Source of the DNA: a virus
Length of the DNA: 32,976 nt
Direction: 5' to 3' (one strand)
Virus record (IMG/VR): IMGVR_UViG_3300023116_000182
Coordinates: 1-32,976 of that record
A model generated the notes under the pieces. That model was not told the origin of the DNA. It did no database searches and was given only the letters and a program-made list of their open reading frames with translations. How positions within the stretch are numbered: the stretch's first letter is position 1; each line of letters opens with the position of its first letter. The position numbers and the translations under genes were made by a program. This document shows positions 1 through 32,976 of this stretch, in pieces.

Positions 1-7
1 GTTTATT

Positions 8-13
8 AAGGAG
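8..13 (+). promoter_or_regulatory. Shine-Dalgarno site of the first gene
   Basis: AAGGAG lies five bases upstream of the ATG at 18. It is one of the few canonical ribosome binding sites in the left part of the window, where most genes rely on stop/start overlap or on an AACGA leader instead. Confidence 0.8.
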
Positions 14-17
14 AATT

Positions 18-233
18 ATGCTTGAATTTGATGATATGGAACTGTTCCAACTTTCTTATTGTATGAGTACAATGGGAGACCAGATGATGATGGGCGGAGA
101 AATCCGTCGTCATGCTTCTATTATGAGTAAGATTAAAGAAGAAATGGATCGACGTAAAAATGCTACGGGAGCATACACCCTGGAAGGCGTACAGCGCCAG
201 TTGCAGCAACAAATTGATGAGATGACCAGTTGA
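18..233 (+). CDS. Small hypothetical protein, charged, Met-rich N-terminus
   Basis: 71 residues, function not recognised. The start is set by a strong AAGGAG site just upstream. The N-terminal half is methionine-rich (MGDQMMMGG around residues 19-27). The C-terminal half (about residues 36-71) is a charged stretch rich in E, K, R and Q that probably forms a helix or coiled coil, ending QLQQQIDEMTS. There is no signal peptide or membrane segment. It is followed by a stem-loop and promoter module, so it probably ends a transcription unit that begins left of the window. Confidence 0.8.
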   Translation: MLEFDDMELFQLSYCMSTMGDQMMMGGEIRRHASIMSKIKEEMDRRKNATGAYTLEGVQRQLQQQIDEMTS

Positions 234-238
234 ACAAG

Positions 239-302
239 TGGCACAGGGGGCGCTGAAATGCCCCCATATGACCCTATAATAGTCTCATAAGCAACGAACC
301 CC
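239..302 (+). promoter_or_regulatory. Stem-loop plus promoter module 1 (PeSL-like)
   Basis: A hairpin with GGGGGC (246-251) and GCCCCC (260-265) is followed by a perfect TATAAT (275-280) and a short leader with AACGA before the ATG at 303. AAGTGGCACAG at its left edge resembles the AAGTGTCACAG found at 1466, 2069 and 3344. The hairpin could end upstream transcription while the -10 starts the next unit. Promoter activity is inferred from sequence only. Confidence 0.65.
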
Positions 303-686
303 ATGACTGCTACCTTCGCTGACTACGCTGCCCAGCAAGACGCTAGGAACACCATCCAACTGAATGTGCGTAAGTGGACTCTGATGCTGTGTGATGCTCT
401 GGTGGACAACTTCAAGTCCCGTAACCATGGCAAAGTCGGTGGTTATGATGCTCCTGTGTATAAGTTCTACCCCGAAGAAGGACGTAAGTATTTCAAGATC
501 ATCATGGAGACTAATTACGGTTCCCGTAGTGTTCATGCTTTTGTGGATAAGAAGACTGGTGAGGTTTATAAGTCTGCATCATTCAAAGCACCTGCCAAAG
601 GTGTTCGTTATGACCTGCGAATCATTGAGCAGCGTGAATGGTTGCTGCAACATGCTGACTGGGCAGGTGGTTACCTTTACAAGTGA
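303..686 (+). CDS. Conserved cyanophage hypothetical protein
   Basis: 127 residues of mixed alpha/beta character. The central part reads VHAFVDKKTGEVYKSASF (about residues 78-95), a beta-hairpin-like segment followed by KAPAKGVRYDLR. I recognise this as a protein that recurs in T4-like cyanophages, but I know of no assigned function. It has no membrane segment or catalytic motif. The ATG follows a TATAAT promoter module and an AACGA leader. Its TGA overlaps the GTG of a possible membrane microprotein (GTGA at 683-686), which suggests translational coupling. Confidence 0.85.
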   Translation: MTATFADYAAQQDARNTIQLNVRKWTLMLCDALVDNFKSRNHGKVGGYDAPVYKFYPEEGRKYFKIIMETNYGSRSVHAFVDKKTGEVYKSASFKAPAKGVRYDLRIIEQREWLLQHADWAGGYLYK

Positions 687-784
687 TCTACTTCCTTATC
701 ATTACTGCTAGTGTTGTATGGGCAGCACTAGCACTCTTTTCACCCTGGTTCAATCATCTCAACAAGGACAATGAACGTTACTAG
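683..784 (+). CDS. Putative 33-residue single-span membrane microprotein
   Basis: The GTG start overlaps the stop of the 303-686 gene (GTGA), and the reading frame runs 33 codons to a TAG that lies 14 bases inside the next gene. Residues 2-22 are strongly hydrophobic (IYFLIITASVVWAALALFSPW), followed by a polar tail, NHLNKDNERY. That is the layout of a one-span membrane protein. It fills the otherwise empty interval 687-770. The overlaps and hydrophobicity support a real gene; the absence of a Shine-Dalgarno site and the small size are the reasons for doubt. Confidence 0.55.
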   Translation: MIYFLIITASVVWAALALFSPWFNHLNKDNERY

Positions 785-974
785 AGAACAACTCATCGAA
801 GCACTCTACAATGAGTATGTGTTTTTATGTCATGATGACTTTGAACCTGGGGTTGATATTGATCCCGAAGATTATCTCACCATGTTAAAAGACATGACTT
901 ATGATGAGTTAGTTGATGAGACTTGCACCGACGATACTTATCACCTGAGTGAGTATATGGAGGCGTGGGGATGA
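771..974 (+). CDS. Small acidic hypothetical protein
   Basis: 67 residues, very acidic (many D and E, few K or R), function unknown. It begins MNVTREQLIEALYNEYVF, which looks like an amphipathic helix, and ends in an acidic stretch closing with YMEAWG. Small acidic proteins are common in the early regions of T4-like phages, where some bind host enzymes, but nothing here shows a target. The ATG overlaps the end of the 683 microprotein frame, and its TGA is overlapped by ATG at 971 (ATGA). Confidence 0.8.
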   Translation: MNVTREQLIEALYNEYVFLCHDDFEPGVDIDPEDYLTMLKDMTYDELVDETCTDDTYHLSEYMEAWG

Positions 975-1105
975 CAAGAACCCATAAACTTGTCTTCATT
1001 AGTTCATTTGTTTGGTTTCTACACTGGGGCACATGTCTATTCTCTACATTAGTGGATACGGTTATCCTAAGAGCACCTGTGAGGATGTTACCTCTTGGTT
1101 TCTGA
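971..1105 (+). CDS. Possible 44-residue membrane microprotein overlapping the metallopeptidase gene
   Basis: The ATG overlaps the stop codon of the preceding gene (ATGA at 971-974), and the frame stays open for 44 codons, ending 73 bases inside the metallopeptidase gene in another frame. Residues 7-28 are hydrophobic (LVFISSFVWFLHWGTCLF). It explains the otherwise empty 975-1032 interval. The second half lies wholly in overlap, so it could be a chance reading frame. It is the second of three similar cases in this stretch. Confidence 0.35.
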   Translation: MTRTHKLVFISSFVWFLHWGTCLFSTLVDTVILRAPVRMLPLGF

Positions 1106-1509
1106 ATAACTTTTTCCCACGTCACAAGATCACGGTGGATATTGTTCATCGTGGATTGAAACGTGAGAACGTACAGGGATATTGTGATGTGGTTGGTGAG
1201 ACCTATCGCCCACGTCACTTTCTGATAGAGTTGGACACTCACATGGATAGGGATTTGTATATAAAAACTCTTTTGCACGAACTGACGCACCTGGCACAGT
1301 GGGTACGCGGTTCGCTGCGACAGCGATACGGAAAATTGTGTTATTCTAAAGTACCAGTGGATAATTGGGAGTATTGGTATCAACCACATGAGATTGAAGC
1401 ACGGGAGGAAGAAGAAAGGTTATTTGAGATGTACCTGACGGACAGGTTTGGACGACCAGATGAAGAAGTGTCACAGTGCTTCGGCAACCGACTCTGTGCT
1501 GCTGTATGA
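1033..1509 (+). CDS. Putative zinc metallopeptidase-like protein (HExxH)
   Basis: 158 residues from the ATG at 1033, preceded by a GGGG stretch; a TTG seven codons upstream is a weaker alternative start. HELTH at residues 82-86, preceded by a hydrophobic run (IKTLL) and followed by LAQW, is a textbook zinc-binding HExxH helix. A downstream acidic helix around PHEIEAREEEE (residues 118-128) could supply the third ligand. Zincin-like proteins of this size occur in T4-like cyanophages. Substrate unknown: cleavage of a host or head protein is possible, but a non-peptidase role is not excluded. The last 18 or so codons read through a sequence that is intergenic module elsewhere (see findings), so the C-terminus may be a late addition. 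Confidence 0.75.
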   Translation: MSILYISGYGYPKSTCEDVTSWFLNNFFPRHKITVDIVHRGLKRENVQGYCDVVGETYRPRHFLIELDTHMDRDLYIKTLLHELTHLAQWVRGSLRQRYGKLCYSKVPVDNWEYWYQPHEIEAREEEERLFEMYLTDRFGRPDEEVSQCFGNRLCAAV

Positions 1510-1535
1510 TTACTAGGTAATCAAGGGAACACCCC
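1463..1535 (+). promoter_or_regulatory. Degenerate stem-loop/promoter module 2 inside and after a gene end
   Basis: AAGAAGTGTCACAG (1463-1476) is the same 14-mer that opens the modules at 2066 and 3341, but here it is inside the metallopeptidase reading frame. A -10-like TATGAT (1505-1510) overlaps that gene's stop codon, and a leader of about 25 bases leads to the ATG at 1536. The hairpin seen in the other copies is not preserved. Confidence 0.45.
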
Positions 1536-1772
1536 ATGCGTCTCCAAACCTCCGCTACCACCATCGACTTCTATCCCGTGAGCAGCGGCAAGCGTTTTGT
1601 CAAGCGCGTTATCTGGCACAAGGGTGAGGAGACTGAGATGACTTCTTTCACCACCCGCGTCAAGTCTGATGCCATTTATGACATCAATCAGTACATCGCC
1701 AACGGTGCTCAAGTCCTGGACTTTAACCTGGAAGCATACACTGGTTCTGATTACTCTCCTGTCTATTGCTAG
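1536..1772 (+). CDS. Small hypothetical protein
   Basis: 78 residues, function not recognised. The sequence suggests a compact beta-rich fold: SATTIDFYPVSSGKRFVKRV near the N-terminus, then an acidic C-terminal half containing YDINQYIANGAQVLDFNLEA. There is no membrane segment. The start follows a TATGAT promoter-like element and the leader AAGGGAACACCCC. Its TAG is overlapped by a GTG that opens a 17-codon hydrophobic frame. Confidence 0.75.
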   Translation: MRLQTSATTIDFYPVSSGKRFVKRVIWHKGEETEMTSFTTRVKSDAIYDINQYIANGAQVLDFNLEAYTGSDYSPVYC

Positions 1773-1825
1773 TGTTTTACTTCTTCGCTCTCATCGTAGT
1801 CCTCGTTCACAACTTTTTTTCATGA
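1772..1825 (+). CDS. Possible 17-residue hydrophobic micro-ORF bridging two genes
   Basis: GTG at 1772 overlaps the TAG of the upstream gene, and the TGA at 1823-1825 overlaps the ATG of the downstream gene, so it fills the gap exactly. The product would be almost entirely hydrophobic (VFYFFALIVVLVHNFFS). Frames this short arise easily by chance, so this may serve only to carry ribosomes between neighbours, or may be nothing. It is listed because of the double overlap and its similarity to the cases at 683 and 971. Confidence 0.25.
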   Translation: MFYFFALIVVLVHNFFS

Positions 1826-2067
1826 CTAACTTCACTGGTGTTTTCCTGACCGTTGAGAATCACGGTTGTGTTTATACTATCTGCACGGAGGGTGAGCTCT
1901 ATTATGCTCCAATTCTTGCTAGTGGTAATGTGAATATGAATGAGTTTCATTGGGTTGATTTTGATGTTGCAGAAACGGATTATGATGAACTGGATGAGAT
2001 TCAGTCTGCACTGATTGATATGATGCAACGCGCTGGATTGTATTTCAAGCAACCAGTGGCAGTTTAA
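1822..2067 (+). CDS. Small acidic hypothetical protein
   Basis: 81 residues from the ATG at 1822. The frame is open further upstream, but that part overlaps the 1536 gene and reads as unlikely low-complexity sequence, so the later ATG is chosen. The N-terminal half looks like beta strands (FTGVFLTVENHGCVYTICTE). Residues about 42-70 are acidic and probably helical (ETDYDELDEIQSALIDMMQR). Function unknown. A stem-loop/promoter module starts at its stop codon. Confidence 0.75.
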   Translation: MTNFTGVFLTVENHGCVYTICTEGELYYAPILASGNVNMNEFHWVDFDVAETDYDELDEIQSALIDMMQRAGLYFKQPVAV

Positions 2068-2137
2068 GAAGTGTCACAGCACCCCTTCCTGGGGTGCTCT
2101 GATGCCCTATACTAAGTTCATCGACAGCAAACGACCG
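2066..2137 (+). promoter_or_regulatory. Stem-loop plus promoter module 3 (PeSL-like)
   Basis: AAGAAGTGTCACAG (2066-2079) leads into a hairpin, AGCACCCC (2078-2085) / GGGGTGCT (2091-2098), then the -10-like TATACT (2108-2113) and a leader with AAACGACCG before the ATG at 2138. It aligns closely with the copy at 3338-3411. An upstream in-frame ATG at 2102 falls inside the conserved promoter block and is therefore unlikely to be the translation start. Confidence 0.65.
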
Positions 2138-2299
2138 ATGACCATCACCGAACGCAATCAGAAACTCTACGACCTGCGGGTTAAGATGGACAAACTCAAT
2201 GCAGAGTTAGCATGGGTCAAGCAAGAGATTTGGTTGACTAATGAAGAGTATGACCGTCAGAATCGCCCTGACCTCTTCACTGAAATGTTTGGAGAATGA
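2138..2299 (+). CDS. Small coiled-coil-like hypothetical protein
   Basis: 53 residues from the ATG at 2138. An earlier in-frame ATG at 2102 is rejected because the same bases form the conserved stem-loop/promoter block found upstream of the gene at 3412. The product is highly charged with a heptad-like pattern (LYDLRVKMDKLNAELAWVKQ around residues 10-29), suggesting an alpha-helical hairpin or coiled coil. Function unknown. Its stop is overlapped by the next start (ATGATGA at 2296-2302). Confidence 0.75.
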   Translation: MTITERNQKLYDLRVKMDKLNAELAWVKQEIWLTNEEYDRQNRPDLFTEMFGE

Positions 2300-2436
2300 T
2301 GACTCAAGAGGATAGAGAGTTTGTTGACTTTCTTTTCAGCAAACTGGTCAAGCATGTTGATACTGATATGCTTGACCTTCACGACTCTGATAGTTGTGAC
2401 GACCACCTGATGTTTGCCCAACTCGAACTTTTCTGA
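2296..2436 (+). CDS. 46-residue acidic hypothetical protein
   Basis: A short frame, start ATGATG at 2296 (or 2299), that exactly fills the gap between two genes. It overlaps the upstream TGA and ends with a TGA whose last base is the A of the next ATG. The product starts MMTQEDREFVDFLFSKLVKH and ends DDHLMFAQLELF, with an acidic middle (DTDMLDLHDSDSCDD). The tight overlap on both sides and the sensible composition make it very likely real. Function unknown. Confidence 0.75.
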   Translation: MMTQEDREFVDFLFSKLVKHVDTDMLDLHDSDSCDDHLMFAQLELF

Positions 2437-3341
2437 TGCAAAACACTCACATCGAACACCCCGAAGATTCCATCCTGACTGGTGACCTTTCAGCACTGAA
2501 TTGGTTCGTCACTGATGGTAGGTTGAGTTTGAAGATTGACGGTGCTCCTGCTATTGTATGGGGACGCAATCCTGCGACTGGTAATTTCTTTGTTGGTACG
2601 AAGAGTGTATTCAACAAGGTAAAGATTAAAATCAATGAATCCCACCAGGACATTGATGATAATCATACTGGTGAAGTAGCAGAGATTCTGCATCTTTGCT
2701 TTGACTATTTGCCACGCTCTCCGTGGATTTTGCAGGGTGACTTTATCGGTGTTGGTGGTAGCGATGAGTACCAACCTAACACCATTACCTATGTCTTCCC
2801 CAGTGTGATTCGGGAGACTATCATTGTTGCTCCTCACACATATTATGATGCTGAGGATGATTTGCGTAATGCAGTTGGTCGCCCGTTGGATTTCAGTCTG
2901 ACTGACACTCATCATTGTAAGTTTATCAAACCACAGTCCTGGATTGCATCAGGTGCTGACCGATTTGAGGATGTGGTTAATGTTGTGATGTTTGCCAAGC
3001 AGATGGCAACAACGTGTGAGTTTGTTGATGATAAACAAGCGCGTGAAATGAAGAAGGTTTTCAACAGTTTCATCAAAACTGGTGCTGACCTGGACGAGGA
3101 GGCACTGACGCTCGCTTGCGGATGCGACCGCAACCTAATTCGATTGTGGAAACTTGTCAAGGCTATTAAGGACGACTGTTTGAAAGTTTGTCGCAATAAT
3201 GGACCTGATGCATATGTAGGATTCGACCGAATTGATGCTGAGGGTTATGTTTATTCTAATGAGTTTGGAATGTTCAAAATAGTTCGTCGGGAGGCGTTCA
3301 GTCGCGCCAACTTCAACAGCGGACGGTTTCAGACCAAATGA
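2436..3341 (+). CDS. Putative nucleotidyltransferase / RNA-DNA ligase-like protein
   Basis: 301 residues. LSLKIDGAPAIVWGRN (residues 30-45) matches motif I of the ATP-dependent ligase and capping-enzyme superfamily, KxDG, with K33 as candidate nucleotide-accepting lysine. WILQGDFIG (97-105) sits where motif III/IIIa-like acidic residues are expected. AEGYVYSNEFGMFKIV (268-283) resembles motifs IV and V, with EG and a final K281. The motif order and spacing fit the family; a C-terminal OB domain is not evident. From memory, related phage proteins may be filed under DUF6267, but I am not certain. Role is inferred: nucleic-acid nick or tRNA repair, or another nucleotidyl transfer. The ATG overlaps the upstream stop (TGATG). 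A module starts at its own stop codon. Confidence 0.7.
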   Translation: MQNTHIEHPEDSILTGDLSALNWFVTDGRLSLKIDGAPAIVWGRNPATGNFFVGTKSVFNKVKIKINESHQDIDDNHTGEVAEILHLCFDYLPRSPWILQGDFIGVGGSDEYQPNTITYVFPSVIRETIIVAPHTYYDAEDDLRNAVGRPLDFSLTDTHHCKFIKPQSWIASGADRFEDVVNVVMFAKQMATTCEFVDDKQAREMKKVFNSFIKTGADLDEEALTLACGCDRNLIRLWKLVKAIKDDCLKVCRNNGPDAYVGFDRIDAEGYVYSNEFGMFKIVRREAFSRANFNSGRFQTK

Positions 3342-3411
3342 AGAAGTGTCACAGCATCCCTCTCTGGGGTGCTCTGATGCCCTATAATAACTTCAGTTCA
3401 AACGAAACGAC
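3338..3411 (+). promoter_or_regulatory. Stem-loop plus promoter module 4 (PeSL-like)
   Basis: The module starts on the stop codon of the ligase-like gene with AAGAAGTGTCACAG (3341-3354). It continues with a hairpin, AGCATCCC (3353-3360) / GGGGTGCT (3366-3373, one G-U pair), a perfect TATAAT (3383-3388) and the leader CAGTTCAAACGAAACGAC (3394-3411), immediately before ATG 3412. That 18-base leader recurs exactly at 8474-8491. Confidence 0.7.
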
Positions 3412-3537
3412 ATGACCGACTTCTTTGAGATTGCAGACGCTCCTGGTGAGATCTTTGACATTCCTGAGATGCAGGAACTTGATGATGAGAACAAGTTTGA
3501 TGTGAATGAGTATCTGAACGCTAACTACGACTACTGA
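3412..3537 (+). CDS. 41-residue acidic hypothetical protein
   Basis: It starts directly after the conserved leader of module 4, and its TGA shares one base with the next ATG (TGATG). The product begins MTDFFEIADAPGEIFDIPEM and ends EYLNANYDY; it is strongly acidic with hardly any basic residues. Function unknown. It is first in a chain of small genes running without gaps to about 4540, so the module 4 promoter probably drives all of them. Confidence 0.75.
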   Translation: MTDFFEIADAPGEIFDIPEMQELDDENKFDVNEYLNANYDY

Positions 3538-3773
3538 TGTCTTTCGTTTCTTTTCCTACTGACCCCAACATCATGAACGACTCCGAACTTCTCCAACTGA
3601 AAGAGAACTACGCTAACATGATTCTTGACGGTATGGATATGGATAGTCTGTGTCAGTTTGCCTTTGATATGTTAATGAACAACCTGAAAGACCTTAATGA
3701 GGAAGATATGAAACAGGAAGTGACCTCTATCTATGATGAGGAAATGCTTGAATCTTTGATGCCTGTTGAATGA
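3537..3773 (+). CDS. Conserved small acidic cyanophage protein
   Basis: 78 residues, acidic. The core, MNDSELLQLKENYANMILDG followed by MDMDSLCQFAFDMLMNNL, looks like two or three amphipathic helices and resembles a small protein I associate with T4-like cyanophages. No function is known to me. The first ATG (3537) overlaps the upstream stop; the internal ATG at residue 13 (MNDSELL) could be the real start, since family members begin there as I recall. Its stop overlaps the next ATG. Confidence 0.8.
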   Translation: MSFVSFPTDPNIMNDSELLQLKENYANMILDGMDMDSLCQFAFDMLMNNLKDLNEEDMKQEVTSIYDEEMLESLMPVE

Positions 3774-3913
3774 TGGAGATGGTACAACTTTCACAGAAGG
3801 AGATCAGGATTCTCCTGGAACTCTTAGAGTCGCAAGACTTATCCAAGGTACAACAAAATGTGTTTGATTTAGTTGTACTACACGAAAAACTGACCTCTTC
3901 ACAGACATACTGA
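3773..3913 (+). CDS. 46-residue helical hypothetical protein
   Basis: A short frame filling 3773-3913. Its ATG overlaps the upstream TGA (TGATG), and the next gene begins two bases after its stop. The product, starting MEMVQLSQKEIRILLELLES, is an amphipathic helix pair rich in Leu, Glu and Gln (then LSKVQQNVFDLVVLHEKL). It could be a small coiled-coil or protein-binding peptide. Function unknown. Confidence 0.7.
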   Translation: MEMVQLSQKEIRILLELLESQDLSKVQQNVFDLVVLHEKLTSSQTY

Positions 3914-3914
3914 A

Positions 3915-4115
3915 ATGAATCATTCTGAGATGACGATGGACGACCGCATGGAACTGATTGATAGTATCATGGAGGACATGTGGGGACTATGTGAATGTTT
4001 TGCAGAGGCGGAGGAAGAGGACAATTGTCGTGCTGTATTTGAGGAGTTTAATGAATGGTTTGATGGAGAGGAATGTGAGGTATGGTGGGTACCTAATTTT
4101 GCAACAATCAACTGA
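3915..4115 (+). CDS. Small very acidic hypothetical protein
   Basis: 66 residues with long acidic runs (FAEAEEEDNC near residue 29, FDGEECEVWW near residue 49) and almost no basic residues. It begins MNHSEMTMDDRMELIDSIM. The acidic, Trp-rich composition would fit a small decoy or inhibitor protein, but nothing in the sequence shows this. It lies in the gap-free small-gene chain. Confidence 0.7.
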   Translation: MNHSEMTMDDRMELIDSIMEDMWGLCECFAEAEEEDNCRAVFEEFNEWFDGEECEVWWVPNFATIN

Positions 4116-4125
4116 GGTGAATGAG

Positions 4126-4350
4126 ATGAATGAAGAGGACATTCGACAGTTTTGTAATGCATTTGAGGATTTCATGAAACATGCTGACATGGAAATGCAC
4201 AAGTATGTGTATGAATCACCTGATGGTGGAAAGACTGTTTATCGGAGGAAACATGGTGATGTAGTACAGGAAGAGATTGGGAATATCTATGAACAGAAAG
4301 CAGCAGAGTTAGAGGTAACTGTTGATTATTACATGAGTGAGTTTCTATGA
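4126..4350 (+). CDS. Small hypothetical protein
   Basis: 74 residues from ATG 4126, which has GAGGTG a few bases upstream. The frame is open to 3958, but that part overlaps the 3915 gene, so the later start is preferred; GTG at 4117 is also possible. The product is helical and charged (MNEEDIRQFCNAFEDFMKHA), then a basic hairpin-like YESPDGGKTVYRRKHGDVV, then an acidic C-terminus. Its stop overlaps the next start (ATGA at 4347). Function unknown. Confidence 0.75.
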   Translation: MNEEDIRQFCNAFEDFMKHADMEMHKYVYESPDGGKTVYRRKHGDVVQEEIGNIYEQKAAELEVTVDYYMSEFL

Positions 4351-4535
4351 CTGATGAAGTTAAGTTGCATTTAGCATTAATGCAAACGCAGAACATTCTG
4401 TCATTGATTGAGGGTAATCAGTATGAGCAGTATATGAAGACTCGTTTGATTACATTACAGGTTGAGATGAACCGACAGTTGAGTTTGATTTCTGCATCTA
4501 AATATGATACAATCAAGGAGCAAACCACACACTGA
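4347..4535 (+). CDS. Small helical hypothetical protein
   Basis: 62 residues. The ATG overlaps the previous stop (ATGA). The whole protein is predicted-helix-like with a heptad pattern (VKLHLALMQTQNILSLIEG, then MKTRLITLQVEMNRQLSLIS), suggesting a coiled coil. There is no membrane or enzyme motif. The following gene starts one base after its stop. Confidence 0.7.
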   Translation: MTDEVKLHLALMQTQNILSLIEGNQYEQYMKTRLITLQVEMNRQLSLISASKYDTIKEQTTH

Positions 4536-4536
4536 A

Positions 4537-4767
4537 ATGAAAAGTCTTTATATTGTTGACTACTGGGTACCATTTCCATCATCAGAATATGGTGGAGTGA
4601 TCAACCTAATTGCAGAGAACGACCATGAGGCATTTAACATTCTTTCTGAGGAAGAGAGTTATGATGATAACTATGGTCATTTAATTATGCAGAATGTGAT
4701 TACAGCACAGAAGTTCACTCTTAAGGAAGACTATGAGAGTGGTATTATTGATTCATTTACGACTTAA
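4537..4767 (+). CDS. Small hypothetical protein, ferredoxin-like-sized alpha/beta
   Basis: 76 residues from ATG 4537; the frame extends upstream to 4504, but only inside the previous gene. The product, MKSLYIVDYWVPFPSSEYGG then VINLIAENDHEAFNILSEEE, reads as beta strand, loop, strand, helix. NDHEAFNIL is a pattern seen in small phage proteins where an (E/D)xxA helix follows a strand. Function unknown. Confidence 0.7.
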   Translation: MKSLYIVDYWVPFPSSEYGGVINLIAENDHEAFNILSEEESYDDNYGHLIMQNVITAQKFTLKEDYESGIIDSFTT

Positions 4768-4773
4768 AGAACT

Positions 4774-4938
4774 ATGGAACAACTGTATCGCATTGAAGAA
4801 TTAGGAACTAACGGTTGGGGTATTACTGATCAGACTGATGTCAAACTCACAAAAGAGCAAGCAAAAGAGCGTCTTGAGAGGAGACTTGCAGAAGGATATA
4901 ATCCCAACCGATTGCGTGCTGTCCCTGATTCCCCATAA
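4774..4938 (+). CDS. Conserved small cyanophage protein (54 residues)
   Basis: Begins MEQLYRIEELGTNGWGITDQ and ends GYNPNRLRAVPDSP. The pattern of an N-terminal strand, a (T/K)KEQA helix with basic and acidic residues, and a terminal NPNxLR-V motif is one I recognise from many T4-like cyanophages, where it is a hypothetical protein. It lies six bases after the previous stop, and its 3' end overlaps the GTG proposed for the next gene. No function known. Confidence 0.8.
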   Translation: MEQLYRIEELGTNGWGITDQTDVKLTKEQAKERLERRLAEGYNPNRLRAVPDSP

Positions 4939-5200
4939 GTCACCAGAGGGATATGAGTATGAGTCAGTACAATTTAAGAGTCATGTTATTGCTGTGTGGC
5001 TTTTATGTCATCGTCGGTATATTTACAATGGTGGTGCTCCGACTCGTACCATCTGGGGATTCTACAATACAAAGACAAACCAATGGCACGCCCCTATCAA
5101 TTCTAAAACAGTAGGAGATGTAATACAACTATCAAACACATCTCCTTATACTTCTATGCCTCTAAACCTTAATCCATTAGAATATGCCTTATACGCCTGA
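4916..5200 (+). CDS. Conserved cyanophage hypothetical protein, GTG start proposed
   Basis: 94 residues from GTG 4916 (23-base overlap with the previous gene); an ATG at 4838 would give 120 residues but overlap 101 bases. The core SHVIAVWLLCHRRYIYNGG, TRTIWGFYNTKTNQWHAPIN and the ending MPLNLNPLEYALY match a recurring cyanophage hypothetical as I remember it, so this is the likely true frame. Probably beta-rich. The start is uncertain because no ATG lies near the expected position. The next gene starts inside its last six codons. Confidence 0.7.
   Translation: MLSLIPHKSPEGYEYESVQFKSHVIAVWLLCHRRYIYNGGAPTRTIWGFYNTKTNQWHAPINSKTVGDVIQLSNTSPYTSMPLNLNPLEYALYA
4953..5114 (+). CDS. Possible nested membrane ORF (53 residues)
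   Basis: An out-of-frame ORF wholly inside the 4916-5200 gene. AGAGGG at 4945-4950 precedes the ATG with a suitable short spacing, better than the outer gene's own start region. Residues 8-31 are a long hydrophobic segment (LRVMLLLCGFYVIVGIFTMV), followed by a polar tail. It might be a real overlapping membrane protein or a by-product of the outer gene's codons. Confidence 0.25.
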   Translation: MSMSQYNLRVMLLLCGFYVIVGIFTMVVLRLVPSGDSTIQRQTNGTPLSILKQ

Positions 5201-5432
5201 AGTCGATGATTATGTAAGATGGAACAAAGATAAACACTCAGTAGAAGGATGGGTGTATTATAAGGACTCACAATACATCACAATCGAAACAGGAGTAAAG
5301 TGTAAGGATCCTGATAACATTACTGATTGTCCTATTCATCATAAGACTCATACTTTGGTATTGTGTTTCCCTGAGTATTATCATCAATTAACATATATCA
5401 AGTCACGCAATAATAAATATGATGAGAAGTAA
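5184..5432 (+). CDS. Conserved small cyanophage protein
   Basis: 82 residues, starting MPYTPEVDDYVRWNKDKHSV and continuing EGWVYYKDSQYITIETGVKC, KDPDNITDCPIHHKTHTLVL. The beta-rich opening resembles an SH3-like barrel, with the C-x(8)-C-x2-H-x3-H cluster around residues 40-55 (C40, C49, H52, H53, H56) that might bind metal. I recognise the protein as recurring in cyanophages, without assigned function. It overlaps the preceding gene by 17 bases. Confidence 0.8.
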   Translation: MPYTPEVDDYVRWNKDKHSVEGWVYYKDSQYITIETGVKCKDPDNITDCPIHHKTHTLVLCFPEYYHQLTYIKSRNNKYDEK

Positions 5433-5445
5433 TCCATCATAAACA

Positions 5446-5763
5446 GTGAAAACATTTCAAGAGTTTATTACTGAAGTAGAAGCATATAGTAATATAAGGA
5501 GTCTTGCACCTTATAGAGTAATGCCTCCATTGAAGACTAAAGATGGAAAACCTAATCCAGCACCCCAAAGGTTTTTAATTAACCCTAAGACAGGATTAGG
5601 TCCAACAGCACAGATAGCACCAATGAAGACTACTGTATTAGGACCTGATTTAAAGTCTTTACCTCATATAGATTGCCGAGGACCAGGACAGAAGTTGTGT
5701 AGTGTAATGAACCAAGCAAGATATAGTAGAGAGACAGGTAGAACACCACCTAAGATACCCTGA
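5446..5763 (+). CDS. Putative internal head protein with T4-type capsid targeting sequence
   Basis: 105 residues from GTG 5446. The first ten residues, MKTFQEFITE, differ at only two places from the capsid targeting sequence of the T4 internal proteins (MKTYQEFIAE), which directs proteins into the prohead and is removed by the gp21 protease after an (L/I)xE motif; here I-T-E sits at residues 8-10. The remaining ~95 residues are basic and rich in proline, glycine and lysine/arginine (PPLKTKDGKPNPAPQRF, then CRGPGQKLC), as expected for a protein packaged with DNA and injected. The start exactly at the targeting motif supports GTG initiation. A terminator follows at 5824. Packaging itself is inferred. 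Confidence 0.65.
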   Translation: MKTFQEFITEVEAYSNIRSLAPYRVMPPLKTKDGKPNPAPQRFLINPKTGLGPTAQIAPMKTTVLGPDLKSLPHIDCRGPGQKLCSVMNQARYSRETGRTPPKIP

Positions 5764-5823
5764 AAAAACAGCGCTTGCGCTTATGGGAAAAACTACGTTT
5801 TTACCAAGTTTAACCCTTATTTT

Positions 5824-5844
5824 ACCCCTTTTTAGGGGTTTTTT
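5824..5844 (+). terminator. Intrinsic terminator
   Basis: Stem ACCCCT (5824-5829) / AGGGGT (5834-5839) with a TTTT loop, followed by a run of T. It closes the left small-gene region after the internal-head-protein candidate. Confidence 0.75.
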
Positions 5845-6148
5845 ATTAATTAAATATGTTTTTAAATATAAAGTAGTGTCTTATTCGTCTCAATAAGTAT
5901 TCATAATAAGACTGAATAATGATATGAATTCGTATTGTTTTGTGTGATTTTATGTGTGTTAAAACCTTATAAACCCCACCATCTTATACTCTCTAAAACC
6001 TTATAAAGGGTCGGATCTTATACTCTCTAAAACCTTATAAAGACCTCATCCTTATGCAAGTTTAGCGAGCGTATCATAAGACTCGCAGTTTGTCAAGTCA
6101 CACGACCGCGAAAATATCATGAGACCCACACAAAATCTAGTCGAGACT
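5845..6148. other. AT-rich intergenic region with repeats, no gene seen
   Basis: No convincing reading frame on either strand. It contains an 8-bp inverted repeat (GTCTTATT 5878-5885 / AATAAGAC 5905-5912), the 34-bp tandem repeat at 5961-6041 and a small GCGAG/CTCGC inverted repeat near 6065-6086. It precedes the late promoter at 6149. Confidence 0.6.
5961..6041. repeat. Tandem repeat, 34-bp period, about 2.4 copies
   Basis: AAAACCTTATAAA begins at 5961, 5995 and 6029, exactly 34 bases apart. The block from ATCTTATACTCTCT through AAAACCTTATAAA is identical over 27 bases at 5981-6007 and 6015-6041. The only variable part is a 7-base insert (CCCCACC against GGGTCGG). Each unit has a TATACT-like box, so tandem promoters or iteron-type protein sites are both possible. 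Confidence 0.85.
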
Positions 6149-6156
6149 TATAAATA
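6149..6156 (+). promoter_or_regulatory. T4-type late promoter
   Basis: A perfect TATAAATA, the consensus -10 of T4-type late promoters (gp55 sigma). It stands upstream of the CTCGACGAG motif cluster and the Tyr-rich gene at 6255, suggesting late expression of that region. Confidence 0.65.
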
Positions 6157-6168
6157 ATGGTTATGAAT

Positions 6169-6362
6169 CTCGACGAGACTGATACCCGCATTAGTTGAAT
6201 CTCGTCGAGCTTTATGCTAGAATAACCAAGTAACCATCAGATCTCGACGAGCTTATGTACGACGACTACGATCTCGACTATACATTCGGAAACGATTATA
6301 ATCTCGACGAGGATACGTACTACGAGTATTATGCGCAACTCGATGTACAAGATCTCGACGAG
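6169..6362. repeat. Cluster of near-palindromic CTCGACGAG motifs
   Basis: CTCGACGAG or CTCGTCGAG occurs at 6169, 6201, 6243, 6303 and 6354. A partial CTCGAC copy lies at 6273, and a related reverse-strand copy (TCTAGTCGAGAC) at 6136-6147. Almost all are preceded by AAT or GAT. Each reads as (N/D)L(D/V)E in a local frame; those from 6243 on are in the frame of the 6255 gene. Spacing is irregular (30-51 bases). Confidence 0.85.
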
Positions 6363-6419
6363 GAATACACACGCGACGCACGAGATTATGATGCGCTTGC
6401 GTATCGACATTATGCATGA
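6255..6419 (+). CDS. 54-residue Tyr/Asp-rich acidic protein
   Basis: An ATG frame that follows a late promoter and the first CTCGACGAG motifs. The product begins MYDDYDLDYTFGNDYNLDED and continues TYYEYYAQLDVQDLDEEYTR, ending ALAYRHYA: about a fifth tyrosine, with many Asp/Glu. The motif supplies the DLD, NLDE and DLDE steps. No Shine-Dalgarno site. The opposite strand is also open here (6237-6473) but encodes a repetitive Val/Ile sequence that simply mirrors the Tyr/Asp codons. No family recognised; low-complexity tyrosine-rich proteins can self-associate, but no role is shown. Confidence 0.5.
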   Translation: MYDDYDLDYTFGNDYNLDEDTYYEYYAQLDVQDLDEEYTRDARDYDALAYRHYA

Positions 6420-6518
6420 TATAATGTAACGCATGTGATGCGCTAGATTATACGCACACTCGCACCTAGACACATGTTAACACATAACAAGCGACTAGTT
6501 ACTATAACGCTCAACGTC

Positions 6519-6629
6519 ATGTGTTATGATGATTTAGACTTAGAAAGTCTAAATTGGAGAGATTTGTTAGATCTCCACGGTGACGAAGAAGTTAATAGTA
6601 ACATAAAAGAATACGAAGTGGAGATATAA
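6519..6629 (+). CDS. 36-residue acidic hypothetical protein
   Basis: A short frame beginning MCYDDLDLESLNWRDLLDLH and ending NIKEYEVEI. It shares the acidic, Asp/Leu-rich character of the 6255 product (DDLDLE) and could be a related gene. A TATAAC box lies ten bases upstream of the ATG at 6503-6508; no Shine-Dalgarno site. The stop codon overlaps the left arm of the inverted repeat at 6629-6654. Small size limits confidence. Confidence 0.4.
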   Translation: MCYDDLDLESLNWRDLLDLHGDEEVNSNIKEYEVEI

Positions 6630-6654
6630 TGTGACACTATGATTACTGTCACAT
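6629..6654. repeat. Inverted repeat ATGTGAC-N12-GTCACAT
   Basis: Seven-base perfect arms (6629-6635 and 6648-6654) around a 12-base spacer, overlapping the stop of the 36-residue frame. The same arm core and the same spacer length recur at 8212-8237. It could be a dimer-binding operator or a weak hairpin. Confidence 0.6.
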
Positions 6655-6891
6655 CGTTATAGAAACTCATAGGGTTCATAAGTATACCTAACTCATGGGG
6701 AGTAGGGTATGCTTACTGTTCGTCGTTGTTTTATACTCAGGTCGGCTGCCGCTACGGATTCGTAGTGTTATATTTTTGCTGATACGAATCCGTATCAAAA
6801 TGGGGGATATCATTCGGAGCGGACCCATAAGCACGGGTAATGGATGAATCTCCGGTTTTGTATCAGCACGAACTACGCGGTCGGACGGGGT
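6655..6891. other. Intergenic region, no gene seen
   Basis: Only very short frames are present. It contains a 12-bp inverted repeat (6753-6764 / 6783-6794) and leads into the promoter at 6892. The bases near 6660-6720 were examined for a tRNA cloverleaf and none was found. Confidence 0.5.
6753..6794. repeat. 12-bp perfect inverted repeat
   Basis: TACGGATTCGTA (6753-6764) and TACGAATCCGTA (6783-6794) are exact reverse complements with an 18-base AT-rich loop. Each arm is itself nearly palindromic (TACG...CGTA). There is no T-run after it, so a simple terminator is unlikely; an operator pair or an RNA hairpin is more likely. Confidence 0.7.
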
Positions 6892-6907
6892 GTGCAATAC
6901 TAAGAGC
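6892..6907 (+). promoter_or_regulatory. Extended -10 promoter, possibly leaderless
   Basis: TGCAATACT (6893-6901) fits an extended -10, with only six bases before the ATG at 6908. The 25 bases 6892-6916 are identical to 8263-8287, which is the same arrangement in front of another gene. Transcription would start at or next to the ATG. Confidence 0.5.
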
Positions 6908-7144
6908 ATGAAAAAAGACATTCGCAACGACTCCTCCTCCTTCTACGTCCGTCGGACCTGGACCGACTTCGTGGGTCGGACCGTTAAGGTTGACCACGTT
7001 GGTCCCTACATGGAAAACCAAGACTACGCTGTCGCACTGCAAGAGCAGCACGACCGTCGTCGTCAGGTCCCCGCGACCGAGCAAATCACTAAGTGGGAAT
7101 GGGTAGACGGACCCACCGCAATCGCTGACCTCGTGTTTAACTGA
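6908..7144 (+). CDS. Conserved small cyanophage hypothetical protein
   Basis: 78 residues from ATG 6908; an in-frame GTG six codons upstream lies within the repeated promoter and is rejected. The product begins MKKDIRNDSSSFYVRRTWTD, continues FVGRTVKVDHVGPYMENQDY and ends WEWVDGPTAIADLVFN. Basic and aromatic, probably beta-rich. I recognise it as a recurring cyanophage protein without function. It uses C-ending codons far more than the baseplate genes do, perhaps reflecting high early expression. Confidence 0.8.
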   Translation: MKKDIRNDSSSFYVRRTWTDFVGRTVKVDHVGPYMENQDYAVALQEQHDRRRQVPATEQITKWEWVDGPTAIADLVFN

Positions 7145-7156
7145 ATCGAAAGGATT

Positions 7157-7357
7157 ATGCTCATCAAAATGACCCAAACTCAATTGGACCTGTTTAACTC
7201 TGCTCTGGAAAGTCTCACCCAGTTCGTTATGGAAACCGATGCAGATTGGTGTATGGTTTATGACTTTATGGAAGCACAATGTGGTGACCTTCCTGACTAT
7301 GCTTGGGATAAAGTTGCGGAGGTTTATGAACCTCTCATGAATGATTCCCGCTTCTGA
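7157..7357 (+). CDS. Small acidic hypothetical protein
   Basis: 66 residues; AAAGGA at 7149-7154 gives a good ribosome site for ATG 7157. The sequence is helical and acidic: MTQTQLDLFNSALESLTQFV, then ETDADWCMVYDFMEAQCG, then DYAWDKVAEVYEPLMNDSRF. Function unknown. It sits twelve bases after the preceding stop and eight bases before the next start, so the three genes from 6908 form a small operon. Confidence 0.8.
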   Translation: MLIKMTQTQLDLFNSALESLTQFVMETDADWCMVYDFMEAQCGDLPDYAWDKVAEVYEPLMNDSRF

Positions 7358-7364
7358 GGTTATA

Positions 7365-7529
7365 ATGAAAGAATTCAAGTTTGCTTTCGTTGGTGTACAT
7401 AAGCGCAACGATTACCATGACATTCTTTGTTACCTTGCAGAAACTGCTGAGGAAGCGTTGAACAAATGTCAGACGATTAACCCTGACTTTGAGATACACA
7501 ACTGGGGACTGTTAGACCACATGGTATAA
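7365..7529 (+). CDS. Small hypothetical protein (54 residues)
   Basis: From ATG 7365, with GAGG at the end of the previous gene as ribosome site. The product, MKEFKFAFVGVHKRNDYHDI then LCYLAETAEEALNKCQTINP, reads beta strand, helix, strand, a small alpha/beta unit similar in outline to the 4537 product. Function unknown. The operon ends here before the hairpin at 7538. Confidence 0.75.
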   Translation: MKEFKFAFVGVHKRNDYHDILCYLAETAEEALNKCQTINPDFEIHNWGLLDHMV

Positions 7530-7537
7530 CTAACTCC

Positions 7538-7650
7538 CCGTGAGTTCTTTATACTCACGGACGGATGCCTGACCAGTTGGGGAACCGTCCACCACTGACC
7601 CGAAACCGTCGGACCCCGTGCTTATAATGACTTCAGTTCAAACGACCCCC
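7538..7650 (+). promoter_or_regulatory. Stem-loop plus promoter module 5 (PeSL-like)
   Basis: Hairpin CCGTGAGT (7538-7545) / ACTCACGG (7553-7560) is followed by GGACGG (7559-7564) / CCGTCC (7585-7590), which could form an alternative stem. A perfect TATAAT (7623-7628) is then followed by CAGTTCAAACGA (7634-7645), part of the leader also found at 3394 and 8474. The ATG at 7627 is inside the -10 box, so the translation start is placed at 7651. Confidence 0.65.
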
Positions 7651-8217
7651 ATGGAAACCTTCCTGGAAACTTCCTTTCAGAATGTGCGTTCTTCTAAGCG
7701 CACCGATGAGTTTCACACTGCCCTATTGGATGAGGTTCTTAACTCTAACCCTGAGTGGGCAGAGTATGATTGGCAGTTCGAATATCGCTTGCCCGTTGAT
7801 GGTTTCGGTGGCACGTTTGATATTGATATTGCTGGTTTCAGTAAGGGTGAACTTAAGGTTGCTATTTTGGGTAAAGCATTAAACTCTAATATCAGCAAAA
7901 ATATCAAAAACTACGCTAACACTAGTGTAGGCGAAGCAGCACGTATTATGTTCGCTCCTAATATTGAAATGGAGAAAGTGTTGTTCATTAGTGTTCTTCC
8001 CCGTGTGGCACCCCGCTTTAATACAAAGAAAGAAGTTGTGGGGTTTGATGATGTTCTGGCAGCAAAGAACCGCACCAAAATTAATGACATTCTGACTGCA
8101 CAATACGATGGGAAAGTAGAAGCAATTGACCTTTACTTTGACATTGAAGGAGTTAAGACTCTGACCGAATTTGACACCATTACTATAAACAACCTGGACA
8201 CCCTGACCCTGGTGTGA
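7651..8217 (+). CDS. Hypothetical protein with a possible PD-(D/E)XK nuclease-like core
   Basis: 188 residues from ATG 7651. FDIDIAGFSKGELKVAILGK (residues 56-75) followed by SKNIKNYANT (82-91) resembles the core of PD-(D/E)XK-type nucleases: acidic residues on one strand (D57, D59), then a second strand ending in lysine, then a helix with KN..NY. At the usual E-x-K place the sequence reads LGK (73-75), while an ELK stands just before it (67-69), so the active site may be altered or shifted. The rest is alpha/beta (MEKVLFISVLPRVAPRF, IEAIDLYFDIEGV-like strands). Role, if any, in DNA cutting is inference. Its stop codon overlaps an inverted repeat. Confidence 0.55.
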   Translation: METFLETSFQNVRSSKRTDEFHTALLDEVLNSNPEWAEYDWQFEYRLPVDGFGGTFDIDIAGFSKGELKVAILGKALNSNISKNIKNYANTSVGEAARIMFAPNIEMEKVLFISVLPRVAPRFNTKKEVVGFDDVLAAKNRTKINDILTAQYDGKVEAIDLYFDIEGVKTLTEFDTITINNLDTLTLV

Positions 8218-8278
8218 CAGTTGGGGAAGTGTCACACACCCCCTTGCAATCCGTCCCGATTGGTGCAATACTAAGAGC
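8212..8278 (+). promoter_or_regulatory. Inverted repeat plus promoter module 6
   Basis: GTGTGAC (8212-8218) / GTCACAC (8231-8237) with a 12-base spacer spans the stop codon at 8217. Downstream, TTGCAA (8244-8249) and TGCAATACT (8264-8272) form a promoter with about 17-base spacing. Only six bases separate the -10 from ATG 8279, so the message may be leaderless. Confidence 0.6.
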
Positions 8279-8449
8279 ATGAAAAAACAACCCAACCTCT
8301 CCGACCTCTACTCCCGCCCCGATGTGGCGGGACGCACTGAGATCCTGACCCCTGAACCTGAGACTGCCCAACAGTCCTGGTTTGCTAAGTGGGAAGCAAC
8401 CCGACCCCAAGGACAGTGGGGACGCTGGCACATCTCCGACCGCGACTGA
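8279..8449 (+). CDS. 56-residue hypothetical protein, Pro/Trp-rich
   Basis: It begins MKKQPNLSDLYSRPDVAGRT and ends GQWGRWHISDRD. The ATG and first codons lie in a 25-base block identical to the start of the 6908 gene, which strongly supports this start. Proline, arginine and tryptophan are frequent and there is little predicted helix. The codons are rich in C-ending forms. Function unknown. Confidence 0.75.
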   Translation: MKKQPNLSDLYSRPDVAGRTEILTPEPETAQQSWFAKWEATRPQGQWGRWHISDRD

Positions 8450-8493
8450 GCGGCAGACCCTCTATAGTAAACACAGTTCAAACGAAACGACTC
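8450..8493 (+). promoter_or_regulatory. Promoter with conserved leader
   Basis: A -10-like TATAGT (8463-8468) is followed by CAGTTCAAACGAAACGAC (8474-8491), an exact copy of the leader at 3394-3411, two bases before ATG 8494. There is no hairpin here, unlike the other modules. Confidence 0.6.
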
Positions 8494-8676
8494 ATGACCA
8501 CCGCTCCCATGACCGCTGCTGAACTCAACGCTGCTATCGCTGCTGGCAAGTTCAAGGTCACCCGCCTCCCTGCAAAAGCACCCCGTAAGGCAGACCTGGT
8601 GATGACTCAGACCAAGGGTAACCGCTGCCGTACCAACCGCAGCAGCGGTACCAACTTCGTCACCCAGGTTCGTTAA
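8494..8676 (+). CDS. Small basic protein
   Basis: 60 residues; the frame runs further upstream but only through the promoter and the previous gene. Alanine-rich start MTTAPMTAAELNAAIAAGKF, then basic KVTRLPAKAPRKADLVMTQT and KGNRCRTNRSSGTNFVTQVR. The strong positive charge suggests nucleic-acid binding, but no fold is recognised. Its C-ending codons and GC-rich sequence set it apart from the AT-rich baseplate genes. A hairpin follows its stop. Confidence 0.75.
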   Translation: MTTAPMTAAELNAAIAAGKFKVTRLPAKAPRKADLVMTQTKGNRCRTNRSSGTNFVTQVR

Positions 8677-8686
8677 GGATTGCAAC

Positions 8687-8749
8687 AGGGGGTCACACCC
8701 GACCCCCTCCACCCCTTAGAATTCTCTCATACCAAACAACCCAAGCATC
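8687..8749 (+). promoter_or_regulatory. Stem-loop plus promoter module 7 (PeSL-like)
   Basis: Hairpin AGGGGGTC (8687-8694) / GACCCCCT (8701-8708), loop ACACCC, is followed by the -10-like TAGAAT (8717-8722) and a 27-base leader to ATG 8750. Same order of parts as modules 1, 3 and 4, with unrelated stem sequence. Confidence 0.55.
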
Positions 8750-9109
8750 ATGCGCAAAATCGAACAGCAAATGAACGCCGCTATCTCTAACGGCATCAAC
8801 TGGCAATCTGCCAACACCGCTGTTACTTTTGACCCTGAGACTGAGACCTCTACTGTATACCTCCACGGCAACAAGATTGCAGAGGTTGGTGACTTCGGAG
8901 TTCGTCTTTGGGACGGTGGTTATCAGTCAACTACCACGAAGTCCCGTCTCAATGCTATTCTCTCAGAGCACGCAATCGCTGGTGAGAGTGTATTTCAAAA
9001 GAACTATCAGTGGTTCATTCGTTTATACAATGGCACTGAGTTCTTTATCACTGAGTTCCGCAACTCTATGAAACTGGGTACACTTTCCAATGATCTTCTG
9101 CTCGCTTGA
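8750..9109 (+). CDS. Conserved cyanophage hypothetical protein
   Basis: 119 residues beginning MRKIEQQMNAAISNGINWQS, then ANTAVTFDPETETSTVYLHG and NKIAEVGDFGVRLWDGGYQS. The sequence alternates helix at the N-terminus with a beta-rich middle, and TTKSRLNAILSEH in the centre. I recognise this as one of the more widespread small proteins of T4-like cyanophages, still without function. The start is fixed by the module 7 promoter. A strong terminator follows. Confidence 0.85.
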   Translation: MRKIEQQMNAAISNGINWQSANTAVTFDPETETSTVYLHGNKIAEVGDFGVRLWDGGYQSTTTKSRLNAILSEHAIAGESVFQKNYQWFIRLYNGTEFFITEFRNSMKLGTLSNDLLLA

Positions 9110-9122
9110 TTAACACTTATGA

Positions 9123-9145
9123 GGGGGGTGATTAGCACCCCCTTT
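9123..9145 (+). terminator. Intrinsic terminator
   Basis: GGGGGTG (9124-9130) / CACCCCC (9136-9142) with loop ATTAG and a short T-run. It ends the 8750 transcription unit. Confidence 0.75.
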
Positions 9146-9263
9146 ACATACCTTATGTGTTCGTGATTTGGCAGTTGTTTTATATTATTAATGTTTGTTA
9201 CGCGGCGCGTTAGGCCCCCCCGTATATAAAACCCCCTAACTACCCTAAGCTATAAAGTGTTAC

Positions 9264-9366
9264 GATCGACCTCTAAATTCTTCAACCACATATATAAAAT
9301 CAAGGAACGAAAACATGAAGATGCAAAAAAATCCGGAGGAAAATTTTAGGACTGTAGAGGTCGATC
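9264..9366. repeat. 12-bp inverted repeat flanking the start of the AbrB-like gene
   Basis: GATCGACCTCTA (9264-9275), upstream of the gene, is the exact reverse complement of TAGAGGTCGATC (9355-9366), inside codons 14-18. The pair encloses the ribosome site and start codon. It could be two operator half-sites for autoregulation, or an RNA pairing that closes the translation start. Confidence 0.6.
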
Positions 9367-9497
9367 CTATTAGTGGGGAGTATTATGTAACATTACCTGA
9401 GTGGGTAGTGAGTGAGTTTGGGTGGTATGAGGGTACGGTAGTGAATATGGAAGTTGAGGGGGATTGTATTGTGATAACGGAAATGAAGGGAGATTGA
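9315..9497 (+). CDS. Small AbrB/SpoVT-like putative transcription regulator
   Basis: 60 residues beginning MKMQKNPEENFRTVEVDPIS. The core GEYYVTLPEWVVSEFGWYEG followed by TVVNMEVEGDCIVITEMKGD has the pattern of the swapped-hairpin AbrB fold: a strand with a 'LP..(L/V)' turn, a short helix, GW.EG, then two strands ending in I.I. Such proteins bind DNA as dimers, as free regulators or antitoxins; no toxin partner is adjacent. AAGGAACGAAAAC precedes ATG 9315. The 205-base gap upstream has a terminator, an AT-rich promoter-like zone and a 12-bp inverted repeat arm, so self-regulation is possible. Confidence 0.65.
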   Translation: MKMQKNPEENFRTVEVDPISGEYYVTLPEWVVSEFGWYEGTVVNMEVEGDCIVITEMKGD

Positions 9498-9545
9498 CGT
9501 TACATAGATAATACTGTATGATCAATGATGTAATTACACTCTATT

Positions 9546-10307
9546 ATGGCTAAAGGATTTACTGTAAAAGCAAAGGCACCGACTCCACAGAAGCGCGAAG
9601 ATGTGGAGTTTGACTACGATTTAGCCCGTTCTATGGTCAGAGGGAAGTCAATTGTCTTCTGTCTACCTGGGAGGGGAGTATCGTATACGTATCTCAAAAA
9701 CTTCGTACAATTGTGTTTTGACATTGTACAAATGGGAGGTAGCATTCAGATCTCGCAAGATTATTCATCGATGGTAAATTTTGCAAGATGCAAATGTTTA
9801 GGAGCGAATGTACTGCGAGGACCAGATCAGATTCCCTGGGACGGGAAGTTACAGTATGATTATCAATTATGGATTGATAGTGATATTGTGTTTAATACTG
9901 AGAAATTTCTTCAGTTAGTTTTGATGGACCAGGACATTGCGAGTGGATGGTATTGTACTGAGGACGGTCGTACTACTAGTGTTGCACATTGGATGGAGGA
10001 GGATGACTTCCGAAACAATGGTGGAGTCATGAATCATGAGACATTAGATACGATGTCACGACGTAAGAAGCCATTTACTGTTGACTATGCAGGATTTGGG
10101 TGGTTATTGATTAAGCACGGTGTATTTGAGCATAGTGAGATGAAGTATCCATGGTTTGCACCAAAGATGCAAATCTTTGAATCTGGTGAGGTTCAGGATA
10201 TGTGTGGAGAGGATGTAAGTTTCTGTCTGGATGCAAAGGAAGCAGGATTTGAGATTTGGTGCGATCCTCGTATTAGAGTTGGTCACGAAAAGTCAAGAGT
10301 AATTTGA
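9546..10307 (+). CDS. GT-A fold glycosyltransferase
   Basis: 253 residues. GKSIVFCLPGRGVSYTYLKN (33-52) is the N-terminal nucleotide-sugar strand and loop. SMVNFARCKCLGANV (75-89) is the conserved 'N.AR...' helix. DYQLWIDSDIVF (105-116) holds the DxD metal/nucleotide motif, D111 and D113. CGEDVSFCLDAKEAGFEIWC (220-239) and RVGHEK (244-249) match the C-terminal acceptor and metal-histidine part of family-2-like enzymes. Complete by length and motifs. T4-like phages use such enzymes to modify DNA bases or surface and virion structures; the target here is unknown, though placement next to the baseplate genes fits virion protein glycosylation. It is followed four bases later by the 10312 gene. 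Confidence 0.8.
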   Translation: MAKGFTVKAKAPTPQKREDVEFDYDLARSMVRGKSIVFCLPGRGVSYTYLKNFVQLCFDIVQMGGSIQISQDYSSMVNFARCKCLGANVLRGPDQIPWDGKLQYDYQLWIDSDIVFNTEKFLQLVLMDQDIASGWYCTEDGRTTSVAHWMEEDDFRNNGGVMNHETLDTMSRRKKPFTVDYAGFGWLLIKHGVFEHSEMKYPWFAPKMQIFESGEVQDMCGEDVSFCLDAKEAGFEIWCDPRIRVGHEKSRVI

Positions 10308-10311
10308 TACA

Positions 10312-10473
10312 ATGACAGAAAGGTATACAATTCTCCATAACAACAAAGTTTTATATAAGAACTTGACGGAGGAGGAATACTTTGATAGGATGGAGGACCT
10401 GTCGATAGAGTTTTATCAGACAGGTTTTCCAAGACCACAAGAACTTGAAACTAAGATTACAAAGGAGATTTAA
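10312..10473 (+). CDS. Conserved small cyanophage protein (53 residues)
   Basis: Begins MTERYTILHNNKVLYKNLTE and continues EEYFDRMEDLSIEFYQTGFP, ending LETKITKEI. The (Y/N)LTEEEYFD..EDL..EFY.TG pattern is one I recognise from most T4-like cyanophages next to the baseplate cluster; function unknown. A beta hairpin then a helix is likely. It sits directly between the glycosyltransferase and the 10476 gene, with gaps of four and two bases. Confidence 0.85.
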   Translation: MTERYTILHNNKVLYKNLTEEEYFDRMEDLSIEFYQTGFPRPQELETKITKEI

Positions 10474-10475
10474 TT

Positions 10476-10613
10476 ATGGCTATGCGTAAGGGTGGCGGTT
10501 ATGTGGAAGGCGCACCGAAGAAAACTCGACAAGGGTGCAGTGTGAATACGAAGCTCGCTGCGTCTTCTCGTAATAAAGCGAAGAAGAAGTATCGCGGTCA
10601 AGGTAAAGGTTAA
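10476..10613 (+). CDS. Conserved small basic cyanophage protein (45 residues)
   Basis: Begins MAMRKGGGYVEGAPKKTRQG and ends KAKKKYRGQGKG; about a third Lys/Arg with many glycines and almost no acidic residues. The GGGYVEGAPKKTRQG signature recurs in cyanophages in my recollection. The composition suggests an unfolded nucleic-acid-binding peptide, perhaps DNA-condensing, but no function is established to my knowledge. A strong terminator follows six bases after the stop. Confidence 0.85.
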   Translation: MAMRKGGGYVEGAPKKTRQGCSVNTKLAASSRNKAKKKYRGQGKG

Positions 10614-10619
10614 TATCAG

Positions 10620-10644
10620 GAGGGGGTGTTCCCCCTCTTTTTTT
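10620..10644 (+). terminator. Intrinsic terminator
   Basis: GAGGGGG (10620-10626) / CCCCCTC (10631-10637), loop TGTT, followed by seven T. The best terminator in the window, isolating the baseplate operon from upstream transcription. Confidence 0.9.
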
Positions 10645-10650
10645 ATGAAA

Positions 10651-10657
10651 ATAAATA
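10651..10657 (+). promoter_or_regulatory. Possible late promoter
   Basis: ATAAATA just downstream of the terminator matches the T4 late -10 (TATAAATA) except for the first base, and would serve the gene at 10715. Confidence 0.45.
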
Positions 10658-10714
10658 AGAATAAGGGATAGCAACCCCTCTAAAAGTTCTGATTTGTATG
10701 AATCAGGAGCTAAA

Positions 10715-10966
10715 ATGGGACAATCACCTGTCGATAGGAACACAGAGTACATGAGAGAGATGTGGGGAACCACAAAACTCGTGTCAGATTATGGTTCAAT
10801 GTCAAATTTACCTTCAAAAAGGGTATTGACAGAGGTAATGAATGATACAGCACCTCGTCATGACCTTAAAAAGCAGACAGAACTGCACGAAAAGATACGT
10901 AATGACGAAGATTATGATGACTGGGACTATGGTACAGAGCCAAACTACGGTAATCCATGGCGGTAA
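10715..10966 (+). CDS. Small hypothetical protein next to gp25
   Basis: 83 residues from ATG 10715, chosen because AGGAG (10704-10708) stands six bases upstream; a TTG at 10694 is in frame but has no such site. The product begins MGQSPVDRNTEYMREMWGTT, has a polar helical middle (HDLKKQTELHEKIRNDEDYD) and ends in the aromatic, acidic WDYGTEPNYGNPWR. Function unknown. The position between a terminator/late promoter and gp25 suggests a late, possibly virion-assembly gene. Confidence 0.75.
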   Translation: MGQSPVDRNTEYMREMWGTTKLVSDYGSMSNLPSKRVLTEVMNDTAPRHDLKKQTELHEKIRNDEDYDDWDYGTEPNYGNPWR

Positions 10967-10967
10967 G

Positions 10968-10975
10968 CATAAATA
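10968..10975 (+). promoter_or_regulatory. Late promoter of the baseplate operon
   Basis: CATAAATA matches TATAAATA at seven of eight positions and lies 23 bases before the gp25 start, the usual distance. Confidence 0.6.
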
Positions 10976-10998
10976 AAGCTAAGAAAACTTTCTGACCA

Positions 10999-11400
10999 AT
11001 GGCAGTCACACGGATATCAAGAGCATTTAAGGACATTAGTTTGTCTTTTGAACCCCATCCGGTGACAAAAGACCTACCAATTCTCAAAAATGAGAATGCA
11101 ATTCGTCGTTCTGTAAGAAATTTAGTTGAAACCATTCCTACTGAGAGGTTTTTTCAACCTCTTTTAGGGTCTGATGTACGTTCTAGTCTGTTTGATTTCG
11201 TTGATTATGGTACAGCAAGCGTAATTCAGGACCAAATTTTAACAACGATTGAAAATTTTGAACCAAGAGTGACAAATGTTGAGGTTCAGGTCAATCCAGA
11301 CCCCGACAATAACACTTTTGAGTGTACTGTTATCTTTGATATTATCGGTCAGGACTTTCCTACTCAAGAATTTACATTTATACTAGAGGCAACCAGGTAA
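10999..11400 (+). CDS. gp25: Baseplate wedge subunit gp25
   Basis: 133 residues, the usual length. The family is the gp25/lysozyme-like baseplate wedge protein that joins the wedge to the central hub and to the first sheath ring. Visible hallmarks: SRAFKDISLSFEPHPVTKDL at the N-terminus, ILKNENAIRRSVRNLVETIP (the conserved 'N..AI..S..NL..T..GE' helix; here with IPTER), RFFQPLLGSDVRSSLFDFVD, and a C-terminal beta sheet ending FTFILEAT. It is followed one base later by gp6, so the two are almost surely translated together. Late promoter upstream. Confidence 0.95.
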   Translation: MAVTRISRAFKDISLSFEPHPVTKDLPILKNENAIRRSVRNLVETIPTERFFQPLLGSDVRSSLFDFVDYGTASVIQDQILTTIENFEPRVTNVEVQVNPDPDNNTFECTVIFDIIGQDFPTQEFTFILEATR

Positions 11401-11401
11401 T

Positions 11402-13258
11402 ATGCCTTTTACAAAGTTTACTAACCTAGATTTTGACCAGATAAGAGCACAGATTAAGGATTATCTCAGAGCAAATTCCAATTTTACGGACTTTGACTTT
11501 GAGGGATCCAATTTTTCTGTCCTTATTGACACTCTTGCATACAATACTTACATTACAGCATTCAACTCTAACATGGTTGTTAATGAATCCTTCTTGGATT
11601 CTGCAACATTAAGAGAAAATGTGGTATCTTTAGCAAGAAATATCGGTTATGTACCTCGCTCTAGAAGCGCCTCTAAGGCAAATGTAACGTTGAGCGTACA
11701 AACAAGCACAAGTAGTCCTACAGTGACCTTAGAAAAGGGTCTAGTGTGCGTAGGATCAGTTGAAAATAGCAATTATATCTTCTCAATTCCAGAAAATATC
11801 ACAACAACTGTAGAATCAAACGCAGCAACATTCTCAGGTATTGATGTTTATCAAGGAACACTGCTAAAAAACAGTTTTGTAGTTGATGGATCTCTTGATC
11901 AGAGATTTATTTTGAATAATTCCTTTATTGACACTGCTACAATTGTTGTAAAAGTAGATGAAAAGGAATATTCTCGTGTTGATAACATTTTAAACATTGA
12001 TTCGACCTCAGAAATATACTTAATTCAAGAAGTTCAGGACGAAAAATACGAATTATTGTTTGGTGATGGATATTTTGGCAAGAAATTGCAGAATGGAGCA
12101 GTAATTACAGTCACATATATCGTTACTGACGGTATTGAGGGTAATGGTGCTTCCAGTTTTGCTTTCTCTGGACGTTTGCTTGGGTCCTTAAACGAAGTTG
12201 TATCTCCAACATCAGTTACATTAACGACAAATACCTCTTCATCAAACGGTGGAGACATCGAAAGTGTTGAATCTATCAAGTATTATGCTCCTCGTCTGTA
12301 TTCATCACAGTATAGAGCGGTAACAGCACGCGATTATGAAGCAATCGTACAGTCAATTTACCCAAATACTGAGTCAGTATCTGTGGTTGGCGGTGAAGAG
12401 TTAGATCCTCCACAGTATGGGAACGTAATTATCAGTATCAAACCAAAAAATGGTGATTATGTCTCAGATTTTGATAAGGAAACAATCCTTACAAAACTAA
12501 AAAATTACGCATTGTCTGGTATTAACCAACAAATTATTGATCTTAAGGTTCTTTATGTTGAAGTTGATTCTGCAGTGTACTATAACCCTGCACAATCATC
12601 AACTCCAAATGATTTGAAGACATCGATTACTAGTACTTTGAATACTTTTGGAACAGCAAACATTAACAAGTTTGGTGGTAGATTTAAGTATAGTAAGTTA
12701 TGTCAAACAATTGATAATGTAGATAATGCAATCACTTCAAATATTACCAGAGTTATTATTAGAAGAAATCTGAAAGCACTGATTAATCAGTCTGCTCAGT
12801 ATGAGTTATGCTACGGTAATTCATTCTATTACAAACCAGAAGGTTTTAATATTAAGAGTACGGGATTCACACTTGCAGGTAGGTCTGGAACTTTCTATTT
12901 TACTGATGTTCCTGGTACTGGTGGCAAAGGTGTGATTTCCGTAGTCAAAGAATCTACTGATGGTGGTAATTATGTTATTGAAATTAAATCGGCAGGTACG
13001 GTAGATTATACGAAAGGTGAAATTACACTCAATACATTGAATATAACTTCTACAACAAAAGCAAACAATATTATTGAGATACAAGCATATCCACAATCGA
13101 ATGATGTTATCGGACTGAAAGATCTTTATCTTTCACTTTCGGTTGAAGATAGCACGATAAATATGATAAGAGATACTATCACTTCTGGTGAACAGATATC
13201 CGGAGTCGGATATAAGACAACTTCTAGCTACTTAAACGGAGAACTAAAGAGGGTATAA
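11402..13258 (+). CDS. gp6: Baseplate wedge subunit gp6 (baseplate J-like)
   Basis: 618 residues, close to T4 gp6. The N-terminal FTNLDFDQIRAQIKDYLRAN (about 4-23), then NFTDFDFEGSNFSVLIDTLA and the NMVVNESFLDSATLRENVVS block are typical of gp6/Baseplate-J proteins, as are IGYVPRSRSASKANVTL and, in the middle, RLYSSQYRAVTARDYEAIVQ, the 'A.T..DYE' signature. gp6 dimers form the ring that holds wedges together around the hub. Only one base separates it from gp25 and one from the giant gene, indicating a translationally coupled operon. No anomaly seen in length or frame. Confidence 0.95.
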   Translation: MPFTKFTNLDFDQIRAQIKDYLRANSNFTDFDFEGSNFSVLIDTLAYNTYITAFNSNMVVNESFLDSATLRENVVSLARNIGYVPRSRSASKANVTLSVQTSTSSPTVTLEKGLVCVGSVENSNYIFSIPENITTTVESNAATFSGIDVYQGTLLKNSFVVDGSLDQRFILNNSFIDTATIVVKVDEKEYSRVDNILNIDSTSEIYLIQEVQDEKYELLFGDGYFGKKLQNGAVITVTYIVTDGIEGNGASSFAFSGRLLGSLNEVVSPTSVTLTTNTSSSNGGDIESVESIKYYAPRLYSSQYRAVTARDYEAIVQSIYPNTESVSVVGGEELDPPQYGNVIISIKPKNGDYVSDFDKETILTKLKNYALSGINQQIIDLKVLYVEVDSAVYYNPAQSSTPNDLKTSITSTLNTFGTANINKFGGRFKYSKLCQTIDNVDNAITSNITRVIIRRNLKALINQSAQYELCYGNSFYYKPEGFNIKSTGFTLAGRSGTFYFTDVPGTGGKGVISVVKESTDGGNYVIEIKSAGTVDYTKGEITLNTLNITSTTKANNIIEIQAYPQSNDVIGLKDLYLSLSVEDSTINMIRDTITSGEQISGVGYKTTSSYLNGELKRV

Positions 13259-13259
13259 G

Positions 13260-16200
13260 ATGATAAAAACTGGATTTGAAACGAGGGTAAAAGTTCAGCA
13301 AATTATTGAGAACCAATTACCAGAATTTTTACGTTCTGAAAGTCCTAAATCAATAGATTTTCTAAAGCAATATTATATTTCTCAGGAATATCAAGGTGGT
13401 GCTGCGGATCTTTCTAACAATTTAGATCAATATCTAAAGTTTGATAACCTTACACCAGAAGTAATTAGTGGTAGCACTACATTATCTGCAAACATTGATG
13501 CAGAAGTAACTACAATTTCTGTCAATTCTACTAAAGGATTTCCTGCTGAGTACGGACTCTTTCAGATTGATAATGAAATTTTTACTTATACTGGTATCAC
13601 TACAAACACTTTCACTGGTTGTGTAAGGGGATTTAGTGCGGTAACATCATATAAAAATAGTTTAAATCCAGAAGAACTTGTTTTTAGTACTTCAGATGCA
13701 GCAACGCATACTTCTGGTGCGACAGTAAAAAATCTCAGCACAGAATTTTTAAGAGAATTCTACAAAAAACTCAAGTATAGTTTCACCCCAGGTCTTGAGG
13801 ATGTAGATTTTGTATCCGACCTTGATGTAAATAATTTTATTAAGGAAGCTAGAAATTTATACGAATCAAAAGGTACGGAAGAGTCTTTCAAGATACTCTT
13901 TAAAGTCCTTTATGGAGTAACTCCAAAAGTCATAGACTTAGAGAATTATCTGATAAAACCGTCTTCATCAAGATTCCTGAGAAGGGAGGATGTTTTTGTT
14001 GAAGCGATATCTGGTGATCCCAACAAATTGGTTGGTCAAACCATCAAAAAATCTTCAGATTCGGAAACACAAGCATCAGTTTCTGAAGTAGAAATTTTTA
14101 CCAGAGGTGGTGTTAGCACTTACTTCAAACTTTCACTGTTTGTTGGTTATGATGATAGAGATACTATCGAAGGAACTTTTGCTGTTCAACCAAAAGTAAC
14201 TGCGATCAACTCAGTTAATCCTGGTGGTACTGTCATTACAGTTGACTCTACGATTGGATTTCCATCTGCTGGAACTCTGATATCTGGTGATAATACCATT
14301 ACATATACTTCTAAGACTGTCAATCAGTTTTTAGGATGCACTGGTATTACAGATGCTATTTCTATCAAAGATGAAATAAGGATTAATGAAACTTTTTATG
14401 GATATGAGGATGGTGACATCACAAAGAAAGTTGATATACGCATAACTGGCGTATTATCTAAATTTAATCAAATTAGTGATATTAAATTAGCATCTGAAAA
14501 TCAGAAAATATATGTAAAAAATGTAGGTGAAAAAATACCAAATCCAGATTCAGAAAGAAGTTATAAGCAGGTATTTGCAAATTCATGGACTTATAATACC
14601 AGCCCTCGATATCAAGTAGAAAAAGTAGACTCTACTCTATTCACTCTCAAATCCTCTCTGGATGGAGATATTGCATTAAGAGTGGGTGATAGTGTAGATG
14701 TACTTGATGAGACATCAGAGACTGTCTACGCACAGAATGCAACTGTTTCATCAATAGTAGGAAATGATGTAACTTTAAGCAGTTTGTCTCCTAGTATTGA
14801 TTTAACCACTGTAAACTGCTCAATTAGAAGAAACTTAAATACAGCAACAAGTTCTGGAACATCACTTAAATATGGTAATAATTTATTGGTAAGTGATATT
14901 CAAAATATTTACAATGAAAAAGATGAATATTTTTATGCTGCGTCAAATTCTTTACCTTCATATGAAATAACAACGACAGTAAAGAAATCATCTATAGCAT
15001 CAGCTACATCAACCACCATACAGGGATATAATAACGTCACTGAAAAATATTCAATTATATCTTTCAGTTCCAGTGTACCTTTCAAAACTGGTGATGAAGT
15101 TTACTACAGTTGTAGTGGAACTGCTCTTTCTGGTCTTCCAGAAGGAACTTATTATGTAAAAGTCTTAACACCTGATAATCAAATAAAGTTATACCGTTCA
15201 GTTTCTTTAATTGAATCTGATATCTTTGTTGAGTTTACGTTTGAAAATGCTAGTGGATCACACAGTTTTGTACTGTCGTCTCAAAAAGATGAATTGATTA
15301 GTCCTCAAAAGATTCTCAAAAAATTTCCAAATAAGAGTAATATCAAAATTGGTAATGATACTGCTACTGATACGGGTGCCGTTGGTTTATTAGTTAATGG
15401 TGTTGAAGTATTAAGTTACAAATCTAAGGACAAAGTATATTATGGTCCGATAAAGAATATTCAATTATATGACGGCGGTAGTGGATATGACGTTATAAAT
15501 CCACCAACTGTAACTGTATCTGCTCCAACTAGCGGTACAACAGCATTAGCACAACCAGTATTGAATGGTAAACTTCAAGAAGTTATTGTTGACCCACAAA
15601 ACTTTGATATTAAAAAAATCAATTCCATAACTTTGACTGGTGGAAATGGAGATGGTGCAATATTGTCTCCCGTTTTAGAAAGTAGATATCGTGAAGTTGA
15701 ATTTGATTCAAGAGTATCTACATCTGGTGGTGGTGTAAACATAACTTCCGAAACTCTTACGTTCACAACTGCTCACAATTTTTCTAATGGTGAACCAATT
15801 GTTTATAATAGAAATGGTAATACTTCAATTGGTGTAGGTACATTTGGTGGTAGTGATGCCACTACAGGTCTTACACTCAATAGTGGTTCAGTTTATTATG
15901 CTGAAGTTATCAGTTCAACATCGGTTAGACTGTATCCAACTTTAACAGATTACAATAGTGGTATTAATACAGTTGGTTTTACAACATCATCTGGTCAACA
16001 AGGTATTCATAAGTTTAGAACTTATAATGCAAAGAATACTTTAAGATCCATAAAAGTTTTAAATCAAGGTCATGGATATCAAAATAGAAAGTTATATGTA
16101 AAGACTGATGGTGTATCTACTATAGAAAATACAATTACTTTTAGTAATCATGGATTTTCTGATGGTGAAATTGTAACTTATACCACAACTGGTTCTGCCA

Positions 16201-19200
16201 TTGGTGGTCTTTCAACCTCAAATAGATATTACATCATTAAAAATGATTCCGACACATTTAGACTTGCGAATGCTGGTGTTGGTGGAACTATAACATCAGA
16301 TTACACAAGAAAAGACTACGTTGATTTAACTACGGTAGGTTCTGGATATCACATTTTCAGTTATCCAGATATCCAGATAAACATTGATGCTGAATATGAT
16401 GGTGTTACTGGTATTATAACAGCAACTCCTGTCATTAAGGGTGAAATAACTGATATCTACTTATATGAACAAGGAACTGGATATGGAACAGATATTTTAA
16501 ACTTCCATAAAAAACCAGATGTTAATATTAAAAATGGAAAAGATGTTGAACTTAAACCTATAATTTCTGGTGGAAAAGTATCTTTAGTAGTTGTAACTAA
16601 TGGTGGAAGTGAATATTCATCACCACCAGATTTAACAGTAAATGGAGTTGGTGTTGGTGCCAAGTTGAGAGCAATAGTGTCTTCTGGAAAGGTGACGGAA
16701 GTAGTAGTCATTAATGGTGGTATTGGATATGATTCCAATACTACAGTGTCTTCTATTTCTAGAGGACTGGATGGTTATGCTGAAGCAAATGTGAGAGACT
16801 TAACATTAAACTCTCAAAATAGATTTGGTGATGAGATACTCATAGAAAACAAAGATAATAACCAAGGTTTGGAATATGCTGCACTTGGTTATGCTAATGT
16901 AATCAGAACAGAGTTTTCGGAGTCTGCATCAGCACACTCTCCAATAATTGGTTGGGCATATGATGGAAATCCAATATATGGTCCATATGGTTATACCGAT
17001 TCTTCCGATGTCAATTCAACATATAAAGCACTTGAGAGTGGATATGTAAAATCAACAGCATCGGTAACTGATAGACCATCAGGATTCCCAGCAGGTTTCT
17101 TTGTAGAAGATTACAAATATATTGGTGGTAAAGATCTTGACGAATATAATGGGAGATACACAAAAACACCAGAGTTCCCCAATGGCGTTTATGCATATTT
17201 TGCTACTATAAATTCATCAACACTCGATACAGTATTCCCATATTTTGTAGGAAATACTTTCAAATCATTACCAGTATCTCAAGGATTAGATCAAGATTAC
17301 GACTTTAATAGTTCAAGTCTTATTAGAAATACATTCCCATATAAAGTATCAGAAGATTATGCTGATAATGATTTTATTTCAGAATCAAATGAGCTCACTA
17401 CTGTTCAAGCAAACATAGATTCAATAACAAAGGGTGAGATTACAAGTTTAAAAGTTAATTTTGCTGGAAGCGGATATGCAGTTGGTGATGTTGCTTCATT
17501 CAATAATACTGGAACTAATGGTGGTGGTTTATCTGCTTCCGTTAAGAGTCTTGTTGGTAAGGATATAGTTGACGTAACAACAACTGTAGAAACATATCAA
17601 TCAGCGAAAGTTATTCGTGAGGATGAAAATACAGTATCTTTGCACATTCCCAATATTAACAACGTTGCTGATGGTGACAAAGTAACCGTATCTAATCTTT
17701 CAACGTTTATTGATAATTTAACAGATTCTCATACGGTTGGTGTAACAACAGAAAATACTTACTTGGTAAAGCAGATGCCAAGTAACGCTATATCTGGTGT
17801 TGTAACTGATTTTTATGTTTCAAGGATACCTTCTTCATTATCCATAGGTTCTACTGTAAGTATTGGAACTGAGTATCTTTCAGTCATAAACATATTCCCA
17901 GACAACAAAGTTATAAGAGCTCTGAGAGGTATTACTGGTGCTGCTCATACAGTATCCACAAAAGCAACTGTCCTGGATGGAAAGTTGACTTTGAATGTAT
18001 CTACACCATACTTTGATTCAAGATTAAATGATAAGGTATACTTTAACCCATCACAATCTCTAGGTATTGGATCAGAAACTGGTATCTCTACATCAAATAG
18101 TTATATTATTGGTGATTTAACAAAATCAATATCCGTACCGACTCAAAGCATTTATCTACCAAATCATCCATTTAAAACTTCTCAAGAAGTAGTATTTAAT
18201 AAAGTTGGTATTAATAGTGTTTCAGTCTCAAATACCGAAACTAGTGCTGTTTTTGATTTACCTCTTGGCAACTCTCAAACAGTATATGTAATTAACAAGT
18301 CGAAAGATTATATTGGTATTACTACCCAAGTCGGACTAACAACAAATACTAATGGATTGTATTTCCAGTCATTTGTACCAAATGGTGATGATACTGACTA
18401 TCAATATAGTTTGGAAAGTAATTTCACTCAAATTACTGCTAAGGTGGAAGAAATAAATGCTTTAGTTTCTGTATCTGAACAACATTCATTAAAGGTAAGT
18501 GATAATATCACTCTTACCGCAGTTCCTAATGAGTCTGTAGGTATTGCATATTCTACGTCAGTTACAGTCAAGTATAACTCAACAAATAATAAACTTCTCA
18601 TAAATCCAATCGGATTTACTTCTTTGGGAGTAGATACATCTAATAATACACTATCATTAACTTCACATGATCTTAAAACAGGTGATAAAGTATTCTATGA
18701 TTCTTCGGATGAATTAGTTTCTGGTCTCACGACTGGTTCTTATTATGTTTATAGGATAGATGATAATACAATCAATCTTTCAGAGACATATTATGATGCA
18801 TTATTATTGCCACCAACAGTAGTAAGTTTTGCTTCAACTGGTGGAGCGGGTCATGAAATCTCAAAAATTAATCCAAGAATTGATACTGTAAGAAATAATA
18901 ACTTGGTATTTGATGTAAGTGATTCATCACTCAGCGGTTATTCATTCAAGATTTATGAAGATAAGAATTTCTACAACGAATTAGTTTCTGTTGGTTCATC
19001 TACATCCTTTAATGTAACTGGTGTTGGAACTCCTGGTGTAACTGCAAATGCATCAGTAACTGTAAATTATGGTACCGATCTTCCTAATACCATTTTCTAT
19101 AATTTAGAAAAATCTGGATACATTAGTACTTCGGATAGAGATGTTAAGAATAGTTCCGAAATTACATTTATCGATAGTCATTATAATGGTACATATCCAA

Positions 19201-22200
19201 TAACTTCTATTGGAAGTACTACATTTACTATTTCCCTAAAAACAAAACCAGAAAATTTAAATTACACTCAATCTAATACACAAACTTTAAAATATTCAAC
19301 AACATCTTCAACCGAAAGAGGTGGTGTTGATTCGATGAAGATTATATCGAAAGGTTTGAATTATAAGAAGTTACCTAAGTTTGTAAGTGTAGCATCAACT
19401 ACGGGTGCAAATGTAGATATCATTCCAGAATCAACCAATATAGGTAAAATTAACCAAGTTACCATAGAGAATCCAGGATTTGATTTTTCTGCAGATAAAA
19501 CTTTAAGTCCAGAGGCATTGGTATCTCCTACAATTAATCTGACTGATAGAGATACAATTACTAATGTAAATATCACATCAGCTGGTTCTAATTATTCATC
19601 CGCACCAGATTTGGTAATTGTCGATTATACTACTGGACAAGTTTATAATAGTGGTTTATTGGAAGCTTCATTACAAGGTACGGGTATTTCTGATGTAAAA
19701 ATAACAGATGCTCCCAAAGGATTATCTGACGGGAACAATAAAGTCTATGCTATTAATAATAGTAATGGTGTTGCCATCTCATCAGTTACATCTTTCACAC
19801 CATCTTCTGTTACATTTACTCTTACCACTCCCATATTAGGATTTACAACAGATGCTTTTACTGTTGGAGAAAAAGTATTTTTAGAAAATATTGTAAAAAA
19901 TGGAACGAGTGGAGATGGATTTAATTCTGCCGATAATGGATACAATTTCTTCCCAGTTGTAAGTTATACAAATTCAAGTCCAGCAGTAGTTTCAGTAGAT
20001 ATTTCCGAATATACGACAAATCCAGGATTTGCTGAAACAACACAAAGTTCTTATGCTACGATTGTAAAACAATCTAACTATCCTACATTTACAATAACAC
20101 AAGAAACACTTCAATTTAATATTGGAGAAGAATTATTAGTATTAAGATCTGGTTCATATTATGAGACAAATTTAACAGTTACAGAAAGTATTGATAGTAG
20201 TATCAAAGTCAAAGGTACATATGAAATTAAAAAGTCAGACATTTTACTTGGTAAAAATTCTGGAACAACAGCAACTGTTGACTCTATTGTCAATAATAGA
20301 GCATTCTTTGAAATAGACTATTCTAATAGAAGAGATATTGGATGGTCTGACGATGTTGGAAAACTTAACTCTGACTACCAAGTAACACCAGATAATGATT
20401 ACTATCAGAATCTTTCATATACTGTAAAGAGTCCAAAAGAGTATGATGATATTGTAAATCCAGTAAATCGTTTACTGCATACTAGTGGTCTCAAAAACTT
20501 TGCAGATACAGAAATAACAAACACATCAAAGGTGGGTGTTGGTAACACTGTTCTATCATCAACTTTAGCAGTTCTCAATATAATTGAAGAAAAGAGAGTA
20601 GATACAATAAAAGATTTTGATTTGGTATTGGATACCGATACTTTTGATTCTAAGTCCAAATTCTTAGATTTTAAAACTAAGACTTTAACACCATATATTG
20701 ATTGTGTTTCAAACTTAGTTTTACCAATTGATGATATAAGTTCACAATTCTCTTCTTCCGAGGGAGAAACAGAACTGTTTGTAGATGTTGTTGATTATGA
20801 TATTTCAACTGGATACAATAAGTTTTTTGTTCAGATTAAAAACACTGATGGTACTGAAGTTCAAGCAACTGAAGTAATCACTGTACCAACAACAGGACCT
20901 GACATCATTACAGCGGAAAGAGGGTCTATTTACAATACTTCTAATGAGATTGGTGAGTTATCTGGATTTGTGGATGATAATACTAGTCAATTATCTTTAA
21001 GATTTGTTCCAAATGATCCATTTACCAAAGATTATGATATCAAAATTTTAAGGACCAATTTTAATACTGATTTGGTAGGAGTTGGCACTTCATCGGTAGG
21101 ATTTGTAGATTTAACAAGTACCAATACTTCAGTTGCAGCAGCTTCTACTGAGACGATATTTAGTTCTAGCACTTCTTCCACAAAGTCTTTGTTTATTAAC
21201 GCTGAGATTAGAAATCTAACAACTAATGAAATTAACTATGTAGAAATTTATGTGGACCATAATGGCACAGATACATATCTTTCCGAATATTATCTTGATA
21301 ATAATGAGTTATTGCAAATCAATCAAAACTTCATAGGATACTTTAGTGCAGATATATCTGGTGGTATTATTTCCGTCAGTTACAACAACGAAGATCCTGA
21401 TAATGTTTTAGTCAGATCTAAGACTGTTGGATTTGGTTTAACTTCTGTTGGAATTGGAACACACATATTTAAGACTACTTCTCAACCAGATTCATCTGTT
21501 AAGAACGCTAGACTGCAAACAAATTATGAGAATACAACTGGAATTTCTACAATCTTATCTCTATCAAAAGATGATGTAACTTCCGTTAAATCTTATGTAA
21601 GAGTTGGATATGGTAATACAACAGCTCTACATCAGTTTTTAGTTATTGGTGTAGGAACTGATGCACATTTAACCCAATATCCATTTATTTCTGATACAAG
21701 TTCTACTGGAATCGGTACATTTGCCTCTGCAATTGTTGGTTCTAATTTAGTCGTTAATTTCTATCCAGACTCAGATGTAACTGGTATTGTAACTACACAA
21801 ATTTATAGTGAAATTTTCCAGACAGAAAGTGATTTTATTAATATAGCAAATAGTTTTAACTATGGAACTATCTTAGAATCATATAACATTAAGCCATTTA
21901 ATGGTAGAAACGGTGCTAGAGGAAATATATTAGATTTTGAACTTAAAACCGATGGAACACCAATTTTCCAAAAGACATTTGATCCAGAAGACACTAATAT
22001 ATTAGATATTTCTACTGGAACATTCACAATTGCAGACCACTTCTTCAATACTGGGGAAAAACTGAATTATGCTTCAAATTCTTCTTTTGATGGTGTTTCT
22101 TATAGTGATATACAAGTTTTTGGTGCAGCAGACCTCCCAGATGAAGTTTATGCTATTAGATTGAATACCAGTCAGTTTAAGTTGGCAACTTCTAAAGCAA

Positions 22201-25148
22201 ATGCTAATGCTGGAACAGCAGTAACGTTCAGTTCTGCAGGAACTGGAAACGCTCATACTCTCGAAATGTCTAAGAGAATGGAAAAAACCGTTCTCACGGT
22301 AGATAATGTTATTCAAAGTCCTATTGCATACACCAAAAAGCAGACTGATTTAACAGATAATGGTGGTTCAATTAACACCACAGATACCTTCTTATCTGTT
22401 ACTGGCATTTCTTCTCTGTTTGTTGGTGACCTATTGAAGATTGATAATGAATATGCTGAGGTTGTATCTGTTGGTTTAGGGACAACATCCGTCGGACCTA
22501 TAACCGAAACTGGATCATTCAACCTTGTTGAGGTTACTAGAGGTGCTGTCGGAAGTTCATCTTCAACACACACTGATGGTACTACCGCAAACGTTTATTC
22601 TGGTTCATTTAATATTGTTAACAATAAAGTACATTTTACAGAAGCACCTAGAGGAAATAATACCAATTCCGTCGATGCGAGCAACTTACCAACTGCAAGA
22701 TCTAATTTTGGTGGTAGAGTATATTTGAGAAATGATTACACTGCAAACAAGATATATGACAATATTTCAAAAGATTTCACTGGAATTGGTGCAACTTATA
22801 CGATAACTGTTGGGGGTGCAAATACTACTGGAATTGAAACTGGTAGTGGATTAGTTTTAATTAATGATATATTCCAAACTCCATCAACTGTAAATAATAT
22901 CGGAAATAATTACGAATACACTGAGAGTGTCGGTGTATCGAGCATAATATTTACAGGTATAACAACTGTACCTGGTGGTGATCTGTTTATATCAGATTAT
23001 GATATCAATCAGAACCAGTTACCACGAAGTGGTATTATTGTTTCCCTCGGTTCAACACCAGGTCTTGGATATGCACCATTAGTTGGAGCTTCTGTAACTG
23101 CTGTTGTCGGTGCTGGTGGATCTATTGTATCTGTTGGTCTTGGAACAACAGATTATCATGGTTCTGGATATAATGGAATAGTTTCTATTGGTATCAGCGT
23201 CTTCGAAGAAAATCATGATGGTGATACCGCATCTATTACTGCTATTGTTGGTGCTGGTGGCACACTCGCATTTGCAGTGGGTGCTGGTGGTACAGGATAT
23301 ACAAATCCACAAATATTTGTTTCTGAACCATCATATGAAAATCTTCAAGTAACTGGTGTTTCTAGAAGAGGAATAGGTGCTACAACTGATACTGGTACTG
23401 GATTACTGATATCAGTAGATACTGGTTATGCATCAACAACTGGTATTGGTTCAACACTGTTCTCAATATCTTCCTTCAAGATTACTAGACCAGGTTATGG
23501 ATTTAAAGTTGGGGACGTATTTACTCCTGTAGGATTAGTAACAGATGTAAATCTACCTTCTATATCAGAACAATTCCAACTGACAGTTCTTGATACATTC
23601 TCAGATTCATTTGCATCTTGGCAATTTGGTGAATTAGACTACATAGATTCAATATCAAGTCTCCAAAATGGTTCTAGAACTAGATTCCCACTCAATTATA
23701 ATGGCAGTCTTCTGAGTTTTGAAACATCAAATCCTGACATTGACTTAAATTATCTTCTCTTAGTATTCATAAATGGCATTCTTCAAGAACCTGGTGAAGC
23801 ATATTCATTTAATGGAGGCACTTCAGTAATCTTTACTGAACCACCATCAGCGGTTGATCCAGTTACTGGTGATGGAGATAAAATTTCTATATTCTTCTAT
23901 AGAGGAACTAGAAATACTGATAGTATACAAGTAGGGAACGATGTTGTAAAAGAAACTATCAAACCTGGTGATATCGTACTTGTTAAAGAAACCGAAAGTA
24001 ATCCTTCAACTGTCACCCAAGAAGAAAGAACAGTATTTAATTTTACAGAGTCCTCTATAATAGAAACAAACATTTATAGTGGTTCTGGTATTGATGAAGT
24101 CAATTTCAAACCTATTGACTGGACAAAACAAAAAGTCGATGCTGTTATTGCAGGAGAAGTTGTTTCCAAATCTAGAGATTCTATTGAGTCACAAGTTTAT
24201 CCAACAGCAAGAATTATTGGAGATTTAACAACCACTGATACTGAGATATTTGTAGATGATGCACAATTCTTCAATTATGAAGAAAATGAGTCTTCAATTA
24301 TAATCAGTTCAGTTAATGGTCTTATAGTTACTGGAAGTGATCCTGTTGCTGCGGCAATCACTGCTGTTGTCTCAGTTGCTGGTACAATTTCTTCACTGAC
24401 TATAAACGATGGTGGTTCTGGATATTCTGGTTCATCAGTTTCAATATCTATCGCAGCACCATCAACAATTGGTGTCGGTATTGGTACAACTGCTACCGCC
24501 ACAGCAACAGTTACTGGTGGAAGCATCACTTCAGCAACGGTAGTTAATGCTGGATTTGGTTATACCAGAACACAACCACCACAAGTTCTCACTCCAACTA
24601 CAAATGTCTCTTATGAGAATGTTGTTGAAATAGATGCTGTAATTGGTTCATCTGGTATTGTTACTGGAATTACTACTACAACTGGTTCCGGAACTCCACT
24701 TGCAATTAAGTTCTTCTTGAATTCTTCAGATGCATCTCCATGGACAGGTTTAGTTTCTGGATATCCAATTTACATATTTGATACTGGAGTTGGTTCTGGT
24801 GTAACATCAATTGATGATAGTAATTCTGCTGTTGTTGGAATCGGAACAAGCTTCTCAGATAATATTTACAAGATTCAATCAATCAGTTCTTCATCACAAA
24901 ACGCTGAGATAGTTGTCAACGTTGATTCTGGAACAAATACTGTTGGATTAGTAACTACTGGGTCTACAACAAATCCAGTCGGTAGATTCTCATGGGGTAG
25001 ATTATCTGGATTTACCAGAGCATCTGCACCAATTTCTATAGGTGTTACTGGTCTTACAATTGATTCTGGATTGTCCACATTCCCAACAATTCAAAGAAGG
25101 GGATATGGACTGAGACAAACTGGTGGTCTTAGAAAAGATCTGGGATAG
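13260..25148 (+). CDS. Giant gp7-position baseplate/virion structural protein with YHYH-like domain
   Basis: 3962 residues in one frame, nearly 12 kb, between gp6 and gp8, where T4 has gp7 (about 1030 residues). The helical N-terminus (about 1-75 and EFLREFYKKLKYSFTPGLED near 162) looks like the wedge-anchoring part. The rest is a beta-rich mosaic of recurring units: (a) an 'IDNE...Y...RG' unit at about 95-120, 334-360, 1525-1570 and 3050-3110; (b) an 'H.F.TG..V.Y...YYV' unit of about 50 residues near 600, 835, 960, 1800 and 2925; (c) a 'GG.GY...P...' unit at more than ten places. A YHYH-like domain lies at about 1225-1317 (GWAYDGNPIYGPYGY from G1231). Probably a peripheral baseplate arm or plate edge; exact role inferred. 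ATG 13260 follows the gp6 stop by one base. Confidence 0.85.
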   Translation: MIKTGFETRVKVQQIIENQLPEFLRSESPKSIDFLKQYYISQEYQGGAADLSNNLDQYLKFDNLTPEVISGSTTLSANIDAEVTTISVNSTKGFPAEYGLFQIDNEIFTYTGITTNTFTGCVRGFSAVTSYKNSLNPEELVFSTSDAATHTSGATVKNLSTEFLREFYKKLKYSFTPGLEDVDFVSDLDVNNFIKEARNLYESKGTEESFKILFKVLYGVTPKVIDLENYLIKPSSSRFLRREDVFVEAISGDPNKLVGQTIKKSSDSETQASVSEVEIFTRGGVSTYFKLSLFVGYDDRDTIEGTFAVQPKVTAINSVNPGGTVITVDSTIGFPSAGTLISGDNTITYTSKTVNQFLGCTGITDAISIKDEIRINETFYGYEDGDITKKVDIRITGVLSKFNQISDIKLASENQKIYVKNVGEKIPNPDSERSYKQVFANSWTYNTSPRYQVEKVDSTLFTLKSSLDGDIALRVGDSVDVLDETSETVYAQNATVSSIVGNDVTLSSLSPSIDLTTVNCSIRRNLNTATSSGTSLKYGNNLLVSDIQNIYNEKDEYFYAASNSLPSYEITTTVKKSSIASATSTTIQGYNNVTEKYSIISFSSSVPFKTGDEVYYSCSGTALSGLPEGTYYVKVLTPDNQIKLYRSVSLIESDIFVEFTFENASGSHSFVLSSQKDELISPQKILKKFPNKSNIKIGNDTATDTGAVGLLVNGVEVLSYKSKDKVYYGPIKNIQLYDGGSGYDVINPPTVTVSAPTSGTTALAQPVLNGKLQEVIVDPQNFDIKKINSITLTGGNGDGAILSPVLESRYREVEFDSRVSTSGGGVNITSETLTFTTAHNFSNGEPIVYNRNGNTSIGVGTFGGSDATTGLTLNSGSVYYAEVISSTSVRLYPTLTDYNSGINTVGFTTSSGQQGIHKFRTYNAKNTLRSIKVLNQGHGYQNRKLYVKTDGVSTIENTITFSNHGFSDGEIVTYTTTGSAIGGLSTSNRYYIIKNDSDTFRLANAGVGGTITSDYTRKDYVDLTTVGSGYHIFSYPDIQINIDAEYDGVTGIITATPVIKGEITDIYLYEQGTGYGTDILNFHKKPDVNIKNGKDVELKPIISGGKVSLVVVTNGGSEYSSPPDLTVNGVGVGAKLRAIVSSGKVTEVVVINGGIGYDSNTTVSSISRGLDGYAEANVRDLTLNSQNRFGDEILIENKDNNQGLEYAALGYANVIRTEFSESASAHSPIIGWAYDGNPIYGPYGYTDSSDVNSTYKALESGYVKSTASVTDRPSGFPAGFFVEDYKYIGGKDLDEYNGRYTKTPEFPNGVYAYFATINSSTLDTVFPYFVGNTFKSLPVSQGLDQDYDFNSSSLIRNTFPYKVSEDYADNDFISESNELTTVQANIDSITKGEITSLKVNFAGSGYAVGDVASFNNTGTNGGGLSASVKSLVGKDIVDVTTTVETYQSAKVIREDENTVSLHIPNINNVADGDKVTVSNLSTFIDNLTDSHTVGVTTENTYLVKQMPSNAISGVVTDFYVSRIPSSLSIGSTVSIGTEYLSVINIFPDNKVIRALRGITGAAHTVSTKATVLDGKLTLNVSTPYFDSRLNDKVYFNPSQSLGIGSETGISTSNSYIIGDLTKSISVPTQSIYLPNHPFKTSQEVVFNKVGINSVSVSNTETSAVFDLPLGNSQTVYVINKSKDYIGITTQVGLTTNTNGLYFQSFVPNGDDTDYQYSLESNFTQITAKVEEINALVSVSEQHSLKVSDNITLTAVPNESVGIAYSTSVTVKYNSTNNKLLINPIGFTSLGVDTSNNTLSLTSHDLKTGDKVFYDSSDELVSGLTTGSYYVYRIDDNTINLSETYYDALLLPPTVVSFASTGGAGHEISKINPRIDTVRNNNLVFDVSDSSLSGYSFKIYEDKNFYNELVSVGSSTSFNVTGVGTPGVTANASVTVNYGTDLPNTIFYNLEKSGYISTSDRDVKNSSEITFIDSHYNGTYPITSIGSTTFTISLKTKPENLNYTQSNTQTLKYSTTSSTERGGVDSMKIISKGLNYKKLPKFVSVASTTGANVDIIPESTNIGKINQVTIENPGFDFSADKTLSPEALVSPTINLTDRDTITNVNITSAGSNYSSAPDLVIVDYTTGQVYNSGLLEASLQGTGISDVKITDAPKGLSDGNNKVYAINNSNGVAISSVTSFTPSSVTFTLTTPILGFTTDAFTVGEKVFLENIVKNGTSGDGFNSADNGYNFFPVVSYTNSSPAVVSVDISEYTTNPGFAETTQSSYATIVKQSNYPTFTITQETLQFNIGEELLVLRSGSYYETNLTVTESIDSSIKVKGTYEIKKSDILLGKNSGTTATVDSIVNNRAFFEIDYSNRRDIGWSDDVGKLNSDYQVTPDNDYYQNLSYTVKSPKEYDDIVNPVNRLLHTSGLKNFADTEITNTSKVGVGNTVLSSTLAVLNIIEEKRVDTIKDFDLVLDTDTFDSKSKFLDFKTKTLTPYIDCVSNLVLPIDDISSQFSSSEGETELFVDVVDYDISTGYNKFFVQIKNTDGTEVQATEVITVPTTGPDIITAERGSIYNTSNEIGELSGFVDDNTSQLSLRFVPNDPFTKDYDIKILRTNFNTDLVGVGTSSVGFVDLTSTNTSVAAASTETIFSSSTSSTKSLFINAEIRNLTTNEINYVEIYVDHNGTDTYLSEYYLDNNELLQINQNFIGYFSADISGGIISVSYNNEDPDNVLVRSKTVGFGLTSVGIGTHIFKTTSQPDSSVKNARLQTNYENTTGISTILSLSKDDVTSVKSYVRVGYGNTTALHQFLVIGVGTDAHLTQYPFISDTSSTGIGTFASAIVGSNLVVNFYPDSDVTGIVTTQIYSEIFQTESDFINIANSFNYGTILESYNIKPFNGRNGARGNILDFELKTDGTPIFQKTFDPEDTNILDISTGTFTIADHFFNTGEKLNYASNSSFDGVSYSDIQVFGAADLPDEVYAIRLNTSQFKLATSKANANAGTAVTFSSAGTGNAHTLEMSKRMEKTVLTVDNVIQSPIAYTKKQTDLTDNGGSINTTDTFLSVTGISSLFVGDLLKIDNEYAEVVSVGLGTTSVGPITETGSFNLVEVTRGAVGSSSSTHTDGTTANVYSGSFNIVNNKVHFTEAPRGNNTNSVDASNLPTARSNFGGRVYLRNDYTANKIYDNISKDFTGIGATYTITVGGANTTGIETGSGLVLINDIFQTPSTVNNIGNNYEYTESVGVSSIIFTGITTVPGGDLFISDYDINQNQLPRSGIIVSLGSTPGLGYAPLVGASVTAVVGAGGSIVSVGLGTTDYHGSGYNGIVSIGISVFEENHDGDTASITAIVGAGGTLAFAVGAGGTGYTNPQIFVSEPSYENLQVTGVSRRGIGATTDTGTGLLISVDTGYASTTGIGSTLFSISSFKITRPGYGFKVGDVFTPVGLVTDVNLPSISEQFQLTVLDTFSDSFASWQFGELDYIDSISSLQNGSRTRFPLNYNGSLLSFETSNPDIDLNYLLLVFINGILQEPGEAYSFNGGTSVIFTEPPSAVDPVTGDGDKISIFFYRGTRNTDSIQVGNDVVKETIKPGDIVLVKETESNPSTVTQEERTVFNFTESSIIETNIYSGSGIDEVNFKPIDWTKQKVDAVIAGEVVSKSRDSIESQVYPTARIIGDLTTTDTEIFVDDAQFFNYEENESSIIISSVNGLIVTGSDPVAAAITAVVSVAGTISSLTINDGGSGYSGSSVSISIAAPSTIGVGIGTTATATATVTGGSITSATVVNAGFGYTRTQPPQVLTPTTNVSYENVVEIDAVIGSSGIVTGITTTTGSGTPLAIKFFLNSSDASPWTGLVSGYPIYIFDTGVGSGVTSIDDSNSAVVGIGTSFSDNIYKIQSISSSSQNAEIVVNVDSGTNTVGLVTTGSTTNPVGRFSWGRLSGFTRASAPISIGVTGLTIDSGLSTFPTIQRRGYGLRQTGGLRKDLG

Positions 25149-25149
25149 T

Positions 25150-25157
25150 TATAAATA
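25150..25157 (+). promoter_or_regulatory. T4-type late promoter upstream of gp8
   Basis: A perfect TATAAATA starts two bases after the giant gene's stop and 18 bases before ATG 25176. It gives gp8 and the following gene an independent late promoter, which may compensate for the 12-kb gene in front of them. Confidence 0.75.
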
Positions 25158-25175
25158 TAGAAAAAAGCTATTAAG

Positions 25176-26750
25176 ATGGCGGCAATTGTAACAGATCAGT
25201 TTAGAATATTAAACGCTGAAAATTTTATAAATTCGATAGAAGATACTTCTAATTCATATTATGTTTTTGTAGGATTATCTAATCCAAAATCCCCTGATGA
25301 TTCTTTTAGAAAACCTGATTGGGATACTGATACACCAAGTCCAACCGACAATTTTGAGTATAGCAACTTTGTCGGTAACGTTATGATGTATGGTAAACGT
25401 GTTACCTCTACTAATGCTAGAAGAGTTGTTAGAAGAATTGATTGGGAAAGAGGAAAGAAATATGAAATGTACCGTCATGATTATAGCGTCGATAACCCTT
25501 CACCAGTAAATTCCTCTGTGAGATTATATGACTCAAATTATTATGTAATGAATAGCGAATATAAAGTTTATATTTGTATTGATAATGGTTCATCAGGTAT
25601 TCTTACAACAGGTAAAGATTCTTTAGATGAACCAACTTTTACAGACTTGGAACCATCAAAAGCAGGAACAAGCAATGATGGGTACATCTGGAAGTATTTG
25701 TTTACAGTTGCTCCAAGTGATATCATAAAATTCGATTCTACCGAATATATTGCTTTGCCAAATAATTGGTCAACGTCATCTAATGCTCAGATAAAAGCAG
25801 TAAGAGATAATGCAAATTCTGATGTTAATTTGAATCAGATTAAAAAAGTTTATATTGAAAGTAGAGGTTCTGGATATTCTACGGGAGAACACACACTAAA
25901 CATCGTTGGTGATGGAACTGGTGGAAAGGTTATAGTTAGTGTTGATGTTAACAATAGAATTACTAATACAACAGTAACTTCTGGTGGAAGTGGTTATACA
26001 TTTGCTATGGTAGATTTAAGTCCTATCTCTGCTAGTGTAGTTGCTACTGCAAATAGAGCAAACTTAATCCCAATCATCCCACCATCAAAGGGTCATGGTT
26101 ATGACATCTACAGAGAACTGGGAGCAGATAAGGTTTTAGTTTATTCAAGATTTGATGATTCTACAAGAGATTTTCCAGTAAGCACAAATCTTTCTCAGAT
26201 TGGTATTGTAAAAAATCCAACTTCATACGGTTCGACTTCTGTACATACATCAAATAATTTTTCATCTTTAGGATCGATTAAATTTGATTCCACAATAACT
26301 GATACCCTTTCAGTTGGAGATGTTATTAGTCAAAGTGTTTTTGCTGGCACAGGAAACATAATAGGACAAGCAAAAGCATATGTTGCATCATGGGATAATG
26401 AAACGAAAGTAGCAAAGTACTTCCAAGATAGTTCTTTGTATCTCAATCCATCTACATATGATACGGTTGACTATACTGGTGTTTCAACTTCAGGAAAAGC
26501 ATATGCTTTTGAGTCAACAACAGAAAAAGTAGAAAAATCTGGATTTAGTCATTCTGTCAGTATCGCATTTACTGGAAGCACTACTACAGTAAACAACAAA
26601 GTTATTTCCTTGGGGTCTCAATTTACAAGTGGTCTTTCATCACCTGAGATAAATAAAGGGTCGGGGGATATAATTTATCTTGATAACCGCCCAGAGATTT
26701 CAAGAAATTCTAGACAAAAAGAAGACGTTAAAATTATCCTGGAATTCTAA
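25176..26750 (+). CDS. gp8: Baseplate wedge subunit gp8
   Basis: 524 residues, somewhat longer than T4 gp8 (about 330). Family hallmarks at the N-terminus: FRILNAENFINSIEDTSNSY, YYVFVGLSNP, and later RRIDWERGKKYEMYRHDYSV, NSEYKVYICIDNG, PSKAGTSNDGYIWKYLFTVA, all typical of T4-like cyanophage gp8. gp8 dimers sit at the wedge periphery and link gp7 and gp10. The extra length comes partly from an insert of two GG.GY-type units (about residues 228-280, SRGSGYSTGEH and TSGGSGYTF) of the same kind as in the giant protein, so material has moved between neighbours. Own late promoter upstream. Confidence 0.9.
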   Translation: MAAIVTDQFRILNAENFINSIEDTSNSYYVFVGLSNPKSPDDSFRKPDWDTDTPSPTDNFEYSNFVGNVMMYGKRVTSTNARRVVRRIDWERGKKYEMYRHDYSVDNPSPVNSSVRLYDSNYYVMNSEYKVYICIDNGSSGILTTGKDSLDEPTFTDLEPSKAGTSNDGYIWKYLFTVAPSDIIKFDSTEYIALPNNWSTSSNAQIKAVRDNANSDVNLNQIKKVYIESRGSGYSTGEHTLNIVGDGTGGKVIVSVDVNNRITNTTVTSGGSGYTFAMVDLSPISASVVATANRANLIPIIPPSKGHGYDIYRELGADKVLVYSRFDDSTRDFPVSTNLSQIGIVKNPTSYGSTSVHTSNNFSSLGSIKFDSTITDTLSVGDVISQSVFAGTGNIIGQAKAYVASWDNETKVAKYFQDSSLYLNPSTYDTVDYTGVSTSGKAYAFESTTEKVEKSGFSHSVSIAFTGSTTTVNNKVISLGSQFTSGLSSPEINKGSGDIIYLDNRPEISRNSRQKEDVKIILEF

Positions 26751-26753
26751 AAA

Positions 26754-29700
26754 ATGCCACAGAAAACAAATCTCAATATAAACCCTTACTATGATGATTT
26801 TGATAAGGAGAATAACTTCTACAGGGTTTTATTTAAACCAGGATTCCCAGTACAAGCGAGGGAGTTAACGACTTTACAATCAATTCTACAAAATCAAGTA
26901 GAATCTTTTGGAAGTCACATTTTCAAAGAGGGGTCGATGGTGATCCCCGGAAATGTTAATTATGATAATGAATACTATTCTGTAAAGATAAACGAACAAC
27001 ATCTTGGTATTGATGTTAGTGTTTATGCCGATAAACTTGTTGGAAAGAGAGTTAGAGGTCAAACATCTCAAATAGTAGCGGTAGTAGACAAATATCTTGC
27101 AGAATCTGATGCTGATGGTACAACAGATTTTACTTTATTTGTAAAATATTTAAGATCTGGTAGTAATAGCGAAATTTCATATTTTAATGATGGGGAGACT
27201 CTTATAGTTGAAGAGTCATTTACTTACGGAAACACTTCTGTTAATGCGGGCGATACAGTTGCTTCTTTAGTAGCACAAGATGCCTGTGCTAGAGGTTCTT
27301 CTGTCTCCATTGGTGCTGGGGTATATTTTATCAGAGGTACTTTTGTAGATGTTTCTTCTAATACAATTGTATTAGATCCATATACAAGTTCTCCATCATA
27401 TAGAGTTGGTCTCACCATTCTAGAAGAACTTGTAACTGCAAAAGATGATAATTCTTTGTATGATAATGCAAAAGGATTCTCAAATTACTCTGCACCAGGT
27501 GCAGATAGATTAAAGATTACAGCAACACTATCTAAGAAGAGTCTAACTGATTATAATGATACATCTTTTATAGAGTTAATTAAGTTAGAATCTGGTGTAA
27601 TTAAAAAATTACAGGATAAGTCGCAATACAGCATAATTAAAGATTATTTTGCGAAGAGAACTTATGAAGAGTCTGGTGACTATTCAATAGGTAACTTTGA
27701 TGTTTCTGTAAAAGAATCTCTTAATGATGGACTATCCAATCAAGGTGTATATACTTCATCACAAAAAACCGAAGATGGAAATGTTCCATCAGAAGATCTT
27801 TTAGCAGTTAAAGTATCTGCTGGAAAAGCTTATGTTAGAGGATATGATGTTGAATCAGTATCCACAACAGTACTGGACGCAGATAAACCAAGAGATACAG
27901 AAACGGTTGAATCATCCTTAGTACCATTTGAATTTGGTAGTTTGATTAAACTGAATAATGTTTCCGGTACTCCTTTTGTTGGTGTAAATAATAACTATAC
28001 AATTGACTTGTATAGTCAAAGAAAAACTTCTAACACAGCAGGAACTGGTGTTAAAGTTGGTGAAGCAAGGGTATATTCTTTCGGTGTATCTGATGCACCA
28101 TACTCAAATGCAGCAACTGATTGGGATTTGTATTTGTTTGATGTTCAGACATATACATCTTTGACCGTAAACACCTCTCTAACGTCCTCTGAATGTCCAG
28201 CAACGTCGTTCATCAGGGGTGTTAGTAGTGGAGCGTCTGGATATGTAGTTACCGCTGCTTCAGGGACCGTTCTAACCCTCACACAGACTTCTGGAACCTT
28301 TATTGCAGGAGAGCAAATTCTGATTAATGAAACATCAGAACTTTCAAGATCTGTTGTTTCTGCAAAAGTATATGGTATCCAAGATGTTAAATCTGTTTAC
28401 CAAGATTCTTCAGTTATATCAGGTTTTTCTACAGATTTTGTTGCCGACTTATCACTTCAAAAGTCCCTTCCAAAATCTTTTAGTATTACGGATACTGTTA
28501 CAATTACATCTGGTGGAAATGTAACTTCTCCGGGAAACAATTTTGTTGGTATTAAAACTGATTCCATTTTAAGATATCAAATTTCAGGTCTAAGCACAGA
28601 AACTTTTAATAGAGTTTCTTCAGTATCTGCTGATGGTCTTTCAATGACCGTTTCAGCAATTTCAAGTGTAGATGGTGTTTGTAGTGGTGATCTTCCAGTT
28701 TCTACCGAGAGTGTAACATTTTCACTCGGTAATCCATTAGTTAAAGATGGTGGTGGATTATATTCTAAGATCGAATCTGATAACGTATCTTCAGTAAGTC
28801 TTTTTGGTTCTAATTTAATAGTATCAAAACAAATCACTGGCAAAACAACTGCTGCTGATGGTACGTTAACATTAACTTCTTCAGATACAGGTATTACTAG
28901 TTCTTTCTTTGAAACATTTGACGCTGAAAGATACGGTGTATTTTACCAAACTGATGGTTCTGTAGAGGACTTGACTTCCGATCAATTTACACTTTCTTCT
29001 GGTGGAGATAGTGTAACTTTGAGTGGACTTACTGGAAGTGCTTCAGTTATTGTCAATACAACACTCAAGAAAAACGGTATTAAAGATAAGAAAAAGGAAT
29101 ATGTTAGAAGTGAAAAAATAGATATTTCAAATACTCGTTCTGGAATATCTACAAGTACTAACGGATTAACACAAAATTCTTACTATGGTTTACGTGTAGA
29201 AGATAAGGAAATTTCACTAAATCTTCCAGACGTTGCAAAAGTTATTGCAGTTTATGAGTCATATGATTCTAATTCTATTACGTTAGACTCTTTAGAATTC
29301 CCATCTGGTTTAGGTTTAGATACAAATTCAATCTTAGGTGAGAAGATAGTTGGAAGAACTAGTGGATCAATCGCCCAAATTGTAACAAGATCTTCTGCTA
29401 CTGTAGTTGAATTTGTATATTTAAATTCTAATAAATTTGTTGCTGGTGAAATAGTTGATTTTAAAGAGTCAAATATTTCTTCCACAATACAATCAATTAC
29501 TCTTGGCAATTATCAAGACATTACTGATAATTATCGTTTAGACAAAGGTCAGAGAGAACATTATTATGATTATTCCAGAATTGTTAGGAAGAATAATTCA
29601 TATGTTCCAAGTCACAAACTGAAAGTAATTTTCGATTACTATAGCATACCAACGAGTGATACTGGTGATGTATACACCGTAAATTCTTATGATGAAGAAC

Positions 29701-32700
29701 GATTCTCAGATGATATTCCAACACTGCAGGGTAATGTTAGAGCGTCAGATACTCTTGACTTTAGACCAAGAGTTGCTAGATTCTCATCTTCTTCAAGTTC
29801 CCCATTCGCTTTTGCAAATAGAAATTTTGCAACGGCATCCATCAATCCAACATTAGTTGTTTCTCCTCAAGAAAGTTCTCTGATTGGATACAATTTCTAT
29901 CTACCAAGAATCGATAAGGTTGTTTTAGATAAAGAGGGTAATTTCACTTTAATTAAGGGTGTTTCCTCCACAAGTCCTAAGGAACCAATTAATGTAGAAG
30001 AAGCGATGGATATCGCAACTATTGAGTATCCAGCATATCTCTACAGTACTGATGATGTAAAAATTTCTGTTGTTGATAACAGAAGATACACGATGAGAGA
30101 TATTGGTAAGATTGATGATAGGGTTACGAACCTAGAAACATTAACTTCATTATCTCTGTTAGAAGTTAATACCAAAACATTACAAATTAGAGATGTTGAT
30201 GGACTTGATAGATTTAAGTCAGGTTTCTTTGTAGATGACTTTAAATCTGTTGATAGAAGTGATAGAGAACTTTCTAAGTTTGATATTGATACAGAGAATA
30301 ATTTACTGTTATGTCAGGGAGATACTTTTGGATTCAAACCAGTAGTAGCACTGAATTCATCTTTGAATCAAGACACTGCTGATTTTTCTACAAATCTAAG
30401 TCTATTGGATTCTAATGTTCAGAAGACTGGTGATTTAATCACTCTGAAATATTCCGAAGTAGCTTGGAAGACACAAGCATTTGCTTCTAGAGTTGAAAAT
30501 GTAAATCCATTTAACATGGTTGAATATGTTGGTAATTTACAACTTACACCATCATCAGACTCTTGGGTAAGAACAATTTATGTTGATGGTGGAACAAGAC
30601 AGCAAACTGGTAGTTTTGACGGCACTTATACCGAAACTGTTAGAACTTCTAGCGTTAGAGATCCATTCATCCGCTCAAGAAACGTAGCATACAATGTTAC
30701 TGGATTGAAAGCATTTACAAGATACTATCCATTCTTCGATAATACTTCTGGAATTGATATAGTTCCCAAGTTAGTTGAAATTGAGATGACATCTGGTGTC
30801 TTTAGTGTTGGTGAAAGAGTCAGAGGTTTTGTTGGATCTAGCAATTTGTTTAATGTAAGAGTTGCTCAACCAAACCACAAGTCTGGTTCTTATGATAATC
30901 CATCTACAACATATTCTTCAAATCCATATAACACCTCAATAGAATTAGATACTTCTTATTCTGCATCATCAACTGTTTTGAATGTAGATCATCTTTCACT
31001 TGCCGATAGAGGTGATGGTAGATTTAGTGGATACTTGACAGTTGGTATGGTTTTGATTGGCGAAACAAGTGGTGCTCAAGCAACCGTATCTAACATCAGA
31101 GTTGTTACAGATTTGAATGGAAGTGCTTCTGGTGTATTCTTCATTAGAAATCCATTATCTTCACCAGTTCCACCATTGAGATTCTCAACAGGAACTAGTA
31201 CCTTCAAACTTACTTCTAGTTCGACTAATGCTGAACCACTTCCAGGAAGTTTGTTGATTAGTAGTGGAGAAACTACTTACAGTACTAGTGGTAGAATTGA
31301 TACCTTCAGACAAACCAGAGTAATTGTAAGAAGACCACCCCCACCACCACCAAGAAGAGTTGACCCTCTTGCTCAGTCTTTCACTACCGATTCTGATAAA
31401 GGATTATTCTTGTCATCTGTCGATCTTTACTTTGCAAGCAAAGATACTGTTGAAGACCTAATCGTTCAAGTAAGAACTGTAGAATTGGGTACACCAACAG
31501 CACAGTTAGTTGAAGATTATGCTTCTGTTGCTGTAAGTCCAAGTGAAATTACAACATCAACAGATGCATCAGTATCTACAAGAGTCAATTTCCCATCTCC
31601 AATTTATTTGCAACCAGATACTGAATACGCTTTAGTATTACTGTCACCAACTTCAGATAATTATGAAGTTTGGATTGCAAGAATGGGTGAAAATACTATT
31701 GAGACTTCAACACTTCCAGACGCTGAAACCATAAAGATTGGTCAACAGTATACTGGCGGAAGTTTGTTCAAATCTCAAAATGGTACTATTTGGACAGCAA
31801 GTCAGTTTGAAGATTTGAAATTTGTTCTTAATAGAGCAAGTTTTACTTCAACATCAGGTACAGCATACTTCTACAATCCTGTCATAGACAATCTGGACGA
31901 TGTAACGACATTAACTAGTAATTCCGTAAGAACTTTACCAAGAAAGTTAAAAGTTGGTATTACAACTTCGACTGCTTTAGATTCTGTTCTTACTATTGGT
32001 AGAAAAGTTAGCGATACAACTTCAGACACAGGTCCTTATGGATATATTGAACAAGTCGGTGGTAAATTGAGTACAGTATCCAACACAATAGTTGGTGCTG
32101 GATATAGCAACGGTACTTTCAGTAGTGTTTCCCTGTATTCAATTACAGGTTCTGGTACGGGTGCTGTTGGTGTGGTTACATTTGCTGCTGGTGTTCTTAG
32201 TGGTGATCCATTTATAACAACACCTGGTAGTGGATATGTTGTTGGTGACGTTCTTGGTATTACAACCTCAGATGTAACGAAGGGTTCTGGAGCACAAATT
32301 ACAGTCTCTGCTCTTAACGGATTTGATACCCTGTATCTGACAAATGTACAAGGTCAAGAACTTACCTCTGGTCAAGATTTGGTTGTTTATGATGGAGCTA
32401 CTGCAGTTTCTTATGCAAACACAGATATTACATCATCAACAACTATTAGCGATCTATATGATGGAAGAGTACTAGAAATTAATCAATATAATCATGGAAT
32501 GCACGCTGATAACAACTTGGTAACTCTTGCAAATATTGAACCAAATACAATTCCAACGTCTCTGACTGCTGCTATTGGATCTGGTGCTACAACGATATCT
32601 GTTGCAAACACTTCAATATTCTCAACTTTTGAAGGTATCTCAACCTCGAAAGGTTATGTCAAGATTGATAACGAAATTATTTTCTATGATAGCGTAACTG

Positions 32701-32976
32701 CTGGTTCTTCTCCAGCAGGTACTTTGGGAATTGCAACAAGAGGTATTGATGGAACACTTGCTAGCAATCATAGTATTAACGATCAAGTATACCCATATCA
32801 ATTAAATGGTGTTTCTTTAACAAGAATCAACAGAAATCACAACTTACCAACAAATGCTACTCTCAAATCTGCTGGTGATATTGACAAATATTATTTACAA
32901 ATTTCACGTACAGATAGAGCAACTGGCGATTCTCAATTGAGTTTCACTGACGAAAATGTTGTTGGTGGAAAGAATG
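26754..32976 (+). CDS. DUF4815-type virion structural protein, C-terminus beyond the window
   Basis: At least 2074 codons, open to the last base. The N-terminus MPQKTNLNINPYYDDFDKEN then FYRVLFKPGFPVQARELTTL (QAREL at 34-38) and LQSILQNQVE matches the DUF4815 head of the large structural protein that follows gp8 in T4-like cyanophages, in the region of T4 gp9/gp10. In the middle, six prolines (1528-1533) flanked by arginine pairs precede VDPLAQSF (1536-1543), a motif frequent in phage tail proteins before a beta-sandwich domain. Towards the end it carries GG.GY units (near 1780-1835) and an IDNE...RG unit (I1971-E1974) like those in the giant. Likely a short-tail-fibre connector or baseplate pin protein. 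ATG four bases after the gp8 stop. Confidence 0.85.
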   Translation, partial: MPQKTNLNINPYYDDFDKENNFYRVLFKPGFPVQARELTTLQSILQNQVESFGSHIFKEGSMVIPGNVNYDNEYYSVKINEQHLGIDVSVYADKLVGKRVRGQTSQIVAVVDKYLAESDADGTTDFTLFVKYLRSGSNSEISYFNDGETLIVEESFTYGNTSVNAGDTVASLVAQDACARGSSVSIGAGVYFIRGTFVDVSSNTIVLDPYTSSPSYRVGLTILEELVTAKDDNSLYDNAKGFSNYSAPGADRLKITATLSKKSLTDYNDTSFIELIKLESGVIKKLQDKSQYSIIKDYFAKRTYEESGDYSIGNFDVSVKESLNDGLSNQGVYTSSQKTEDGNVPSEDLLAVKVSAGKAYVRGYDVESVSTTVLDADKPRDTETVESSLVPFEFGSLIKLNNVSGTPFVGVNNNYTIDLYSQRKTSNTAGTGVKVGEARVYSFGVSDAPYSNAATDWDLYLFDVQTYTSLTVNTSLTSSECPATSFIRGVSSGASGYVVTAASGTVLTLTQTSGTFIAGEQILINETSELSRSVVSAKVYGIQDVKSVYQDSSVISGFSTDFVADLSLQKSLPKSFSITDTVTITSGGNVTSPGNNFVGIKTDSILRYQISGLSTETFNRVSSVSADGLSMTVSAISSVDGVCSGDLPVSTESVTFSLGNPLVKDGGGLYSKIESDNVSSVSLFGSNLIVSKQITGKTTAADGTLTLTSSDTGITSSFFETFDAERYGVFYQTDGSVEDLTSDQFTLSSGGDSVTLSGLTGSASVIVNTTLKKNGIKDKKKEYVRSEKIDISNTRSGISTSTNGLTQNSYYGLRVEDKEISLNLPDVAKVIAVYESYDSNSITLDSLEFPSGLGLDTNSILGEKIVGRTSGSIAQIVTRSSATVVEFVYLNSNKFVAGEIVDFKESNISSTIQSITLGNYQDITDNYRLDKGQREHYYDYSRIVRKNNSYVPSHKLKVIFDYYSIPTSDTGDVYTVNSYDEERFSDDIPTLQGNVRASDTLDFRPRVARFSSSSSSPFAFANRNFATASINPTLVVSPQESSLIGYNFYLPRIDKVVLDKEGNFTLIKGVSSTSPKEPINVEEAMDIATIEYPAYLYSTDDVKISVVDNRRYTMRDIGKIDDRVTNLETLTSLSLLEVNTKTLQIRDVDGLDRFKSGFFVDDFKSVDRSDRELSKFDIDTENNLLLCQGDTFGFKPVVALNSSLNQDTADFSTNLSLLDSNVQKTGDLITLKYSEVAWKTQAFASRVENVNPFNMVEYVGNLQLTPSSDSWVRTIYVDGGTRQQTGSFDGTYTETVRTSSVRDPFIRSRNVAYNVTGLKAFTRYYPFFDNTSGIDIVPKLVEIEMTSGVFSVGERVRGFVGSSNLFNVRVAQPNHKSGSYDNPSTTYSSNPYNTSIELDTSYSASSTVLNVDHLSLADRGDGRFSGYLTVGMVLIGETSGAQATVSNIRVVTDLNGSASGVFFIRNPLSSPVPPLRFSTGTSTFKLTSSSTNAEPLPGSLLISSGETTYSTSGRIDTFRQTRVIVRRPPPPPPRRVDPLAQSFTTDSDKGLFLSSVDLYFASKDTVEDLIVQVRTVELGTPTAQLVEDYASVAVSPSEITTSTDASVSTRVNFPSPIYLQPDTEYALVLLSPTSDNYEVWIARMGENTIETSTLPDAETIKIGQQYTGGSLFKSQNGTIWTASQFEDLKFVLNRASFTSTSGTAYFYNPVIDNLDDVTTLTSNSVRTLPRKLKVGITTSTALDSVLTIGRKVSDTTSDTGPYGYIEQVGGKLSTVSNTIVGAGYSNGTFSSVSLYSITGSGTGAVGVVTFAAGVLSGDPFITTPGSGYVVGDVLGITTSDVTKGSGAQITVSALNGFDTLYLTNVQGQELTSGQDLVVYDGATAVSYANTDITSSTTISDLYDGRVLEINQYNHGMHADNNLVTLANIEPNTIPTSLTAAIGSGATTISVANTSIFSTFEGISTSKGYVKIDNEIIFYDSVTAGSSPAGTLGIATRGIDGTLASNHSINDQVYPYQLNGVSLTRINRNHNLPTNATLKSAGDIDKYYLQISRTDRATGDSQLSFTDENVVGGKN

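Follow-up and report, generated by a model that had tools for sequence, protein, structure and literature searches.

A predicted capsid-targeted internal head protein with exchangeable cassettes in a T4-like cyanomyovirus fragment

The window, i.e. the whole 32,976-nt stretch of DNA analysed here, encodes a gp8-type protein with 58% identity to gp8 of Synechococcus phage S-SRM01 and is thus a fragment of a T4-like cyanomyovirus. On its plus strand, an ORF at positions 5446–5763, reproduced at exactly these coordinates, encodes a candidate internal head protein of 105 aa. It begins with GTG, at a codon where the near relative L004 has ATG, and ends with TGA. The neighbouring genes are small and have no assigned function, and gp25/gp6/gp8-type baseplate genes lie downstream. 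Relatives are encoded at nine IMG/VR loci, and the dN/dS of the shared N-terminal module (0.03–0.49) indicates purifying selection; we therefore regard the ORF as a real gene. A clear Shine-Dalgarno sequence was not found at the ORF, which together with the GTG start counts against the interpretation developed below.

A T4-late-promoter-like motif, AATAAATA (5412–5419, plus strand), is located 34 bases before the start codon, within the end of the upstream gene. The motif is kept in relatives L001–L006, and also in L008 and L009 despite their different upstream sequence. TAAATA, the T4 late promoter core, lies at most 60 bases upstream of 71 of the 132 listed IMG/VR genes that share the N-terminal tag described below, as compared with 4.6% of background stretches. 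All seven [N]ATAAATA words in the window are on the plus strand (5412, 6149, 10650, 10968, 13156, 25150, and 26648), and two sit 26–31 bases before the gp25- and gp8-type genes; the minus strand has none. Downstream, an intrinsic-terminator-like hairpin (ACCCC-TTTTTA-GGGGT followed by a T-run) occupies positions 5824–5839 of the plus strand, with two overlapping sites versus 0.5 in shuffled sequences.

Codons 1–10 (5446–5475, plus strand) encode MKTFQEFITE. The sequence-only reading had likened this decapeptide to the tag of T4 internal proteins, and the likeness holds: it is identical at 8 of 10 positions (Y4F, A9T) to MKTYQEFIAE, with which both IpII and IpIII begin when the T4 genome itself is read. 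We assign it as a capsid-targeting sequence (CTS) from this resemblance and from its retention in the relatives, where K2, F7, I8, and E10 never vary and only F or Y occurs at position 4. In the T4 CTS, residues 4 and 7 determine targeting and residues 8 and 10 processing (PMC9026906); the residues kept in the relatives are exactly those that the T4 work ties to these functions, and the ORF product has the aromatics at positions 4 and 7, the I or L at position 8, and the E10 that define a CTS. A prohead-protease (gp21/S77) cleavage site is predicted between E10 and V11 (I-T-E/V; 5473–5478, plus strand) from the [IL]-x-E rule and the gp23 site and, judged from the sequence, matches the [IL]-x-E specificity of the phage's own prohead protease. 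The intact N-terminal peptide is TFQEFITEVEAYSNIR, and the neo-N-terminal peptide after the predicted cleavage would be VEAYSNIR. The P1' residue, Val instead of Ala or Ser, counts against our interpretation; at position 11, which the search pattern left free, Ala is found in 61 of 131 tagged proteins among the matches listed, as in T4, and Val is third commonest. Comparison with PHROGs yielded only sub-threshold matches at residues 1–14, to phrog_3966 (E 0.07) and to phrog_2667, 'internal head protein' (E 0.15). T4 IpIII matches both families and T4 IpII matches phrog_2667, in each case through the N-terminus only.

S77 (gp21-type) prohead proteases are encoded by S-SRM01, P-SSM2, S-PM2, Syn9, S-CREM2, S-SCSM1, and T4, and on the 55-kb contig carrying the close relative L006; none was found in the podoviruses P-SSP7 and Syn5. 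The 33-kb window fragment itself has no S77 gene, but the L006 contig and all T4-like cyanophages tested do. The gp23 cleavage site is FLTE/A in T4 and LLTE/A, FLAE/A, FLSE/A, or ILTE/T in cyanophages. This conservation suggests that the specificity of the protease is unchanged and that F-I-T-E/V of the tag would fit it.

Relatives of the ORF were absent from 50,697 phage records, and INPHARED megablast and tblastn searches gave no homologue; the family is thus known only from environmental contigs. Neither a profile search (A1) nor a search with the alternative-cassette protein added relatives to those retrieved with the single sequence. In DNA comparison with syntenic relatives, the tag stays constant while the middle and the C-terminus of the gene are exchanged between conserved flanks. 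The basic, proline-rich N-terminal mature module, aa 11–56 (5476–5613, plus strand), is kept in most relatives but replaced in L007. The C-terminal cassette, aa 57–105 (5614–5760, plus strand), is common to L003 and L007; in L004, DNA homology breaks at window position 5621 and resumes at 5820, with an unrelated 51-residue C-terminus between. L006 shares this C-terminus of L004, and its close relative L003 has that of the window. L007 keeps the tag (window positions 5448–5489) and the window's C-terminus around a different middle segment, L005 ends in a short tail, and the C-terminus of L008 is of a third type.

The part following E10 comprises 95 aa (10.4 kDa) with a pI of 10.2, a net charge of +10, and 15 prolines. 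Together with empty Pfam and PDB searches of the ORF product, these values bear out the earlier description of the remainder as basic, proline-rich, and of no known family. The mature part shows no sequence likeness to Ip1, Ip2, or Ip3, its PHROGs and PDB searches giving, respectively, matches confined to residues 1–14 and none. The AlphaFold2 model (mean pLDDT 63, pTM 0.27) is too poor for fold searching. At this low confidence it has one helix at the tag, another at aa 80–97 (5683–5736, plus strand; pLDDT about 80–87), the one mature segment modelled with confidence, and little other structure, so that the mature part is predicted to be mostly unstructured.

The sequence-only reading had proposed to look in related phages for other proteins with the same ten N-terminal residues. 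A back-translated pattern, M-K-T-F-x-[EQ]-F-I-x-E, retrieved at least 133 genes on at least 120 viral stretches in IMG/VR. Among the matches listed, 131 tagged proteins, compared from residue 13 onwards, form at least 64 single-linkage families, some of which may be distantly related to one another. Control patterns of like composition matched 8 (F7/I8 swap), 24 (E10Q), and 26 (E10D) stretches, as against at least 120 for the real motif. Of 120 tagged loci among the matches listed, 112 encode proteins closest to those of T4-like phages and in none do podovirus or siphovirus matches predominate; the podo- and siphoviruses tested gave no match to the tag motif. In five T4-like genomes, a relaxed motif occurs at 15 of ~18,000 start codons and at 19 of ~396,000 non-start codons (Fisher p about 4e-12). 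The background rate and the pattern controls led us to reject a chance motif, the F7/I8 swap an ordinary MK-rich start bias, and the absence from podo- and siphoviruses a general phage signal.

The domains behind the tag include cytidylyltransferase/NMNAT, kinase, GNAT, HNH, weak PARP/ART-like, DUF6267, and SAM lyase. Mutually unrelated tagged genes occur in tandem in L060 (four in a row), L126 (three), L066, L089, L100, and L128, and these runs look like cargo islands. Tagged proteins in L029, L039, L063, L110, L117, and L123 have YHGT-type ADP-ribosyltransferase-like starts, with a weak PARP/ART match in L117; from their sequences they are possible functional analogues of T4 Alt. In L024, L058, L078, L111, and L159:5428-6747 the tag is followed by a second conserved block, GL..DGHG.WY...GE..AKT..G.LKFF. 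This block lies ahead of cytidylyltransferase domains, and the S-CREM2 kinase starts in a similar way. The window's own DUF6267/phrog_455 protein (2436–3341) lacks the first ~22 profile residues and its relative L049:947-2098 starts with the tag MKTFAQFISE; proteins of this group thus occur both tagged and untagged. In T4, gp61.1 (L217:467-631, minus strand, 54 aa), annotated only as hypothetical, starts with MKTFKEFIKE, a full motif match, and may be an unrecognised internal protein.

To compare the tag with published virion proteomes, we used a looser pattern that had been fixed before it was applied to the S-CREM2 genome. It has exactly three matches there (124608+, 5081-, and 12846-), corresponding to the ORF154 cytidylyltransferase (L197:4608-5468, plus strand), the ORF6 SAM hydrolase (L191:3837-5081, minus strand), and the ORF14 APH/ChoK-like kinase (L191:10579-12846, minus strand). 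According to Table 3 of PMC10665884, these are the three 'regulatory proteins' of CsCl-purified S-CREM2 virions. All three matches were therefore virion-detected, versus 52 of the 221 S-CREM2 features overall (p about 0.012). When the 52 detected proteins are all examined at their N-termini, two more with tag-like starts emerge: ORF13 (MKDLHSFLTE), detected by a single peptide, and ORF136 (MQTFSMFFSE). A motif widened after the virion list had been seen gives 5 virion-detected proteins among 6 start-codon matches across the genome (p = 0.003) and 1 match in 94,993 other codons; the pre-set pattern is thus the clean test. ORF12 of S-CREM2 (L191:7704-10313), annotated as Cas9 and virion-detected, carries a tag-like LRFASFMAEA at residues 17–26, with a CTG codon at residue 17, suggesting from sequence an N-terminally extended or internal tag.

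The two tag matches in S-SCSM1 are the NMNAT (88819), which PMC9602691 reports as a virion protein, and a 106-aa protein (44215) annotated only as hypothetical, not virion. The latter counts against our interpretation and means that a tag does not guarantee detection. One P-SSM2 match (158143) is the cytidyltransferase T4-GC190; its orthologue in S-SM1 has been detected in virions (PMC3037559). The S-CREM2 paper cautions that any non-structural proteins in its CsCl preparations might have been carried over (PMC10665884), and the S-SCSM1 authors could not exclude carry-over either (PMC9602691). Carry-over becomes less likely for the NMNAT, kinase, and SAM hydrolase because these proteins have a common targeting tag, of which the available text of PMC10665884 makes no mention for its three 'regulatory' proteins. 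The proposal that MKTFQEFITE directs the protein to the capsid and is removed at an I-x-E site is therefore strongly supported by conservation, the IMG/VR pattern controls, the gp23 site, and the gp21-type protease, and above all by this published mass spectrometry of virions with other tagged cyanophage proteins.

Taken as a whole, the best explanation, that the ORF product is an internal head protein which a T4-like cyanomyovirus marks with a CTS, is probable. From its sequence features the product is very probably packaged and cleaved, and by analogy to T4 it is likely to be ejected with the DNA into the host. An ATAAATA promoter of its own would drive late expression of the gene, and the N-terminal decapeptide of the product would dock it onto the scaffold core of the prohead. 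A gp21-type protease would then cut after E10, leaving the basic, proline-rich 95-residue protein in the head to exit with the DNA into a cyanobacterium. There its most likely action would be to bind a host protein and so counter a defence early on or help to take over the host, with specificity set by the exchangeable C-terminal cassette.

The two roles suggested by the sequence-only reading, counter-defence and DNA condensation, are both plausible. Among possible roles we tentatively favour counter-defence, by analogy to T4. Ip1, Ip2, and Ip3 all inhibit Type IV restriction enzymes, each acting against a different variant (PMC12373910), which raises the prior for such a function, and a constant tag with cassettes swapped behind it has the look of an arms race. 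Weighing against counter-defence, the mature protein shows no recognisable kinship with Ip1–3 and, unlike the folded IPI*, is predicted to be largely unstructured. Neither Pfam, PDB, nor the AlphaFold2 model gives the mature part a fold or family that would point to a target, which counts against the best explanation as a whole. An injected factor that takes over the host instead of inhibiting a defence, comparable to T4 Alt and to what has been proposed for cyanophage NMNAT and kinases, would match the other tagged cargo (NMNAT/cytidylyltransferase, kinase, GNAT, HNH, ART-like, SAM lyase), mostly enzymes able to alter the host; it is unlikely here, as the ORF product has no enzymatic signature and only 95 mature residues, and an arms race would better explain the rapid exchange of cassettes. 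The basic (pI 10.2), proline-rich, and predicted mostly unstructured mature part would also suit a packaged core protein with a structural job only, i.e. IpIII-like help in head assembly or neutralisation of DNA charge, and no role after ejection. IpIII mutants do slow T4 head assembly (PMC9026906), yet IpIII itself is a restriction inhibitor (PMC12373910), and both the patchy distribution (nine IMG/VR loci, none of the phage records) and the exchange of middle and C-terminal cassettes would be odd for a structural part, making a purely structural role rather improbable. Finally, an unpackaged, cytoplasmic host-takeover protein whose decapeptide is a chance or functionless likeness would be at home in a region filled with small genes of unassigned function but is highly improbable given the low background of the motif in non-start codons, the fact that just the residues for targeting and processing survive cassette exchange, and the detection of other tagged proteins by virion mass spectrometry.

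The candidate internal head protein resembles T4 IpI, IpII, and IpIII, inhibitors of GmrSD-type restriction enzymes, in its N-terminal CTS, the I-x-E cleavage predicted here, its small basic mature form, and its patchy, variable distribution. In sequence, however, it is similar to them in the tag only; it is predicted to be largely unstructured, whereas IPI* is folded, its hosts would be cyanobacteria, and in its family the middle and the C-terminus are exchanged separately behind the tag. It shares with T4 Alt, a packaged ADP-ribosyltransferase, the status of an internal protein that is processed by gp21 and ejected (both predicted for our candidate), but Alt is a large enzyme and the candidate is small and lacks an enzymatic signature. 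Also comparable are the virion NMNAT/cytidylyltransferase, SAM hydrolase, and APH/ChoK kinase of S-CREM2, S-SCSM1, and S-SM1, which come from the same virus family and carry the same kind of tag (MKNFSSFLTE, MKDFDSFLEE, MKRFDAFLTE, and MKSFLQFLKE). These, in contrast, have known enzyme folds and were detected in virions, and their authors, in the parts of the papers available, drew no link to a tag. Ejection proteins of the SPN3US/phiKZ type are likewise described, in the abstract of PMC7411985, as head cargo matured by the prohead protease; they belong to a different phage lineage, and the likeness lies in this maturation, which is predicted for our candidate.

The protein itself is of a known kind; the surprise lies in the breadth of tag use by cyanophages, and its match to virion proteomes adds to the interest. 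In the literature searched, 'cyanophage' together with 'capsid targeting' occurred only in one T4 review. It is quite possible, at close to even chances, that the decapeptide serves T4-like cyanophages and related environmental viruses as a general, secretion-like address label that loads dozens of unrelated effectors into the head, with cassettes freely exchanged. The locus at 5446–5763 would then be one of many, its middle and C-terminal cassettes acting as specificity modules against varying host defences. The cyanophage virion papers leave undecided whether NMNAT, kinase, and SAM hydrolase are cargo or carry-over, and that precisely these proteins share the tag favours real cargo; if the address-label reading is true, these disputed proteins would be genuine injected cargo. 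The tag would provide a test, applicable to sequence alone, by which injected proteins could be recognised in the very abundant phages of marine and fresh waters that are uncultivated, and it yields a list of candidate injected effectors, many of them without assigned function.
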